The translations under genes and the position numbers were made by a program. This document shows positions 1 to 64,000 of a stretch of 64,000 bases of DNA, one piece after another. The DNA is from an uncultured Verrucomicrobiota bacterium (lineage in GTDB: Bacteria > Verrucomicrobiota > Verrucomicrobiia > Opitutales > Opitutaceae), in contig CAIUGM010000021.1 of NCBI GenBank assembly GCA_903898675.1, positions 1 through 64,000 on the forward strand. The letters run 5' to 3'. Positions within the stretch are counted from its first letter, which is position 1. Every line of letters starts with the position of its first letter. The notes beneath the pieces are model-generated. The model saw nothing but the letters and a program-made list of their open reading frames with translations, searched no databases and was not told the origin of the DNA.

Positions 1-728
1 ACGGTGAAGTTGTCCGCATAAGTGCCCGGTAGATCAACCAGCAGCGTGCCGCCGGCAAACACGGGGTTAACGGAGGCGCCAAGGTTGCTGGCCAGATACT
101 GGGGATTGGCGAGATCGATATCCGTGCTGGCCGGCGGCAGGACGGGGCCAAACACCGCGTTGGAGGAACCCAGGGTGATGTTATCAAATCCGACGAAGTT
201 GGCCGCACCGCCAAAGACTACGGACAGGGCACGACCCGAAAAAGTTACACCCACTTGATTCCGACTGGTATCGTAACCTCCATCGGAATTATAGGTGTTA
301 GCCAAGGATCCGTTCGCGAGCAATGTGCCGGATCCGTCCAGTTCGGAATACACGGAGTAGAAGGCGTTGCTCGTGTTGGAGGCATAATAGAAGGAGAAGC
401 CGGTGTCGAAGCCCCCGACCACGTCCATGATGGACGCACTGCCACCCAGGAAGAACATGAACGTGGGCATGGAGGCTGAGTTGGCGAAATTGCCGCTGCC
501 GCCATAATACGTACTTACGAGGGCGAGGGTATTGTCGCTAAAATAAATGCCGTAGTCCTCCGCCGAGCCGCCGTTGTAATAGTTGCCCACCGAGTTTTCG
601 TTACCCACACCCTCGAAAGACAGGACGGTCACGGTGTTGGCCGGTAGCGCGAAGCTGGTTCCCGTTGCAAACAGGTACATCCAAAGGGACAGCTTCCAGA
701 AGGTGGCGCGGTGATTCTTTTTATTCAT
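1..728 (-). CDS. Secreted protein, PEP-CTERM/autotransporter-like, 3' end outside window
   Basis: An open frame starts at the ATG at 728 and runs off the left edge, so only the first 242 residues or so are visible. Residues 1-28 look like a signal peptide: lysines and histidine, then a hydrophobic stretch ending FATGTSFALP. The mature part is rich in Gly, Ser, Asn, Tyr and Phe (for example GGFDTGFSFYYAS), as in exported beta-rich proteins of the PEP-CTERM type. The last visible part (NPVFAGGTLLVDLPGTYADNF) resembles the repetitive passenger segments found in autotransporter-like proteins of Verrucomicrobia. No sorting signal can be seen because the C-terminus is missing. Function is unknown; the exported location is an inference from the signal peptide. 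Confidence 0.7.
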   Translation of the reverse strand, partial: MNKKNHRATFWKLSLWMYLFATGTSFALPANTVTVLSFEGVGNENSVGNYYNGGSAEDYGIYFSDNTLALVSTYYGGSGNFANSASMPTFMFFLGGSASIMDVVGGFDTGFSFYYASNTSNAFYSVYSELDGSGTLLANGSLANTYNSDGGYDTSRNQVGVTFSGRALSVVFGGAANFVGFDNITLGSSNAVFGPVLPPASTDIDLANPQYLASNLGASVNPVFAGGTLLVDLPGTYADNFT

Positions 729-798
729 GAGTTGTCCGAGCAGATAATAAAGGATCGGCAAACGCCATCTCCGTTTTGGATAATGTTCTTCATCAAAG

Positions 799-1026
799 TT
801 ATGTAAAAACGACTCTACTTAGGGTTAAATGCTCATATGCCACTGGGCCGTTGTGGCCGGTGACGCGTGGTCGGACAATCGGCCAGCACTCCGCGGGCGC
901 GGGCTCAATCCAGAGCGGCCGGGATGCGCCGAAAAATACCAATATTAGTTGTGGAGCGTAAAACTCCACAACCACTAAGAAAAAACCGACCACAAACCAT
1001 AACGTGGCAGAGAGATTGGTTGTCAT
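799..1026 (-). pseudogene. NfeD-like membrane protein, truncated after the first membrane segment
   Basis: The frame starts at the ATG at 1026. The first 33 residues contain one membrane segment with the pattern LWFVVGFFLVVVEFYAPQLI followed by LVFFGA, which looks like the N-terminal hairpin of short NfeD-family proteins. Exactly where the next helix should begin, near position 930, the DNA turns GC-rich and the residues become unrelated (SRPLWIEPAPAE). NfeD proteins work with SPFH proteins in membranes; this copy has lost the remaining helices and the C-terminal OB-fold, so it is probably not functional. The family call rests on about 30 residues. Confidence 0.45.
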
Positions 1027-1111
1027 TCAGAGAAGATATTTTAGCAGCAGTTAATCGGTTTCTAAGCAGAATCTCTCTCCTAAGAATTGTAAACAACTTT
1101 TTTATGCGTTG

Positions 1112-1137
1112 GTTAAGCAACGCATAAGATTGCACTT
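1112..1137. repeat. Perfect 10-bp inverted repeat with a 6-base loop
   Basis: The arms ttatgcgttg (1112-1121) and caacgcataa (1128-1137) are exact reverse complements. The element lies between the NfeD-like fragment and the hypothetical gene at 1360. No T-run follows on either strand, so it is not an obvious terminator. Confidence 0.5.
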
Positions 1138-1359
1138 TCGGTTATCTAGCGATCTTTGCGACGGGTAAATTGTCACGTATGCCAAGAATTACGAAACCTA
1201 ATAAGTGACAAATCCAACAACCGCACTAGTACCTGAAGCCTCGCATCTCTTAATCAGACCCACATCCACATGCTCACTGTAATTATAGTACGTGAGGAAT
1301 GCCACAGTTCCAGCAGAGAGAATACTGAATAACAGCTATAATTTGTCTCATGCCAGCAT

Positions 1360-1623
1360 CTACGCTTCGGTTGTTCGAATGCGTGGTGCGCTAAGGCTTT
1401 CAAGTTTGTCCCTTAAGGTAGCCGTACCAGCTCGAAGCGAGCGTTGCAAACTATCCATATTCTCGTGGTTATAAAAGATACACTCGGCCGAACCCTTAGC
1501 CAGAACACCAACCGAGTAATGCACTGTCCTATTGTGCTCTGCTAAACCAGAGGCGATTACCATAGTTCTCAATTCTTTATGCTTCGCTAGGAGTTCCGCT
1601 TCCTTCGCTGTCAACTCAAGCAT
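1360..1623 (-). CDS. Hypothetical protein, 87 aa, in AT-rich patch
   Basis: I chose the ATG at 1623 because a ggaag Shine-Dalgarno-like motif lies about nine bases upstream; an upstream start at 1698 would give 112 residues. The protein is hydrophilic and probably helical (LTAKEAELLAKHKELRTMV near the N-terminus) and contains no motif I recognise. It lies just downstream of the YidD-like gene on the same strand. It may be a real cassette gene or a remnant. Confidence 0.4.
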   Translation of the reverse strand: MLELTAKEAELLAKHKELRTMVIASGLAEHNRTVHYSVGVLAKGSAECIFYNHENMDSLQRSLRAGTATLRDKLESLSAPRIRTTEA

Positions 1624-1728
1624 GGCAGATAGCTTCCAAGCAGATTTCTTAAAGATTAACCCTACTTTACACACTGTTACGTTAACATGTAGGTTCATCT
1701 TATACTGTAAGTCTTATTTGGTTATTGT

Positions 1729-1962
1729 TTACGGATAATCTAGACCTTTGTTGCGCGGTCGGCACCGAGCAATCCTACGCAGGCCTTTCAACATGCCTTG
1801 TGCCGCGCCATATTTTCTTACTGCTAAAATCATGTACTCGGAGCATGAGGGTTCAAAACAACATGATGCTCTTAGTCGAGCTGGCGCATTACGTTGATAC
1901 ACTCTGACCAAGTATTCGATCGCAGAAGTTAAACCTGCATCGTTCTTGAGCTTTTGTTTCAA
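1729..1962 (-). CDS. yidD: YidD-like membrane protein insertion efficiency factor
   Basis: The 77-residue product carries the YidD signature: a CCFEPSCSEY cysteine motif at about residues 34-43, the following alpha-helical AVRKYGAAQGMLKGLRRIARC, and the terminal CRPRNKGLDYP, corresponding to the family's CHPF..GGYDPVP. YidD proteins are small, membrane-associated and help YidC-dependent insertion; they are normally encoded beside rpmH, rnpA and yidC. Here the gene is isolated in an AT-rich patch, so it is probably an acquired second copy. The best start I can see is a TTG at 1962; there is no upstream ATG before an in-frame stop. The family call is firm; activity is uncertain. Confidence 0.65.
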   Translation of the reverse strand: MKQKLKNDAGLTSAIEYLVRVYQRNAPARLRASCCFEPSCSEYMILAVRKYGAAQGMLKGLRRIARCRPRNKGLDYP

Positions 1963-2034
1963 TAGCTGTTTATTTGAACCTGATTAGAGTCTTTCGTCCG
2001 TCATGTTTGTGCTTAGATTTGCTTAGCTTCCCAG

Positions 2035-2124
2035 TTAGGCAGTCGTCTTTTTAGCGGAAGCCAAATGAACGCGCACGGTACTGTCTGATATCCCTAGGAC
2101 CTCTGCGATTTCTTTCGATTTGAA
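2035..2124 (-). pseudogene. C-terminal remnant of a LuxR-type or sigma-region-4 HTH regulator
   Basis: On the minus strand the frame reads RFKSKEIAEVLGISDSTVRV followed by HLASAKKTTA and a TAA stop at 2035-2037. The pattern KEIAxxLGISxxTVRxHLxxA is the DNA-recognition helix-turn-helix of LuxR/GerE proteins and of sigma-70 region 4. No receiver, sensor or sigma region 2 can be read upstream. From about 2125 the opposite strand carries a codon-biased GC-rich reading frame, so the gene appears broken at this junction. Confidence 0.55.
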
Positions 2125-2377
2125 CCGGCCGCTCCTGGCCAAATTCATCAAGTCTCTGGTGCCTCCGATCCGTGAGGTCCGCGAAAAGATGGAGGCCGAG
2201 GAAGTGGCCAAGGCCGAAAAGCATCATCTCGATTTCGAGCCATCCGGCGCGCTCAAGCTCCTCGCAACCGCAGAGCAACAGATCGAGCTGTACGCCGAAC
2301 GCATCCCGACTTTTTCGCCGGGGAATCCGACGGCTTCAGTGCTCCGCGATCTTCTGCCCAACCACAATTTCAACTGA
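2120..2377 (+). CDS. Hypothetical protein, probably missing its N-terminus
   Basis: The codons from about 2130 onward use G and C at third positions like the chromosomal genes, so this frame is probably genuine. The only available start is a TTG at 2120, which overlaps the HTH remnant on the other strand, so the visible 85 residues are probably the C-terminal part of a longer ancestral protein. It is charged and helical (REVREKMEAEEVAKAEKHH) and has no motif I recognise. It opens a tight row of three small plus-strand genes that ends 230 bp from tRNA-Phe. Confidence 0.4.
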   Translation: MNRPLLAKFIKSLVPPIREVREKMEAEEVAKAEKHHLDFEPSGALKLLATAEQQIELYAERIPTFSPGNPTASVLRDLLPNHNFN

Positions 2378-2384
2378 CCTGACC

Positions 2385-2501
2385 ATGAACTCCGCTCAAA
2401 TCACCGTTACTGCCTGCCCGATTGACGAAGCCCTCCGGGGCTACCGCGATGCCGACCCGGCTATCATACGCGCCGCGATTCGCGTGAGAATGCTGCCATG
2501 A
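2385..2501 (+). CDS. Small hypothetical protein, 38 aa, coupled to the next gene
   Basis: An ATG at 2385 opens a 38-codon frame ending in a TGA at 2499-2501 that overlaps the ATG of the next gene (ATGA). The spacing from the previous stop is seven bases. The overlap suggests translational coupling and supports this as a real small gene. The protein ends in a basic segment (IRAAIRVRML). I do not recognise it. Confidence 0.4.
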   Translation: MNSAQITVTACPIDEALRGYRDADPAIIRAAIRVRMLP

Positions 2502-2728
2502 CGACAACAAAAGATCCACTCACCGCACTTGCTGAAGGAAATGCTGGTCTGGGTGGGCGCAAATTTAGCAAGGCTAAGTCGATTGCCGGTCGGCTCGGAA
2601 TATGTCCCCGAACGCTCTTTCGCTGGGCGGATGCCGGCAAGGTCGCGCGGCACAAAATCAATGCACGCGTGGTGTTATTTGACGAAGCGGAAGTGGTCGC
2701 ATTTATCGACTCGGTTCGAGTGAGCTGA
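2498..2728 (+). CDS. Small HTH DNA-binding protein, excisionase/MerR-like
   Basis: The 76-residue product has a helix-turn-helix at about residues 25-60: KAKSIAGRLGICPRTLFRWA, then a wing with ARHKINARVVLFDEAEVVAF. This layout, with the 'LFDEAEVVAFI' tail, is typical of excisionase-like and AlpA-like proteins, which bind DNA at attachment sites or phage promoters. It is the last gene before tRNA-Phe, a common integration site, so it may be a leftover of an integrated element. No integrase gene is visible in the window. It could also be an ordinary small regulator. Confidence 0.6.
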   Translation: MTTTKDPLTALAEGNAGLGGRKFSKAKSIAGRLGICPRTLFRWADAGKVARHKINARVVLFDEAEVVAFIDSVRVS

Positions 2729-2955
2729 CCGGGGCGAAGGAAAGGTTAGCTTTTATCGCCGGCTATGAGGATCGCGTTTGAAGCAGGGATTTTCCGCTCA
2801 GTACGCGCGCGCGGGGAATGGGTTTCTGTCCAAAAATCCCGATCACCCGGGCCGGAGGGGGTGCTGCACCCCTCAGAATTCAGAAAGCCGGACAGAAACC
2901 GGACAGACAAAATACTCATCTACACGCCCTAACCGCGTAACTATTTGATTGAAAA

Positions 2956-3031
<76 letters not shown>

Positions 3032-3127
3032 ATTGCCGAAAGGGGCCGAGTTAAAAGGGCGCCGCAATGACGCGTCAACGGGGAATTTGAGTATTTGGCC
3101 GCGCGGGCCAAAAAAACCATTCCCACC

Positions 3128-4378
3128 TCAGACCCGGCGGAATATGAGGGCTGCATTCTGACCGCCGAACCCCAGGTTGTCGCTCATGACCGTGTTGACC
3201 TTGGCGCTGCGCTTGACGTTCGGAACGTAATCCAAGTCACACTCAGGATCCGGCGTCTCGAGATTGATGGTCGGAGGCACCTCGCCGGTCTCGATGGTCT
3301 TGACGCTGATGATCGCCTCGATGCCGCCGGCGGCCCCGAGCAGGTGACCCGTCATCGACTTGGTGGAGCTGATCAGGACCTTGCGGGCGTGGTCGCCAAA
3401 GACCTTCTTGATCGCGAGAGTCTCAAACTTGTCGTTGTAGGGGGTCGAAGTGCCGTGGGCATTGATGTAGTCGATGTCCGACGGGGCGACCCGCGCATCA
3501 CTCAGGGCCCGGGTCATGGCCAGCGACAGGCCCTTGCCCTCGGGGTCCGGTGAAGTGATGTGATAGGCATCGCAGGTGGCGGCATAGCCGGCGATTTCAC
3601 AGTAAATGTGGGCGCCACGGGCCAGGGCGTGCTCCAGGCTCTCGATGACGAGAATGCCGGCGCCCTCCCCCATGATGAATCCGTCGCGGTTGAGATCGAA
3701 CGGCCGGCTGGATTTCTGCGGGTTCTCGTTGTTGGTGCTCATCGCCTTCATCGAGCAGAAACCGGCGTAGGCCAGCGGAGTGATGGCGGCTTCCGAGCCG
3801 CCGCAGACCATGACATCGGCCTCGCCGCCGCGGATCATCCGGAGCGATTCGCCGATCGCGTGCGTGGCCGTGGCGCAGGCGCTGACCACGCTGAAATTCG
3901 GGCCGCGCGCGCCCAGCTCGATGGCCACGAGTCCGCTGCACATGTTGCTGATCAGCGCCGGAATCATAAAGGGCGAGACCTTGCGCGGGCCGCGCTCCAT
4001 CAAAACCTTGTGCTGGGTCTCAATGGTCCACATGCCGCCGATGCCGGACCCGATGATCACCCCGACGCGATCGGGATCCTCGCGGGTCATGTCCAGTTTC
4101 GCGTCCATGACCGCCTGGCGGGAGGCGCAAAACCCGTAATGCGTATAGCGGTCGTTCCGGCGGACCTCCTTGGCATCCATCAGGGTCGTGGGGTCCCAGC
4201 CGCGCACTTCCGCGCCGATCTGGCAGCTGTAATCCTTCGCATCGAAGAGCGAGACCCGGTCGATTCCGCACTTGCCGGCAAGTATGCTGGCCCAAAAATC
4301 AGCGACATTGTGCCCGAGGGAGGCTACGACGCCCATGCCGGTGACAACGACTCGTTTGTGCGGGGAAACAGATTCCAT
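3128..4378 (-). CDS. fabF: Beta-ketoacyl-ACP synthase II
   Basis: The 416-residue protein is a condensing enzyme that extends acyl-ACP with malonyl-ACP in fatty acid synthesis in the cytoplasm. The Cys-His-His triad is visible: C168 in SACATATHA, H308 in NAHGTSTPYND and H345 in STKSMTGHLLGA. Length is normal for FabF. It lies downstream of acpP on the same strand, separated by an intrinsic terminator-like hairpin, so its expression may be a fraction of that of acpP. The ATG at 4378 precedes the canonical KRVVVTGMGVV start of the family. Confidence 0.96.
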   Translation of the reverse strand: MESVSPHKRVVVTGMGVVASLGHNVADFWASILAGKCGIDRVSLFDAKDYSCQIGAEVRGWDPTTLMDAKEVRRNDRYTHYGFCASRQAVMDAKLDMTREDPDRVGVIIGSGIGGMWTIETQHKVLMERGPRKVSPFMIPALISNMCSGLVAIELGARGPNFSVVSACATATHAIGESLRMIRGGEADVMVCGGSEAAITPLAYAGFCSMKAMSTNNENPQKSSRPFDLNRDGFIMGEGAGILVIESLEHALARGAHIYCEIAGYAATCDAYHITSPDPEGKGLSLAMTRALSDARVAPSDIDYINAHGTSTPYNDKFETLAIKKVFGDHARKVLISSTKSMTGHLLGAAGGIEAIISVKTIETGEVPPTINLETPDPECDLDYVPNVKRSAKVNTVMSDNLGFGGQNAALIFRRV

Positions 4379-4395
4379 CTGAAAATCGGGTGGGG

Positions 4396-4449
4396 AAAAA
4401 GAAAAAGCGCCCTACCAGACCAGCGCTAGGCCAGACGGTAGGACGCTTT
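4396..4449 (-). terminator. Intrinsic terminator between acpP and fabF
   Basis: Read on the minus strand, the arms AAAGCGTCCTACC and GGTAGGGCGCTTT form a stem (4403-4416 with 4436-4449, one bulge or mismatch) followed by CTTTTTCTTTTT. The T-run ends 17 bases before the fabF start codon, so the terminator sits inside an apparent operon and would act as a partial stop after acpP. Confidence 0.75.
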
Positions 4450-4464
4450 AAGCAAAAGCCAAAA

Positions 4465-4728
4465 TTATTTCTTGCCGGCCTTCTGCTCGATGTAGGCGAT
4501 GACGTCGCCCACGGTCTGCAGCTTCTCGGCATCGGACTCGGGAATCTCTCCCTTGATCTCGTCCTTGAATTCTTCCTCAAAGGCCATGATGAGCTCGACC
4601 GTGTCGAGGGAATCAGCGCCCAGGTCGTCGAGGAACGACGCCTGTGGTGTAATTTGTTCCTCGTTAGCATTCAGCTGGTTAACGATGATTTCTTTGACGC
4701 GCTGGTCGATGGTTTTCTGGTCAGCCAT
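4465..4728 (-). CDS. acpP: Acyl carrier protein
   Basis: This 87-residue acidic protein has the DSL phosphopantetheine attachment motif in [11 protein letters not shown], with Ser40 as the modified residue, and the usual four-helix pattern ([20 protein letters not shown]). It carries growing acyl chains to the fatty acid synthase enzymes encoded on both sides. It lies 39 bases downstream of fabG and upstream of fabF. The C-terminus [10 protein letters not shown] is slightly more basic than usual. Confidence 0.96.
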
Positions 4729-4767
4729 TTGGTTTAAAATTGGTCTTAAATTGTTTGTGAAGAGGCA

Positions 4768-5514
4768 TCACATCACCATGCCGCCGTCAACGGTAAAAAC
4801 TTGTCCGGTGATGTAACCGGCCTCCTCGGAACAGAGAAAAGCAGTCATGTGGGCGATATCAGCCGCTTCACCGAGGCGTTTGAGGGGGATGATCGACGTG
4901 ATTTTCTCCGCGGCCTCCGCCGGCAGTGCGGCGGTCATGTCGGTCTTGATGAATCCCGGGGCCACTGCGTTGGAGGTGACGTTCCGGGCGGCGAATTCCT
5001 TGGCGATGGCCTTGGTAAAGCCGATCAACCCGGCCTTGGCCGCGCAATAGTTGGCCTGGCCGGCGTTGCCCATGATGCCGACGACCGAGGTGATGTTCAC
5101 GATGCGACCCCAGCGCTTCTGCGTCATCGAGCGGCCAATGTGCTTGGTCCAATGGTAGCAGCTGGTGAGATTGGTGGTCAGCACGGCATTCCAATCGTCC
5201 TCCGACATGCGGAAGAGGAGGCCGTCCTTCGTGATCCCGGCATTGTTCACCAGGATATCGATCTGGCCGAACTCGGCAAGCAGGTCGGCACTGGCCTTGG
5301 CCACCGCGGCACCGTCCGCCACGTCCACGGCGAGGGCCTTGGCCTTGCCACCGGCGGCAACGATGGCGGCCGCCGTGGCGCCGCAGCTGTCCGCTGATTT
5401 GCTCACGCAGATCACGTTTACGCCGTTCTTGGCCAGCAGTTCGGCGATGGACTTGCCGATGCCGCGGCCGGCGCCGGTAACCAGTGCAGTTCGATTATTA
5501 AACGTCAGGCTCAT
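4768..5514 (-). CDS. fabG: 3-oxoacyl-ACP reductase
   Basis: A 248-residue short-chain dehydrogenase that reduces 3-ketoacyl-ACP with NADPH. The Rossmann motif TGAGRGIGKS lies at residues 14-23, NNAG at about 90-93, and the catalytic Ser143, Tyr156 and Lys160 are present (ITSVVG...YCAAK). I chose the ATG at 5514 because it gives the standard FabG N-terminus and length; a start at 5613 would add 33 low-complexity residues. It heads fabG-acpP-fabF. Confidence 0.95.
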   Translation of the reverse strand: MSLTFNNRTALVTGAGRGIGKSIAELLAKNGVNVICVSKSADSCGATAAAIVAAGGKAKALAVDVADGAAVAKASADLLAEFGQIDILVNNAGITKDGLLFRMSEDDWNAVLTTNLTSCYHWTKHIGRSMTQKRWGRIVNITSVVGIMGNAGQANYCAAKAGLIGFTKAIAKEFAARNVTSNAVAPGFIKTDMTAALPAEAAEKITSIIPLKRLGEAADIAHMTAFLCSEEAGYITGQVFTVDGGMVM

Positions 5515-5609
5515 GGAAGACTGCAATGGGACCAGAAGCCGTGCCTCCCGCAAGCGCGAAAAATATTCCGCAGATTGCGGCGCGACGGCCGGGTGAGCCG
5601 GGACCAAAC

Positions 5610-6779
5610 TCAATAGACGTCGCGCTGGTAGCGCTTGTCCTTCTTCATCTGCTTCACGTAGTCAGCCGCCTGGGCGACATCCAGTCCACCCTGCTGGCCG
5701 ATGACGTCGTGCAACGCCACATCGACATCCTTCGCCATCCGCTTGGCGTCGCCGCACACGTAGAAATGGGCGCCACCCTTGATCCAGCTCCACAGCTCGG
5801 CCGCATTTTCTCGCATGCGGTCCTGCACATAAACCTTGAGGATCTGGTCGCGGGAAAACGCCAGGTCGGCGCGCGCGAGCTGGCCCTGGGCGAGCCAGGC
5901 GTTCCACTCCTCCTCGTACAGGTAGTCGGTGGCGCGGTGCTGGTCGCCAAAAAAGAGCCAGTTGCGACCCGTGGCCTTGGTCGCCACGCGTTCCTGCATG
6001 AAGGCGCGGAACGGGGCCACGCCCGTACCCGGCCCGACCATGATGATGTCCTTGGCGCCATCCTCGGGCACGCCGAAATGGGAATCCGAGACAAACACCG
6101 GCACCGGGGTGGCGTTCAACACCGCCCGATCCCCGAGGAAGGTGCTGGCCACGCCCACCCGCGAGCGGTGGTTCGTCTCATAGCGCACGATGGCCACCGT
6201 CAGGTGGACCTCAGTCGGAAACGGCTTGGACGACGAGGCGATGGAATAGAGCCGCGGCATCAGCCGGCGCATGTGGTCGACCAGCTCCGCCGGGGTCAGC
6301 TTCGCACTCGGGTACTCGGTCAGCAGGTCGATGAACTCGCGATCCTCCAGGTAACCCGCCAGCTTGTCCTTGCCCTCGGGCGCCAGCAGCGCCGTCAGCC
6401 GGTCCCGGTCGGCCTCGCCGGTGGCCTTGGCCGCGAGGGCCTCGATGAATTTTCGCGTCGGCTTGGCCAGGGCCAGCCGGCTGTTGAGCGCCTCGCGCAG
6501 CGGGATGGGGGCGGCCAGCTTCAGCATCACCGGCGAAACCATCTCCGCGCCCGTCGCCCCGAGAGCCTGGAGGATTGCGTCGACCTCCGCCGGCCGGTTG
6601 GTGGCGAAAACCCCCAGCGAGTCGCCCACCTTGTAGTGCAGGCCGCTCCCGGCGAGACTGATCACGAGGTGCCGCGTTTCCTTGTGCGAACCGGCCTTGT
6701 TCAACAGCCGGTTCTCCGTCAACCGGGCGGGAAACGGATTGTCCTTGGTGTAGATGCTGGGGGAGGCGGTTTCGCTCAT
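5610..6779 (-). CDS. NADPH-dependent diflavin-type reductase lacking the FMN domain (CysJ-like)
   Basis: The 389-residue product matches the FAD/NADPH half of sulfite reductase flavoprotein and cytochrome P450 reductase. Visible motifs are the FAD-binding RLYSIASSS, GVASTFLGDRA (phosphate and flavin contacts), the NADPH site VGPGTGVAPFRAFMQER, the LFFGDQHRATDYLYEEE segment, YVCGDAKRMAKDV, and an aromatic C-terminal residue. The flavodoxin (FMN) domain that normally precedes this module is absent. The start at 6779 gives MSETAS; the frame is open further upstream but without coding character. It may pair with a separate flavodoxin or ferredoxin. The physiological electron acceptor cannot be read from the sequence. 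Confidence 0.85.
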   Translation of the reverse strand: MSETASPSIYTKDNPFPARLTENRLLNKAGSHKETRHLVISLAGSGLHYKVGDSLGVFATNRPAEVDAILQALGATGAEMVSPVMLKLAAPIPLREALNSRLALAKPTRKFIEALAAKATGEADRDRLTALLAPEGKDKLAGYLEDREFIDLLTEYPSAKLTPAELVDHMRRLMPRLYSIASSSKPFPTEVHLTVAIVRYETNHRSRVGVASTFLGDRAVLNATPVPVFVSDSHFGVPEDGAKDIIMVGPGTGVAPFRAFMQERVATKATGRNWLFFGDQHRATDYLYEEEWNAWLAQGQLARADLAFSRDQILKVYVQDRMRENAAELWSWIKGGAHFYVCGDAKRMAKDVDVALHDVIGQQGGLDVAQAADYVKQMKKDKRYQRDVY

Positions 6780-6885
6780 GAGTGCGCAGGTTTTGGTCGG
6801 CGCGGCGTTCCCTTGGCAAGCACTGTTTGTGCCATATTGAATCTCGTTGCGCCCCCTCGCCGCGCATGCCATTCAGCCGGACTAC

Positions 6886-7662
6886 ATGGAACCCGTCCGC
6901 ATCCAGAAATTCATCGCCGAGGCCGGCATTTGCTCCCGTCGCGCCGCCGAGGCCCTGATCGTGGCCGGGGAAGTCTATGTGAACGGCACGAAGGCCACGC
7001 TCGGCCAGAAGATCGAGCCGGGCGCCGACAAGGTCAGCGTCCGCGGCAAGGCCCTGCGGCCGCAGGCCCAGCCCAAGATGACGTTCGTGATGCACAAGCC
7101 CCGGGGCGTCGTCTGCAGCAACAGCGATCCGCACGAGGACAAGACCATCTTCGACCTGCTGCCCCGCGAATGGGCCCGGCTGCGCCTGTTTTGCGCCGGC
7201 CGGCTCGACAAGGACAGCGAGGGCCTCGTCATTCTCACCTCTGACGGCGACCTGGCGCACAAGCTCATGCACCCGTCCAACCTGGTCGTGAAGCGCTATT
7301 ACGTCTCGCTGGAGGAACCCTTCCCCGCCGGGCGCACGCGCCAGCTGCTCCGCGGCGTCATCATCGAGGGCGAGCACCTGAAGGTCGAGAGTGCCGCGCT
7401 CGTCAACCCCAAGCCGGACCGCAGCTCGACCGAGCTCGATGTGCACATGCATCACGGCAAGAAACGCGAGATCCGCCAGCTGTTCACCGCGCTCGGCTTC
7501 GAGGTGCGGCGCCTCCGCCGCTACCAGATCGGCTCCCTCCGCCTCAAAGGAATTCCTTTGCGCGGCGTGAAACAACTTTCTACGAAAGAAATCCAATCCC
7601 TCTTCGCCGTGCCGGTTTCGCACTACCGCGAACCGGCCGGCACCGTCCTAGATGAAAACTAA
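6886..7662 (+). CDS. rluB: Ribosomal large-subunit pseudouridine synthase, RluB/RsuA family
   Basis: The 258-residue protein starts with an S4 RNA-binding domain (VRIQKFIAEAGICSRRAAEALI, residues 3-24) and continues with the pseudouridine synthase core. The catalytic Asp is in the CAGRLDKDSEGLVILT segment, and KRYYVSLEE and HHGKKREIRQLF are family blocks. Members isomerise a uridine in rRNA; the target (RluB, RluE, RluF or RsuA site) cannot be fixed from sequence reading alone, although RluB is most likely. The ATG at 6886 fits the normal N-terminus. Its 3' end overlaps the next gene by 11 bases, implying co-transcription. Confidence 0.88.
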   Translation: MEPVRIQKFIAEAGICSRRAAEALIVAGEVYVNGTKATLGQKIEPGADKVSVRGKALRPQAQPKMTFVMHKPRGVVCSNSDPHEDKTIFDLLPREWARLRLFCAGRLDKDSEGLVILTSDGDLAHKLMHPSNLVVKRYYVSLEEPFPAGRTRQLLRGVIIEGEHLKVESAALVNPKPDRSSTELDVHMHHGKKREIRQLFTALGFEVRRLRRYQIGSLRLKGIPLRGVKQLSTKEIQSLFAVPVSHYREPAGTVLDEN

Positions 7663-8419
7663 ATTCGTTCTGCTGGTTTGCGCCCTCACCGCCGGGCGCC
7701 TCGTCGCCGACACGCTGGCGACCGATACGGCCGTGTTCACCCAGACGGACCCGAAGTCGGTCGTCCTCGCCCGCCTGAAAGGCGGCACCGTCGTGACCGC
7801 GGTGGGCGAAGCCCCCGCCGGCTGGCGCCGCATCGAGGTCAGCGGGCCGTTCGAGGCCTACGTCCACAACCGCGACCTGACCAAGGGCCTCGAGGTCCGC
7901 GAGGGGGCGAACATTTACGCCGAGCCCCGGAAGGACGCCCCGGTGCTCACGGTCGCCGCGCACGGCGACAAGGTCGAGATCACCGGACTTCGCGGCGACT
8001 ACTGCCAGGTGAAGCTCGAAAAGAAACTGCAGGGCTTCATCGCCGTGGGCGAAAACGCCAATGCCGCCCCGGCGGACAGCAAGCCGATGTTCAGCGTGAC
8101 CCCCGCCGCCCCCGCCGCGCCCGTCACCACCCTCGGCCATCCCGTCCAGCTCAGCGGCAACACGGCCGACATGCCCCGCATGTTTGCCGGTACCCTCGTG
8201 CTCGCCCGCCGCGCCATCCTGAATCCCAACCCGCCCTACGACTACCAGTTGGTCGACGTCAACGGCCGCCGGTTTGCCTACGTCGACACCAAGCGGCTGC
8301 AACTGACCGACAAGATCGAGTCCTATCTCGACCGCAACATCTCGATCACCGGCACGGTCCGCAATACGGTCGATGGCAAGGATCTCGTGATCGCCGCCGA
8401 GTCCATGCAGCTGAAGTAA
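7652..8419 (+). CDS. Exported SH3-like domain protein
   Basis: The 255-residue product has a signal peptide ([20 protein letters not shown]) and two short SH3-like repeats at about residues 30-75 and 90-130, recognisable as [20 protein letters not shown] and [21 protein letters not shown] proline- and alanine-rich linker near 145-165 leads to a C-terminal OB-like strand region ([20 protein letters not shown]). SH3b domains often bind cell-wall or peptide ligands. The gene overlaps rluB and is followed by a terminator. The exact function is unknown. Confidence 0.75.
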
Positions 8420-8435
8420 CCGTCGCCCCGCCCCC

Positions 8436-8464
8436 GCCGGCCGCGCAGGCCGGCTTTTTCTTTT
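8436..8464 (+). terminator. Intrinsic terminator after the SH3-like gene
   Basis: The arms gccggcc (8436-8442) and ggccggc (8448-8454) form a perfect 7-bp stem with loop gcgca, followed by tttttctttt. It ends nine bases before the folD start codon. Confidence 0.85.
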
Positions 8465-8472
8465 CCCCAGCC

Positions 8473-9351
8473 ATGGAACTTATCGACGGAAACAAAATCG
8501 CCGCGGAGATCATCGCGGAACTCAAGGCCGAGGTCGCCGCCCTGCCGGGCCGCAAGCCGTGCCTCGCCCTGGTGCGCGTCGGTGAGGATCCCGCGTCCGT
8601 GTCCTACGTGACCAAGAAGCAAAAATCCTCCGCCGAAATCGGCATCGAGAGCCGGCTGATCTTTCCGCCCGTCACGATCTCCCAGGAGGAATTGTTCGCC
8701 CTCGTGGACCAGCTCAACGCCGATCCCGGCGTCGACGGCATCCTGGTGCAGTCCCCGCTGCCGAAGCACCTCAACGAGGTCGCCGTCTTCCGCCGGATTT
8801 CCGCCGAGAAGGACGTGGACGGCTTCCACACCATGAACCTCGGCAAACTCGCGCAGGAGGACGATACCGGTTTCGTCGCCTGCACGCCCGCCGGAATCAT
8901 GGAGCTGCTGCGCCGCAGCGGCGTCCCACTGTCCGGCAAGCATGTGGTCGTGCTCGGCCGCAGCCTCATCGTCGGCAAACCCGCCGCCCTGCTCGCCCTG
9001 CAGCGCCACCCCTGGGCCAACGCCACCGTCACGGTCTGTCATTCGCAGACGGTCAACCTCCCCGCGCTCACCCGGCAGGCCGACGTCCTCATCGCCGCGA
9101 TCGGGCGGGCCGAGTTTGTCACCGCCGACATGGTCAAGCCCGGCGCCGTGGTCATCGACGTCGGCGTGAACCGGGTGCCGGACGCGACGAAAAAGAGCGG
9201 CTACCGGCTCACCGGCGACGTGCATTTCCCCACCGTCGCCCCGCTCTGCAGCAGGATCACCCCGGTCCCTGGCGGCGTCGGGCCGATGACCGTGGCCATG
9301 CTCATGAAGAATACCGTCAAGGCCCGCCGTCAAAACCCCGTCAAAGGGTGA
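8473..9351 (+). CDS. folD: Methylenetetrahydrofolate dehydrogenase/cyclohydrolase
   Basis: The 292-residue bifunctional enzyme interconverts 5,10-methylene-THF and 10-formyl-THF using NADP. Recognisable are [17 protein letters not shown] with the catalytic Lys/Tyr region, [12 protein letters not shown], the ATG-equivalent [33 protein letters not shown] and the C-terminal [15 protein letters not shown]. The start at 8473 yields [10 protein letters not shown], normal for FolD. It lies directly downstream of a terminator, so it probably has its own promoter or depends on read-through. Confidence 0.96.
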
Positions 9352-9420
9352 GCCCAATTAACCCATCCGGCCGTAACTGATACTTGCCAGTCACTGGCAA
9401 ACCTCCTTCGCTGTCCACCC

Positions 9421-10536
9421 ATGGCCGTACCCAAGATTCTCGTCGTCGACGACCAGCCCATCAACGTCCAGCTGCTCAAGCGCAAGCTGGAGCGGGAGGG
9501 CATGGCGGTGGCCACCGCCTACTCCGGCCGGGAGGCGCTTGATCTGGTCGCCGCGGACAAGCCCGACCTGATTTTGCTGGATGTCATGATGCCCGAGATG
9601 GACGGCATCGAAGTCTGCCAGCGCCTGCAGTCGGATTCGGAGACCAAGACCATCCCGATTATTTTCATCACAGCCCGGACTTCCAAGGAGGGCAAGATTG
9701 AGGGCCTCGGTGTCGGCGCCGTGGACTACATCACGAAGCCCATCGATCTCGACGAGACCCTCGCGCGCGTCCAGACGCAGCTGCGCTTCGTCGCCATCAA
9801 CCGCGAACTCGTCGACCTGCAGCGCCGCCTCGGTGAATCCCGCCGCTCCGCCACCATCGGTGCGGTCACGCAGGGCATCGCCCACAATCTCAACAATCTT
9901 CTCGGCGTGGTCATCGGCTACGTCGACCTGATCAAGGCCTACCACGAAAAGCCCGAGCTCGTCCGCAAGAACGCGCAGCACCTGGAGGACGCGGTCAACC
10001 GCATCGTCTCGATCATCAAGCAGCTTACCGGCCTGGTGGTGAAAAACCGCCCGCCGCTCATCCGCGCCAGCCTCGCCCGCATGATCGACAGCGGCATCCG
10101 CCGCTACCAGATCGAGTACAAGATCGACCAGCCCATCACGGTTGAGAACGCCGCCGGCGACGTGCTGATCGACACCAACGTGGAAGTCTTCGAGGAAGCC
10201 CTGGCCAAGATCCTGATCAACGCGTGGGAGAGCTACCATGATGAGCCGGACGACAAGCGCCCCATCAACATCCGCACCGAGATCGTCGACAAGGGTGAGG
10301 AAGGCCGCTTCGCCTACATCCACGTGGAAGACCGCGGGCGCGGCATCGATCCCGAGATCCGCGACCACGCCTTCGAGCCCTTCACCAGCACCAAGCACAC
10401 GGTCGGCGTCGGCATGGGCCTGACGATCGCCCGCCACACCCTGCGCAACCTCGGTGGCGAGGTCAGCCTGGCCGACCGGCCGGGTGGCGGCGCCATCTCC
10501 ACCCTCCGCCATCCGCTGGAGCGGAAGGGCAAGTAA
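9421..10536 (+). CDS. Response regulator-histidine kinase hybrid
   Basis: The 371-residue cytoplasmic protein has a receiver domain first (residues 4-120, phosphoacceptor Asp54 in LILLDVMMPEMDG, Lys106 in YITKPI), then a kinase core. The H-box GIAHNLNNLLG places the phospho-His at about residue 155; the ATPase has N-box INAWESY, G1 VEDRGRGIDPEI and G2 GVGMGLTIARHTL. This RR-HK order, without a sensor or membrane segment, is the reverse of usual hybrids and suggests that the input comes through phosphorylation of the receiver. No partner is encoded nearby. It stands alone between folD and proC. Confidence 0.88.
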   Translation: MAVPKILVVDDQPINVQLLKRKLEREGMAVATAYSGREALDLVAADKPDLILLDVMMPEMDGIEVCQRLQSDSETKTIPIIFITARTSKEGKIEGLGVGAVDYITKPIDLDETLARVQTQLRFVAINRELVDLQRRLGESRRSATIGAVTQGIAHNLNNLLGVVIGYVDLIKAYHEKPELVRKNAQHLEDAVNRIVSIIKQLTGLVVKNRPPLIRASLARMIDSGIRRYQIEYKIDQPITVENAAGDVLIDTNVEVFEEALAKILINAWESYHDEPDDKRPINIRTEIVDKGEEGRFAYIHVEDRGRGIDPEIRDHAFEPFTSTKHTVGVGMGLTIARHTLRNLGGEVSLADRPGGGAISTLRHPLERKGK

Positions 10537-10579
10537 GTCGCCGGCGCCCCCGGGCGGACGGCCTGGTGGAAATCTTCCC

Positions 10580-11383
10580 ATGGCCAAACTCGTTTTTCTC
10601 GGCGCGGGCAACCTGGCTTCCGCCATCGTGCGCGGCCTGCTGGCCCAGCAGGTCTATGCCCCGGGCGAAATCGCCTGCACCAGCAAGACCGGCGTCTCCG
10701 CCCAAAAACTCGCCGCCAGCACCGGCATCACGCACGAGCCCGACCTGACGCGCCTGCTCGCGGGCGCCGACGTGGTCGTCCTCGGCTTCAAGCCGCAGTC
10801 ACTGGCCGGTGCGGACCCGCGGCTCGCCACCCTGACCGCCGGCCGGCTCGTGCTCTCGGTGCTCGCCGGCAAGAAACTGGCCCGCCTCGCGCAGTCATTT
10901 CCCTCGGCCCGCAACGTGGTGCGCTCCCTGCCCAACACCCCTGCCGCCATCGGCGCGGGCCTCACCCCGTGGTGCGCCCTCTCGGCCCTCACGCCCGCCG
11001 ACCGCGCCATCGTGGAAAAACTGCTGGGCGCCCTCGGCATGCAGTTCGAGATCGGCGAGGAGCACATGGACACCATGACCGCGCTCAGCGGCAGCGGTCC
11101 GGCCTTTCTGTTTGAGTACGTCGCCAGCATGCGGGACGCCGGCGTGTCCGGCGGGCTGCCGGCCGACATCGCCGCCCTGGCTGCACTGGAAACCGCGCTG
11201 GGCGCTGCGCGCCTGCTCGCCCGGAGCGGCGAGCTGCCCGAAACCCTGCGCGACAAGGTCACCTCACCCAACGGTACGACGTTCGCCGGGTTGCAGGTAC
11301 TTGCCGAGCGCCGCTTCCGCGAAACGATCAAGGACACCGTCCTCGCGGCCGCCCGCCGGGCCGGTGAATTGTCTCGGGACTAG
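10580..11383 (+). CDS. proC: Pyrroline-5-carboxylate reductase
   Basis: The 267-residue enzyme makes proline from pyrroline-5-carboxylate with NAD(P)H. The N-terminal Rossmann motif FLGAGNLASAIVRGL, the mid-protein VRSLPNTPAAIGAG, the dimer/active-site region MTALSGSGPAFLFEYV and the C-terminal VTSPNGTTFAGLQVL are all present. The ATG at 10580 gives the normal start. proB and proA, which supply its substrate, are in the same window at 57.8-60 kb but not linked. Confidence 0.95.
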   Translation: MAKLVFLGAGNLASAIVRGLLAQQVYAPGEIACTSKTGVSAQKLAASTGITHEPDLTRLLAGADVVVLGFKPQSLAGADPRLATLTAGRLVLSVLAGKKLARLAQSFPSARNVVRSLPNTPAAIGAGLTPWCALSALTPADRAIVEKLLGALGMQFEIGEEHMDTMTALSGSGPAFLFEYVASMRDAGVSGGLPADIAALAALETALGAARLLARSGELPETLRDKVTSPNGTTFAGLQVLAERRFRETIKDTVLAAARRAGELSRD

Positions 11384-11442
11384 GCCACCGGCGCCGACCG
11401 GTTGACACTGGAGCCGTAATCCGGACGGAACGCGTCGATCCG

Positions 11443-12168
11443 CTAACCACCCGCGGGTCGCGCAAAGGTTGCCGGCGTAACCGACGGCGGATTGGCCTCC
11501 ATCCGGTCGATCAGCATCACATAAATCGTCCGGCCGTTGGCCACGGTTTCAATCCGGTGCGGCTGCAGCACACCTCCGACCGGCCGGAAGTCCTTGAAAA
11601 AGGTGTCGACCGCGACGCGCTGCGCCCCGAACACGCGGTAAACCGTCCGCTTCACCACCTCATGCGTCCCAGCGTCGACCCACAGGAAGAAAATATCATC
11701 GCGCTGGTTCATCACGAGCAGCTTGAAGGCGGTGCGGCCTTCGATCGGCTCCTCCCCGGCGTAATCCACCGAGTAATTCTTCGCCGCAAAGTCTACGAGC
11801 GGGCCGTCAAAGTCGGCATTGGCGATGAAGTCCTTCGCCTCCGCTTCACCCATCGCCTGCGGCGCGCCGTGGCTGGCCTCGGTTTGGCTGGTCCAGGGCG
11901 GGTTGACTCCATCATAGCATTGCGTCGTCCGGCGCTCAGCCGTGAGGGTCTCGACCCTCAGCCGGTTTGGCCGCTGTGCCACCAGCGTGAAGGGCACCAC
12001 CTCGTTGTTGACGAAGGTCCGGCCCTCGGCCCGCAGGGCGGTCAGGGCCGCCAGCCGGTCACCCGCCCGGGTGGCGTGCTGGCGGGCGATCTCCAGCCCG
12101 AGCTGCGCCTGGGCCGTCACCGCTGCAACCGCCAGGAGGACGGGGAAGAATCGCGTGAGCCGCAGCAT
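11443..12168 (-). CDS. Exported DUF2092/LolA-like protein
   Basis: The 241-residue product has a signal peptide (LTRFFPVLLAVAAVTAQAQL) and then a beta-rich body with LRVETLTAERR, YDGVNPPWTSQ, EPIEGRTAFKLLV, DIFFLWVDAGTHEVVKR and FKDFRPVGGVLQPHRIE. This pattern, reminiscent of LolA/LolB-fold and outer-membrane lipoprotein sorting proteins, is typical of DUF2092-like proteins. A periplasmic location is inferred. No partner genes are adjacent; its role is unknown. Confidence 0.7.
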   Translation of the reverse strand: MLRLTRFFPVLLAVAAVTAQAQLGLEIARQHATRAGDRLAALTALRAEGRTFVNNEVVPFTLVAQRPNRLRVETLTAERRTTQCYDGVNPPWTSQTEASHGAPQAMGEAEAKDFIANADFDGPLVDFAAKNYSVDYAGEEPIEGRTAFKLLVMNQRDDIFFLWVDAGTHEVVKRTVYRVFGAQRVAVDTFFKDFRPVGGVLQPHRIETVANGRTIYVMLIDRMEANPPSVTPATFARPAGG

Positions 12169-12299
12169 ATCGTCCGGCCATCGTGGCCAAGTTCACGCCG
12201 CCGTCTAGAAAACATTCGCCGCCGCGCGGCCCGCCGTCGAGCGCCAGGGATTTGCTTCAAGCAGCTTGCGGTCGGACCCCGCCGCCCCATGCTGCCCCC

Positions 12300-12539
12300 A
12301 TGGAATTCGGCTGGTGGCAAAAAGACGAGGAAGGCAGGAAGCACCAGGTGTGCGTCGATATCTTCGGCAAGAACATCACGTGGTCCAAGAAGTACGGTCA
12401 CAACTCATCGTGGGAACCGTATGCACCGGTCAGCGATGCCGACTGGGACAAGCTGATCAGCGAGGCGGAGCGGCGCGTGCCGCGCCGGCTGTTTTCCCAG
12501 AAGCAGTTTGAGTTTATCCTGAGCCAGCGTCCGCACTGA
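12300..12539 (+). CDS. Conserved-looking hypothetical protein, 79 aa
   Basis: A small charged and aromatic protein starting MEFGWWQKDEEGRKHQVCVD, with further W and Y residues (NITWSKKYGHNSSWEPY) and a basic tail. I chose the ATG at 12300; the frame is open upstream to 12183 but the extra residues are low-complexity. Codon use agrees with the neighbours. It has no motif I can name. It is divergent from the lipoprotein-sorting-like gene and convergent with the Nudix gene. Confidence 0.55.
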   Translation: MEFGWWQKDEEGRKHQVCVDIFGKNITWSKKYGHNSSWEPYAPVSDADWDKLISEAERRVPRRLFSQKQFEFILSQRPH

Positions 12540-12562
12540 GTTTCCCGCGGCCGGGCCGGCTG

Positions 12563-13084
12563 TCAGCGGACGCGGAGCAGAGCACGCGCCTTGGGCCAGA
12601 GAAAGATGAACGCCGGCGCCAGCTCGTGCGGCCGGTCGATCAGCCACTGGTCAATCTCCGCCACGGTGAACCAGTCGCCACGTTCAATCTCGTCCGCCTG
12701 CAGCTTGAACGGTCCGTCCGCGTCCACCCGGTAGACCCACACAAATTCCTGTCCCGTCTCCGCCCGCGCCTCGATCTTGAAGAGCCGCTGCGGGGCAGAC
12801 TCGGGCCGGCAGCCGAGCTCTTCTGCGAGTTCACGCCGCGCCGTGTCATCGTACCCCTCACCCGCGCCCACATGCCCGGCCGCGGAGGAATCCCAGGCGC
12901 CGGGAAACAAATCCTTGGCCAGGGATCGCATCTGCAGGAAGACCCGGCCGGACCGGTCAACGACCAGCAGGTGCACCGCGCGGTGCCGCAGCCCCTGCGC
13001 GTGGACCGTGCGACGCGGCGCCTGGCCGGTCACCCGGTCCTGCTCGTCCACCACATCGAAAAGTTCGTCCAGATTCTGTGCCAT
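12563..13084 (-). CDS. Nudix hydrolase, isopentenyl-diphosphate isomerase-like
   Basis: The 173-residue protein has a complete Nudix box (GHVGAGEGY...RELAEELG, about residues 69-90) that binds Mg2+ and cleaves a nucleoside diphosphate linked to another moiety. The N-terminal DELFDVVDEQDRVTGQAPRR and HRAVHLLVVD segments are typical of the YfcD/IDI-like subfamily. The start at 13084 (MAQNLDELFD) is preferred over 13114. The natural substrate is not evident. It lies upstream of, and on the same strand as, no obvious partner. Confidence 0.8.
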   Translation of the reverse strand: MAQNLDELFDVVDEQDRVTGQAPRRTVHAQGLRHRAVHLLVVDRSGRVFLQMRSLAKDLFPGAWDSSAAGHVGAGEGYDDTARRELAEELGCRPESAPQRLFKIEARAETGQEFVWVYRVDADGPFKLQADEIERGDWFTVAEIDQWLIDRPHELAPAFIFLWPKARALLRVR

Positions 13085-13174
13085 GGGTGACACCGATGGA
13101 TGAGGCATGCTCAATGTCGAGACGGCACTTCGTCACCGAAGTGCCGCCCGCCGTCGCCGGTGACGCCGGACACA

Positions 13175-14563
13175 TCAGCTCACGAAGGAATAATCGTAGG
13201 GCTTGCGCATCTCGCGCTTGACGTAGCCGTTCGCCTCCGCGGCGTGCTCGCCCACGAATTTCTCCTCGGTAGAGTCCCAGCTGAGGCTGTGGCCGGTGCG
13301 CAGCGAGATGGCCCCGAGGTGGCACATGGTGGCGGAGCGGTGGCCGGTCTCGACGTCGCAGATGGGCAGCTGGCGGGAGCGCACGCAGTCGAAGAAATTC
13401 CCCATGTGGTTCTTGCTCTCGTAAAGATGGACCGCGTTCTCCGGCAGCGGGGCCCGCAGGAGCTCCGGGTTGCTGGCCTTGATCTCGTCGCGGTTGACCC
13501 AGATCCAGCCGTCGGAGCCCTCGAAGCGGATGCCGTTGGGCTGCCCGGCCGGATTGAGGTGCTCGCCGTAGATTGAATCATCCTTGGTCGTGTTGATCTG
13601 GAGGCCGACGCCGTTGGCGTAGGTGTAATTCACCTGGTAGTCCGCGTAGGCATTGAAGCCGCCGGGCACGGGCTCGGAAAAATGCTGGGACTTGACCTCG
13701 GTCGGCGCGAGCAACCCGATCGCCCAGTAGGCGATGTCGTTGTGGTGGGCGCCCCAGTCGGTCATGGTGCCGCCGGAATATTCGTACCAGAAGCGGAATT
13801 TCGCGTGGCAACGCTCGGTCACAAAGTCATGCGCGGGAGCCTGGCCCTGCCAGAAATCCCAGTTCAAACCCGCCGGTACCGGGGAGGTGGCGAACGGGCC
13901 GCCGCGCAGGCCGGCGGGCAAATAGACCTGGGCCTTCTGGAGCTTCCCGAGCCGGCCGTTGCGCACCAGCTCGCACGCCAGGCGGAACCGCTGCGAACTG
14001 CGCTGTTGCGTGCCCGTCTGGAGCACCACGCCGTTGTCGCGCACCGCCTTCACGATGTGGCGGCCCTCGTCGATGGTCAGGGTCAGCGGCTTCTCGCCGT
14101 AAACATCCTTGCGGGCCCGGGCCGCGGCCATGTTCACCAGCGTATGCCAGTGGTCCGGCGTGGCGTTGACGATGATGTGAATGTCGTCGCGCTCCATCAC
14201 CTTGCGGAAATCGTGATAAATCGCCGGCACCCGGCCTTCGACGGTAAAGGCGGTCGCAAAGGCCGCGGCATGGCTTTCGTCCACGTCGCACACGGCCAGG
14301 ATATTCCCGAACGTGCTGGCATTGGTCGCATCACCCCGGCCCATGCCGCCGCAACCCACGATGGCGATGCCCGGGCGGTCATTGGGCGTGAGCGGCTTCG
14401 CCGTCTCGGCGGCAGCCAGTTGCTGGCGCTCAACAAACCAGAGGGGCAGACCGGTCATGGCGGCCACCAGGCCGCAGCGCTGCAGGAAGGCGCGCCGGGA
14501 AATATTGAAGGTCGCGGGAGGGGTATTCGCCACGGGACCGCGGCGCGTATTATGGGATTTCAT
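13175..14563 (-). CDS. Tat-exported Gfo/Idh/MocA family oxidoreductase
   Basis: The 462-residue protein begins with a twin-arginine signal (NISRRAFLQRCGLVAAMTGL, residues about 20-40), so it is probably folded in the cytoplasm and exported with its cofactor. The Rossmann motif GIAIVGCGGMGRGD follows; VCDVDESH, NATPDHWHTLVNM and YGEKPLTLTIDEG are hallmarks of the Gfo/Idh/MocA family that binds NAD(P) and sugar-like substrates. Planctomycetes and Verrucomicrobia carry many such Tat-exported members, linked to polysaccharide breakdown. The exact substrate is unknown. Confidence 0.85.
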   Translation of the reverse strand: MKSHNTRRGPVANTPPATFNISRRAFLQRCGLVAAMTGLPLWFVERQQLAAAETAKPLTPNDRPGIAIVGCGGMGRGDATNASTFGNILAVCDVDESHAAAFATAFTVEGRVPAIYHDFRKVMERDDIHIIVNATPDHWHTLVNMAAARARKDVYGEKPLTLTIDEGRHIVKAVRDNGVVLQTGTQQRSSQRFRLACELVRNGRLGKLQKAQVYLPAGLRGGPFATSPVPAGLNWDFWQGQAPAHDFVTERCHAKFRFWYEYSGGTMTDWGAHHNDIAYWAIGLLAPTEVKSQHFSEPVPGGFNAYADYQVNYTYANGVGLQINTTKDDSIYGEHLNPAGQPNGIRFEGSDGWIWVNRDEIKASNPELLRAPLPENAVHLYESKNHMGNFFDCVRSRQLPICDVETGHRSATMCHLGAISLRTGHSLSWDSTEEKFVGEHAAEANGYVKREMRKPYDYSFVS

Positions 14564-14817
14564 GGGTAGAAGAACGAGGGGGTTCGACCACAAACTGACA
14601 GAGCCGGTCCCCGAAAGGAATATATTAAAATCAGCCCGGCCGAAAGTTAGCCGTGACAATATGGCGGATAAGCCGGGCCTGCCGGGCGATTCCATCGCAC
14701 AATCCGCCCGCGCCCGCCGGGTTGTCCGCCACCTGGTCCGGCCCGCGGTCATCCACCATTTGTTCGCGCTTTTTTCGTGTCCTTTCGCGCGATTCGTGGT
14801 TCATCCTGCCCCTTCCC

Positions 14818-15303
14818 ATGGCAAAAATCGAAGTCAACCAGGTCGCCGAGATCCTCAAGAAGCACAAGATCGACCCCTCGCTCCTCCGCGAGATCGTCGA
14901 AGAACTCAATTTTGCGACGCAGGCCGCGGGCGACGACGACATCAAGCCACCCGCGCCCAAGAAGCAGTTCGTGGTGCTGCTCTCCGACCCGGCCGGCAAA
15001 CTGACCAAGCAGGACCTCGTGGGCTGGGTCGTGCAGATCCCCGAGGACGCCAGCCCGCACTCGACGACCGACCGCATTTTTAAGGGCGCTTATGATTTCA
15101 ACGCCTCGAAGCGCGGACGCCTGCTGCCGGTCAAGTCGGTCGGCGAAGCGCTGGAAAGCGGCAGCGCCAAGTATTTCAAGGAGGCCGAACTCTGGGTTAA
15201 GACCAAGCTGCCCGTCGCCGTGATGGTGACCGACAACGTCCTCCCCAAGGACGAGTTCAAGGTCGAGAAGGTCGACCGCCGGCGCAAAGACGAGAGCGAG
15301 TAA
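14818..15303 (+). CDS. Hypothetical protein, 161 aa
   Basis: The product is lysine- and glutamate-rich: MAKIEVNQVAEILKKHKID at the N-terminus, then KKQFVVLLSDPAGKLTKQDL, GWVVQIPEDASPHSTTDRIF and KYFKEAELWVKTKLPVAVMV, ending with a basic tail. I chose the ATG at 14818 because upstream codons lack coding character. It lacks a signal peptide and is probably cytoplasmic. I do not recognise a named domain. It faces the glutaminyl cyclase gene convergently. Confidence 0.65.
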   Translation: MAKIEVNQVAEILKKHKIDPSLLREIVEELNFATQAAGDDDIKPPAPKKQFVVLLSDPAGKLTKQDLVGWVVQIPEDASPHSTTDRIFKGAYDFNASKRGRLLPVKSVGEALESGSAKYFKEAELWVKTKLPVAVMVTDNVLPKDEFKVEKVDRRRKDESE

Positions 15304-15339
15304 TCCGCGCCGCCCGCGGGCCGGCGGCGAAGCGCGGCC

Positions 15340-16212
15340 TCATTGCTTCGGTTTCAGCCGCACCTCGAAAAGCTTGGGCCACCTTTTCCCGGTGACAAAC
15401 AGGCGGTCCGCCGCGGCATCATACGCGATGCCGTTCAACACATCGGTGCCGGCGTTGCGATCCTGCGGGGCCAGCAGGCCCGTGAAATCCACGATTCCGG
15501 TAACCCGGCCGGTCACCGGATCGATGCGCACCACATAGTTGGCGCCCCAGACGTTCGCAAAGATCTCCCCCTTGATGTACTCCAGCTCGTTCAAGCGGAC
15601 CACCGGATGGTCGACCAAATAGACGCGGATGGTCCGCTTCACTTCAAACGTCTCGGGATCAAGAAACCGGATCTGGTCGGTGCCATCGCTCAGGATCAGC
15701 CAGTGGCCGTCCGTGGCCAGCCCCCAGCCCTCACCCTCGTAGGCGAACTCCTTTTCCAGGTGGAAATCCGCCAGGTCATAGACAAATCCCTTGTGGTTCT
15801 GCCAGGTAAGCTGGAAGACCCGGTCACCCAGGACCGCCAGGCCTTCCGCAAAGTAAACCGCCGGCACCGCCACGCGCCGCAAGACGCTGCCGGTCTTCAA
15901 GTCGACTTTCCGCAGGGAGGATTCCCCGTTCAGACCGGTGCTCTCCAGCAAGCCGCCGTCGAGGAAAACCAATCCCTGGGTAAACGCGCCGGGATCATGC
16001 GGCATGACGTTGACCACCTCGTAAGTATATTCGGCGGGCGCCGTGGTGATGGCAGGCGGTGGCTTGGCGCCTGCGGTCTGCGGCGGGCCGGCCGGTGCCT
16101 TGGTCGCCGCAGCGTCAGGCGCAGACCCAAGTGAGCTCGGACCACAGCCGGCCAGGGGAAGCAAGGCGGCCAGGAGCAACCCCGGTCGCAAACTGCGAAG
16201 CAAAGCCTTCAT
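15340..16212 (-). CDS. Glutaminyl-peptide cyclotransferase, probable lipoprotein
   Basis: The 290-residue protein starts with a lipoprotein signal (LLLAALLPLAGC, lipobox LAGC) and a Pro/Ala-rich linker. The rest is a beta-propeller of the plant/bacterial glutamine cyclotransferase type: FTQGLVFLDGGLLESTGLNG, YFAEGLAVLGDRVFQLTWQN, GWGLATDGHWLILSDGTDQI, VRLNELEYIKGEIFANVW and DVLNGIAYDA. Family members cyclise N-terminal glutamine of peptides to pyroglutamate. An outer-membrane or periplasmic lipoprotein is the likely location. Confidence 0.85.
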   Translation of the reverse strand: MKALLRSLRPGLLLAALLPLAGCGPSSLGSAPDAAATKAPAGPPQTAGAKPPPAITTAPAEYTYEVVNVMPHDPGAFTQGLVFLDGGLLESTGLNGESSLRKVDLKTGSVLRRVAVPAVYFAEGLAVLGDRVFQLTWQNHKGFVYDLADFHLEKEFAYEGEGWGLATDGHWLILSDGTDQIRFLDPETFEVKRTIRVYLVDHPVVRLNELEYIKGEIFANVWGANYVVRIDPVTGRVTGIVDFTGLLAPQDRNAGTDVLNGIAYDAAADRLFVTGKRWPKLFEVRLKPKQ

Positions 16213-16260
16213 TTTCAGAGCCGGGAAAACATTTTTGCGTTTTAGTGTGATTCCTAGCTA

Positions 16261-17430
16261 ATGCCGGGCAGAAACAACTCAACCCTACTCTCCGTGTCCA
16301 AAATCGTCCCCGCCCCCCTGCTTTACGCCGACACCCATTCCAGCGCCGACATGCTCTACTTCGGGCGCGTCGAGGTCCACGATCCCTTCATCGCCCTCGG
16401 CGTCCGCGGCAGGAAAATCACCGTGCAAAGCGCCCTCGAGTTCGGCCGCGTCAAGAAAACCGGCGACTTCGACGTCGTTCTGTCCCGCGAGACCTGGCTG
16501 GCCCGGGCGCAGGAACTGTACGGCCCCGCGGCGGGTGTAGCCGAGATCATCGCCACCCTCGCCGGCGAGTACCGGCTGCGGCATTTCCGCGTGGCGGATG
16601 ATTTTCCGGCCGCACTGTACGTGAAACTCACCCAGCTCGGCCTGAAGCTGGTCTTCGCCGGCGGTCTCCTGTTCCCGGAGCGGGAGATCAAGACTGCGCG
16701 CGAGGCCGGGTGCATTCGCGAGGGCAACCGGCTTTGCACCGTAGGTTATCTCGCCGCGGAAAAAATCCTCCGCGCCGCCCGGATCAAGGGCCGCACCCTG
16801 AGCTATCAGGGCAAGCCGCTCACCTCGGAGCGGCTCCGGTTCGCACTCGAGACCGCCATCAGCGAACAGGGCGGCAACCCCCAGGACACCATCGTGTCCG
16901 GCGGCGACCAGGCCTGCGACCCGCACGAACGCGGATCGGGCCCGCTGCGGCCCCACGAGCTGATCATCATCGATATTTTTCCGCGCGTGGTGAAGACCGG
17001 CTACTTCGGCGACATGACCCGTACCTACCTCAAGGGCCGTCCGTCCGACGCCCAGCGCCGGCTGGTGGCCACCGTGCGCGAGGCCCAGCAACGCGCGACC
17101 AAGGCGATCCACGCCGGCGTCGACGGCCGGCTGGTGCATCGCACGGTCACGGATTATTTCTCGGCCGCGGGTTATGAGACCAGGCGCGGGAAAAACGGCT
17201 CGGTCGGTTTCATTCATGGCACCGGCCACGGCCTCGGCCTCGCGGTGCACGATCCAGGCCGCATGTCGGCGGTGGTGCCGTACCCGCTGAAGCTGGGCTC
17301 CGTCATGACCGTCGAACCCGGCCTGTATTATCCCGGCCTCGGCGGCTGTCGCTGGGAGGACGTCGTGCAGGTGACGGCCACCGGCACCAAGCCTCTCTCC
17401 CGGCATCCGTACAACTGGGAAATCAAATAA
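16261..17430 (+). CDS. Metallopeptidase family M24, Xaa-Pro dipeptidase-like
   Basis: The 389-residue protein has an N-terminal creatinase-like domain (about 1-150) and a pita-bread catalytic domain. The metal ligands are visible: Asp in IIDIFPR, Asp in GDMTRTY, His in HGTGHGLG, Glu in TVEPGLYY and Glu in RWEDVVQV. It is expected to hydrolyse Xaa-Pro dipeptides or trim N-terminal residues in the cytoplasm. The ATG at 16261 is used; a later start near 16351 (MLYFGRVEVHD) is possible. It ends six bases before the Fpg-like gene, so the two are probably co-transcribed. Confidence 0.85.
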   Translation: MPGRNNSTLLSVSKIVPAPLLYADTHSSADMLYFGRVEVHDPFIALGVRGRKITVQSALEFGRVKKTGDFDVVLSRETWLARAQELYGPAAGVAEIIATLAGEYRLRHFRVADDFPAALYVKLTQLGLKLVFAGGLLFPEREIKTAREAGCIREGNRLCTVGYLAAEKILRAARIKGRTLSYQGKPLTSERLRFALETAISEQGGNPQDTIVSGGDQACDPHERGSGPLRPHELIIIDIFPRVVKTGYFGDMTRTYLKGRPSDAQRRLVATVREAQQRATKAIHAGVDGRLVHRTVTDYFSAAGYETRRGKNGSVGFIHGTGHGLGLAVHDPGRMSAVVPYPLKLGSVMTVEPGLYYPGLGGCRWEDVVQVTATGTKPLSRHPYNWEIK

Positions 17431-17436
17431 GCGGCA

Positions 17437-18261
17437 ATGCCCGAGCTCGCCGAGGTTGAGTTCTTCCGCAAGCGCTGGAGCGCCGGACACGGCGCGAAGG
17501 TGCTCGCCGTGCGGCTGCACGCGGAAAAGAAAATCTTCCACCGCTGCGACCCGGCCCTGCTGAAGAAAAAACTGACGGGGGCCCGCCTGCTCGATTCGGT
17601 GACGGCGGCCAAGCAGATGCTCTTCCGCTTTAGCGGCCAATCGTGGCTGGGCATTCATCTGGGCATGAGTGGCGAACTCCGCGTCGAGACACGCGAATAC
17701 CCGCCGGCCAAGCACGATCACCTCATCCTGGTGCAGCAGGACCGCCAGCTGGTCTTCAACGATCCGCGCATGTTCGGCGCCGTCCTGTTTGCGACCGGAC
17801 CAAAGCCGCCCGCTTGGTGGACCCGCATTGCACCGGCCATCCTGTCCAAGGAGTTCACGGTCGAGGCCGTGGCCGCATTCCTGCACCGCCGGGCGCGCGC
17901 CCCCATCAAGGCCGTCCTGCTCATGCAGGAACGCTTTCCGGGCATCGGCAACTGGATGGCCGACGAGGTGCTCTGGCGGGCGGCGATCCACCCCAAGCGG
18001 CTGGCGGGTTCGCTGTCGCCGGCCGAAGTGCGCACCCTGCACCGGGAATGCCGGAAAGTCTGCCGGATCGCGCTCGACACCATTGCCGGCAAGGGAAGCT
18101 ACCTGCCGCCCAACCTGAACCATCACATCCCGAAATCCTGGCTTTTCTGGCACCGCTGGGAGGATGGCGGACGCTGCCCACGCACCGGAAAGCCGTTGCA
18201 ACGCGAAGAGGTCGGCGGCCGCACAACCTGCTGGTCACCCGCCCGGCAGAAGCTACGCTGA
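17437..18261 (+). CDS. Fpg/Nei-family DNA glycosylase with degenerate zinc finger
   Basis: The 274-residue protein keeps the catalytic N-terminal Pro-Glu after Met (PELAEVE, where the family consensus is PELPEVE), the IHLGMSGEL block, NDPRMFG, and the H2TH element with [20 protein letters not shown]. It should excise oxidised purines or pyrimidines and nick the abasic site. The C-terminal finger is odd: only the first of four zinc cysteines remains in [10 protein letters not shown] and the CPRC-like end reads CWSPARQ. Zinc-less fingers are known in NEIL1 and plant Fpg, so function is possible. It lies between the M24 peptidase and tlyA. Confidence 0.85.
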
Positions 18262-18265
18262 CGCC

Positions 18266-19018
18266 ATGGCCAGCCGAACCCGACTCGACGAATTGCTGGT
18301 CGCCCGCGGTCTCAGCGAAACCCGCTCCCAGGCCAAGGCGCTGATCATGTCCGGCCGCGTCCGCCACGGCACCGAGCGACTCGACAAGCCGGGCAAGGAA
18401 TACACCGCCGACTACGAGCTCACCATCGACCAGCCACCCCGGTTCGTCAGCCGCGGCGGCGAAAAGCTGGCCGCCTTCCTGGAGAAATTCCCGTTCAACC
18501 TGACCGGGGCGCACCTGCTTGATATCGGCGCCTCGACCGGCGGCTTCACCGACTGCGGCCTGCAGGCCGGGGCCGCCTCGGCCACTTGTGTCGACGTCGG
18601 CCACGGCCAGCTGCACGAAAAAATCCGCCGCGATCCGCGGGTCACCAACCTGGAGAAAACCAACGCCCGCCACCTGCAGCCCGGCGCCCTGCCCCGCGCA
18701 AGCTATGACGTGGTCGTCATGGACGTGTCCTTCATCTCCCTGAAAAGCGTCCTGCCGGCGGTCTGGCCGTTTCTCGCGAACGGCGGCTCGCTCGTCGCCC
18801 TCGTGAAGCCGCAGTTCGAGGCCGGCAAGACCGAGGTGGACAAGGGCCAGGGCATCATCCGCGACGACGCCGTCCGCCTGCGGGTGATGGCGGAGGTCCG
18901 CGGATTCGCACTGCAGGAACTGCCCGGCGCAACCGTCTTCGGCGAGATGGAATGCCCTGTCGCGGGGGCCGACGGCAACCGCGAGTTCCTGCTGGGGCTG
19001 AACAAGGCCGCGCCGTAG
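18266..19018 (+). CDS. tlyA: TlyA family rRNA 2'-O-methyltransferase
   Basis: The 250-residue protein begins with an S4 RNA-binding domain ([20 protein letters not shown], residues 3-22) and follows with an FtsJ-like SAM-dependent methyltransferase domain: [27 protein letters not shown] (SAM motif I), [14 protein letters not shown] and [10 protein letters not shown]. TlyA enzymes methylate 16S and 23S rRNA and were first described as haemolysins. The start at 18266 is four bases after the Fpg-like stop, so it probably belongs to the M24-Fpg-tlyA transcription unit. Confidence 0.92.
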
Positions 19019-19159
19019 CCGGTTGGAGCCAGGCGACAAGGCGGTCTGTTCGTCCCGGCACCACCCTTTCGCGGCGCGCAAGCGCGGGTACACCGCAAGG
19101 CCGGCAGCCAGATTGCTATTCCAATATCCGCGTTTATCCGCGTAATCAGAGGGGAACCA

Positions 19160-20005
19160 ATGATGCACCCGTTTCGCAAACTGGCCTTTGTCGTGAACTC
19201 CGAGAAACCCGGCGCCCCGGAGCTGGCGCAGGAGTTGATGGAAATCGCGCGGCAGGCCGGAGCCAGGAAACTGAAGGTTTCCAGCGATCGCGACCTGCCG
19301 CGGAGTTTCTTCAAGGGCTGCGATGCCTGCTGCGTGATCGGCGGCGACGGCACTTTGCTCGGCGCCGTGCGCGGCGCCACGCGCGAGAACATCCCGATCA
19401 TCGGCGTCAACCAGGGCAGCCTCGGCTTCCTCACCACCTTCTCGGCCGACGAGGCGCGGGCGCAGTTTGCCGCGCTGCTCAACGGCGACTACCGGCTCGC
19501 CCATCGCACCCTGCTGGAATGCAAGACCGGCCCGCATGCGCGCGACGTCGCCCTGAACGACGTGCTTATCAAGAACGAGACCAATTCCCGCCTCGTCCGC
19601 CTGGAGGTCTTCGCGAACGGCAAGCTGGTGACCGACTATTACTGCGACGGCGTGATCTTCTCCACCCCCACCGGCTCGACCGCGTACAACCTCGCCGCCG
19701 GCGGCCCGATCATCCACCCGACGGCCGGGGTGATCGCGATGACCCCGATCTGCCCGCACACGCTGAGCAACCGGACCATCATTTTTCGCGACAACGTGAA
19801 GCTCACGGTCTTCAACCGCAGCGATGACTCGCGCCTGCTGGTGGCGATGGACGGGCAGCGAAACTCGATCATGAGCGAGGGTTCGCCCATCGAGATCACG
19901 GTCTCGCCCCGCACCCTCGCCCTGGCCCAGCGCCGCGACTACTCGCACTTCGAGGTCATGCGCGCCAAGCTCAAGTGGAGCGGCGGTTTTCTGGACAAGA
20001 AATAG
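19160..20005 (+). CDS. nadK: NAD kinase
   Basis: The 281-residue cytoplasmic enzyme phosphorylates NAD to NADP. The GGDGTLLGAVR motif (ATP/NAD-binding, catalytic Asp) lies at about residues 61-71, NQGSLGFLTTF at about 92, the NE motif in DVLIKNETNS, and the TPTGSTAYNLAAGGPIIHP block downstream. Two adjacent ATG codons (19160, 19163) follow an aggggaa ribosome-binding site; I cannot choose between them. A hairpin overlaps the stop. Confidence 0.95.
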   Translation: MMHPFRKLAFVVNSEKPGAPELAQELMEIARQAGARKLKVSSDRDLPRSFFKGCDACCVIGGDGTLLGAVRGATRENIPIIGVNQGSLGFLTTFSADEARAQFAALLNGDYRLAHRTLLECKTGPHARDVALNDVLIKNETNSRLVRLEVFANGKLVTDYYCDGVIFSTPTGSTAYNLAAGGPIIHPTAGVIAMTPICPHTLSNRTIIFRDNVKLTVFNRSDDSRLLVAMDGQRNSIMSEGSPIEITVSPRTLALAQRRDYSHFEVMRAKLKWSGGFLDKK

Positions 20006-20027
20006 CCCCGGCGTTGCGCCGGGGCTT
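20005..20027 (+). terminator. Hairpin at the end of nadK
   Basis: gccccggcg (20005-20013) and cgccggggc (20017-20025) pair perfectly over nine bases with loop ttg. Only two T residues follow, so it is a weak intrinsic terminator at best. Its first base belongs to the nadK stop codon. Confidence 0.5.
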
Positions 20028-20058
20028 GGGTTGAGCAAACGGCCGGGCGGAGACCGCC

Positions 20059-20436
20059 CTACTTTTTCTCTGCGTCCTTGTCTGCCTTCTCCGCTTCCTT
20101 CTCCGCCTTGCGGGCTTCGCGGGCGGCCTCATGGTCGGCCTTGCGCTTCGCCTTCTCCTCCTTGCTGAGCTTGCCGTTCTTGTCGGCGTCATAATTGGCC
20201 AGATCCTCGGCCCGCTGCGCGTCGCGCCGGGCCTTGTCGTCCGCCTTCAGCCTGGCCTTCTCCATTTCGTCCAGCTGACCGTCGCCATTGGCGTCGTATT
20301 TCTTCAGGTCCGCCTTGCTCGGACCCTTCGCCTTCGGCGGGGGCGCCTCCTCGGTCTGGGCGGCAGCTACATTGATCAACAGGGCAAGCGCCAGTGGTCC
20401 CAGCGCGAATTTGAGCACAGCAGGTAGTTTCTTCAT
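20059..20436 (-). CDS. Exported EF-hand-like protein
   Basis: The 125-residue protein has a signal peptide (ALGPLALALLINVAAAQT) and two calcium-binding-loop-like motifs, YDANGDGQLDEMEK and YDADKNGKLSKEEK, about 35 residues apart. The remainder is a very charged Lys/Glu/Ala/Asp tail (AREARKAEKEAEKADKDAEK). Similar EF-hand repeats are common in exported proteins of Planctomycetes and Verrucomicrobia. Calcium binding is inferred from the loops only. No partner is apparent. Confidence 0.7.
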   Translation of the reverse strand: MKKLPAVLKFALGPLALALLINVAAAQTEEAPPPKAKGPSKADLKKYDANGDGQLDEMEKARLKADDKARRDAQRAEDLANYDADKNGKLSKEEKAKRKADHEAAREARKAEKEAEKADKDAEKK

Positions 20437-20515
20437 AGCCCGGCCAGACTAGGCGGGACCCCGCGCCCGGCCAAGGGACGGCGTCCGCCTAAAATCAGGG
20501 CCGGCCACCCCCGAA

Positions 20516-23077
20516 TCAGGGTTTGACCACGAGTTGCACGCGCTGCGGCCGCTGGAAGTATTTCCGGGCGAAAGCCTGGAGATCGGCGAGCGTGACGGCA
20601 TCAATGCGCGCATCGTAGGTCCGCCAGTCGTTGACCGGCAGACCGTAAACGGCGTTCAGCGTCGCCTGCATCGCACGCGCCGAATTGGTCTGCATCCCCA
20701 TCCGTTTGCCGGCCTTCAACCGGGTCTGGCAGCGCCGGAGTTCCGCGGCGGCCACGCCGCCCTGCTGCACCCGGGTGATCTCCAGGTTGAGTTCGGCGAT
20801 GACCTCCTCGTAACGCTGCGGGCTGGTCCCGGCGTAGAAATAGAACATCGCCGTCTCCAGCCCGATGATCCGGCTGGAGCGCACGAAATACGCGAGGCTC
20901 TTCTCCTCGCGCACGCGCTCGAAGAGATTCGACGACATGCCGCTGAACAGCTCGTCCGCCACCTCGCTGACCGTATAGTCCGGCGCCAGCAGGCCCGGTC
21001 CGGGAAAGGCCTGGAAGACGATGGCTTGCTGGCGCGGCTGCGTCTCGACGTAGTCCCCGGCGGAAATCGCGACGGTCGCACTGGCTTTCGGCGCCTTGCC
21101 CTTGGGCAGCCGGGCGAGAAACGCCTTCAGCCTGGGGACAAGTTTCTTCGCGTCGAAGTCGCCCGCGACCGCCAAAACGGCATTGCCCGCGACGGTCTGC
21201 TGGCGGTGGCAGGCCCGGAGATCGCCGGGTTGAATCGCCTTCAAGCCGGATTCGTCACCGCCGCTTTCGATGGCAAAGGGATGCGGCCCGAAGAATTTCT
21301 CCCGCATCTTTTTGCGTCCGACCGTCACGACGTCGTCGAGGCTTTCCTTCAACGCCGCCAGGGCCGACTCGCGCTCGACCTCAAGCCGCGCCGGCTTGAA
21401 GGCCGGCCGCAGCACCGCGTCGGCGATCAGCTCCAGCGCCAGGTCGGTGTCGCCCGGCAGCACTTCCGCCGCGAGGCCGAAGCTGTTGTTGCCGGCAAAG
21501 TCGCTGAAACTCCCGCCCACTTCCTCGATGGCGCGGGCCACTTCCTCGGCCGTGCGCCGCGCCGTGTCCTTGGCGAGCAGCGTGGACATCATCGCGGTCA
21601 GGCCGCGCCGGTCGGCCGGCTCAAACATCGGGCCGCCCGCGAACGCCAGCCGCAGATGCACATTGGGCAACTGGCGGTTGGGCTGCAGGAGGAGCCGGGC
21701 CCCGTTGGGCAGCACAATTTCGCCGAAATCGAGGGATGATTCCCCGGCGCCGAGACTCGAATGGGCGACCGGCTCCGCGGCGGCGGTTGGGTTCGAGGAC
21801 ACCACCGTCAGGTGCTCCGGCACCAGGTACGTCTGCATGACCCGGCGCAGGCGGGCGGGGGTCAGGGCGAAAAGACGCTCGAAGTAAGTGCGGTTGTAAT
21901 TGATGTCACCCACCACGACTTCCCCGGCGCCGAGGCGCGAGGCCTGCCCGGACATGGTCTTGCGGCCATTGATCTCCGAGACCACCGCCTGACGCACCGC
22001 CTTGGCCAGTGCCTTCGCGCTGAGGCCCTTTTGGGCGAGATGGGACAACTCGCGGAGAATCGCCCGTTCGGCGGCCACCCGCTTGTCGGGATCGGACAGG
22101 TAGGAGATGTAGAACAGACCGCCCGTGCCGGGGCTCCAGGACATGGCGTCGATGGTGTGAACCAGCCGGGCTTTTTCGCGGATGCTCTGCCAGAGAATCG
22201 AGCTGTCGCCATGCCCCAGCACCATCGCAAGGAGGTCGAGGGCCGGCGCGTCGGGATGCGTCAGGCCCGGGATCTGCCAGCCCAGGCCGGCGCGGGAAAC
22301 CTGCACGTCCTCGAAAAGATGCTGATCGCGCCGGGCAAGCTGGCCCGGCTCATCGGTGATGAGCACGGGAGCCAGCCGCACCCGGGGCACTTTGCCGAAA
22401 TTCTCGGCGATCGCTGCGCGCGTCGTGACCGGATCAAAATCCCCCGCGATGACCAGCACGAGGTTGTTGGGCACGTAGCGCGCCTTGTAGTACGCCAGCA
22501 GGTCCGCGTGCGTGTTGGCGGCAAAGACGTCGCGATGCCCGATGATCGGCTGGCGGTAGGGATGCGTGCGGAAGGCGGTCTCGAAGAGCGCCTGGGACAG
22601 CCGCTGGTCGGGGTCGTCGAGGCACATGTCGATCTCGCGCAGGATGACTTCCTTTTCCTTGGTCACCTCGTCCTCGGGCAGGGTCGAGCGGAGCACGGCG
22701 TCAGCCAGGATGTCGATGGCCACCGCCGTGTGTTCGGACGGCAGATCGATGTAGTACACCGTGCGGTCAAAGGTGGTGTAGGCGTTGATGTACCCGCCGT
22801 GCGCCTGCACCGTGGCGGAAATCTCGCGGCCCGCGCGGCGCTCGGTGCCCTTGAACAGCATGTGTTCGAGGTAATGCGAGAGGCCGGCGCCGAGATACGC
22901 CCCCTCATGGATGCTGCCGGTCTTCACCCAGACCTGGACCGAGGCGACCGGGGCGGACGCATCGCGCTTAAGGAGGACCGTCAGACCGTTGGGGAGGGTG
23001 TAACGTTCGACGGGATCGCTCCAGAGCTGCTCAAGCAGGGCGAAGTCACGCGAACGAACGGGCATTTTTTTGGACAT
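20516..23077 (-). CDS. M16 family metallopeptidase (two-domain, pitrilysin-like)
   Basis: From the ATG at 23077 the product has 853 residues with two homologous M16 halves. The first half carries the zinc motif HYLEH in GLSHYLEHMLFKGT, with the third ligand region EVTKEKEVILREIDM. The second half starts near residue 430 and lacks a matching HxxEH, as in other M16B-type fused enzymes. No signal peptide is apparent at the chosen start, so its compartment is unclear. It overlaps the Minf_1886-family gene upstream by little and probably shares its transcript. Confidence 0.9.
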   Translation of the reverse strand: MSKKMPVRSRDFALLEQLWSDPVERYTLPNGLTVLLKRDASAPVASVQVWVKTGSIHEGAYLGAGLSHYLEHMLFKGTERRAGREISATVQAHGGYINAYTTFDRTVYYIDLPSEHTAVAIDILADAVLRSTLPEDEVTKEKEVILREIDMCLDDPDQRLSQALFETAFRTHPYRQPIIGHRDVFAANTHADLLAYYKARYVPNNLVLVIAGDFDPVTTRAAIAENFGKVPRVRLAPVLITDEPGQLARRDQHLFEDVQVSRAGLGWQIPGLTHPDAPALDLLAMVLGHGDSSILWQSIREKARLVHTIDAMSWSPGTGGLFYISYLSDPDKRVAAERAILRELSHLAQKGLSAKALAKAVRQAVVSEINGRKTMSGQASRLGAGEVVVGDINYNRTYFERLFALTPARLRRVMQTYLVPEHLTVVSSNPTAAAEPVAHSSLGAGESSLDFGEIVLPNGARLLLQPNRQLPNVHLRLAFAGGPMFEPADRRGLTAMMSTLLAKDTARRTAEEVARAIEEVGGSFSDFAGNNSFGLAAEVLPGDTDLALELIADAVLRPAFKPARLEVERESALAALKESLDDVVTVGRKKMREKFFGPHPFAIESGGDESGLKAIQPGDLRACHRQQTVAGNAVLAVAGDFDAKKLVPRLKAFLARLPKGKAPKASATVAISAGDYVETQPRQQAIVFQAFPGPGLLAPDYTVSEVADELFSGMSSNLFERVREEKSLAYFVRSSRIIGLETAMFYFYAGTSPQRYEEVIAELNLEITRVQQGGVAAAELRRCQTRLKAGKRMGMQTNSARAMQATLNAVYGLPVNDWRTYDARIDAVTLADLQAFARKYFQRPQRVQLVVKP

Positions 23078-23112
23078 GAAGGGGCGGACTGAATCGCAAA
23101 CCGGCCGGCCGA

Positions 23113-23547
23113 TCAAGCCGCACCGACCGACCCGCTTGAGCGCGTGCGCCGGGCGCGGGTCGGAGCGAATGGTTTAACAAACGCCTCGTCAAAATCGTAG
23201 ATGTCGGCGAAATCCTCGCGGCGGTCATTCTCGGTTTTGCTGAAGACGTTATATTCGATCAGATTGAAGACGATGTCGCCAAAATCGGTGCAACGGCGGA
23301 TCCCCCAGGTGTTGAGCACGGTTTTCGCCAGCGGGCCAAACTGGTCGAGGGCATAGGCCCGGATCCCATGGAGCAGCTCGGCGCCGCTGACATGTTGGGA
23401 CTTGCCCGTGCGTTCGGGATTCTTGCGCTTTACCTCCTTGACCGTGTGGTCAAGTGCCTGCCGGACAAAGGTGTAGGCTTTGCGGTCAAAGCGGGAGTCC
23501 TCTTTACAAATCAGCCCGACGATTTCGGAAAATTCCAAGTCTTGCAT
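23113..23547 (-). CDS. Minf_1886 family conserved protein
   Basis: The 144-residue protein matches the small conserved family named from Minf_1886, found in Verrucomicrobia and Planctomycetes. Recognisable are DLEFSEIVGLICKEDSRFDR, YTFVRQALDHT, SGAELLHGIRAYALDQFGPL and WGIRRCTDFGDIVFNLIEYN, followed by a variable acidic then basic tail. No function is known. I use the ATG at 23547; a TTG at 23562 would add five residues. It is 35 bases upstream of the M16 peptidase on the same strand. Confidence 0.8.
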   Translation of the reverse strand: MQDLEFSEIVGLICKEDSRFDRKAYTFVRQALDHTVKEVKRKNPERTGKSQHVSGAELLHGIRAYALDQFGPLAKTVLNTWGIRRCTDFGDIVFNLIEYNVFSKTENDRREDFADIYDFDEAFVKPFAPTRARRTRSSGSVGAA

Positions 23548-23716
23548 TAATTTCAGGTTCAATAGCTAGCACAGCATGGGCCCCGCCGCAACTCATGAAC
23601 GCACCCTGCCGCCACACCCAACCAATTATCCTTATGGCACTTTGCCCGATTTTTTGTGTCATTTCGGTAAACTTCAACTCGCATTTCGTCCACCATCCCG
23701 CCTTATTCTTGAGCCC

Positions 23717-24241
23717 ATGATCGCAGCGACCCAGTCCAACCACCCCTTGGCCTCCGTTAGCCAGCAGCCCGTTGCGGATTCGCCGCTCAACGAGGCCCGC
23801 TCGCGCATCCGCAACGCCCAGATGCGCATCACCAAGCCGCGCATCGCGATCATCGAGTCGCTCCTGCAGCACGAGGGACCGGTCAGCATCGAGCGCATCC
23901 ATCAGGACATCGGCGCCAAGGTTTGCGACTTGGTGACGGTCTACCGCTGCCTTTCCGCCTTCGAAAGCCTGGGCCTGGTGCGCCGCAGCTACCTGCACAA
24001 CGGCACCTGCCTTTACGAAGTGACCTTGGGCAACCCGCGGCACTACCACATCGTCTGCAAGAGCTGCGGCCAGACGGAGCGCGTGGATTATTTCTCCGTC
24101 GAGGGCATGGAACGCATGCTGCAGGACCGGGGCTACACCCAGCTCAGCCATGTGGTGGAATTTTTCGGTATCTGCCCCAGCTGCCAGAAGACCGCCCCGG
24201 CGCGCAACCTGGCCCCCGCCATGCCGGCCGAAAGCCTCTGA
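23717..24241 (+). CDS. fur: Fur family metal-dependent regulator
   Basis: The 174-residue protein has the N-terminal winged helix (KPRIAIIESLLQHEGPVSIE, with DLVTVYRCLSAFESLGLV as recognition part) and the C-terminal metal domain with HYHIVCKSCGQTERVDYF and a second Cys pair in GICPSCQK. The HYH and the two CxxC motifs point to Fe/Zn sensing as in Fur and PerR. Which of these it is cannot be settled, but the ferredoxin and superoxide dismutase genes close by make an iron or oxidative-stress role plausible. It is divergent from the Minf_1886 gene and is followed by a terminator. Confidence 0.85.
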   Translation: MIAATQSNHPLASVSQQPVADSPLNEARSRIRNAQMRITKPRIAIIESLLQHEGPVSIERIHQDIGAKVCDLVTVYRCLSAFESLGLVRRSYLHNGTCLYEVTLGNPRHYHIVCKSCGQTERVDYFSVEGMERMLQDRGYTQLSHVVEFFGICPSCQKTAPARNLAPAMPAESL

Positions 24242-24266
24242 GCATTCGAAGCCATGCAGAGTCCCA

Positions 24267-24293
24267 AGCGCGTCACCCCGACGCGCTTTTTTT
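24267..24293 (+). terminator. Intrinsic terminator after fur
   Basis: agcgcgt (24267-24273) and acgcgct (24281-24287) form a 7-bp stem with a 7-base loop, followed by a run of T. It closes the fur transcript. Confidence 0.85.
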
Positions 24294-24391
24294 GCGCCCA
24301 CTCCAGCCAGCCACCGCTGGTTGCGGGCCGGACACAACCGCTCTCGCCAACCCGCCGCGGTTCGTCGTAGCTTTTTCGAACACCCCATCGG

Positions 24392-24790
24392 ATGACACCC
24401 CTGTTCAAAAAACTGAATCTGAAGGACCAAACGGAAATTTGCGTCGTCAATTCACCACTATCCTTTGGCGGCGAGCTGGCCGCCTTGCAGGGAATCAAGG
24501 TCATTCGTGACCTGAAGAAAGCGAAAGCGATCCGTTTCGCCATCGCCTTCGCTTCCAAGCAAGCGGAAGTCGACAGCCTGTCAAAAACCCTGGCCGCCAA
24601 GGCCGAGGGAGATGCGGTCCTTTGGTTTGGTTATCCCAAGGCGACGTCCAAGAAATTCCGGTGCGAGTTTAACCGGGATTCGGGCTGGAAAGTAATCCGG
24701 AGCCTTGGGTTCGACTCGGTGCGGCAAATCGCAATTGACGAAGACTGGTCTGCGCTGCGGTTCCGACGGGTAGAATTTATCAGCAAATAG
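24392..24790 (+). CDS. Hypothetical protein, 132 aa, possibly DUF3052-like
   Basis: The product reads as a soluble alpha/beta protein: FKKLNLKDQTEICVVNSPLSF, IRFAIAFASKQAEVDSLSKT, AVLWFGYPKATSKKFRC and a C-terminal VRQIAIDEDWSALRFRRVEF. The LWFGYPK motif and the 'DEDWSALRFR' ending are reminiscent of short DUF3052-like proteins of unknown function. No signal peptide. It stands alone after the fur terminator, with its own presumable promoter. Confidence 0.65.
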   Translation: MTPLFKKLNLKDQTEICVVNSPLSFGGELAALQGIKVIRDLKKAKAIRFAIAFASKQAEVDSLSKTLAAKAEGDAVLWFGYPKATSKKFRCEFNRDSGWKVIRSLGFDSVRQIAIDEDWSALRFRRVEFISK

Positions 24791-24828
24791 ACCGGAGCGA
24801 CGGAAATACGGGCCACCCAACGCCGCCG

Positions 24829-25164
24829 TCAGTCTGCCCGCAACGGATTCACCGCCCTCACCCACTCCGCCACGGGAACGCCGCCCTGCAGGTGCTCGCG
24901 CCGGATACGGTCAAACCGCTCAGGCGTGACCTGTGAATACCAGACACCGTCGGGATAGACGACCAGCCACGGGCCGTCCTGACACAAGCGCAGGCAAGCC
25001 GCCTTGGTGCGCAGCGCCGGAACAGCGTGCTCCTTCAGGGAGGACTTGAGGTGTTCCCACGTCACCAGGCCATCCGTGGTCGCGCAGCAATCCGGCCCGA
25101 CACAGAGGAAGAGATGATGCCGGGCACCCGGCAGACCGATCTCGTCAAAGGATTTGGCGCCCAT
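24829..25164 (-). CDS. Thioredoxin-like [2Fe-2S] ferredoxin
   Basis: The 111-residue protein has cysteine pairs typical of the thioredoxin-like ferredoxin family: CVGPDCC near residues 21-27 and CLRLCQDGPWLVVYPDG further on. The last block (WYSQVTPERFDRIRREHLQGG) is also characteristic. It should hold a [2Fe-2S] cluster and act as an electron carrier in the cytoplasm. The gene is downstream of, and on the same strand as, the superoxide dismutase gene, 112 bases away. Confidence 0.85.
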   Translation of the reverse strand: MGAKSFDEIGLPGARHHLFLCVGPDCCATTDGLVTWEHLKSSLKEHAVPALRTKAACLRLCQDGPWLVVYPDGVWYSQVTPERFDRIRREHLQGGVPVAEWVRAVNPLRAD

Positions 25165-25276
25165 GGATTGATACGACCAAGCAAAGGACTGTTAAACGCG
25201 GAGAGGGCGGAGGTCGCGGAGAAATGCACATATCCTTCAACCTCTGCCGGGGCCGACGCGATCCCCGCGTTAATAA

Positions 25277-26023
25277 TCAGGTCTTCAAGGCCGCGGCGTA
25301 GTTCGCCTCGGCCTGCGTCCAGTTCACCACGTTCCAGAACGCTGCCACGTACTCCGCCCGGCGGTTCTGATAGTGCAGGTAGTAGGCATGCTCCCATACG
25401 TCCAGCCCGAGCACCGGCCCATCGCCATTGCTGAGCGGCGAATCCTGGTTGGCCGTCGAGTGGATCTGCAGCTTGCCGCCGCTCACCATCAGCCACGCCC
25501 AGCCGCTGCCGAAGCGCTTCATCGCCACCTCGGTAAACTGCTTCTTGAAATCGTCCACGGAACCGAAGGTCGCGGCGATCGCCGCACCCAGTGTTCCGAT
25601 TGGGGCTCCGCCGGCGTTGGGCCCGATGATCTGCCAGAAAAAAGTGTGGTTCACATGACCGCCCGCGTTGTTGTGAATGCCGGTGCGGATAGCCTCCGGC
25701 ACCAGGTTCGGGTCCTTCACCAGCGCCACCGGCCCCAGTGCGAGCAACTCGGGATGGCCGTCCAGCAGTTTCTTGGCGTTGGTGATGTAGGCCTGGTGAT
25801 GCTTCGCGTGATGAATTTCCATCGTCCGGGCATCGATGTGCGGCTCGAGGGCATCATACGCGTAGGCCAGCTTCGGCAATTCCCAGCCGAGCGCCGGGAC
25901 CGCAGCGGCGGGTGCGTCCGCCGCCACCGCCTTGCCCAGACCGAGTCCTGCCACCGCCACACTGGCGCCGATAATCTTGAGCGCATCGCGCCGGGACATT
26001 GAGGAATTATTGTCGGGATTCAT
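25277..26023 (-). CDS. sodB: Tat-exported Fe/Mn superoxide dismutase
   Basis: The 248-residue protein is a Fe/Mn-type [63 protein letters not shown], and the metal-binding [13 protein letters not shown]. The catalytic ligands, three His and one Asp, are in place. In front is a twin-arginine signal ([20 protein letters not shown]), so the enzyme is probably exported to the periplasm, which is unusual for this family. The ATG at 26023 gives a clean Tat signal. The metal (Fe or Mn) cannot be decided by eye. Confidence 0.92.
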
Positions 26024-26184
26024 GCCGCTAGGGTGCCCGGAAACCCGGGCGGTGCAAGCGCGGGCGGCTGGGGTGCTCTCCTGATGCCGTGCGTGGTCAA
26101 TCCCCGCCCCCGGCTGAAGGGCAGCCCGCAATTAGGACATCACGGGGGCTTGTTTTATATTTCGAATCACACTAACAAAACCCG

Positions 26185-26934
26185 GTGCTTCTCTTCCGTC
26201 GCATCTTCAATTTCGAAAAAGCCAAGGTCGTTCAGTCCGAGCAGCGGCTGAACCAGCGGTACACGCCCGGCCCCTCCTTTCCCCTGCAGGCCGTACTCAT
26301 CCTCGCGGGCCGCGAGTGGCCGGCCAAGGTGTTGAATATTTCCGGCAATGGCGTGGGCCTGCTGGTTGATCCCGTGGCGGCGCCGGCCGATGGCCAGGTG
26401 GTCCAATTGCGCCTGTCGCTGGACCGGCACCGGCTCGAACTCGCTGCCCGCATCGCCCATTTGAAGCCCGCCGAGAAGGGCCTGTACTGCGGAATCGGGC
26501 TCACCTTCACCGATTTCAACCTGCAGAAAGCCTACCTGCAGCTGCTGCAACCCATCACCATCGGCCAGTCGCTGATGGCCGTGCCTGGCGACCGGGTCGT
26601 CCAGAACGAACCGCAGTTCATCAAGCAGGTTTACCGCGGCGAGGAAGGCTCCGTGCTGACCGTGTGGCTGGAAACAACCCCCGGCACGCCCCTGCACAGC
26701 TTCGAGTTCCAGATGCATGACTACTTTTGCCGGGCCAAGATGAAGACCGGCGCACTCGAGGCCTACCAGCTGGAGGCGGCCGATTCCCACACCGCCAAGC
26801 TCGCCAACCCTGTCTTCGATACCACCGGCGGGCTGCACGACGAAATCCGCCAGCTCTTCCGCTGGATCGTGCCCAACCTGTCCCGTTCGATCCCCGATGA
26901 TGTGCGCGCGGTGCTGCTGGGGTTTGCGGCCTGA
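26185..26934 (+). CDS. PilZ-like domain protein, paralogue A
   Basis: The 249-residue product starts with a GTG codon (26185). The N-terminal NQRYTPGPSFPLQAVLIL segment and the following LNISGNGVGLLV match the PilZ pattern R-x-x-x-R...(D/N)-x-S-x-x-G, though only loosely; PilZ domains commonly bind cyclic di-GMP. The C-terminal half (SFEFQMHDYFCRAKM, IRQLFRWIVPNLSR) is not recognised. A full-length paralogue lies at 30437, on the other side of gatCAB. Function is unknown; c-di-GMP binding is a guess. Confidence 0.6.
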   Translation: MLLFRRIFNFEKAKVVQSEQRLNQRYTPGPSFPLQAVLILAGREWPAKVLNISGNGVGLLVDPVAAPADGQVVQLRLSLDRHRLELAARIAHLKPAEKGLYCGIGLTFTDFNLQKAYLQLLQPITIGQSLMAVPGDRVVQNEPQFIKQVYRGEEGSVLTVWLETTPGTPLHSFEFQMHDYFCRAKMKTGALEAYQLEAADSHTAKLANPVFDTTGGLHDEIRQLFRWIVPNLSRSIPDDVRAVLLGFAA

Positions 26935-26964
26935 GTAGGCGGTCCCGCCCCGCCCAAATCAGTT

Positions 26965-28407
<1,443 letters not shown>

Positions 28408-28416
28408 TTCAGAGAG

Positions 28417-28487
28417 TGCCCACGGAACACGCGGAATCCACTGAAACGGAATAGCGCGTTCCGTGTCTTCCGTGGGTTCCGTGGGCA
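28417..28487. repeat. Palindromic repeat in the gatA-gatB gap
   Basis: tgcccacggaac (28417-28428) is the exact reverse complement of gttccgtgggca (28476-28487), with further partial matches inside (acacgcggaat against attccgtgtc-like text). It belongs to the cacggaacac/gtgttccgtg family seen again at 60668 and 62198. Confidence 0.75.
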
Positions 28488-28497
28488 GAAATGGTTT

Positions 28498-29967
28498 TCA
28501 AAGGACCGGATGTTTAGTGTGCCAGTCATGGCCCTGTTCGTAGGCGCGGGCGATCGCAAGCAGCGCAGATTCCTGGAACGGCTGGCCGATGACCTGGAGG
28601 CCGATCGGCAGGCCGCCGCCCGTGAAGCCGCAGGGCACGGAGATGCCGGGCAGCCCCGCGAGGTTCACGCCGATGGTGTAGATATCGTTCAGGTACATGG
28701 CCAGCGGGTCGGAGACCTTCTCGCCGATCTTGAACGCGGCGGTCGGCGACGTGGGCGACAGCAGCGCGTCACACTCCTGGAACACCCGCATGAACTCATC
28801 GCGGATCAGCGTGCGCACCTTCTGTGCGCGGAGATAATACGCGTCGTAGTAACCGCTGCTCAGCACGTAGGTGCCGAGGATGATCCGCCGCTTCACCTCC
28901 TCGCCGAAACCCTCGGCCCGCGACTTGAAGTACAGGTCGACGGCGTTGGTCGCCGCCGCGGAACGATGGCCGTAGCGCATGCCATCGTAGCGCGCCAGGT
29001 TGGAGGAGCACTCCGCGGTCGCGATGATGTAGTAGGCCGCCACGGCATACTCCGCGGTGAAAGGCATGGAGACCTCCCTGATCTCGCACCCGCTCCGCCG
29101 GTAAAATTCAATGGCCTGCCTGACGGCCGCGCCCACCTCGGGATCCAGCCCGGCCCCGAAGAATTCCCTCGGGACACCCAGCCGCCACGGGCCGGTGCGC
29201 TGCTTGAGCTCGGCCCGATAATCCGGCACCGGCGTCGCGAACGAGGTGGAGTCGCGCTGATCGTGGCCGGCCACCGCGCCCAGCAGCAGGGCCGCATCCT
29301 CGACCGTGTGCGCAAAGGTTCCGATCTGGTCGAGGGAGGACGCAAAGGCGGCGAGACCGTAGCGTGAAACCAGCCCGTAGGTCGGCTTCAACCCGACGAT
29401 GCCGCACAGCGCCGCCGGCTGCCGGATTGATCCGCCCGTGTCGGAGCCAAGCGAGGCCGGGGCCTCGCCCGCCGCGACCGCGGCGGCGGCCCCGCCCGAA
29501 CTGCCGCCCGGCACGCGGGACAAATCCCAGGGATTCGAGGTCGGCCCGAACGCCGAGTTTTCCGTCGACGAGCCCATGGCAAATTCGTCCATGTTCAGCC
29601 GGCCCCACGGGATCATCCCCGCCGCCTTCAGGTTGGTGGTGGCCGTCGCGTCGTAGGGCGAGACGTAGTTGGCCAGCATTTTGCTCGAGCACGTCAGCGG
29701 CTGGCCCTCGACGGCGATCACGTCCTTGAAACCGACGGGGATGCCATCGAGCGGCCCCCGCGCCCGCCCCTGGGCCCGGCGCTCGTCGGCGGCCAGGGCC
29801 AGGGCCAGGGCCCCGGGTTCGTCGAAGGAATTGAAGGCCTTGACGCGGCCGTCCACCGCCTTGGTCCGGGCGACAAACGCCTGCAGCAGCTCGACGGACG
29901 AGATCTTCGCCGTCTCGAGGAGCGCCGACAGTTGGGCGACCGGTTGGAAAATGAGTTCGGCAGCCAT
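28498..29967 (-). CDS. gatA: Asp/Glu-tRNA amidotransferase subunit A
   Basis: The 489-residue amidase subunit releases ammonia from glutamine. The catalytic Ser-cisSer-Lys triad and the glycine-serine-rich signature are visible in GFKDVIAVEG (Lys region), RVPGGSSGGAAAAVAAGEA and LGSDTGGSIRQPAALCGIVG. The ATG at 29967 gives MAAELIFQPV; a TTG at 29979 is an alternative. It is four bases downstream of gatC and upstream of gatB. Confidence 0.96.
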   Translation of the reverse strand: MAAELIFQPVAQLSALLETAKISSVELLQAFVARTKAVDGRVKAFNSFDEPGALALALAADERRAQGRARGPLDGIPVGFKDVIAVEGQPLTCSSKMLANYVSPYDATATTNLKAAGMIPWGRLNMDEFAMGSSTENSAFGPTSNPWDLSRVPGGSSGGAAAAVAAGEAPASLGSDTGGSIRQPAALCGIVGLKPTYGLVSRYGLAAFASSLDQIGTFAHTVEDAALLLGAVAGHDQRDSTSFATPVPDYRAELKQRTGPWRLGVPREFFGAGLDPEVGAAVRQAIEFYRRSGCEIREVSMPFTAEYAVAAYYIIATAECSSNLARYDGMRYGHRSAAATNAVDLYFKSRAEGFGEEVKRRIILGTYVLSSGYYDAYYLRAQKVRTLIRDEFMRVFQECDALLSPTSPTAAFKIGEKVSDPLAMYLNDIYTIGVNLAGLPGISVPCGFTGGGLPIGLQVIGQPFQESALLAIARAYEQGHDWHTKHPVL

Positions 29968-29971
29968 CGCC

Positions 29972-30244
29972 CTATTCAACCACCTTGGGCAGCACGATGC
30001 ACTGGTCGCGCTGCATGGGTGCGTTCTGCAGCGCCTGAGCCGCCGTCAGCCCCGCCCGGGGCGTGTCCGCCGCCCAGACATTGAAGACCGGTGAGGCATG
30101 CGCCATCGGCTCCACCCCCGAGACGTCCACCTGTTTCAGCTTCTCGACGTAGTGCAGGATCTCGCCGAGTTGCTGGGTGAAGCGCGTCTTCTCCGCCTCG
30201 GTGAGCGCGAGGCGGGCGAGATTCGCCACGTATTCAATGTTCAT
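29972..30244 (-). CDS. gatC: Asp/Glu-tRNA amidotransferase subunit C
   Basis: The 90-residue helical subunit (MNIEYVANLARLALTEAEKT...LGEILHYVEKLKQVDVSGVEP) stabilises GatA-GatB. The ATG at 30244 fits the family start; the frame also has a Met six codons upstream (30262). It opens the gatC-gatA-gatB operon on the minus strand. The protein has no catalytic residues. Confidence 0.93.
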   Translation of the reverse strand: MNIEYVANLARLALTEAEKTRFTQQLGEILHYVEKLKQVDVSGVEPMAHASPVFNVWAADTPRAGLTAAQALQNAPMQRDQCIVLPKVVE

Positions 30245-30436
30245 GTCGGCAGCCGGCTTCATGGGTGGGTCAAAAGACAGGCACCAAGCAGGCGGCCGAA
30301 CGGCGGGTTGGCAACCGGCAAAAACCGGGCGGCGGCGCACCTTTGCCCGCCCATGCGCCGGCACTCTTGCAAAAATGCCGGCGAGCTGTTGTGTGCGAGC
30401 TTGAGCCCTCCCACCAATTAACCTAGGCTAAGAACT

Positions 30437-31222
30437 GTGTTACTTTTCAAACGCATCCTGAATTTCAGCAAAGAGGCGGAAGCGCCGAGCGATAAGCGCA
30501 AGAACCAGCGCCATGCGGTCGGCCCGACTTTTCCGTTCAAGGCCGTGCTGACGCTGATCGGGCACGATGGCGAGGGCAACCCGATCAAGGACGAAAAAGG
30601 CCAGGACTGGTCCGGCCGGCTCGCCAATCTTTCCGGCAGCGGCGCCAGCATCCAGCTCCACTCGGCGGCCGTGGGCATCCGGGGCGAACCCTGCCGCTTC
30701 AAGCTGAGCCTCGACAGCTACGTCCTCGAGTTTCCCGGTACAATCGCGCATTTTCGTTCCTACCCGCAGTACACCCTGTGCGGCTTCTCCTTCAATTTCC
30801 CCGACTTTGAAACCGAGAAGGCTTACATGCAAATGCTGGAGCCGGTCTCGATCGGCGCCTCGCTGACCCCCGTGGATGCGAAAAAGGTCAAGCAGGACAC
30901 CGACGGGCTGACCAAGGAACAGTTCACCGGCGTCGGCACCGCCCTGCTGAACGTCTGGCGGCAGGAGTCGGACAACGCGATTTACAGCTTTGATTTCCGC
31001 ATGAACGACTACGGCGTGCGGTGGAGCGACGGCATGACGGAGGTCGAGCCCTACGGCGTGGCCAAGCAGAATCCCGCCGCGAAGAACACCGCCTCCCCTT
31101 TCATCCATCTCACGGAGACGCAACTCGAGGAGGTCCGCTGGCTGTTCTGCCTCGCGGTGCCCAATCTCGCCAAGGCCGTCCCGCTGGATGTGCGCAAGTT
31201 CATGACGAAGCTGGTGGCGTGA
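30437..31222 (+). CDS. PilZ-like domain protein, paralogue B
   Basis: The 261-residue product begins LLFKRILNFSKE, nearly identical to paralogue A (LLFRRIFNFEKA), and also starts with GTG. Both have the same order: an RxxxR-like basic segment with NQRHAVGPTFPFKAVLTL, the small-residue motif GRLANLSGSGASIQL, a beta-barrel half, and a C-terminal ending in LAVPNLAKAVPLDVRKFM. Both lie beside the gatCAB operon on the opposite strand. c-di-GMP binding is possible but unproven. Confidence 0.6.
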   Translation: MLLFKRILNFSKEAEAPSDKRKNQRHAVGPTFPFKAVLTLIGHDGEGNPIKDEKGQDWSGRLANLSGSGASIQLHSAAVGIRGEPCRFKLSLDSYVLEFPGTIAHFRSYPQYTLCGFSFNFPDFETEKAYMQMLEPVSIGASLTPVDAKKVKQDTDGLTKEQFTGVGTALLNVWRQESDNAIYSFDFRMNDYGVRWSDGMTEVEPYGVAKQNPAAKNTASPFIHLTETQLEEVRWLFCLAVPNLAKAVPLDVRKFMTKLVA

Positions 31223-31265
31223 GCCGGGGTGAAGCGCGCCCCAGTACTCCCGCAGGGCGGCCGCC

Positions 31266-33725
31266 TCACCCCCGGACCGTCATCGTCCCATCCGCCGCGA
31301 TGGTCTGCTGCAGCTTGGTGAACGCCACATTGACCTCGTCGTCGGTGAGCGTGCGCACCGCCGAACGGAACGAGAGCGAGAAGGCCACGCTCTTTTTCCC
31401 CTCGGGCAGCCCCTGCCCCTGATAGACGTCAAAAACCTCGACCGCCTCGACGGCGAAACCGTCACCCGTGGAGGCTTGCGCCGCCTTGAGCAGCTCCGCG
31501 CGCACCTCGGCGGCGTGACGGCCGGCCTCGACCACGAGCGCGATATCGCGCAGCGCCGCCGGGAAGAGGCTGAACGGCTGGTAGCGGCGATGGCCGGTGA
31601 CGGCCGCCAGTTTGGCCGGGAGCACCGCCAACATGCCCGCCCACACGCGGCCCTCGACCCCGAGGTTGCGGACCATGGGCAGGTTCAGGAGACCGAAGCG
31701 GGCGGTCCAGCCGTCGTTCATCTCGCCGGCGGCGGCCGAATGACCTTCCTGCCAACCCCAGAACGCCCCGCGGACCGGCACGAGTTGCTGCTGGTCCAGT
31801 TCGATCCCCGCCTGGCGGGCCAGGATCTGCATGTGCTGTTTCACCGCGAAGAAATCCGGCTCGGGCCGCGCCAGCCAGGCCCGGTCCTTGGGATTGTGGC
31901 AAAGGACAAAACCAACGGCCACGCATTCCTGCACCGTGCCGTTGTTCTCCATGAACACCCGGCCGGTTTCGAAAAGCCGCGCGACCGGCACGCCCCGCGA
32001 CTGGTTCAACTTCAGTGACTCCAAAATACCCATGATCAAGGTGGGCCGCAGGTGCGACTGGTCGTCGACGAACGGATTGGCGAGCCCGAGCTCGGCGGCG
32101 GAGACGTCGGAGACCCACGTGGACAGTTCCTTTTGCGCGCGCAGGGTGTAGTTGACGACCTCGTGGAAAGACTGGCCGACGAGATAATCCCCGGCCTTGC
32201 GGTTGAACACCACGATCGGGTCGTCGTCACCGTCGATCAAAGCGGGCCCCGTGCAGGCCGCCGCCGGGACCCGGTCGGTACCGTAAACCCGCAGGACCTC
32301 CTCCACGAGGTCGATGGGGCGGTCGAGATCGGAGCGGTAGCTGGGCACCGTCACAATCCACTCAAAGCCCTCGTCCTTCTTCTTCTCACCGGTGATAGCC
32401 AGGTTGAGCGACTCGAGGGACTGGCGGATTTCCTCGTCCCCGATCGAAAAGCCGAGCCGCGCGCGGATGTAGTCCGGCGTGACCGTGATCTCGCGCTGCC
32501 AGGGCCGGTCGCCGCCGACCTTGATGACCGGGCCGGCCACGGTGCCGCCCGCGGTCTCGAGAATCAAATCAATGGCGCGGTAAGCCGCCTCCAGCGTGCT
32601 ATGCGGGTCAACCCCGCGCTCGAAGCGATAGGAGGAATCCGAGGCCAGGCCGAGCCGCCGGCCCGTCCAGCGGATGGATTGCGGCCGGAAATAAGCGGCC
32701 TCCAGCACGATGTCGGTCGTGGTGGCATCGACCTCGGCGCTCGCGCCGCCCATGATGCCGGCGACGACCAGGGGCTGGGATTCATCGGCGATGACCAGCA
32801 TGCGGCTGTTGAGCGCGCGCTCCTTGCCGTCGAGCGTGGTGAGCTTCTCGCCGTCGGCCGCCCGGCGGACCACGATCTGGCGCCCGCCGATCTTCTTCGC
32901 ATCGAAAATGTGCAGCGGCTGCCCCAGCTCGAGCATGACGTAGTTGCCCACGTCGACGAGGTTGTTGATCGGGCGCAGGCCGACGGCCTTGAGCCGTTCC
33001 TGCATCCAGGCCGGACTCGGGCCGACCTTGACCCCGGCGACCGCAATGCCGACGTACAGCGGGCAATCCTCCGCGTGGTCGACCCGGATGCCGGCGAGGA
33101 TGTCGGGGCGGGGCGCCGGGTCGGACTTGCCGCGAAACTTGATCTCTGGAAACTGCACCTCGAGCTTGATCCAGGCCGCGAGCTCGCGGGCGATGCCGAT
33201 GTGACTGAGGGCGTCGGGCCGGTTGGGCGTGATCTCGATGTCGAAAACGGTGTCGCCCTCGGGCATGACGGAATTGAGCAAGGCCCCGATGGGCGCGGCC
33301 GGGTCGAGCAGCAGCAGGCCCGCATGGTCGTCCCCCAGGCCGAGCTCATCCGCCGCACACATCATGCCGTCGGACTGCTGGCCGCGGATCTTGGACTGCT
33401 TGATCTTGAAGTCACCGGGCAGCACCGCGCCCGGGAGCGCCACCGGGACCCGGTTGCCGGCATCACAGTTCGGTGCCCCGCACACGATGGTCCGCACCCC
33501 GCCGTGGGCCGGGCCCACGTCGACCGTGCAGACCGAGAGCTTGTCCGCGTTCGGGTGCTTGTCGCGCGTCTTGATCTCGCCGACGACCACGAGGTCGAGC
33601 GGCGGCAGGCCGGTGTTGACCACCCCCTCGACCTCGAAGCCAAGGAGCGTGATGGCGCGCATCAGCTCATCGGCTGAGGCGTAAATCCGGACATATTGTC
33701 TGAGCCAGTTGCGGCTGATTTTCAT
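31266..33725 (-). CDS. pheT: Phenylalanine-tRNA ligase beta subunit
   Basis: The 819-residue subunit starts MKISRNWLRQYVRIYASADE and contains the tRNA-binding EMAP-like domain (ARY motif region around LDLVVVGEIKTRDKHPNADK), the B3/B4 editing region (DALSHIGIARELAAW), the catalytic-like core (RRLGLASDSSYRFERGVD) and the C-terminal anticodon-binding domain (QPFSLFPAALRDIALVV). It follows pheS on the minus strand. Confidence 0.96.
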   Translation of the reverse strand: MKISRNWLRQYVRIYASADELMRAITLLGFEVEGVVNTGLPPLDLVVVGEIKTRDKHPNADKLSVCTVDVGPAHGGVRTIVCGAPNCDAGNRVPVALPGAVLPGDFKIKQSKIRGQQSDGMMCAADELGLGDDHAGLLLLDPAAPIGALLNSVMPEGDTVFDIEITPNRPDALSHIGIARELAAWIKLEVQFPEIKFRGKSDPAPRPDILAGIRVDHAEDCPLYVGIAVAGVKVGPSPAWMQERLKAVGLRPINNLVDVGNYVMLELGQPLHIFDAKKIGGRQIVVRRAADGEKLTTLDGKERALNSRMLVIADESQPLVVAGIMGGASAEVDATTTDIVLEAAYFRPQSIRWTGRRLGLASDSSYRFERGVDPHSTLEAAYRAIDLILETAGGTVAGPVIKVGGDRPWQREITVTPDYIRARLGFSIGDEEIRQSLESLNLAITGEKKKDEGFEWIVTVPSYRSDLDRPIDLVEEVLRVYGTDRVPAAACTGPALIDGDDDPIVVFNRKAGDYLVGQSFHEVVNYTLRAQKELSTWVSDVSAAELGLANPFVDDQSHLRPTLIMGILESLKLNQSRGVPVARLFETGRVFMENNGTVQECVAVGFVLCHNPKDRAWLARPEPDFFAVKQHMQILARQAGIELDQQQLVPVRGAFWGWQEGHSAAAGEMNDGWTARFGLLNLPMVRNLGVEGRVWAGMLAVLPAKLAAVTGHRRYQPFSLFPAALRDIALVVEAGRHAAEVRAELLKAAQASTGDGFAVEAVEVFDVYQGQGLPEGKKSVAFSLSFRSAVRTLTDDEVNVAFTKLQQTIAADGTMTVRG

Positions 33726-33737
33726 TGAAGGAGAGTG

Positions 33738-33807
33738 GCCCGCGAAGGACGCGAGTTAACGCGAAGAAGCGGGAAATGATTGGCGTGAATTCGGGTGATT
33801 CGCGGGC
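33738..33807. repeat. Inverted repeat between pheS and pheT
   Basis: gcccgcgaa (33738-33746) is the exact reverse complement of ttcgcgggc (33799-33807); the interior is repeat-like (gacgcgagttaacgcgaag). It sits in the 88-bp gap between pheS and pheT and looks like another dispersed intergenic palindrome. Confidence 0.6.
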
Positions 33808-33813
33808 AAAACC

Positions 33814-34857
33814 TCAGGCGAATTGCTTCAGGAAACGGAGGTCGTTCTGGTAGAAATAGCGGATGTCATCGATGCCGTACATCAGCATGGCGAGGCGCTC
33901 GAGGCCCATGCCGAAGGCGTAGCCGGTCCAGACGTTGGGGTCGTAGCCGACGCCCTCGAAGACGGCGGGGTCGACCAGGCCGCAGCCGCCGATCTCGATC
34001 CATTCCTTGTTCACCTTGGGCAGGTGCTGGGCGGAAAGGTCCACCTCGAAGCTCGGCTCGGTGTAACCGAAGTAGTGCGGGCGGAAACGGGTCTTCGTGT
34101 CCTTGCCGAGGAGCGAGGCGAAGATGTAGTCGAGCAGCGCCTTGAGGTCGCGCACCGTGACGTTCTTGTCCACGTAGAGGCACTCGATCTGGTGGAAGTT
34201 CGCGCTGTGGGTCGCGTCGGAAGTGTCGCGGCGGTAAACGCGGCCCGGCGAGACGATCCGGATCGGCGGCTCGCCCTTGAGCATCGTACGGATCTGCACG
34301 GAGGACGTGTGGGTCCGCAGGAGGTATTTCTCCTCGGGGACCCGCTTGGTGACGTTGGCGAAGCGCGCCTTCTCGGGAAAGTAGAACGTGTCCTGGGCGT
34401 CGCGCGCCGGGTGGTCGGCCGGGGTGTTGAGCGCATCGAAGCAATAGTACTCGGTCTCGACCTCCGGGCCCTCGACCACGGTGAAGCCGGCCTTGCGCAG
34501 GATGCGGCACATCTCCTCGCGCACGAGGGTGAGCGGGTGAAACGTGCCCGGGCCGGCGTCGGGTGAAGGCAGCGTCGGGTCGATGGCCGGCCCCAGCTGG
34601 GCGGAAATCTCCGCGTCGCCGATGCGGGCCAGCGTGGCGTCGAGCTGCACCTGCAGCTGGCCCTTGGTCTCGTTGATGAGCTTGCCCATCGCGGGGCGCT
34701 GCTCCTTGGGCACGGTGCCCATCTGCTTCATCAAGGCGGTGAACTCGCCATTGGGTCCGACATAGCGGGCCTTGGCGGCCTCGAAGTCGGCGCGGGATTT
34801 CAGCGTGGCGAGCTCGGCCGTGGCTTTGGCGAGCAGGGCGGTGAGGGTGGCTTGCAT
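33814..34857 (-). CDS. pheS: Phenylalanine-tRNA ligase alpha subunit
   Basis: The 347-residue class II synthetase subunit has motif 2 in REDDTSDATHSANFHQIECL-like text (RRDTSDATHSANFHQIECLY), and the phenylalanine-binding motif 3 end GYAFGMGLERLAML. The ATG at 34857 yields MQATLTALLAKATAEL, the coiled-coil arm start that is typical of the family. A terminator after rplT lies just upstream. Confidence 0.95.
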   Translation of the reverse strand: MQATLTALLAKATAELATLKSRADFEAAKARYVGPNGEFTALMKQMGTVPKEQRPAMGKLINETKGQLQVQLDATLARIGDAEISAQLGPAIDPTLPSPDAGPGTFHPLTLVREEMCRILRKAGFTVVEGPEVETEYYCFDALNTPADHPARDAQDTFYFPEKARFANVTKRVPEEKYLLRTHTSSVQIRTMLKGEPPIRIVSPGRVYRRDTSDATHSANFHQIECLYVDKNVTVRDLKALLDYIFASLLGKDTKTRFRPHYFGYTEPSFEVDLSAQHLPKVNKEWIEIGGCGLVDPAVFEGVGYDPNVWTGYAFGMGLERLAMLMYGIDDIRYFYQNDLRFLKQFA

Positions 34858-34916
34858 GGTGGGAATTGAATCAACCGCGAAGCGCACAGATGAGCACGAA
34901 GGGCGGTCGGCTGGAA

Positions 34917-34952
34917 ATAAAAAGGACGGGACTCACGAGGAGACCCGTCCTT
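34917..34952 (-). terminator. Intrinsic terminator between rplT and pheS
   Basis: On the minus strand, AAGGACGGG (34952-34944) pairs with CCCGTCCTT (34930-34922), followed by TTTATTTCC. It ends the rpmI-rplT transcript or attenuates it before pheST. Confidence 0.75.
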
Positions 34953-35016
34953 CAAAGAAATGGCGTTGCGGCCATGAAGGCGAGCCTGCAGCGGCTCGCG
35001 TTTTTGAGCAGGTCGC

Positions 35017-35397
35017 TTACGCCTTGGCGGCGCTGGCCTTGATCTTCAACGCGTCCTGGGCCCGCTTGATCAGGCCGCTGAACGCCACGGCGTCGGCGAT
35101 CGCGATCTCGGAGAGCTGGCGGCGGTCGAGCTGGATGTTGGCGGCCTTGAGGCCTTCAATGAAGCGGCTGTAGCTCATGCCGGCCTCGCGGCAGGCGGCG
35201 TTCAGACGCACGATCCAAAGGCCGCGCATGTTGGCCTTCTTCTTCTTGCGATCGATGTAGGCGTACTGCCAGGCATGCTGCACCGCTTCCTTGGCGTAGC
35301 GGAACAGCTTGGATTTGTTGCCGAAATAGCCCTTGGCGTATTTCAGCACTTTCTTGCGGCGCTTGCGCGACGCGGGGGAGTTTGTGACACGAGGCAT
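35017..35397 (-). CDS. rplT: Ribosomal protein L20
   Basis: The 126-residue basic protein matches L20 throughout: PRVTNSPASRKRRKKVLKYA, YFGNKSKLFRYAKEAVQHAW, YAYIDRKKKKANMRGLWIVR, and LDRRQLSEIAIADAVAF. It binds 23S rRNA early in 50S assembly. It follows rpmI on the minus strand. infC, normally before rpmI, is not seen in the 570 bp upstream. Confidence 0.97.
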   Translation of the reverse strand: MPRVTNSPASRKRRKKVLKYAKGYFGNKSKLFRYAKEAVQHAWQYAYIDRKKKKANMRGLWIVRLNAACREAGMSYSRFIEGLKAANIQLDRRQLSEIAIADAVAFSGLIKRAQDALKIKASAAKA

Positions 35398-35477
35398 GTT
35401 GTATTTTTGGTTTAGGGCCGGCGGGTCGTCTCGTTAGGATTCACCCGCCTGGCTGGGTTGGTATGGTGCGCAACAGC

Positions 35478-35675
35478 TTACCGGAGACCGGTAGGCAGAC
35501 AGCGGAGGAGCGGCGCAGCATGGCCGGGAGCCACCAGCTTGTCGCGGGAGGCACGTCGTTTGGACTTCGTGCTCTTCGCGGCCAGCAAGTGACGGAAACC
35601 GGGCGTGCGGCGGATCAGCTTACCCGTTCCGGATATCTTGAAGCGCTTGGCAACGGACTTTTTGGTCTTTTGCAT
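35478..35675 (-). CDS. rpmI: Ribosomal protein L35
   Basis: The 65-residue basic protein reads MQKTKKSVAKRFKISGTGKL, then the conserved RRTPGFRHLLAAKSTKSKRR. The C-terminus (PLLRCLPTGLR) differs slightly from the usual rpmI ending. It opens the rpmI-rplT unit; the region further upstream contains no infC. Confidence 0.95.
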   Translation of the reverse strand: MQKTKKSVAKRFKISGTGKLIRRTPGFRHLLAAKSTKSKRRASRDKLVAPGHAAPLLRCLPTGLR

Positions 35676-36243
35676 GAGGAGAGTGGAGGAAAACAGAGGA
35701 CGCCCGGGCGGTTGGCAAGTGTATTGTCCGACAAAGTGAACCGTCCGGCCGTAAACCCCCTAAACCGGCCTTCAGCAGGCTCCTGCAGTTGGGACCACGC
35801 GGCTCTATCTGCCGCCCGGCCCGGCCCATCCCGGGCGGGGCCGGAAATCGCGGCGTGACCAAACAGTTCGCAGCGCTGGATTCCAGCGCTGCGTTTGGCT
35901 CCGCAGTGGATGTGATTCCCCATCCCCCGGACTCATCCCGCACCGCTGAATCATGATAGCCTGAATGAATTCCAGTTCGTCGCGGGCCAGGTCCTGCCGA
36001 AGGCCGCCAAGCACCCACCGGCGTTCGACATGAGCAGGGAAAGTTCCTCGCGGCGGCTCATCACACTCCGTCTAAATCCTGCGGCTGAATGAAATGTCGC
36101 GCACCAATTTCGATGGGCGAAACCATGCCAGGGCGCGCCGGCACGCCCTTATTTTTCAGAGAGAAACTCGATTCTCTGCAAATACCGCAAATGGGGTTGA
36201 CAAGCCCCAGCCGATAATAACGTTTGCCCCTTCTATTTTTGAC
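35676..36243. other. 568-bp gap between rpmI and tRNA-Lys
   Basis: No credible gene was found here. It contains a perfect 12-bp hairpin with a single-base loop (35869-35880 with 35882-35893, cgcagcgctgga), a TTGACA-like -35 at 36197 with no good -10, and a region of mixed composition at 36180-36240 just before tRNA-Lys. A promoter for rpmI must also lie here, but I cannot place it. Confidence 0.5.
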
Positions 36244-36318
<75 letters not shown>

Positions 36319-36367
36319 AATTGCGTTTTTTCCCAGTCATTTTTGATTTTTGCGCCCAGCGCGCCAC

Positions 36368-36442
36368 GCCGGTGTAGCTCAACGGTAGAGCACCTGTTTT
36401 GTAAACAGGCGGTTGCGGGTTCGAATCCCATCGCCGGCTCCA
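36368..36442 (+). tRNA. tRNA-Thr (TGT)
   Basis: Acceptor arms GCCGGTG and CGCCGGC pair with one G-U; the anticodon stem CCTGT/ACAGG has loop TTTGTAA with anticodon TGT; the T loop is TTCGAAT and the CCA end is encoded. It follows tRNA-Lys by 49 bases. Confidence 0.96.
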
Positions 36443-36572
36443 CCTTTCATCCACCCCAGCGGCGGATGATGCTGTCAGTTCTCCAGCCCTTCAATTTTTC
36501 CTGAACGAAAGCGAGAGGAACCCGGGAGCTCCCGGCAAAGAAACCCGCGGCGCAAAAATTTCAATTGTTCAC

Positions 36573-36646
36573 TGCCCGATTGTGTAATGGTAGCACAAAC
36601 GACTCTGACTCGTTTTGTCTAGGTTCGACTCCTAGTCGGGCAGCCA
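36573..36646 (+). tRNA. tRNA-Gln (CTG)
   Basis: Acceptor arms TGCCCGA and TCGGGCA pair perfectly. The anticodon stem AACGA/TCGTT has loop CTCTGAC with anticodon CTG, and the CCA end is encoded. It ends the Lys-Thr-Gln cluster. Confidence 0.95.
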
Positions 36647-36927
36647 ATGAATTACCCCGCGGAATCCCTTCAATTAATTTTGCACGTTTTTTTGCGTCGT
36701 CAAAGAAAGTGCATTGACACCCCAAAGTGATTCTCAGCACCATTCGCCTCTCCCCTCAAATTTTTGGTCACTTGCTTAGTCGAAACACTCCCCCTTTTGC
36801 CCCGACCAGCCGTCATGCTGGTGTGCGCAAAATATTGATCAAAGATGGCTCATGTCTTGCTACTGCCATCGTAACTTTCCGATAGCCCGATAGACTCACG
36901 ATAAACCAAATCCTCATAATAAGTACT

Positions 36928-37614
36928 ATGATCACTGCATCCCTGCCCTTGGCGATTCTCCTGACCAACTCTGACGGCAGTCCCATGACCGCCATGGAGC
37001 TGTTCCACGCCGGCCACTTCATTATGTGGCCCATCCTGATTGTGTCCTTCCTGATGATAACCGTCGTCGCCGAGCGGGTTATCTTTATTGTCCGCGAAAA
37101 CAGCCGCCGCCAGCCCGACGTGGTGGACAAGATGCTGGAGAAGGTCGAAGCCAACGATATCGATGGCGCCTTGGAACTGGGCAAGAAGAGCCAGGACTAT
37201 GTTGCCCGCATCCTGGTCTATGCGATCAGCCACAAGGAGCACTCGCTCGCCAACGCCTTCAGCCGCGCCGCGAATCAGGAAATGCAGCGCTTCAGCCAGG
37301 GTCTGCCCACGCTCGACACCTGCATTACCGCCGCCCCTTTGCTCGGCCTGCTCGGCACCGTGACCGGCATGATGGGAACCTTCGCCGCCTTGAACGGCGG
37401 CAGCGGTGACATCGGTGCCTCCACCGGCGCCATCACCGGTGGTGTCGCCGAGGCGCTTATCGCCACGATGTGCGGTCTGTTCATCGCCATCACCGGCCTC
37501 CTGCCCTTCAACTATATGAACGCCCGGGTGGAAGAAGCCCGCCACGAGGTTGAAGACGCGTCCAACTCGCTTGAGATCATTCTCAACAAGTCCGAGAAAT
37601 CGCCCTCCCGCTAA
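36928..37614 (+). CDS. exbB: ExbB/TolQ/MotA family proton-channel protein
   Basis: The 228-residue inner-membrane protein has three predicted segments: about residues 30-50 (MWPILIVSFLMITVVAERVI), and the pair around 135-160 and 180-200 (TAAPLLGLLGTVTGMMGTF, IATMCGLFIAITGLLPF). The conserved TAAPLLGLLGTVTGM block is diagnostic. It forms a proton channel with ExbD and energises TonB. It begins the seven-gene Ton locus. Confidence 0.94.
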   Translation: MITASLPLAILLTNSDGSPMTAMELFHAGHFIMWPILIVSFLMITVVAERVIFIVRENSRRQPDVVDKMLEKVEANDIDGALELGKKSQDYVARILVYAISHKEHSLANAFSRAANQEMQRFSQGLPTLDTCITAAPLLGLLGTVTGMMGTFAALNGGSGDIGASTGAITGGVAEALIATMCGLFIAITGLLPFNYMNARVEEARHEVEDASNSLEIILNKSEKSPSR

Positions 37615-37660
37615 TCGCGGCCGCGACTCTCACGACTTTAACCTTTAAGTACTAACTGTC

Positions 37661-38077
37661 ATGCACGGTGGTGGTGGATCAGGCCCTGGTGGCGCAAAAA
37701 GAGCCCGCATTGAGATCATCCCTCTCATTGACGTCATCTTTTTCCTCCTCGCGACCTTTGTGCTTTTTACCCTTTCGCTCAACAAATCGAACGGCATAAA
37801 AGTAAACTTACCCGTTTCGGCGACCGGCGAGGCCCGTGACCCGAACGGCACCGTGACGGTCAGCGTCACCGACGAGGGCACGCTGGCTTGGAACAAGGAT
37901 CTCGTCACTCTCGACGAGTTTCTGGTCCGCCTGCAGCAGTATCACTCGCAGGAACCCGACGGTCGCATCCTCATCAACGGCGACGAACACGCCTTCTTCG
38001 CCCAGGCGGTCTACGTTTTTGACGAGGCCCGCAAAGCAGGATTCACCAAGGTGTTCGTCGAAATCCGCAGCCACTAA
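37661..38077 (+). CDS. exbD: ExbD/TolR family protein, first copy
   Basis: The 138-residue protein has a glycine-rich start and then RIEIIPLIDVIFFLLATFVL, the single membrane helix with the conserved Asp (LIDVIFFLLATF) that takes part in proton flow. The rest is a periplasmic domain (KVNLPVSATGEARD, RILINGDEHAFFAQAVYVFD). It lies 46 bases after exbB. A second copy follows at 38139; the two may form a heteromer. Confidence 0.93.
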   Translation: MHGGGGSGPGGAKRARIEIIPLIDVIFFLLATFVLFTLSLNKSNGIKVNLPVSATGEARDPNGTVTVSVTDEGTLAWNKDLVTLDEFLVRLQQYHSQEPDGRILINGDEHAFFAQAVYVFDEARKAGFTKVFVEIRSH

Positions 38078-38138
38078 CGCCCGGTCCGCCTAATAAAACG
38101 GCGCCCGACGCGTATCACTTTAAGACCATCCCTCAAAC

Positions 38139-38570
38139 ATGGAAGGCAGCATCAAAGTCAAAGTCCCGGTCCGGAAGAAGGCACGCATTGAGATCATTCC
38201 CCTCATCGACGTCATTTTCTTCCTGCTCGCGACCTTTGTCCTCTTCACCCTCTCGCTCAACGCCATCAAGTCGCTGCCCGTTGATCTGCCGGTCGCCACC
38301 CCGACTACGAAGCCGCCGGACAAGGATGATAGCGTTACCATCCAAGTCTCAGGCGAAGGCGCCATCTTCTGGAACAAGGAACTGATCGACATGGGTGAAG
38401 TCCCGTCGCGCATTGCCTATTACAAGACCCAGACCGAAGACCCGCGCATCCTGATTGCCGGTGACGAAAAAGCCCGCTTTGGCACCACCGTCGCCGTACT
38501 GGATGAAGTCCGCAAGGCTGGCATCCTGAAATTCTCGGTGGAAACCCGTACCCGTCCTACGGGCAAATAA
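38139..38570 (+). CDS. exbD: ExbD/TolR family protein, second copy
   Basis: The 143-residue protein repeats the same layout: RIEIIPLIDVIFFLLATFVL with the conserved Asp, and a periplasmic part (PVDLPVATPTTKPPDKDD, RILIAGDEKARFGTTVAVLD). It is clearly paralogous to the first copy, but diverged beyond the membrane segment. Doubled exbD genes are common in Gram-negative Ton systems. Confidence 0.93.
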   Translation: MEGSIKVKVPVRKKARIEIIPLIDVIFFLLATFVLFTLSLNAIKSLPVDLPVATPTTKPPDKDDSVTIQVSGEGAIFWNKELIDMGEVPSRIAYYKTQTEDPRILIAGDEKARFGTTVAVLDEVRKAGILKFSVETRTRPTGK

Positions 38571-38581
38571 TTGAACCGTCC

Positions 38582-39241
38582 ATGAATCGAGACTTAATCA
38601 TCGGCTTGGTTGTGTCGCTGGCCCTGCATTCCAGCATCTATCTTTTCAGCCACGGCAAGGCTCCGCCACCCAAACGGGACGCGAAGGCCAAGGAAGAACT
38701 GATTCAGTTTGAGATGCCCCCGCTCGATGAGGAGAAGGAGGATGTCGTCAAGGATCTCGACGACGCCCCGGTCGAGAACCAGCTTGCCCCCCCCAGCCTG
38801 GTCGACATGCCCAGCGTGGTTCCGGTCAATGCCTTTACCCAGCCGCTGACGCCCCCGCCGCCGCCAAACATGGTCGCCTCCAAGGGTGCCATCACAATCC
38901 CGGTCAACAAGCCCGGCGCCAACTTCGGCAAGGGCATCGACAATCTCTTCAATGTCGGCGACCTCGACCAGAAGCCCGTCCTGCGCGTGTCGGTCAATCC
39001 GACTTACCCGTACGAGATGAGCCGCGCCGGTATCACCGGTGAGGTCATGGTTGAATTCATCATCAACACGAACGGCGACGTCACGCAGGCGCAGGTCGTG
39101 CGTTCCTCCCACCGTGAGTTTGAAGCCCCGGCCGTTCAGGCGGTCTTGAAGTGGAAATTCAAACCCGGCCGGAAAGGCGGTCGCACCGTCAATGTCCGGG
39201 CCGCCCAGCCAATCGAGTTCAACCTCGATGACAGCAAATGA
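38582..39241 (+). CDS. tonB: TonB-like energy transducer
   Basis: The 219-residue protein has an N-terminal membrane segment (LIIGLVVSLALHSSIYLF), a charged and Pro-rich spacer (residues about 55-115, with PPPPPNMVAS), and the C-terminal TonB domain: YPYEMSRAGITGEVMVEFII, NGDVTQAQVVRSSHREFEAP and LKWKFKPGRKGG. It links the inner-membrane proton channel to outer-membrane receptors. No TonB-dependent receptor gene is adjacent. Confidence 0.93.
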   Translation: MNRDLIIGLVVSLALHSSIYLFSHGKAPPPKRDAKAKEELIQFEMPPLDEEKEDVVKDLDDAPVENQLAPPSLVDMPSVVPVNAFTQPLTPPPPPNMVASKGAITIPVNKPGANFGKGIDNLFNVGDLDQKPVLRVSVNPTYPYEMSRAGITGEVMVEFIINTNGDVTQAQVVRSSHREFEAPAVQAVLKWKFKPGRKGGRTVNVRAAQPIEFNLDDSK

Positions 39242-39257
39242 TCCCCTCTGGCTCGCC

Positions 39258-40604
39258 ATGCTAAACCACCTTCTCAAGCCCACCCGCTCCCTGCCGGCCC
39301 TGATCGGCGCGCTCCTGCTGGCTGTCAGCGCCTCGGCGCAGCAGACACCGGCCGTGGTGCGTGATTACTCACCGTCGGACGCCACCGGCGAAGTCCTGGC
39401 GAAATACCGTCCTTTGGCAGACGCCAAGAACTACGATGCCGCCATCGCCATCCTCGATGCGCAGATCGCCATCACCCCGGTGGGGACCTATGACATGGCC
39501 CTGCTCTATCAGATCAAGGCGCAGACCCTGTTGCAGAAGGGCGACTTCTCCAGTTCCATCGCGCCGCTCGAGAAGGGCCTGATGCTTTCCGACGAGAAAA
39601 ACCCGACCTTCTTCGACGAGAAGGTCACCCGGGAACTGGTTTATTTCCTCGCCCAGCTCTATTTTCAGGACGGCGGCCAGTCGAAGAACCTCAGCGTGAC
39701 CGCGGCTGACTACAACAAGGCCGAGAAATATTTGGAGCGTTGGACCACCCTCACCAAGAAGCCTACCCTCGATAACGAGCTGTTTCACGCCCAGGTCCTC
39801 TACAGCATCGCGGTGCTCAACCCCGACCACCCCGATCTCGCCGGCGTGCAGCGCGCCCTGGCCGAGGTTGAACTCGGACTCCGCACCTCAGCCCGCCCCG
39901 CCACGCAGCTCTATCTCTTCAAGCTGCTGTGCCTGCAGCAGCTCAACCGCAACGCCGAGGCGGCGGAAGTCCTGGAACTCCTCGTGAAGCAGAAGCCCAA
40001 CTCCAGCAACTACTGGCAGCAGCTGGCCGCGCTTTACCTCAGTACTGAACAGTTCACCCGGGCCATCCTCGCCATTGAGCGCGCCCAATCGAACGGGTAC
40101 ATGACCACCCCGAAGGATAACTACAATCTGATCGGCATCTATTTCAACCTGGGGCAGTATGAGAAGGCCGCCGAATTGCTTGAGGCCGGCCTCAAGACCG
40201 GAGCCATCGAGGCTGATTCTAAAAACTGGGAACTGCTCGCTTTTTCCTATCAGCAGCTCGAGCGCCCCCTCAAGGGCATCGAGGCACTCAAGGAGGCCAC
40301 CAAGGCCTACCCCAAGTCCGGCCAGCTTGAATTTATGATTGCGCAGGCTTACCTCGGCATTGAGCAGCCCGAGGCCGCCCTGCCCCATGCGCAGGCCGCC
40401 CTGGCCAAGGGAAACCTGACCAAGCCGAATCAGGTCTACCTCTTCACCGCCTATGTGGCCTACCAGCTTAAGAAGTACGATATCGCGCTCGATACCGCCA
40501 AGAAGGCCGCTGAATTTCCCCAGTCCGTCAAGGAAGGCAATAACATGGTCAAGGCGATCGAAGACATCCTCAAGGAGCGCGAGGCCAAGAAAAACAAAAC
40601 TTAA
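39258..40604 (+). CDS. Exported TPR protein of the Ton locus
   Basis: The 448-residue product begins with a signal peptide (LLKPTRSLPALIGALLLAVSASAQQ). The body consists of TPR-like helical repeats, for example NYDAAIAILDAQIAITPVG, GQYEKAAELLEAGLKTGAIEA and GQLEFMIAQAYLGIEQPEAA. The start at 39258 lies 16 bases after tonB, so it is in the same operon. It is probably a periplasmic scaffold for a Ton-dependent process. TPR proteins occur next to exbBD-tonB in Bacteroidetes and Verrucomicrobia, but their roles are unclear. Confidence 0.8.
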   Translation: MLNHLLKPTRSLPALIGALLLAVSASAQQTPAVVRDYSPSDATGEVLAKYRPLADAKNYDAAIAILDAQIAITPVGTYDMALLYQIKAQTLLQKGDFSSSIAPLEKGLMLSDEKNPTFFDEKVTRELVYFLAQLYFQDGGQSKNLSVTAADYNKAEKYLERWTTLTKKPTLDNELFHAQVLYSIAVLNPDHPDLAGVQRALAEVELGLRTSARPATQLYLFKLLCLQQLNRNAEAAEVLELLVKQKPNSSNYWQQLAALYLSTEQFTRAILAIERAQSNGYMTTPKDNYNLIGIYFNLGQYEKAAELLEAGLKTGAIEADSKNWELLAFSYQQLERPLKGIEALKEATKAYPKSGQLEFMIAQAYLGIEQPEAALPHAQAALAKGNLTKPNQVYLFTAYVAYQLKKYDIALDTAKKAAEFPQSVKEGNNMVKAIEDILKEREAKKNKT

Positions 40605-40634
40605 TTCCCCCTTTAACGCACGCATCACCCGAAC

Positions 40635-41174
40635 ATGAACAAAGTCTATATCATATTCCCGCTAGTCGGCCTTCTGATCTTTGGCGGCTTTTATTACAGC
40701 TTCAACAAGTCCTACGCGGAGAAGCTCACCCAGATCAAGGTGAAGGCTGAGGAAGACAAGAAAGCCAAAGCCCGACAGCAGATGCTTGACCGCGATGCGG
40801 CCATCAAGTCGGCCATCGAGTCCCAGGCCACCCGCAAGAAGGAGAAGGAAGAGCGGGATCGCATTGAAGAGGCCAAGAAGACCGCCCGGCAGGAGGCGGA
40901 GGACCTGCGTCAGCGCAGCTACGATGACCGCAACAAATTCCGTGACCAAGTCGGACGGCTCAAGAAGGAGCTGGAGGACGTCAAGGCCACCTTCGCGAAG
41001 ATCACGGACGAAAAGAAACGCTACACCGAGGAGGACGCCTTCCTGAAGACCTACGTCAAGCAGGCCGAGTCCAACGCGAAATACTACTACGATTTACTGG
41101 ATAAGATTGCCGCCGCGGAGAAAGCGGCTGCCGAGGCCGCCGCTGCTGCGGCCGCTGCCGCCAAGAAATCCTAA
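40635..41174 (+). CDS. Membrane-anchored coiled-coil protein, copy 1
   Basis: The 179-residue protein has a single N-terminal membrane anchor (VYIIFPLVGLLIFGGFYYSF, residues 4-23) followed by a long Lys/Glu/Ala-rich coiled coil (about 25-175, for example KTARQEAEDLRQRSYDDRNK) and a final polyalanine run (AAAAAAAAAKK). It resembles the helical middle of TolA, without the C-terminal domain. It is 30 bases downstream of the TPR gene and has a paralogue directly after it. The molecular role is unknown. Confidence 0.7.
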   Translation: MNKVYIIFPLVGLLIFGGFYYSFNKSYAEKLTQIKVKAEEDKKAKARQQMLDRDAAIKSAIESQATRKKEKEERDRIEEAKKTARQEAEDLRQRSYDDRNKFRDQVGRLKKELEDVKATFAKITDEKKRYTEEDAFLKTYVKQAESNAKYYYDLLDKIAAAEKAAAEAAAAAAAAAKKS

Positions 41175-41195
41175 ACCGCTCTTCTTCCGACCCAA

Positions 41196-41729
41196 ATGAA
41201 CAAGTCATATCTAATCGTTCCAATCGTCCTTCTGGCCGTATTCGGCTTCATCTACCAAGGTGCCCTGAAGGAGATGCAGGCCAAGGATCTGGCCAAACAG
41301 GAGATCGCCCTCCGCGTCCGGGCCGAGGAAAAGAAGCGCAAGGACGATATCGAGGCCAAGGCCACGGCCGATGCCAAGAAACGTCAGGACGAGCGCGAGG
41401 CCGCCGACCGGGCCAAAGAGGTCAAGAAGCAGAAGGAATACGATGACGCCATGAAGGCCCTCAAGGACGAAGCCGCGAAGTATTCCACCGAGGCCGACAA
41501 GCTGTCCAAGGAGGCGGCCGACCTCGAAATCCAGATTGCCCAGGCCCGCACAGACAAGGAAAAGCTCAATCGTGAGACCTTCGACCTGGCCAAGCAGGTG
41601 GAGCTGGGTAAAATCAACCGTCGCACGGCGGAAATCGAGATCCAGCGCGTGATTGAAATGGTGGCCAAGAAGTTGAATGACAGCTCGATCGCTGTTCCGC
41701 CGCCCCCTCCCCCACTCGTGGTCAAGTAA
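41196..41729 (+). CDS. Membrane-anchored coiled-coil protein, copy 2
   Basis: The 177-residue paralogue starts MNKSYLIVPIVLLAVFGFIY, a membrane anchor of the same type, and continues as coiled coil (RVRAEEKKRKDDIEAKATAD; EAADLEIQIAQARTDKEKLN), but ends in AVPPPPPPLVVK rather than polyalanine. The two proteins are alike in layout and the first 25 residues and differ mainly in their tails. It ends the locus; a strong terminator follows 26 bases later. Confidence 0.7.
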   Translation: MNKSYLIVPIVLLAVFGFIYQGALKEMQAKDLAKQEIALRVRAEEKKRKDDIEAKATADAKKRQDEREAADRAKEVKKQKEYDDAMKALKDEAAKYSTEADKLSKEAADLEIQIAQARTDKEKLNRETFDLAKQVELGKINRRTAEIEIQRVIEMVAKKLNDSSIAVPPPPPPLVVK

Positions 41730-41755
41730 GCGGGCCCTTACGACCTGCCACTCTC

Positions 41756-41784
41756 GCCGCACCTTGATTGGTGCGGCTTTTTTT
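41756..41784 (+). terminator. Intrinsic terminator closing the Ton locus
   Basis: gccgcacc (41756-41763) and ggtgcggc (41770-41777) form a perfect 8-bp stem with loop ttgatt, followed by seven T residues. Confidence 0.93.
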
Positions 41785-41850
41785 GCGCTATTTGGCGCAA
41801 AGTTGGGCCTGACGGCACGATTCGCCCGCCCCCGTGTCATGTACGTTGGG

Positions 41851-42279
<429 letters not shown>

Positions 42280-42301
42280 GCTGCAGATAAAAATCCTTTA
42301 C

Positions 42302-42334
42302 GCCCCGCTCAGCCTGGCTGTCGCGGGGCTTTTT
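42302..42334 (+). terminator. Intrinsic terminator after glnB
   Basis: gccccgc (42302-42308) and gcggggc (42323-42329) form a 7-bp stem followed by tttttatt. It closes the monocistronic glnB transcript. Confidence 0.88.
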
Positions 42335-42412
42335 ATTGCGTGGCAAAGATGGAGCGCCTCGATCGCAAACCAGCAGGTTGCGGTCAACGCGCTCCACCGA
42401 CGAATCCTGTCA

Positions 42413-43618
42413 TCAAACCCCTACCGCCGGCCGCAGTGTGTTAAGCAAGCGCTCAATCCGGTCGCATGCGGCCGTAAGCTTCTCCTCGTTGGCGGTAAAA
42501 CAGGCCCGGACGTGGCCCTTGCCGGCGTCACCGAAGGCCGTGCCGGGCACAACCGCCACCTTGTGCTCGGTCAGCAACCGGCGGGCAAACTCGCCTTCGT
42601 CCAGCCCGGTGGAGACCACCGAGGGGAAGGCATAGAAGGAACCCCGCGGGGCATGGCAGGACAGCCCGGCGGCGTTGATCCGGCGCACAAAGAGATCGCG
42701 GCGCTCGCGGTAACGGTCGCGCATGAACTTGGTGGCGTCATCACCCAGGCGCAGGGCGGCAAGGGCACCTTCCTGGCTGATGCTGGGCGCACAGAGCATC
42801 GAGTATTGGTGCACCTTCATCATCGCCTCGATCAGGGGCGCCGGACCGCAGGCATAGCCCAGGCGGAACCCGGTCATCGCAAACGCCTTGGAAAATCCAT
42901 GCAGGAGAATCGTCCGCTCCTGCATCCCGGGCAGGCTGGCAATGCTGGTGTGGGTCCCTTCAAAGACCAATTCGGAATAGATTTCATCGCTGACCACGAT
43001 CAGGTCCTTCTCGATGGCAAACTTGGCGATGCGCTCAAGCTGCTCCCGCGAGCAAACTCCACCGGTCGGGTTGCAAGGCAGGTTCAGCAGCAGGAGCTTG
43101 CAGCCGGGCTGCCACGCGGCGGCCAGCGCCGGGGCATCGAGGGAGAACAGGTCGCCGGCATTCGTCGCCACCGGCACGCCCACGGCATGCACCAGGTCCA
43201 CGGACGGGGCATAGGACACGTAGCAGGGCTGATGGTACATCACCTTGTCGCCGGGATTGAGCAACGAGCGCAAGGTCAGGTCCAGACCCTCGGAAACGCC
43301 GACGGTGACCAGCACTTCGTCATCGGGCCGGTAACTGACCCGGAAATGGCCCTCCGCGTACCGGCAGATCTCCTTGCGGAGCTCCAGCAGGCCCAGATTC
43401 GAGGTGTAGTGGGTCTTGCCGGTGTTCATGGCCGTCGTGACGGCGTCGCGGATCGGCTGGGGGGTGTCAAAATCCGGTTCACCAATCCCGAGGGAAATGA
43501 CGCCGTCGGTCTTGGCCACCAGCTCGAAGAAATCACGGATGCCCGAGCGGCGCAGTCCCGCCACATGCCGCGCAATGTATCGCGTGGTATCGAGGGGCGG
43601 TTGGGAGGAGGTGCTCAT
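42413..43618 (-). CDS. PLP-dependent aminotransferase, class I/II
   Basis: The 401-residue fold-type I aminotransferase contains ISLGIGEPDFDTPQPIRDAV, LLLNLPCNPTGGVCS and the PLP-lysine region LHGFSKAFAMTGFRLGYACG. It is expected to exchange amino groups between an amino acid and an oxoacid; a role in branched-chain or aspartate-family metabolism is plausible because it is 43 bases downstream of leuB, at the end of the ilv-leu operon, but ilvE is normally a fold-type IV enzyme and this is not. Substrate is undetermined. Confidence 0.85.
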   Translation of the reverse strand: MSTSSQPPLDTTRYIARHVAGLRRSGIRDFFELVAKTDGVISLGIGEPDFDTPQPIRDAVTTAMNTGKTHYTSNLGLLELRKEICRYAEGHFRVSYRPDDEVLVTVGVSEGLDLTLRSLLNPGDKVMYHQPCYVSYAPSVDLVHAVGVPVATNAGDLFSLDAPALAAAWQPGCKLLLLNLPCNPTGGVCSREQLERIAKFAIEKDLIVVSDEIYSELVFEGTHTSIASLPGMQERTILLHGFSKAFAMTGFRLGYACGPAPLIEAMMKVHQYSMLCAPSISQEGALAALRLGDDATKFMRDRYRERRDLFVRRINAAGLSCHAPRGSFYAFPSVVSTGLDEGEFARRLLTEHKVAVVPGTAFGDAGKGHVRACFTANEEKLTAACDRIERLLNTLRPAVGV

Positions 43619-43661
43619 GGAATTGAAATGGGTCGAAATTATGTTGGCGATGGATTGATGC

Positions 43662-44722
43662 TCAAAGGCGCTCGCGGACAGCCTGACCCATCTGGGTGGT
43701 GCTGAGCGGCTCCTTGGCTCCTAAATCGGCGGTATGCTGCCCTTCCTGAAGGGCCAGATTAACCGCCGCCTCCACTTCGGCCGCCTCCTTCTCCAGGCCC
43801 AGCGAGTGGCGTAGCAGCATGGCGGCGGACAGGATCGTGCCGACCGGGTTGGCGATCCCCTTGCCTGCGATATCGGGCGCCGAACCGTGGATGGGCTCAT
43901 AGAGGCCGAGGCGGCCGGCGCCCAGTGAGGCGCTGGGCAGCAGACCGAGCGACCCGGCGAGCACCGCGGCTTCGTCCGTTAGGATGTCACCAAACATGTT
44001 TTCCGTCACGATGACATCGAACTGCGGGGCATGGGTGATCAGCCGCATGGCGCAGGAATCAACCAGCTGGTGCTCGAGCTTCACGTCGGGGAACTCCCTG
44101 CCGACCTCGATCGCAACCTTCCGCCACAGGCGGGATGACTCCAGCACATTGGCCTTGTCGACCGAGGTGACGAGTTTGCGGCGCTTCTGCGCCATCTCAA
44201 AGGCCAGTTTCACGATCCGGCGGATCTCCCAGTCGGTATAAACCAAGGTGTCCACGGCGCGCTCTCCCTCCGGGGTCATCGTCCGGCCCTTGGGCGTGCC
44301 AAAATAGAGACCGCCGGTCAGTTCGCGGATAACCACGAAATCCACGCCGGCCACCCGCTCGGGCTTGAGGGGTGAAAGCCGGGCCAGGGACGGATAGGGA
44401 CGCACGGGACGCACGTTGGCGTAAAGGGCCAGTGCCTTGCGAATCGCCAGCAGCCCCTGCTCCGGGCGGACCTTGGCCTGCGGGTCGTCCCATTTCGGGC
44501 CGCCCACGGCACCCAGCAGCACCGCATCGGCCGCCGCACAGGCGGCGAGGGTCTCGTCCGGCATGGCCGTGCCCTGGGCGTCGATGGCGCAGCCGCCGAG
44601 CAGGTGTTCGGAAAATTTGAGTTGGTGGCCATGGCGCTGGGCCACGGCCTCGAGCACGAGCCGGGCTTCATTGACCACTTCGGGGCCAATGCCGTCACCG
44701 GGTGTGAGTGCGATGTTTGCTT

Positions 44723-44726
<4 letters not shown>
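43662..44726 (-). CDS. leuB: 3-isopropylmalate dehydrogenase
   Basis: The 354-residue enzyme has the N-terminal [17 protein letters not shown], the family block [20 protein letters not shown], and the C-terminal signature [22 protein letters not shown]. It oxidatively decarboxylates 3-isopropylmalate, and can also process the citramalate-derived 3-methylmalate needed for isoleucine. Its ATG overlaps the cimA stop (ATGA), so the two are translationally coupled. Confidence 0.96.
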
Positions 44727-46327
<1,601 letters not shown>

Positions 46328-46342
46328 GGGTAAGCCGGCGGT

Positions 46343-47959
46343 TCACTGGGCGACCGCCGTGGGCGTGCCGGTCTTCTGCGGGTGCTGCGCCCGGCCGCTG
46401 GACTGGCGGGACAGCACGTGGTTGAGGGAAGCGATGTACGCCTTGGCGCTGGCGACCACGATGTCGGTGTCGGCCCCGTGGCCGTGGCTGGAGCGCTGTT
46501 CCTCGTGGCGGACGCGCACGGTCGCCTCCGCGAGGGCGTCGATGCCCTCGGTGACACCGTTGATGCCGAATTCGAGCAGCGTGACCGGCACCTTGACGAT
46601 GGCGTCGATGGCCTTGTAGGTCGCGTCGACCGGCCCGGTGCCGATGGCGGCATGGACGTGGGTCTTCCCGTCCGGGTCGCGGAGGCGGACGGTGGCGGTG
46701 GGCAACCCGGTGGTCCCGCAGACCACCTGCAGGTTGTCCAGCGCCCAGAGTTCCGGCACCGTGGTCCGCTCATCCGAGGCGAGCGCGATCAAGTCGGCGT
46801 CGTGGACCGCCTTCTTGCGGTCGGCAAGTTTCTTGAACCCGTTGAAGGCCTTGAGCAGGGCGTCGCCGTCGAGCGGGTAGCCGAGCTCGGTCAGGCGCTT
46901 CGAGAACGCCGCGCGGCCGGAATGTTTGCCGAGCACAAGCATCGTCTGCGTCGCCCCGACATCCTCGGGCCGCATGATCTCGTAGGTCTGCGCGTTCTTG
47001 ATCATGCCGTCCTGGTGGATGCCGGACTCGTGCGCGAAGGCGTTGGCCCCCACGATGGACTTGTTGGGCGGCACCGGGTAGCTGGTGCTGCGCGAGACCA
47101 GTTTGCTGGTCCGGCAGAGCTGGGTGGCGTCGATGCCGGTGGTGAGACCGAGCTTCTCGCCCCGCGTGCGGATGGCCATGACGACCTCCTCGAGCGACGC
47201 GTTGCCCGCGCGCTCGCCAATGCCGTTGATGGTGACTTCCGCCTGGCGCGCGCCGGCGCGGAGGCCGGCGAGCGAATTCGCCACCGCCATGCCGAGGTCG
47301 TCGTGGCAATGCACCGAGATGACCACGTCCTTCGCGCCGGGCGTTTTCCCAATGATGCCCGCGATCAACGCCCCGAATTCGTCCGGCATGGTGTAGCCGA
47401 CCGTGTCCGGGATGTTGAGCGTGGTCGCGCCGGCCTTGATCACGGCCTCAAGCACCGTGTAGAGAAATTCGGGGTCGCTGCGGCCCGCATCCTCGGGCGA
47501 GAACTCGATGTCGGCGCAGAACGTTTTCGCGTACGCCACCATCTCCACCGCGCGCGCGGTCATCTCGGCCCGCGACATGCGGAGCTTGTGCTGGAGGTGA
47601 ATGTCGCTCGTCGCGAGGAAGGTGTGGATGCGCGGCCGCTTGGCGCCCTTGACGCCGTTCCACGCGGCCTCGATGTCGCTGCGCGTGCAGCGGGCGAGAC
47701 CGCAGATGACCGGCGGTTCGGCCTGCGGGCGGCCCTCGACGGGGACCTGCCCCACCTCGGCGGCGATGGCTTGCACCGCCGCCAGGTCGTCGGGTGACGC
47801 GGCCGGGAACCCCGCCTCGATCACGTCAACGCCGAGGCGGGCGAGTGCGCGGGCAACCTCGAGCTTTTCAGCGGAGGTCATGGAAGCACCGGGAGCCTGC
47901 TCGCCATCGCGGAGGCTGGTGTCGAAGATTCGGACGTAGGAAGGGGAAGAAGAATTCAT
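46343..47959 (-). CDS. leuA: 2-isopropylmalate synthase
   Basis: The 538-residue enzyme makes 2-isopropylmalate from 2-oxoisovalerate and acetyl-CoA, the first step of leucine synthesis. The signatures are [56 protein letters not shown] and [19 protein letters not shown]. The C-terminal allosteric domain (feedback by leucine) is present. The ATG at 47959 is preferred; upstream in-frame codons lack coding character. Confidence 0.96.
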
Positions 47960-47987
47960 GGGAATGAGAGTGTTTTGGACTGTTCGT

Positions 47988-48104
47988 TTAAATAATAACG
48001 GAGGACTGAAGCAGGAGCCGGCCGGTGGTTTTGAGGCGGAGCGCAAGATGCGCCGCCGCCGAACCACGCGGAAGCTCCTGAGTAAGTCGCAGTCGCAGAC
48101 CCAT
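47988..48104 (-). promoter_or_regulatory. Leu-rich candidate leader ORF before leuA
   Basis: The 235-bp ilvC-leuA gap contains a 38-codon minus-strand frame starting at 48104 (or 61 codons from 48173) and ending LLLQSSVII at 47988, 28 bases before leuA. It is rich in Leu and has an Ile-rich end. A perfect 7-bp stem with loop ggga lies just upstream at 48125-48142, but no T-run follows the ORF. The gap also holds nothing else that I can recognise. Weak evidence; it may be chance. Confidence 0.25.
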
Positions 48105-48193
48105 CGCGCCCAAGCCGAGCCGTGGCGCCCCGGGAGGGGCGCGGAACGAATGGCGTTGGTCGTGATCAGGCATAAAACACTCTCGGTTCCCGG

Positions 48194-49204
48194 TTACTTC
48201 GAGATCGTGATCGGGTTCAGGAACGGCATCATCGCGCGCAGCTTGGCGCCGACGACCTCGATCTTCTGGCCGCGCTCCTTGTTCCGGAACTTGTCCATGG
48301 TCTTGCGACCATACTTGTTGTTCTCGTCGATGAAGCGCTTGGCGAACTTGCCGGTCTGGATGTCCTTGAGGATGGCCTTCATCTCCTTCTGCGTATTCTT
48401 CGTGACCACGCGCGGGCCGGAGACGTAGTCACCCCACTCCGCGGTGTCGGAGACGGAGTAACGCATGTAGTTGAGGCCGCCGCGGTACATCAGGTCCACG
48501 ATGAGCTTCAGCTCGTGCATGCACTCGAAGTAGGCGATCTCGGGCTGGTAACCGGCGTCGACCAGGGTCTTGAAGCCGGCCTTGACCAGTTCGGCGCAAC
48601 CGCCGCAGAGCACGGCCTGCTCGCCGAACAAGTCGGTCTCGGTCTCCTCCTTGAAGGTCGTCTCCAGCACGCCGGCGCGAGTGCAGCCGATGCCGCGGCC
48701 GTAGGACAGCGCGAGCTTCTTGGCCTTGCCGGTGGCATTTTGGTAGACCGCAATGAGGCCGGGGACGCCGCCGCCTTCCTGGAAGACCTCGCGCACACGG
48801 TGGCCCGGGGACTTCGGCGCGATCATGGTGACGTCGACATTCTTCGGCGGCACGATGCCCTTGAAGCGGATGTTAAAACCGTGGGCGAACATGAGCATCT
48901 TGCCGGCCGTCAGGTGCGGGGCGATCTCCTCGCGGTAGAGGCGCGCCTGGACGTGGTCCGGCACGAGCATCATGATGACATCGGCCCACGCGGAGACCGC
49001 GTCGACCGCGCCGACCGTCAAGCCGGCCTTCTTGGCCTTGGCGACGGACTTGCTCTTGGGGGAAAGACCGACGCGCACCTCGACGCCGCTCTCCTTCAGG
49101 TTGAGCGCATGGGCGTGGCCTTGCGAGCCGTAGCCGATGATCGCGACTTTCTTGGCGCGAATGAGCGAGAGGTTAGCGTCCTTGTCGTAGTAGATTTTAG
49201 CCAT
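48194..49204 (-). CDS. ilvC: Ketol-acid reductoisomerase
   Basis: The 336-residue class I enzyme uses NADPH and Mg2+ to convert acetolactate or acetohydroxybutyrate. The Rossmann start [20 protein letters not shown] and the short specificity loop ([16 protein letters not shown]) indicate NADPH preference. The catalytic part has [36 protein letters not shown] and the C-terminal [15 protein letters not shown]. It is between ilvN and leuA. Confidence 0.96.
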
Positions 49205-49255
49205 GGTAGTAAGTTGATTTGGGATTTGAAATTTAAGATCTGAGATTACGAAGCG

Positions 49256-49831
49256 TTAAACGGACATGGAAACACCCGTGTCGTGCGCGTGGTCCTCGGC
49301 CTTGTGGCCGGCCACCTCGGCGCGGACCAGCGGAGGATTCGAGGACAGCGGCTCGTGGCCGCGGGCCATCGCCACGACCCCGGTCCGGACCATCTCAACG
49401 ATGCCGTAGGGGCGCAGCACGAGCTCGAACTTGCCGATCTTTTCCGGCGTGCCGGTGACCTCGATCACGAGGGCCTGGTCATCGACGTCCACCACGCGGG
49501 CGCGGAAGACATCGACCAGCTGCAGCACCTGGGTGCGCGTGTCGGGCGTGACGGTGACTTTCACCAGGCCGAGCTCGCGCATGAGCGCGGGCTTGCGGGT
49601 GAGGTCGTCGACGCGGAGGACGTTGACCAGCTTGTAGAGGTTCGCCTCGACGAGGCGGGCCCCGGCCTCGGTCGCCTCGACGACGACCGTGAGCCGGGAG
49701 ACGCCCGGCTGCTCGGCGCGGCCGACCGTGAGGGAATCGATGTTGAAGTTGCGGCGACGGAACAGCGAGGCGATGCGGTTCAGGACACCGGGCACGTCCT
49801 CGACGTAGGCAATGAGCGTATGTTTGGCCAT
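49256..49831 (-). CDS. ilvN: Acetolactate synthase regulatory subunit
   Basis: The 191-residue protein has the N-terminal ACT domain (LIAYVEDVPGVLNRIASLFR, NIDSLTVGRAEQPGVSRLTV) that binds valine, and a second ACT-like domain near residues 80-160. The protein stimulates and feedback-regulates IlvB. The length is slightly above the usual 160-170 owing to a C-terminal tail (RGHEPLSSNPPLVRAEVAGH). It lies 11 bases after ilvB. Confidence 0.93.
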   Translation of the reverse strand: MAKHTLIAYVEDVPGVLNRIASLFRRRNFNIDSLTVGRAEQPGVSRLTVVVEATEAGARLVEANLYKLVNVLRVDDLTRKPALMRELGLVKVTVTPDTRTQVLQLVDVFRARVVDVDDQALVIEVTGTPEKIGKFELVLRPYGIVEMVRTGVVAMARGHEPLSSNPPLVRAEVAGHKAEDHAHDTGVSMSV

Positions 49832-49842
49832 GACGGTAAGTA

Positions 49843-51750
49843 TTAACGGCGGGCAGTTGAACGTTTCTTGGTGGGAGCGACGCGCAAAGGCTTCGCGGCG
49901 ACCTTCACTGGCTTCGCGGATTTCTTCGCCGGCTTGGACAATTTCGCGGCCTTGCCGTGGCCGTTGAGCGACGCCTCGACGGCGGCCTCGACGAACACGC
50001 CGGGGAGCGTGGAGGAAGGCATCTCCCAGTCCTTGTCGGCACCGGATTCCGACATGACGTCCTGCTTCGGACGACGGATCATCTTGTCGAGCGCGGCGCC
50101 GGCCGGAACCATCGGGAACACCGTGTCTTCCTTCTCAACGACGAAATCGATGACGACCGTGCCCTTGGTGGCCAGGGTCTTCTCGACCGTCGCCTTGACG
50201 TCGGAGCGTTTGTTACAGCGCAGACCGGTGAGGCGATAGGCCTCGGCGAGCTTCGCGAAGTCCGGCCCAGTCATTGGCGTGGCCGCGTAGCGCTTGTCGT
50301 AGAAAAACTCCTGCCATTGGCGCACCATGCCGAGGAAGGCGTTGTTGATGATGGCCACGTTGACCTTGATACCCTCCTGCTCGGCGGTAGCCAGTTCGCA
50401 GCTGGTCATCTGGAAACCGCCGTCGCCGACAACCACCCAGACATCCTTCTCGGGGCAGGCGAACTTCGCGCCGATGGCGGCGGGAAGGGCGAAACCCATC
50501 GTGCCCAGTCCGCCAGAGGTGATGAGCGAGCGGGGCTTCTCGTGGTGGAAATACTGCGCCTCCCACATCTGGTGCTGGCCGACGTCGGTCACGACGATGG
50601 TGTTGCGCTTCTGCGTGAGGCGCCAGATGTCGTTGATGACATGCGCGGCATAGAGGTGGCCGCTGTCGGGCAAGGCCTGGATGTCGCGGACGGCGGAGTC
50701 GCCCTTCGCCGCGGCAATGGTGGCCCACCAGTCGGAGCGGTCGGCGGCGCGGACGCCGGGCAGGAGTTCTTCCAACACCTCGGCAAGGTCGCCGATCAGC
50801 GCGACATCGACGTGCACGTTCTTGTTCACCTCGGAGGGATCGATCTCGACGTGGATCTTCTTCGCGTGCGGTGCGTAGGTCTTGAGGTTGCCGGTGACGC
50901 GATCGTCGAAGCGCATGCCGAGCGCGATGATGAGATCGGCCTGCTGGATGGCCTCGTTCACCCACGCCTCGCCGTGCATGCCCATCATGCCGAGGTTGAG
51001 CGGGCTCGAGGCCGGAATGGCGCCGATGCCGAGCAACGTGACCGCGATTGGGGTCCGCGTGGTGTCGGCCAGCTCGAGCACCTGCGCGGTGGCGTTGGCC
51101 TTGATGACGCCCTGGCCGGCAAAGATGATCGGGCGCTTCGCGGTGTTGATGAGCTCGAGGGCCTTCGCGTATTCGCTCGGGAGCGCGCGGAGGTCGGGCC
51201 GGTAACCGGGCAGCTTCGGCGCGGCGGCCTCCCAGTCGAATTCACAGGTGAGCTGCTGCGCGTCCTTGGTGATGTCGACCAGCACCGGACCCGGGCGGCC
51301 GCTCTTGGCGATGTAGAAGGCCTCGCGGATGGCGCGGGCGATGTCATCGGGCCGCGTGACGAGATAATTGTGCTTGGTGATCGGCAGCGTGACGCCGGTC
51401 ACGTCCGTCTCCTGGAAAGCATCCGTGCCGATGGCCTTCGATCCGACCTGGCCGGTGATGCAGACGATGGGCGACGAGTCCATCATCGCGGTGGCGATGC
51501 CGGTGACCATGTTGGTCGCGCCGGGACCGGACGTGGCGATGGCGACGCCGACCTTGCCGCTCGCGCGGGCATAGCCGTCCGCCATGTGCGTGGCACCCTG
51601 TTCGTGGCGCACGAGCACGTGGTGGATCTTCGGGTACTTCGTCATCGCGTCATAGGTCGGCAGGATCGCGCCGCCCGGATAGCCGAACACGACGTCGACG
51701 CCTTCCTTCTGCAAACACTCCCAAATGATTTCTGCTCCGGTGAGTTTCAT
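49843..51750 (-). CDS. ilvB: Acetolactate synthase catalytic subunit
   Basis: The 635-residue thiamine-diphosphate enzyme is normal up to about residue 575: MKLTGAEIIWECLQKEGVDV, VFGYPGGAILPTYDA, RHEQGATHMADGYARASGKV and the C-terminal ThDP motif VVGDGGFQMTSCELATAEQE. After GVFVEAAVEASLNGHG it carries an extra Lys/Ala/Pro/Arg-rich tail ending KKRSTARR, absent from most homologues. The ATG at 51750 gives the family start. Confidence 0.95.
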   Translation of the reverse strand: MKLTGAEIIWECLQKEGVDVVFGYPGGAILPTYDAMTKYPKIHHVLVRHEQGATHMADGYARASGKVGVAIATSGPGATNMVTGIATAMMDSSPIVCITGQVGSKAIGTDAFQETDVTGVTLPITKHNYLVTRPDDIARAIREAFYIAKSGRPGPVLVDITKDAQQLTCEFDWEAAAPKLPGYRPDLRALPSEYAKALELINTAKRPIIFAGQGVIKANATAQVLELADTTRTPIAVTLLGIGAIPASSPLNLGMMGMHGEAWVNEAIQQADLIIALGMRFDDRVTGNLKTYAPHAKKIHVEIDPSEVNKNVHVDVALIGDLAEVLEELLPGVRAADRSDWWATIAAAKGDSAVRDIQALPDSGHLYAAHVINDIWRLTQKRNTIVVTDVGQHQMWEAQYFHHEKPRSLITSGGLGTMGFALPAAIGAKFACPEKDVWVVVGDGGFQMTSCELATAEQEGIKVNVAIINNAFLGMVRQWQEFFYDKRYAATPMTGPDFAKLAEAYRLTGLRCNKRSDVKATVEKTLATKGTVVIDFVVEKEDTVFPMVPAGAALDKMIRRPKQDVMSESGADKDWEMPSSTLPGVFVEAAVEASLNGHGKAAKLSKPAKKSAKPVKVAAKPLRVAPTKKRSTARR

Positions 51751-51784
51751 AATGTCCCTTGAGGTTACGTGGGTTGAAAAACGG

Positions 51785-53455
51785 TTAAGTGGTGACCGCA
51801 CCTTGAGCGGCGGAGGAAACGGTATTCGCGTACTTGGCCATGACCCCGCGCTGGTACCGCGGGGCCGGCGGCGCCCAGCCCTGCCGGCGGGCAGCCAGCT
51901 CGGCCGCGGGGATGTCGACCTGCAACCGGCGGGTCGCGACGTCGATCTCGATGGGGTCGCCCTCGTGGACGAAGGCGATCAACCCGCCCACGAACGCCTC
52001 GGGCGCAACGTGGCCGATTGAAAATCCGCGCGTGGCGCCGGAGAAACGCCCGTCCGTCAGCAGCGCGACGGTCTCCGCCATGCCGGCGCCGGCGAGTGCG
52101 CCGGTGACACCGAGCATCTCGCGCATGCCGGGACCGCCCTTGGGTCCCTCGTAGCGGATGACGACCACGTCGCCCGGCTTGATCTGCTGCGCGTTGACGG
52201 CGGCCATGGCCGCCTCCTCGTTGTCGAAAACGCGCGCCGGGCCGCGGAAATGCTTGATCGCGCTACCAGCTACCTTGAGCACCCCGCCCTCCTCGGCGAG
52301 ATTGCCGTGGAGAATGACGAGACCGCCGGTGGCCTTGAAGGGTTTGTCGGTGGGACGGATGACCTGCTGGCCGGGCGTCTCGGGTGCGCCGGCCACTTCC
52401 TCGCCGATCGTCTTGCCGGTGACGGTGAGGCAATCCTTGTGAAGGAAACCGCCCTCAAGCAGACGGCGGAGCAGGAGCGAAATACCGCCGGCGTGGTGCA
52501 TCTCGACCGCCGTGTAGAGCCCGCCCGGCTTGACCGTGGCGATGGTCGGGGTCTTGGCGCTGATGGTGTCGAATTCGTCGATGTGCAGAGCCACGCCGGA
52601 CTCGCGCGCGAGGGCGAGCAGGTGCAACACCGCGTTGGTCGACCCACCCGATGCGGCGACGGACGCGATGGCGTTCTCGAAGGCCGCGCGGGTCATGATC
52701 TGTGAAGGCTTCAAATCCTTCCGGACGAGATCCATCACGATCTCACCGCAGCGGAACGCGGCCTGGTTCTTTTCCTCGGCGGTGGCAGGGATGCCGTTGA
52801 GCCCGACCGGGGAGATCCCGATGGCCTCCATGATCGTCGCCATGGTATTGGCCGTGAACTGGCCGCCGCAGGCGCCAGCCGTGGGGCAGGCCGCGTTTTC
52901 AACCTGAAGGAATTCCTTCGCGTCAATCTTGCCGGCGTTGAATGCGCCGACGGCCTCAAAGACGTCCTGCACCGTCAGCGCCTTGCCGTTGTGGTGTCCG
53001 TGGTTGATGGAACCGCCGTAGAGGGCGAGGCCGGGGAGATCCATCCTGGCCAAGGCCATCAAGACGCCGGGGTTGGTCTTGTCGCAGGCGGAAAGACAGA
53101 CGAGGCCGTCAAGGCTGTTGCCGCGGGCGACGAGCTCGATGGAGTCGGCGATGACCTCACGGCTGATGAGCGAGGTTTTCATGCCCTCGGTGCCCATCGT
53201 GATGCCGTCGGAGATCGAGACGGTGTTGAACTCGAGGGGGGTGCCGCCGGCGGCGCGAATGCCGGCTTTGACGTGTTCGGCGAGGGCCCGGAGATGGAAA
53301 TTGCAGGGCCCGATCTCGGTCCAGGTGTTGGCGACGCCGATGAGGGGCTTCTTGAGATCCTCGTCGGTAAACCCGATGGCTTTCATCATGGCGCGGGCGG
53401 GCGCGCGGCTTGGACCGTCGGTGACAACTTGGCTGTGGCGTTTGCCGGATTCCAT
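51785..53455 (-). CDS. ilvD: Dihydroxy-acid dehydratase
   Basis: The 556-residue iron-sulfur dehydratase completes Val and Ile synthesis. Features are KPLIGVANTWTEIGPCNFHL, VCLSACDKTNPGVLMALARM and ENAACPTAGACGGQFTANTM (cluster cysteines), and the C-terminal DGRFSGATRGFSIGHVAPEA. The ATG at 53455 is preferred over a TTG at 53470. It is the first structural gene of the operon; the leader ORF and terminator precede it by about 90 bases. Confidence 0.96.
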   Translation of the reverse strand: MESGKRHSQVVTDGPSRAPARAMMKAIGFTDEDLKKPLIGVANTWTEIGPCNFHLRALAEHVKAGIRAAGGTPLEFNTVSISDGITMGTEGMKTSLISREVIADSIELVARGNSLDGLVCLSACDKTNPGVLMALARMDLPGLALYGGSINHGHHNGKALTVQDVFEAVGAFNAGKIDAKEFLQVENAACPTAGACGGQFTANTMATIMEAIGISPVGLNGIPATAEEKNQAAFRCGEIVMDLVRKDLKPSQIMTRAAFENAIASVAASGGSTNAVLHLLALARESGVALHIDEFDTISAKTPTIATVKPGGLYTAVEMHHAGGISLLLRRLLEGGFLHKDCLTVTGKTIGEEVAGAPETPGQQVIRPTDKPFKATGGLVILHGNLAEEGGVLKVAGSAIKHFRGPARVFDNEEAAMAAVNAQQIKPGDVVVIRYEGPKGGPGMREMLGVTGALAGAGMAETVALLTDGRFSGATRGFSIGHVAPEAFVGGLIAFVHEGDPIEIDVATRRLQVDIPAAELAARRQGWAPPAPRYQRGVMAKYANTVSSAAQGAVTT

Positions 53456-53546
53456 GGGGGTAAAGTTCAACCGACGCTGCCGAAATTATGGCGGCGCGGC
53501 GAGGATTGGTTGTAAAAATTTATACTGGATTGCGTCATACGCGGAA

Positions 53547-53577
53547 AATAAAAAAACCGCCCCTTTTCGGTGGGCGG
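53547..53577 (-). terminator. Attenuator terminator before ilvD
   Basis: On the minus strand CCGCCC (complement of 53572-53577) pairs with GGGCGG (complement of 53557-53562) over a short loop containing ACCGAAAAG, followed by TTTTTTTATTTT. Its upstream arm lies within the segment AGCCGCCCA (53571-53579) that can pair instead with TGGGCGGCT in the leader ORF (53626-53634). Confidence 0.85.
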
Positions 53578-53603
53578 CTTCCTGGTTTTGAGAGTTTTTA
53601 CTC

Positions 53604-53708
53604 TTAGGAGCTAGTGGCTTCAGTGAGCCGCCCATGTGTGTTCGGGTCCGCAGCCAGAATGGCCAGGACTACGGTAATAAGCACAATAAGGGCTACGTTG
53701 AGGATCAT
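53604..53708 (-). CDS. ilvL: ilv leader peptide, 34 aa, Ile/Val/Leu-rich
   Basis: The ATG at 53708 opens a 34-codon ORF whose residues 1-18 are MILNVALIVLITVVLAIL; 13 of the 17 codons after Met are Ile, Val or Leu. The second half (AADPNTHGRLTEATSS) is ordinary. It ends 27 bases before the attenuator hairpin and 149 bases before the ilvD ATG. The composition and position are those of leader peptides that sense branched-chain aminoacyl-tRNA by ribosome stalling. No clear Shine-Dalgarno site is visible, and the name ilvL is by analogy. Confidence 0.8.
   Translation of the reverse strand: MILNVALIVLITVVLAILAADPNTHGRLTEATSS
53626..53634 (-). promoter_or_regulatory. Candidate antiterminator segment 2 of the ilv attenuator
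   Basis: TGGGCGGCT in the leader RNA (codons 25-28) is the exact reverse complement of AGCCGCCCA (53571-53579), which contains the 5' arm of the terminator. A 9-bp pairing would prevent the terminator from forming. This is read directly from the sequence; the mechanism is inferred from classical attenuation. Confidence 0.7.
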
Positions 53709-53811
53709 GACTGAGCGCGGTGAAGCTGTTAATCGGCACATTCTCTGTCAACACTCGTTTCTAATTTATGACATTAGGTGCGCAGCTCTGTCACAGCCCG
53801 CGGTTTCATTG

Positions 53812-53861
53812 TAGCAGCCGTCGTTAGACGGCTGGCGCCAGCGCTCTTACGAGCGCTGCTA
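53812..53861. repeat. REPIN-like doublet: two hairpins in inverted orientation
   Basis: The 50-bp element is symmetrical about ggcgcc (53834-53839). The outer arms tagcagc and gctgcta pair; inside are two different hairpins, agccgtc-gtta-gacggct and agcgctc-ttac-gagcgct. The left half begins GTAG and the right half, reversed, begins ATAG, like the REP tetranucleotide. It lies between thrA and the ilv leader. Confidence 0.65.
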
Positions 53862-53875
53862 TGGACTAACGCCGC

Positions 53876-56365
53876 TCACCTCCGACCGCGGATATTCTGC
53901 GCAAGTCGCAGAATGTCAGCGAGCACGCCGGCGGCGGTCACTTCCCCACCGGCACCGGCGCCGCGGACCACCATGGGGTATTCGCGATAACGCTCCGTGT
54001 GAAATGCGACGAATGCCTCGGCTCCCCGCAACGCGGCGGCGGGATGTGAGGCCTCCACCTCCACCGGTCCCACGGAAACTTTCGGGCCCTCGGCGCCCGG
54101 CGTGATGCGGGCCAGGTAGCGCGGCAGCCGGCCCTGCGCGATGCAGGTGGCCACGCGGGCGGCCACGGCGGCATCAAGGCTCGTGAGCGCCTGAAGAAAC
54201 TTCTCGGGATCGTCCTCCCGCAGGTTTTCCGCGGGCACGAATGGCTCGAGCACCACGTCGGTGAGGTCCACGAGCAGGCCGAGTTCACGTGCGAGGATGA
54301 TCGCCTTGCGGGCCACGTCGAGGCCGGACAAGTCGTCGCGCGGGTGCGGCTCCGTATAACCAAGATCCTTCGCCTTGCGCACCGCGACCGAGAGCGGATC
54401 GCCCTGCACCAGCCGGTCGCACAGGAAGCCGAGCGTGCCGGAGAACGCGCCCTCGATCGTGATCACATGGTCGCCCGTGCGCACCAGGTTCTTCAGCGTC
54501 TCGATGACGGGCAGCGCCGCGCCCACGGTGGTCTCGTAATGATACGCACGGAAATGCCGGCGCGCCTCGTCGCGCAGCGCATCGCGTTCCGCCTGCGGCA
54601 GCGCCAGGGGCTGCTTGTTGGCCGACACGACATTCACGCCCTGCGCAAAGGCGGCACGGTAAATCTTCTCCATCCCGGGGGCCGCCGAGCAGTCCACCAG
54701 CACGGGATTCGGGAGCCGCGAAAGTTTTTCCAGGAGCGAGGTGACGTCCTTGACGACCTTCCCCTCCCCGAGCGCCTTCTGCAGCCGCGTGATCGCCTCG
54801 GCCGAAGGCAGGCCGTCGGGATCGAACAGGGCGCCGCCACTCGAGCCGATGCCCACGAGCCGCACCTGCACGTCGTGCTCGCGGCCGAGCGCCTTGTTCT
54901 GCCGCTCGATCTGCTTGAGGAGACTGCTGCCGACCACGCCCTTGCCGAGCAGCAGCACGCTGATCTCGGTATGCGCGAGGTTAAAGGCGCCATGCACCGT
55001 GCGGACGGCCGTGGCCGTCTGGTCGGCGTCCACGACGCACGAAATGCTGCGGGCCGATGCGCCCTGCGCCACGGCGCGGACGGCGATGCCCGCCGCCCCG
55101 ATCGCATTGAGGAATTTCCCGGCGACGTTCGGCCGGCCGGCCATGTTCTCGCCGACGAGGGTGACCAGCGTGACCGGCGAAAGCACCGGCTCAATCCGCA
55201 GGTCCCCCGTCTGCAACTCGGCAGCCAGCGCGTCGGCCACGCTCCGGCGCGCGTTGGCCTCGTCGATCGCAGGAATTACCACGGAAAATGATTGGCCGAG
55301 CGTCGACTCCGTGGTCATCCAGACTCGCACGCCCGCTTCGCTGAGGGCGGCCAGGATGCGACCGCCCAGTGGGCGGCCCAGGCCGGTCCGCCGCGACTGC
55401 ACGCCCAGCAAAGTCAGGCGCTCCAGGCTGGTCACACAGGTCGGGCGGTTGGGATCGGGATTGCCGGTCGCGTCGATGCGCGTGCCGGGGGCATCGGGCT
55501 GGGTGGTGCTGCGGATGACCAGGGCCGCACCGCATTCCCGCAGCGGGATGATTGTGCGCGGGTGAAACATCCGGGTGCCGAAATAAGCGAGCTCGAGCGC
55601 CTCATCGTAGGACAGCCGGTCCACGGGCGACGCCTCGCGCACCAGGGCGGGGTCGGCGGTCATCACGCCGAGCACGTCCGTCCAGACGGTGACCGAACTC
55701 GCCTTGAGCAGGCCGGCGACGAGCGTCGCGGTGTAATCGGAGCCGTTGCGCCCGAGGGTCGTGGTGTGGCCGTCGCGCGTCCGGCCGATGAAGCCGGTGA
55801 CGATCGGGACCTTGCCCGCCCAGTTGGCGTGGACCGCCGCGAAGCGTTCCGCCGTCGCCGCCTTGTCCACGGTGGCGGAACCATGCGTGCCGTCGGTGAC
55901 CACAAAGTCGCGCGCATCCACCGGAATCGCCGGGACCTCGCGCTCGTTCAGGGCGCGGGCCAGCAGGGCCACGGAGATGCGTTCGCCCACACTGATGATC
56001 GCGTCGAGCGTCCGGGGCGAACATTCGCGGGTCAGTTCGATGCCCGAGAGCAGGCGCTCCACCGGGGTCAAAATCTCGTCGAGGTCGTGCTTCACGCCTT
56101 TCTGGCCCTGGCTGTTGAGCACGGCGCGGGCGGTGGCATTGGCCAGTTCGCGCACCTGGGTCAGTTCCCGCCGGGCCTGGCTGATGTTGCCCACTTCCGC
56201 CGAGCGCGCGGCCAGGATGAGCCAGTCGGTGCTGTCGCCGAGGGCCGAGACGACCAGCGCCAGCGGACGCGGCGCCGCGACCACCAGCTCCAGCACCTTG
56301 GGCAGACGCCCGGAAGTGCCGAGGGAGGAGCCGCCAAACTTATAAACCTGCCAGCGTTCGCTCAT
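53876..56365 (-). CDS. thrA: Bifunctional aspartokinase/homoserine dehydrogenase
   Basis: The 829-residue fusion has an N-terminal aspartokinase (VYKFGGSSLGTSGRLPKVLE, FIGRTRDGHTTTLGRNGSDY), two ACT-type regulatory domains, and a C-terminal homoserine dehydrogenase with VLLLGKGVVGSSLLKQIERQ and FSGTLGFLCDRL. It catalyses the first and third steps to homoserine. The ATG overlaps the metX stop (TAATG), so metX and thrA are coupled. Confidence 0.95.
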   Translation of the reverse strand: MSERWQVYKFGGSSLGTSGRLPKVLELVVAAPRPLALVVSALGDSTDWLILAARSAEVGNISQARRELTQVRELANATARAVLNSQGQKGVKHDLDEILTPVERLLSGIELTRECSPRTLDAIISVGERISVALLARALNEREVPAIPVDARDFVVTDGTHGSATVDKAATAERFAAVHANWAGKVPIVTGFIGRTRDGHTTTLGRNGSDYTATLVAGLLKASSVTVWTDVLGVMTADPALVREASPVDRLSYDEALELAYFGTRMFHPRTIIPLRECGAALVIRSTTQPDAPGTRIDATGNPDPNRPTCVTSLERLTLLGVQSRRTGLGRPLGGRILAALSEAGVRVWMTTESTLGQSFSVVIPAIDEANARRSVADALAAELQTGDLRIEPVLSPVTLVTLVGENMAGRPNVAGKFLNAIGAAGIAVRAVAQGASARSISCVVDADQTATAVRTVHGAFNLAHTEISVLLLGKGVVGSSLLKQIERQNKALGREHDVQVRLVGIGSSGGALFDPDGLPSAEAITRLQKALGEGKVVKDVTSLLEKLSRLPNPVLVDCSAAPGMEKIYRAAFAQGVNVVSANKQPLALPQAERDALRDEARRHFRAYHYETTVGAALPVIETLKNLVRTGDHVITIEGAFSGTLGFLCDRLVQGDPLSVAVRKAKDLGYTEPHPRDDLSGLDVARKAIILARELGLLVDLTDVVLEPFVPAENLREDDPEKFLQALTSLDAAVAARVATCIAQGRLPRYLARITPGAEGPKVSVGPVEVEASHPAAALRGAEAFVAFHTERYREYPMVVRGAGAGGEVTAAGVLADILRLAQNIRGRR

Positions 56366-57441
56366 TATGCAGGAGCCTGCAGATGCAAGGCCCGTGTCAA
56401 GATAGGTCCGAGGGTCGGCCACTCGATCAAAAAGGCGTCATGGCCATGAATGCTGCGCAGGGTGGCGCGCTCCACGTGCGCCCCGGCCTTGCCGAGGTGC
56501 GACGCGAGCAACTCCGCCTGGGCCGGTGTGAAAAGCTGGTCGGTATCCACGTCGACCACCAGCGCGGAGGCGCGGACGGCGTCAATCGCCGGCGTCGTGC
56601 CGCCGGGCAGCGGTTGGAGTAAATCGTGATGGTCCATCGCCGCGAGCTGCAGCTCATAGGCCTGGGCGGCGAAACGGTTGCGCAATTTCTTGCCCTGGTG
56701 CTCGAGGTAGCTCTGGACGGGATAGCCGGACCGGGCGGAGTTCGCCGGCCGCGGCTGGCGGGCGTCCAGCCCGGGTTCGGCGCGGTAGGTCAGCATGGCC
56801 AGCTGCCGCGCGATCTCGAGGCCGCGGGTGACATTGTGCGGGTAGCCGGGATCGAGCCGCAGGATCTGGCGCGCCACATGGTTCCAGCCCACGACCCAGG
56901 CACTGGCCGAGACACTCGTGACCAGCGGCAGCACCCGCTCAAAGCGATCCGGCGCGAGCGCCGCGAGCGTGAGGGTCAGCATTCCGCCGAGCGATCCGCC
57001 GGTGGTAAGGTGCACGCGCGCGATGCCGAGGTGGTCGAGTCCGAGGAGTATGGCCTGTGCGATATCCAGGGTGGTCAGCTCAAGGTTCTGATCCGTCGGA
57101 AAGCCGTCCACGCCGGGTCCGCTGCTGCCGTAGCAGGAACCGAGGTTGTTGAAACAGAGGATCCGGTACTGCGCGGGGTCGAGCGCGCGGCCGGGTCCGA
57201 TCATGGGTTCCCACCAGCCGCCCTTCTCGCCGGCCTGCGCGCTGCCCGTCAGGGCATGCACGAGCAGCACAGTGGGAACGTCCTTGAGCGGGGCCTCGGG
57301 CGCGTCGCCCGCGCGACTCCACCACCAGCCGCGCGCGCGGTGCTGGCGGACTACACCGCCCCGCGTGAGCGCGAGGTCCGGCAAAGCCAGTTCAAAGGTA
57401 CGCGGCGAAGCGACAACGGTCGGCATGAGAATGGCGGGCAT
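56365..57441 (-). CDS. metX: Homoserine O-acetyltransferase
   Basis: The 358-residue alpha/beta hydrolase acylates homoserine for methionine synthesis (succinyl versus acetyl cannot be excluded). It has VLLVHALTGSAQAGEKGGWW, the nucleophile Ser150 in TTGGSLGGMLTL, the oxyanion region CFNNLGSCYGSSGP, and the catalytic His in IHGHDAFLIEWP. The ATG at 57441 is used; another Met is five codons on. It is preceded by a short leader ORF and followed by thrA. Confidence 0.92.
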   Translation of the reverse strand: MPAILMPTVVASPRTFELALPDLALTRGGVVRQHRARGWWWSRAGDAPEAPLKDVPTVLLVHALTGSAQAGEKGGWWEPMIGPGRALDPAQYRILCFNNLGSCYGSSGPGVDGFPTDQNLELTTLDIAQAILLGLDHLGIARVHLTTGGSLGGMLTLTLAALAPDRFERVLPLVTSVSASAWVVGWNHVARQILRLDPGYPHNVTRGLEIARQLAMLTYRAEPGLDARQPRPANSARSGYPVQSYLEHQGKKLRNRFAAQAYELQLAAMDHHDLLQPLPGGTTPAIDAVRASALVVDVDTDQLFTPAQAELLASHLGKAGAHVERATLRSIHGHDAFLIEWPTLGPILTRALHLQAPA

Positions 57442-57453
57442 GATGCTTCCATC

Positions 57454-57579
57454 TCAAGCGGTCCGCGTCAACGCGCGGACGGACAATTGCTTCATGCCAC
57501 CCATGCCTTCCGTCACATAGTCGCCACCATTGGCGAAGTTCGAGGTGTGTAACGGGAGTTGGGCGCAAATCGTGTTCAT
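57454..57579 (-). CDS. Leader ORF upstream of metX, 41 aa
   Basis: An ATG at 57579 follows a ribosome-binding-like aaagga and opens a 41-codon frame (MNTICAQLPLHTSNFANGGD, then YVTEGMGGMKQLSVRALTRT). It stops at 57454, twelve bases before the metX ATG, next to the metX ribosome-binding site (ggaag). A perfect 7-bp stem (gtccgcg/cgcggac, 57461-57480 region) overlaps its last codons. Codon choice looks normal. It may be a small gene or a regulatory leader; homologues are not known to me. Confidence 0.5.
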   Translation of the reverse strand: MNTICAQLPLHTSNFANGGDYVTEGMGGMKQLSVRALTRTA

Positions 57580-57643
57580 GGCGGGGATCCTTTATTTTGT
57601 GTTGTGATAACAAGTCGGCAACATGAGTGAAAGACACAAGTTA

Positions 57644-57688
57644 GTGACGTGTCATAGCTTTCCCGCCCGGGTGACAAATGTGTCATAG
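57644..57688. promoter_or_regulatory. Two tgtcatag-ending operator-like repeats upstream of metX
   Basis: gtgacgtgtcatag (57644-57657) and gtgacaaatgtgtcatag (57671-57688) share gtgac and gtcatag with different spacers, and start 27 bases apart. Both contain an imperfect palindrome tgac/gtca. They could bind a regulator of metX-thrA or of the oppositely oriented proB. Confidence 0.35.
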
Positions 57689-57706
57689 GTTTTGGCCCTT
57701 TTTATG

Positions 57707-57770
57707 TGCAGGGCCGGCGCTTGTCGCCGCGCCTCAGGAAGACGGCACGGCGACAAGCGCCCGCCCTGCA
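57707..57770. repeat. Long inverted repeat before proB
   Basis: The 23-base arms beginning tgcagggccggcgcttgtcg (57707-57729) and ending cgccctgca (57748-57770) are complementary with one mismatch. The loop is 18 bases. It is a candidate dispersed palindrome in the divergent metX/proB region. Confidence 0.7.
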
Positions 57771-57830
57771 GTGGATTCCCCCAAGATTCCGGCTTGTTGC
57801 GGCAGCGTCCCCGACTACTGTGCAAATTTC

Positions 57831-58595
57831 ATGGCTAAACGTTCCCTCCGCATCGTCCTCAAGTTCGGCTCCGGTATCCTCTCCACGGAGAAGGGTATCG
57901 GCTTGAGCCGCCGCCAGATCGCGCGCCTGGCCCGCGAGGTCGGCGCCCTCGTCCGCGCCGGTCACGAGTGCGTTATCGTCTCCAGCGGGGCCGTCGCCGC
58001 CGGACTCGCCAGCCTGGGCCTGACCGCCCGCCCCAAGGACCTCGCGGGCAAACAGGCCTGTGCCGCCGTCGGCCAGTCGCAGCTGATGCACGCCTACGCG
58101 AGCGCGTTCGCCCGCCAGGGCCTGTCCGTGGCCCAGCTGCTGCTCACCCACAACGACCTCGACAGCCGCGCCCGCCACCGCAACGCCCGCAACACGCTCA
58201 TTCACCTGCTCGACCGGCACACCATTGTCCCGATCATCAATGAGAACGACTCGGTGGCCGTCGAGGAGCTCAACTTTGGCGACAACGACCGGCTCTCCGC
58301 CGAGGTGGCGATTTTGGTCGACGCCGACCTGCTCGTGATCCTCACCAGCGTCGACGGCCTGCAGGATTCCGCCGGCAGGATCGTGCCGCTCGTGCGCGAC
58401 TTCGACGATGTCGCTGGCCTCGTCCGGTCCGACAAGGGCCGGGTCTCCACCGGTGGCATGGTCACGAAGCTTCAGGCCGCCCAGCTCGCCGTGAAGGCCG
58501 GCATCCCGGTGAATATTGCCAGCGGGAGAAAAGCCGGGCTGGTTTACGCGATCGTGGCCGGCAAACGCGTGGGCACCTATTTCCCGACCCGCTAA
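57831..58595 (+). CDS. proB: Glutamate 5-kinase, short form without PUA domain
   Basis: The 254-residue kinase has the N-terminal RIVLKFGSGILSTEKGIGLS, CVIVSSGAVAAGLASLGLTA, the catalytic PIINENDSVAVEELNFGDND and GGMVTKLQAAQLAVKAGIPV. It phosphorylates glutamate for proline synthesis. The C-terminal PUA RNA-binding-like domain of E. coli ProB (367 residues) is missing. The ATG at 57831 fits. proA follows after a 122-bp gap that holds a palindrome. Confidence 0.95.
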   Translation: MAKRSLRIVLKFGSGILSTEKGIGLSRRQIARLAREVGALVRAGHECVIVSSGAVAAGLASLGLTARPKDLAGKQACAAVGQSQLMHAYASAFARQGLSVAQLLLTHNDLDSRARHRNARNTLIHLLDRHTIVPIINENDSVAVEELNFGDNDRLSAEVAILVDADLLVILTSVDGLQDSAGRIVPLVRDFDDVAGLVRSDKGRVSTGGMVTKLQAAQLAVKAGIPVNIASGRKAGLVYAIVAGKRVGTYFPTR

Positions 58596-58602
58596 GCGTG
58601 CT

Positions 58603-58707
58603 GAAATTTCAAATGCCAATGTGCAAAGGCCAAACAATTTTCAATTTTCCATTCCTGAACTTGGCTTCGGCTTTGTTTGGCTTTTGCACCTTGGCGTTTG
58701 AGATTTC
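58603..58707. repeat. Inverted repeat between proB and proA
   Basis: The 33-base arms gaaatttcaaatgccaatgt... (58603-58635) and ...cttggcgtttgagatttc (58675-58707) are complementary except for about four positions, three of which can form G-U pairs. A half-copy-like text (tttaaatttcaaatcccaaatc on the minus strand) occurs at 49205-49250 upstream of ilvC. Confidence 0.75.
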
Positions 58708-58717
58708 CTAAAGCCGC

Positions 58718-59989
58718 ATGGCCGACCTGTCCCATCTCATCACCCAGCTCGGGCAACAGGCCCGCGCCGCCGCGCGCACCCTCGCCGGCACGCCGCCCGC
58801 GCGCATTGATGCGGCGCTGCACGCCATGGCGGACGAGCTCCTCGCGGCGCAGCCCGCGATCCTCAACGCCAACGCGGCCGATGTCGGCGCCGCCCGCGCG
58901 GCCGGTCAGACGCATGCGCTGGTGGACCGGCTCACGCTCGACCCGGCCCGGCTCGCGGCCTGCGCGGCGGGCCTCCGCAAGGTTGCCGCGCTCCCCCACC
59001 CGGTCGGCGAGGTTCTGCGCGAGTGGACGCAGCCCAACGGCCTGCGCTTTGCCAAGGTGCGGGTGCCGCTCGGTGTGATCGGTTTCATCTACGAGTCGCG
59101 TCCCAACGTCACCTGCGACGCCGCCGGCCTCTGCCTCAAGAGCGGCAACGCCGTTATCTTGCGCGGCGGTTCCGAGGCCCTGCGCTCCAACCTGGCGATC
59201 GCCGGCGCCCTCGCGCGCGGGCTCACGCGGGCCGGCCTGCCGGCCGCGGCCGTGCAACTCGTGCCGGTGACCGACCGTGACACCGTCCGGTTGCTCGGCG
59301 AGGCGGTCAATGTGATCGACCTGCTGATCCCCCGCGGCGGCCGCGGCCTGATCGAGACCGTCGTGAAGTATGCCCGCGTGCCGGTCATCAAGCATTACGA
59401 CGGCATCTGCGCCCTTTACGTCGACCAGGCGGCCGACCTGGCGATGGCCGAAAAGATCGCCATCAACGCCAAGGTCTCGCGGCCCGGCGTGTGCAACGCC
59501 ATCGAGACGCTGCTCGTGCACCGCGCTGTCGCCGATGAATTTCTCGCCCGGGCCGGCCGGGCCCTCACGGCGCTCGGCGTGCAGCTGAAGGCCGAGCCGC
59601 AAGCCCTGGCCGCCCTCACCGCGGCGGGCGTCCCCGCCGTCCCGGCCACCGAGGATGATTTCCGCACCGAGTTCCTCGCCCTCACGCTCGCGGTGAAAAT
59701 CGTGGACGACTGCTCGGCGGCCATCGAGCATATCGAGACACACAGCTCGCATCACACCGACACGATCGTGACGGCGGACGCCGTCACGGCGGAGAAATTC
59801 GTCGCCGGCATCGACAGCGCCGTCGTGCTCTGGAACGCCTCAACGCGCTTCAACGACGGCCATGAATTCGGCTTCGGCGCCGAGATCGGCATCAGCACCG
59901 ACAAGCTTCACGCCCGCGGCCCGATGGGCCTCGAGGAGCTGACTTCCTACAAGTACATCGTCCGTGGCACGGGCCAGGTGCGCGGGTAG
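58718..59989 (+). CDS. proA: Glutamate-5-semialdehyde dehydrogenase
   Basis: The 423-residue enzyme reduces glutamyl-5-phosphate. It shows VRVPLGVIGFIYESRPNVTC, AAGLCLKSGNAVILRGGSEA, the catalytic Cys in KVSRPGVCNAIETLL and the C-terminal FGFGAEIGISTDKLHARGPM. It directly follows proB on the same strand. The product cyclises and is reduced by ProC (10580). Confidence 0.96.
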   Translation: MADLSHLITQLGQQARAAARTLAGTPPARIDAALHAMADELLAAQPAILNANAADVGAARAAGQTHALVDRLTLDPARLAACAAGLRKVAALPHPVGEVLREWTQPNGLRFAKVRVPLGVIGFIYESRPNVTCDAAGLCLKSGNAVILRGGSEALRSNLAIAGALARGLTRAGLPAAAVQLVPVTDRDTVRLLGEAVNVIDLLIPRGGRGLIETVVKYARVPVIKHYDGICALYVDQAADLAMAEKIAINAKVSRPGVCNAIETLLVHRAVADEFLARAGRALTALGVQLKAEPQALAALTAAGVPAVPATEDDFRTEFLALTLAVKIVDDCSAAIEHIETHSSHHTDTIVTADAVTAEKFVAGIDSAVVLWNASTRFNDGHEFGFGAEIGISTDKLHARGPMGLEELTSYKYIVRGTGQVRG

Positions 59990-60048
59990 TCCAAAATGGA
60001 GGGACGGTCTCCGCCCGTCCGCGGCCCGTCCGGCGACGGGCCTTCCAC

Positions 60049-60651
60049 TCAAGCCACCAGATACGGCAGCTTGGCCGCGGTGACCTTCACCGCGTCACGG
60101 CCGTCGAGCAGTTCGCCGATGGCGTCCCAGCGGCCGTTGATCAGGGCGTCACGCGCGCTCTCGCGGAACGTCGCCTTGACCTTCTGTCCGCCAAAACGGA
60201 CTTCCTGGTTCGTGACATCGATGACGACCTCCAGCTGCGGATTGGCCTCCACCGCGGCGGCGATCCTCGCGATGTCCTCGCGGGCCGCACTGGCACAGGG
60301 CAGGCCGAGCGTCGTGCTGTTGCCGAAGAAAATCTCGGCGTAACTCTCGGCGATGACCGCCTTGAAGCCGTATTTGGCGATGGCCTGCGGGGCATGCTCG
60401 CGGGAGGAGCCGCAGCCAAAGTTGGCGCCCGAGAGGAGGATCGTCGCGCCCTTGAAGCGCGCCTCGTTCAACGGGTGCGGCTTCTCGGTGCCGTCGAGCT
60501 GGCGGCGGACGTCGTTGAAGAGGTATTCGCCGAGGCCGTCGAAGGTGACGCACTTCATGAAGCGTGCGGGGATGATGCGGTCGGTGTCGATGTCATTGCC
60601 CGGGACGTTGACGGCGCGGCCGGTGACGGAGGTGATTTTAGCGAGGGACAT
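60049..60651 (-). CDS. leuD: 3-isopropylmalate dehydratase small subunit
   Basis: The 200-residue swivel subunit has VPGNDIDTDRIIPARFMK, LLSGANFGCGSSREHAPQAI and KAVIAESYAEIFFGNSTTLG. It completes the LeuCD isomerase, which also works on citramalate in the CimA route. It is 111 bases downstream of leuC, separated by a perfect palindromic repeat. Confidence 0.95.
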   Translation of the reverse strand: MSLAKITSVTGRAVNVPGNDIDTDRIIPARFMKCVTFDGLGEYLFNDVRRQLDGTEKPHPLNEARFKGATILLSGANFGCGSSREHAPQAIAKYGFKAVIAESYAEIFFGNSTTLGLPCASAAREDIARIAAAVEANPQLEVVIDVTNQEVRFGGQKVKATFRESARDALINGRWDAIGELLDGRDAVKVTAAKLPYLVA

Positions 60652-60667
60652 TTTAAAGAAGGGTTAG

Positions 60668-60737
60668 GCCCACGGAACACACGGAATACCCGGACGAATG
60701 GATTCAGTTTTCTGTGTATTCCGTGTGTTCCGTGGGC
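60668..60737. repeat. Perfect palindromic repeat between leuC and leuD
   Basis: The 22-base arms gcccacggaacacacggaat+ac (60668-60689) and gt+attccgtgtgttccgtgggc (60716-60737) are fully complementary, with a 26-base spacer. Same family as 28417 and 62198. Confidence 0.9.
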
Positions 60738-60762
60738 AAAAAAGGAGTTTGATGGGATTGGA

Positions 60763-62181
60763 TCAGTTCACTGAGAACACTTCGCGGGCGTCGGCCACGG
60801 TGCCGGTGACGGCGGCGGCGGCGACCATCAGCGGGCTCATGAGGATCGTGCGGCCGGTGGTCGAGCCCTGGCGGCCCTTGAAGTTGCGGTTGGAGGACGA
60901 GGCGCAGAGCTGGTCGCCGACGAGCTTGTCGGGATTCATCGCGAGACACATCGAACAACCCGCGGCGCGCCACTCGAAGCCGGCCTCCGCGAGGATCTTG
61001 TCGAGGCCGAGCTTCTCGCACTGGAGCGCGACGATCTGCGAGCCGGGCACGGCGATGGCCTTCACGCCGGCGGCGACCTTGCGGCCCTTGACGTATTTGG
61101 CGACCTCCTGGAAGTCGGAGAGCCGGCCGTTGGTGCAGGAGCCGAGGAAGGCGACGCTGATCTTCGTGCCCTTGATGGGCTCGCCCGCCGGCAGCTTCAT
61201 GTACGCGAGCGCCTCGATGATGCCCGCCTTGTCATCCACCGACGTCGCCGTGTCGGGATGCGGGACGTTCTCGTTGATCGCAATGGCCTGGCCGGGATTG
61301 ATGCCCCAGGTGACGGTCGGCGCGATGTCCACCGCGTCAATTTTCACGACATCGTCATACTTCGCGTCGGGATCCGAGGCGAAGGACTTCCAGCGCGCGA
61401 CCGCGGCGTCCCACTCGGCGCCCTTGGGTGCGTAAGGTCGGCCCTGCAGGTAGGCGAAGGTCGTCTCGTCGGGATTGACGTAGCCCGCGCGGGCGCCGCC
61501 CTCGATCGACATGTTACAGACCGTCATGCGCTGCTCCATCGTGAAGCCGTCGAACACGCTGCCCGCATACTCGTAGGCGTAGCCCGTGCCGCCGTTCACG
61601 CCGAGCGTGCGGATGATGTGGAGAATGACGTCCTTGGCGTACACACCGGGACGGAGCTGGCCGTTGACCTCGATGCGGCGGACCTTGAGCGCGCTGAGTG
61701 CCATGGTCTGCGTCGCGAGCACATCGCGCACCTGGCTGGTGCCGATGCCGAACGCGATCGCCCCGAATGCCCCGTGGGTCGAAGTGTGCGAGTCACCGCA
61801 GGCGATTGTCGTGCCGGGCTGCGTGATGCCCTGCTCCGGTCCGACGATGTGCACGATGCCCTGCTTGCCCGAGGCGCGGTCGAAGAAGGTGATGCCGAAC
61901 TGGGCGCAGTTCTTGCGCAGCTCATCCATCATGGCCTGCGCGAGCGGATCCGCGTAGGGCTCGACGAGCTGGTCGGTCGGCACGATGTGGTCGACCGTTG
62001 CGAACGTGCGGTGCGGCATGCTGACCTTGAGTCCGAGGTCGCGCAGCATCCCGAAGGCCTGCGGGCTGGTCACCTCATGGATGAGGTGCGTCCCGATGAG
62101 CAGCTGGGTCTGGCCGTTGGCCAGCGTGCGGACGGTGTGGGCGTCCCAGACTTTCTGAAAGAGTGATTTGGCGGATGGCAT
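60763..62181 (-). CDS. leuC: 3-isopropylmalate dehydratase large subunit
   Basis: The 472-residue aconitase-type subunit carries [40 protein letters not shown], and cluster cysteines in [19 protein letters not shown] and [15 protein letters not shown]. The ATG at 62181 gives the family start ([20 protein letters not shown]). It is divergent from the LysR gene and bracketed by palindromic repeats on both sides. Confidence 0.96.
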
Positions 62182-62197
62182 GGGGGAAAGAGGTTTA

Positions 62198-62291
62198 ACC
62201 ACGGAACACACAGAATACACGGAAGGAAGATGAGAGAAAACGAACTGCGGTGGGGTCGGGTTGTTTCTGTGTATTCCGTGTGTTCTGTGGT
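62198..62291. repeat. Palindromic repeat upstream of leuC
   Basis: accacggaacacacagaata+cac (62198-62220) and gtg+tattccgtgtgttctgtggt (62269-62291) are complementary except at two positions, both of which would form G-U or A-C type pairs. Same family as 60668, with the opposite gene flank. Confidence 0.85.
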
Positions 62292-62337
62292 GATACTTCA
62301 GCGAAATTGTCCCGGCAGCCTACCAGAAACTTGCCAT

Positions 62338-62365
62338 ACCGGGAAATACTTCTTTAGCTCCCGGT
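62338..62365. promoter_or_regulatory. Inverted repeat over the lysR start
   Basis: accggga (62338-62344) and tcccggt (62359-62365) are exact reverse complements, separated by 14 bases. The right arm touches the GTG/ATG start of the LysR gene. It might be an autoregulatory site or a small hairpin limiting translation. Confidence 0.4.
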
Positions 62366-62366
62366 G

Positions 62367-63275
62367 ATGCCTCGCGAGTATCAGTATGATTTCGAACTGC
62401 GCCACCTGGTTTACTTCCGGGAGGTCGCCCGCCACCTGCATTTCCGCCGGGCGGCCGAGGGACTGGCGGTGGCGCAACCCGCCCTGAGCCGGCAGATCGC
62501 CCAGCTGGAAGCCGCGCTCGGCGCGCCGCTGTTCACCCGTTCGCGGCGGCGCGTCGAGCTGACCGCGGCCGGCCAGGCGCTGCTGGAGCGGATCGAGCCC
62601 GTCCTGCGCACCCTCAACAAGATCCCCGCGGAGCTGCAGGCGCTGGCCGGGGGCGAGACCGGCCAGGTGCGGGTGAGTTTCAGCGGCCTGGCCATGGCCA
62701 CGGTCCTGCCCGGGATCCTGCGCGAGTTTCACCGGCGTTTTCCCGGCATCCGGCTCGAGCTGAATGAATCCCCCACGGCGGTGCAATTGAAGGCCCTTGC
62801 GGCCGACGAGCTCGGCTGCGGTTTCTTCCACCCCGATGCGGCGACGCCCGGCCTCAGCACGCGGCAGCTGCTGCGGGAAAAAAACGGCGTGCTGCTGCCG
62901 GCCGACCATCCCCTCGCCCGCCAGCCGGCCCTGCGGTTGCGGGAACTCGCGGACACGCCCTTCGTGCTTTTTCCGCGGTCCCACAATCCGGGATTCTACG
63001 ACCGCATCCTCGCCGCGTTTGCGCGCGCCCGCGTGACGCCACGGATCGCCGAGGAGGTCTGGCCGCGCGCCAACGCCATCGGTCTCGTGCGCGCCGGTCT
63101 CGGCGCCACCTTCATGTGTCCGTCCGAGGCCCGGCAGCTTCCGCCGGAGGTCGCCTTCCGCCCGCTGGACGGCTCCGCCCCTGAAAGCCGCCTGGTTGTC
63201 GGCTGGAAAAATAGTGCCACGCTAGCGCCCGCACTCGCGGCATTCCTCTCGGTGGCAGGTAATGGCAAAGCATAG
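62367..63275 (+). CDS. LysR family transcriptional regulator
   Basis: The 302-residue protein starts with the LysR winged HTH (LRHLVYFREVARHLHFRRAA, AVAQPALSRQIAQLEAALG) and follows with a substrate-binding domain (LAGGETGQVRVSFSGLAMAT; HPLARQPALRLRELADTPFV). I use the ATG at 62367; a GTG at 62364 is directly in front. Being divergent from leuC, it may regulate leuCD; its effector is unknown. Confidence 0.9.
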   Translation: MPREYQYDFELRHLVYFREVARHLHFRRAAEGLAVAQPALSRQIAQLEAALGAPLFTRSRRRVELTAAGQALLERIEPVLRTLNKIPAELQALAGGETGQVRVSFSGLAMATVLPGILREFHRRFPGIRLELNESPTAVQLKALAADELGCGFFHPDAATPGLSTRQLLREKNGVLLPADHPLARQPALRLRELADTPFVLFPRSHNPGFYDRILAAFARARVTPRIAEEVWPRANAIGLVRAGLGATFMCPSEARQLPPEVAFRPLDGSAPESRLVVGWKNSATLAPALAAFLSVAGNGKA

Positions 63276-63290
63276 GAAAATCAGGATTCA

Positions 63291-63370
63291 CCACAGAGAC
63301 ACTGAGGAAAACCAGTCCGATTCTTGCCCGATCAAAATTACCCAATCCTCCGAACTCTGTGTCTCTGTGG
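63291..63370. repeat. Inverted repeat downstream of the LysR gene
   Basis: ccacagagacac (63291-63302) and gtgtctctgtgg (63359-63370) are exact reverse complements. Similar CACAGAGACACTGAGG text is a common intergenic palindrome in several bacterial phyla. It lies between the convergent lysR and 2TM genes. Confidence 0.75.
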
Positions 63371-63392
63371 TTCAAACTTCTGAACTCAGAAT

Positions 63393-64000
63393 CTAGTGCT
63401 TATCCCACCAGGCCTGCACGGAATCCACGAATTGATGGATGACCGGCGGCAGGTTTTGCAGCATCTCATGAAAGCGGGGCACGTAGTGGTCGGCCAGCCA
63501 CACAGCCATGACGAGGAAGGCAAGCCAGACCACCGCGTCGAAAAATCCGCCTGGGTGTGACCGGTAGCCATAGCCGGCCCGCCAGAGGCAGGCATGCCGC
63601 CAGCCCCGCAGGGGCAGCGTGAGGAAATGGTACACCACCAGCAGGAAGATCACGCCGACCCAGACCGGGATGCCGGCCGGAAGCATCACACCGAACGCGC
63701 TGCCGTGCCCAACCAGCGAGAGGACCGCGAAGATCGCGACCGCGAAGAGTGCCAGCTGGATCACCATCGAGAGCGGCCAGACGATCAGGGCGGCGGCCGG
63801 CCACGGCGGGTGCCCCGGCCAGTTCTGCTGCCACTGGCGCGCGTTTTCCTGCATGTCCCGCTGAAACCCGTACTTCCAGCCGCGCATCTCCTGCTTGAAC
63901 TTCCGCTTCCATTCGCGGTGGGCGCGCCGGTCATGAAAAGTCTTCATCCCCTCGTAGTAACCCGCCTTCGCGCGGCGGATGAATTCCTCCGCCGTGGACG
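63393..64000 (-). CDS. Membrane protein with 2TM-type domain, N-terminus outside window
   Basis: An ATG at 63947 would give 184 residues, but the frame stays open to the window edge and the extra residues (STAEEFIRRAKAGYYEG) look coding, so the true start is beyond 64000. A charged, helical N-terminal part (EWKRKFKQEMRGWKYGFQRD) is followed by membrane segments at about residues 55-80 and 90-112 (VWPLSMVIQLALFAVAIFAV; VWVGVIFLLVVYHFLTLPLR) and a third near 135-150. Function unknown. Confidence 0.55.
   Translation of the reverse strand, partial: STAEEFIRRAKAGYYEGMKTFHDRRAHREWKRKFKQEMRGWKYGFQRDMQENARQWQQNWPGHPPWPAAALIVWPLSMVIQLALFAVAIFAVLSLVGHGSAFGVMLPAGIPVWVGVIFLLVVYHFLTLPLRGWRHACLWRAGYGYRSHPGGFFDAVVWLAFLVMAVWLADHYVPRFHEMLQNLPPVIHQFVDSVQAWWDKH

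Follow-up and report, generated by a model that had tools for sequence, protein, structure and literature searches.

How the branched-chain amino acid operon of this uncultured member of the Opitutaceae (Verrucomicrobiota) is controlled is the question raised by a small open reading frame (ORF), crowded with isoleucine, valine and leucine codons, that lies ahead of ilvD in the window, that is, in the whole stretch of 64,000 nucleotides that was analyzed. The reading that we favor, with a probability of roughly 0.88, takes this region as a ribosome-mediated transcription attenuator of ilvDBNC-leuA that would respond to the charging of the tRNAs for Ile, Val and Leu; such a switch in the RNA would, very probably, restrict expression of the ilv operon to times when these amino acids are short. 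The genes and leader elements of the locus all lie on the minus strand. Gene names were taken from NCBIfam, each match scoring above the curated cut-off, which identified ilvD (dihydroxy-acid dehydratase, 51785-53455; TIGR00110, 690 bits, cut-off 618), ilvB (acetolactate synthase large subunit, 49843-51750; TIGR00118, 745 bits, cut-off 538), ilvN (acetolactate synthase small subunit, 49256-49831; TIGR00119, 166 bits, cut-off 57), ilvC (ketol-acid reductoisomerase, 48194-49204; TIGR00465, 433 bits, cut-off 226) and leuA (2-isopropylmalate synthase, TIGR00973, 683 bits, cut-off 599), the true start of the last probably lying inside its ORF at 46343-48067. Given these identities and the richness of the leader in Ile, Val and Leu, the characteristic residues of the leader are therefore the products of the operon.

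The surroundings of the leader hold several further elements. The upstream neighbor, on the same strand, encodes a bifunctional aspartate kinase/homoserine dehydrogenase and ends at 53876, and two adjacent perfect 8-bp REP-like hairpins (53812-53861), one of them covered by a sub-threshold match to the Rfam family Acido-Lenti-1, lie between this gene and the predicted leader promoter. Between the terminator and ilvD there is a second small ORF, MTQSSINFYNQSSPRRHNFGSVG (53467-53538), with its stop 11 nt ahead of ilvD. An ORF of 13-25 amino acids occupies this place at 24 of the 27 loci compared below, mostly ending 10-13 nt before ilvD in leaders of class A and overlapping the ilvD start in six of the nine of class B. 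The ilvD of the window has no obvious Shine-Dalgarno sequence, hence translational coupling with the second small ORF is possible.

The leader ORF itself (53604-53708) starts with an ATG at 53708 and closes with a TAA ending at 53604. Its 34 sense codons encode MILNVALIVLITVVLAILAADPNTHGRLTEATSS, in which Ile, Val and Leu make up 13 of the 17 residues at codons 2-18, exactly as the preliminary description had read them from the sequence. In a census of the 471 ORFs of 16-60 amino acids in the window, this ORF alone reached at least 11 Ile/Val/Leu residues in any 17 codons, and none of 1199 ORFs of the same size range did so in 155 kb from 36 other loci. The intrinsic terminator that had been placed 3' of the ORF is present at 53580-53545, where AAGCCGCCC-ACCGAAAAG-GGGCGGTT is followed by a U-run (whole stretch, AAGCCGCCCACCGAAAAGGGGCGGTTTTTTTATTTT); it was missed by a simple terminator scan, whose loop limit of 8 is probably the reason, the loop here being 9. 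Segment 3, AAGCCGCCCA (53571-53580), is common to the terminator and the predicted antiterminator, and segment 4 (GGGCGG) and the U-run occupy 53545-53562, the terminator fold being found at 27/27 loci. The candidate 5' strand of the antiterminator, segment 2 (TGGGCGGCT, 53626-53634), runs from the last base of codon 25 to the second base of codon 28 and includes a Gly-Arg pair of codons. Read from 53634 to 53626, it can form 9 uninterrupted pairs with AGCCGCCCA (53579-53571), its perfect reverse complement, a match that confirms the complementarity originally claimed for codons 25-28, and an inverted-repeat search returned the same pair as 14-nt arms that are 86% complementary. Two small hairpins accompany these segments: AGC-N5-GCT within the antiterminator (53609-53619; AGT-N5-ACT in L004 and L042, and unpaired in one sequence), and AGAGT-AAAA-ACTCT at the stop codon (53591-53604), for which most loci have a GAG/CTC-type stem, L008 and L011 have AAATC/GATTT, and L004 and L042 yielded none.

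To place the leader in an evolutionary context, ilvD genes at least 79% identical were gathered from the family's genomes (14 of 150) and from 18 of 80 contigs returned; after the exclusion of 5 duplicates, the 32 loci came to 27 distinct ones, which are closely related, and counts over them are not counts of independent events. The genera named among the 18 contigs are Lacunisphaera, Candidatus Didemnitutus and Oleiharenicola. At every one of the 27 loci a leader rich in Ile, Val and Leu, 32-34 codons long, begins 226-261 nt ahead of the annotated ilvD match, and the complementary segment and the terminator are present as well. The ORF picker demanded GGGCG within the ORF, and a ranking free of this rule put the same ORF first at 26 of the 27 loci and, in a separate run, at L032 as well. 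The leaders fall into two classes, A (18 loci, like MILNVALIVLITVVLALLATDPNTHGRLAKATSS) and B (nine loci, like MTNSRSLLSINFLATIIIVVVILLTPNTGRLSNT), which share only the Gly-Arg pair (G26, R27); this pair is invariant among the 21 peptides that were aligned and present in the other six, and its codons are the GGG CGG of segment 2 (CGA for Arg in L037). Upstream of 16 other Opitutaceae ilvD genes (49-51% identity), no such leader was found within 500 nt (272 nt for L028).

Codon choice in the leaders departs from that of six ORFs of the window, as counted over 28 loci including one duplicate, the codons of related loci not being independent. The Ile codon ATT accounts for 70/84 in the leaders versus 24/172 in the window ORFs, the Leu codon CTT for 62/163 versus 22/305, the Val codon GTA for 15/111 versus 3/279 and the Gly codon GGG for 28/29 versus 34/305. 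The leaders favor rare Ile and Leu codons. For the pairing of segments 2 and 3, a recoding test kept the peptide fixed, drew codons from the window genes in 1000 trials and scored the duplex with segment 3. An equal or better duplex arose in only 0-22 of 1000 recodings at 24 of the 27 loci; the test failed at L037 (269), L043 (116) and L044 (104). Eight of the nine 2:3 pairs are invariant across the 17 distinct class A sequences, with almost no covariation, as expected if segment 3 has two obligatory partners. The antiterminator is predicted to be stabler than the terminator at 25 of the 27 loci, the exceptions being L037 and L011, of which the latter has an extra hairpin in the stretch compared.

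The preliminary description had attached a caveat to its proposal, namely that a ribosome paused at the stop codon would already have passed the segment, 20-28 nt ahead of it. The distance is right, and in class A generally the stop codon stands about 19 nt past segment 2. A protector hairpin would resolve this difficulty, because by the time the ribosome reaches the stop codon the entire protector lies behind it. RNAalifold predicted such a fold for class A, CCGUC-GUCC-UGGCC ... GGCCA-C-GGAC ... GGCGG, drawn from codons 12-21 and segment 2. In the window, its inner helix GUCC-UGGCC / GGCUG-C-GGAC covers codons 14-21 (53646-53669) and its outer helix (53628-53674) joins 53674-53670 with the GGCGG (53632-53628) of segment 2, one of these five pairs being an A-G mismatch. 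Over the 17 distinct class A sequences 98.8% of the outer-helix cells are paired, and over the whole class A protector 96.6% of 237 cells are. Double changes occur at three pairs, all in the inner helix, in five cells, for example GGCC/GGCC to AGCC/GGCU and GUCC/GGAC to GUUC/GAAC. The observed covariation score was reached by 0 of 500 shuffles and the number of double-change pairs by 4 of 500, a control that relatedness can inflate, and the count of further pair types was matched by 59 of 500. Slid versions of the protector paired in just 29-48%, a comparison in which a structure derived from the alignment favors the unslid version. The compensatory changes support a class A protector hairpin. 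In class B the Ile codons form one hairpin, and a second, weak one takes in segment 2; jointly they are 96% paired, and their pairs showed no excess over shuffles.

The relatives had been singled out early on as the place to look for a conserved peptide and for covarying pairings, and at the level of sequence the comparison establishes the leader, the promoter box, the terminator, the 2:3 pairing and the protector pairing together with their conservation: leader, segment, terminator and TTGAC box recur at 27/27 loci and the protector covaries, but the 2:3 pairing is almost invariant. A comparison that could have told against the attenuator reading did not do so, and the operon fits the amino acids of the leader; the reading thus emerged supported.

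The putative leader promoter has a TTGACA -35 box at 53746-53751, and TTGAC is kept at 27/27 distinct loci, with TTGACA at 18/18 of class A. A possible -10 element, CAGCTT (53723-53728), follows at a distance of 17 nt; a CA-initial hexamer at this spacing occurs at 17/18 class A and 7/9 class B loci, and this -10 candidate bears little resemblance to TATAAT. With the start assumed to lie 35 nt after the beginning of the -35 box, transcription is predicted to begin near 53716, which would give the window leader a 5' UTR of about 8 nt; the predicted lengths are 4-12 nt in class A and 9-15 nt in class B (9 nt for L035). No 4-mer of AGGAGG was found within 20 nt upstream of the leader start at any of the 27 loci. 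Because the predicted 5' UTR is short and a Shine-Dalgarno sequence is lacking, translation of the ilv leader probably begins at a near-leaderless mRNA end. Leaderless leader peptides occur elsewhere.

From these elements we infer the start point, the translation of the ORF, the order of events and the response to starvation as follows. Transcription would begin a few bases ahead of the leader ORF, and a ribosome short of branched-chain aminoacyl-tRNA would stall at codons 2-18. The stalled ribosome would open the protector, so that segment 2 (GGGCGGCT) could pair with segment 3 (AGCCGCCC) once the latter is made; with segment 3 occupied, segment 4 would be left without a partner, no terminator would form and the polymerase would continue into ilvD. 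Given an ample supply of these amino acids, the ribosome would move over segment 2 toward the stop codon and either mask segment 2 or, in class A, let the protector re-capture it behind the ribosome, whereupon segments 3 and 4 would form the terminator.

Folding with the ribosome placed along the leader was modeled in two ways, the first forbidding any pair to cross the ribosome and the second allowing pairs to span it. In the no-crossing model the 2:3 pairing has a mean probability of 0.99-1.00 with the P site at least 14 (class A) or 11 (class B) codons before the stop and of at most 0.11 at positions nearer the stop; once the ribosome has reached the stop in class A, the probability that segment 2 is paired to the RNA upstream, on the protector side, is 1.00. 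Within the permissive zone of this model lie 202/228 of the Ile/Val/Leu codons in class A and 108/116 in class B (310/344 in total), as well as 189/379 and 109/182, respectively, of the other codons. If no ribosome is present, equilibrium folding prefers the antiterminator to the protector, by 0.98 versus 0.02 in class A and 0.92 versus 0.09 in class B, and with spanning pairs allowed and a class A ribosome at the stop the antiterminator wins again (0.89-1.00; 18 loci, two footprint sizes). In class B, segment 2 is covered by a ribosome at the stop, and both models give the antiterminator a probability of 0.00. Hence, as both calculations disfavor the protector, the class A fed state would need steric hindrance or kinetics. 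The caveat of the preliminary description may in this way be answered: all four classical segments are present and a covarying candidate protector would offer a solution, but equilibrium folding speaks against it.

The same results leave some room for a default-on attenuator, in which the translating or terminating ribosome, seated in the antiterminator loop of a near-leaderless mRNA, would itself be the anti-antiterminator. This variant is suggested by the class A stop codon standing so far past segment 2 and by the antiterminator outcompeting the protector at equilibrium; we hold it to be a minority possibility, perhaps one chance in a few. In the E. coli trp attenuator an untranslated leader does not read through. 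If the default-on variant were true, an untranslated leader would read through here, the opposite of that behavior.

Returning to an attenuator that senses charged tRNAs, we searched for related switches by running a class A covariance model on 273 genomes of the order, of which 69 matched at E <=0.1. The model finds class B only marginally (E 0.0016 in G040), and little can be read from its silence elsewhere. Fourteen weak matches (L147-L160, two of them from the leader-bearing genera) resemble plain terminators that lie within or after other genes, and were set aside. Two genomes, G113 and the window's own (G000), gave one further match each (E 4.6e-8 and 2e-6). In G000 this second match is a Phe/Tyr-rich leader, MNRVAAYFYFGFAGYFTPQNVGGYSQRKL (L141; G000:C24:35634-35782, minus strand), which precedes a DAHP-synthase-like gene; it is built on a similar switch plan, with the segment GGGCGGCT and a terminator. 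The best NCBIfam match of the gene that follows is 3-deoxy-7-phosphoheptulonate synthase, at 279-281 bits against a cut-off of 335 in the three of nine genes scanned. The aromatic leader occurs in nine genomes, with the segment shortened to GGCGGC in three (L142-L144), and prefers TTT (35/51 versus 14/69). Recoding of the nine aromatic leaders gave no significant result (129-520 of 1000 trials), because Gly-Gly codons readily give GGCGGC. The ilv and aromatic leaders are not claimed as copies of one cassette, since the terminator and the GGCGGC spacing can explain the match.

A histidine counterpart, MVLNHHHHHAC with a terminator, precedes hisG in the same genome (L192 and L232; G000:C27:71342 onward), and a His5 leader with terminator was present before hisG in 6/6 genomes examined, from two genera. 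The motif M[IV]LNHHHH, which misses the MVSN form of G071, was sought in 387 genomes of the phylum and found in five, every one of them from the two leader-bearing genera. The G000 his leader matches the Rfam family His_leader (RF00514) over the full model with 38.4 bits (gathering score 49), a likeness that concerns this hisG leader and not the ilv leader; three of nine weak RF00514 matches fall at real His leaders (G000, G037, G071), and no His-run ORF was found at the other six. No Trp leader was found before seven PF04715 (trpE-type) genes in six genomes, that of G000 being uninformative at a contig end. Beyond these, 28 other ilvB loci in the order were inspected, and a leader rich in Val, such as MKFNLLVVLVKVVVVVVASNESARA, accompanied by a terminator was present before ilvB at six of them, which represent three families; these six (L204, L209, L213, L217, L218 and L223) have a TTGACA about 40 nt ahead of the ATG. 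When 62 ilvD loci of more distant origin were compared, the highest Ile/Val/Leu content (11 in 14) was that of ORFs in two Thermoflexales (Chloroflexota; L047, L048), where they lie 473 and 509 nt before ilvD and are followed by the hairpin GAGCCACCC; ten others have ORFs with 8-9 in 14. The ilvD of the Thermoflexales, at 66-69% identity, stands nearer than that of the 16 other Opitutaceae (roughly 50%), which suggests a transfer of the gene between phyla.

Other explanations were weighed as well. Both leader classes form long hydrophobic runs able to span a membrane, as would suit a functional small membrane protein whose transcript ends at the terminator and whose complementarity to segment 3 is incidental. 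Such a protein would hardly be left with Gly-Arg, the pairing codons, as its only residues invariant across the classes, however, and synonymous codon choice keeps the pairing at 24/27 loci, the protector shows compensatory changes and the composition of the parallel leaders (Phe/Tyr-rich or His5) matches the pathway downstream, all of which makes this explanation improbable. Still less probable is that the hairpin simply terminates transcription of the aspartate kinase/homoserine dehydrogenase gene, with an ilvD promoter downstream of 53545 and an ORF arisen by chance: the terminator does come after that gene, which ends on the same strand at 53876, but the TTGAC box ahead of the leader is kept at 27/27 loci, as is the ORF, unique among 471. 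That another sensor (a T-box, a riboswitch or a protein) works the terminator, the ORF being minor, we consider the least credible, for although terminator/antiterminator pairs are shared by T-box, riboswitch and protein-controlled switches alike, the leader contains no Rfam family at cut-off (four tRNAs only in the whole window; within 53300-54000, up to E 5, three matches, all under cut-off and no T-box), and the predicted start leaves about 8 nt before the ORF.

Ribosome-mediated attenuation is thus the reading to be set against known systems. In E. coli, ilvGMEDA (ilvL) and ilvBN (ivbL) are preceded by an Ile/Val/Leu-rich leader peptide with protector, antiterminator and terminator segments. 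The leader described here is like them in the type of leader peptide, in its terminator, antiterminator and predicted protector segments and in the pathway, with no claim of sequence kinship, and differs in lacking a Shine-Dalgarno sequence, in its predicted 5' UTR of 4-15 nt and in its operon, ilvDBNC-leuA. The mechanism is known, then, and no description of attenuation or leader peptides in Verrucomicrobiota was found in the PMC library searched, outside of which most subscription journals stand; this agrees with the preliminary description, which knew of none in the phylum, and an earlier one is possible. Chlamydia is a PVC bacterium. Leader peptides of the trp type have been proposed there (PMC3937554). 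As excerpted, a 2010 study knew leader-peptide systems, ermC apart, only from Proteobacteria and Actinobacteria, and these excerpts hold no mention of Verrucomicrobi or Opitutus (PMC2965389). For Corynebacterium ilvBNC (ilvB-II motif), the sources describe three hairpins (anti-antiterminator, antiterminator and terminator) and a branched-chain leader peptide; the three-hairpin logic, a GCC segment contesting the terminator base and the type of peptide are alike, whereas the phylum, the position before ilvB rather than ilvD, the segments and the peptide itself differ (PMC10272879, PMC11857589). Leader ORFs have also been proposed for Leptospira and for the ilvB-OMG motif, whose 41 representatives come from various phyla (PMC10272879). 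The Staphylococcus aureus ilvD leader likewise has a peptide of branched-chain codons and a terminator before ilvD, but its proposed antiterminator sequesters the U-tail of the terminator and not its 5' arm (PMC5794164).

Together, these observations provide strong comparative evidence that a lineage of the Opitutaceae controls its branched-chain pathway by ribosome-mediated attenuation. Like leaders stand before aromatic and histidine genes in the same lineage, and three other families use separate Val-rich ilvB leaders. With no Shine-Dalgarno sequence and predicted 5' UTRs of 4-15 nt, the ilv leaders would offer a test case for attenuation on near-leaderless mRNA.
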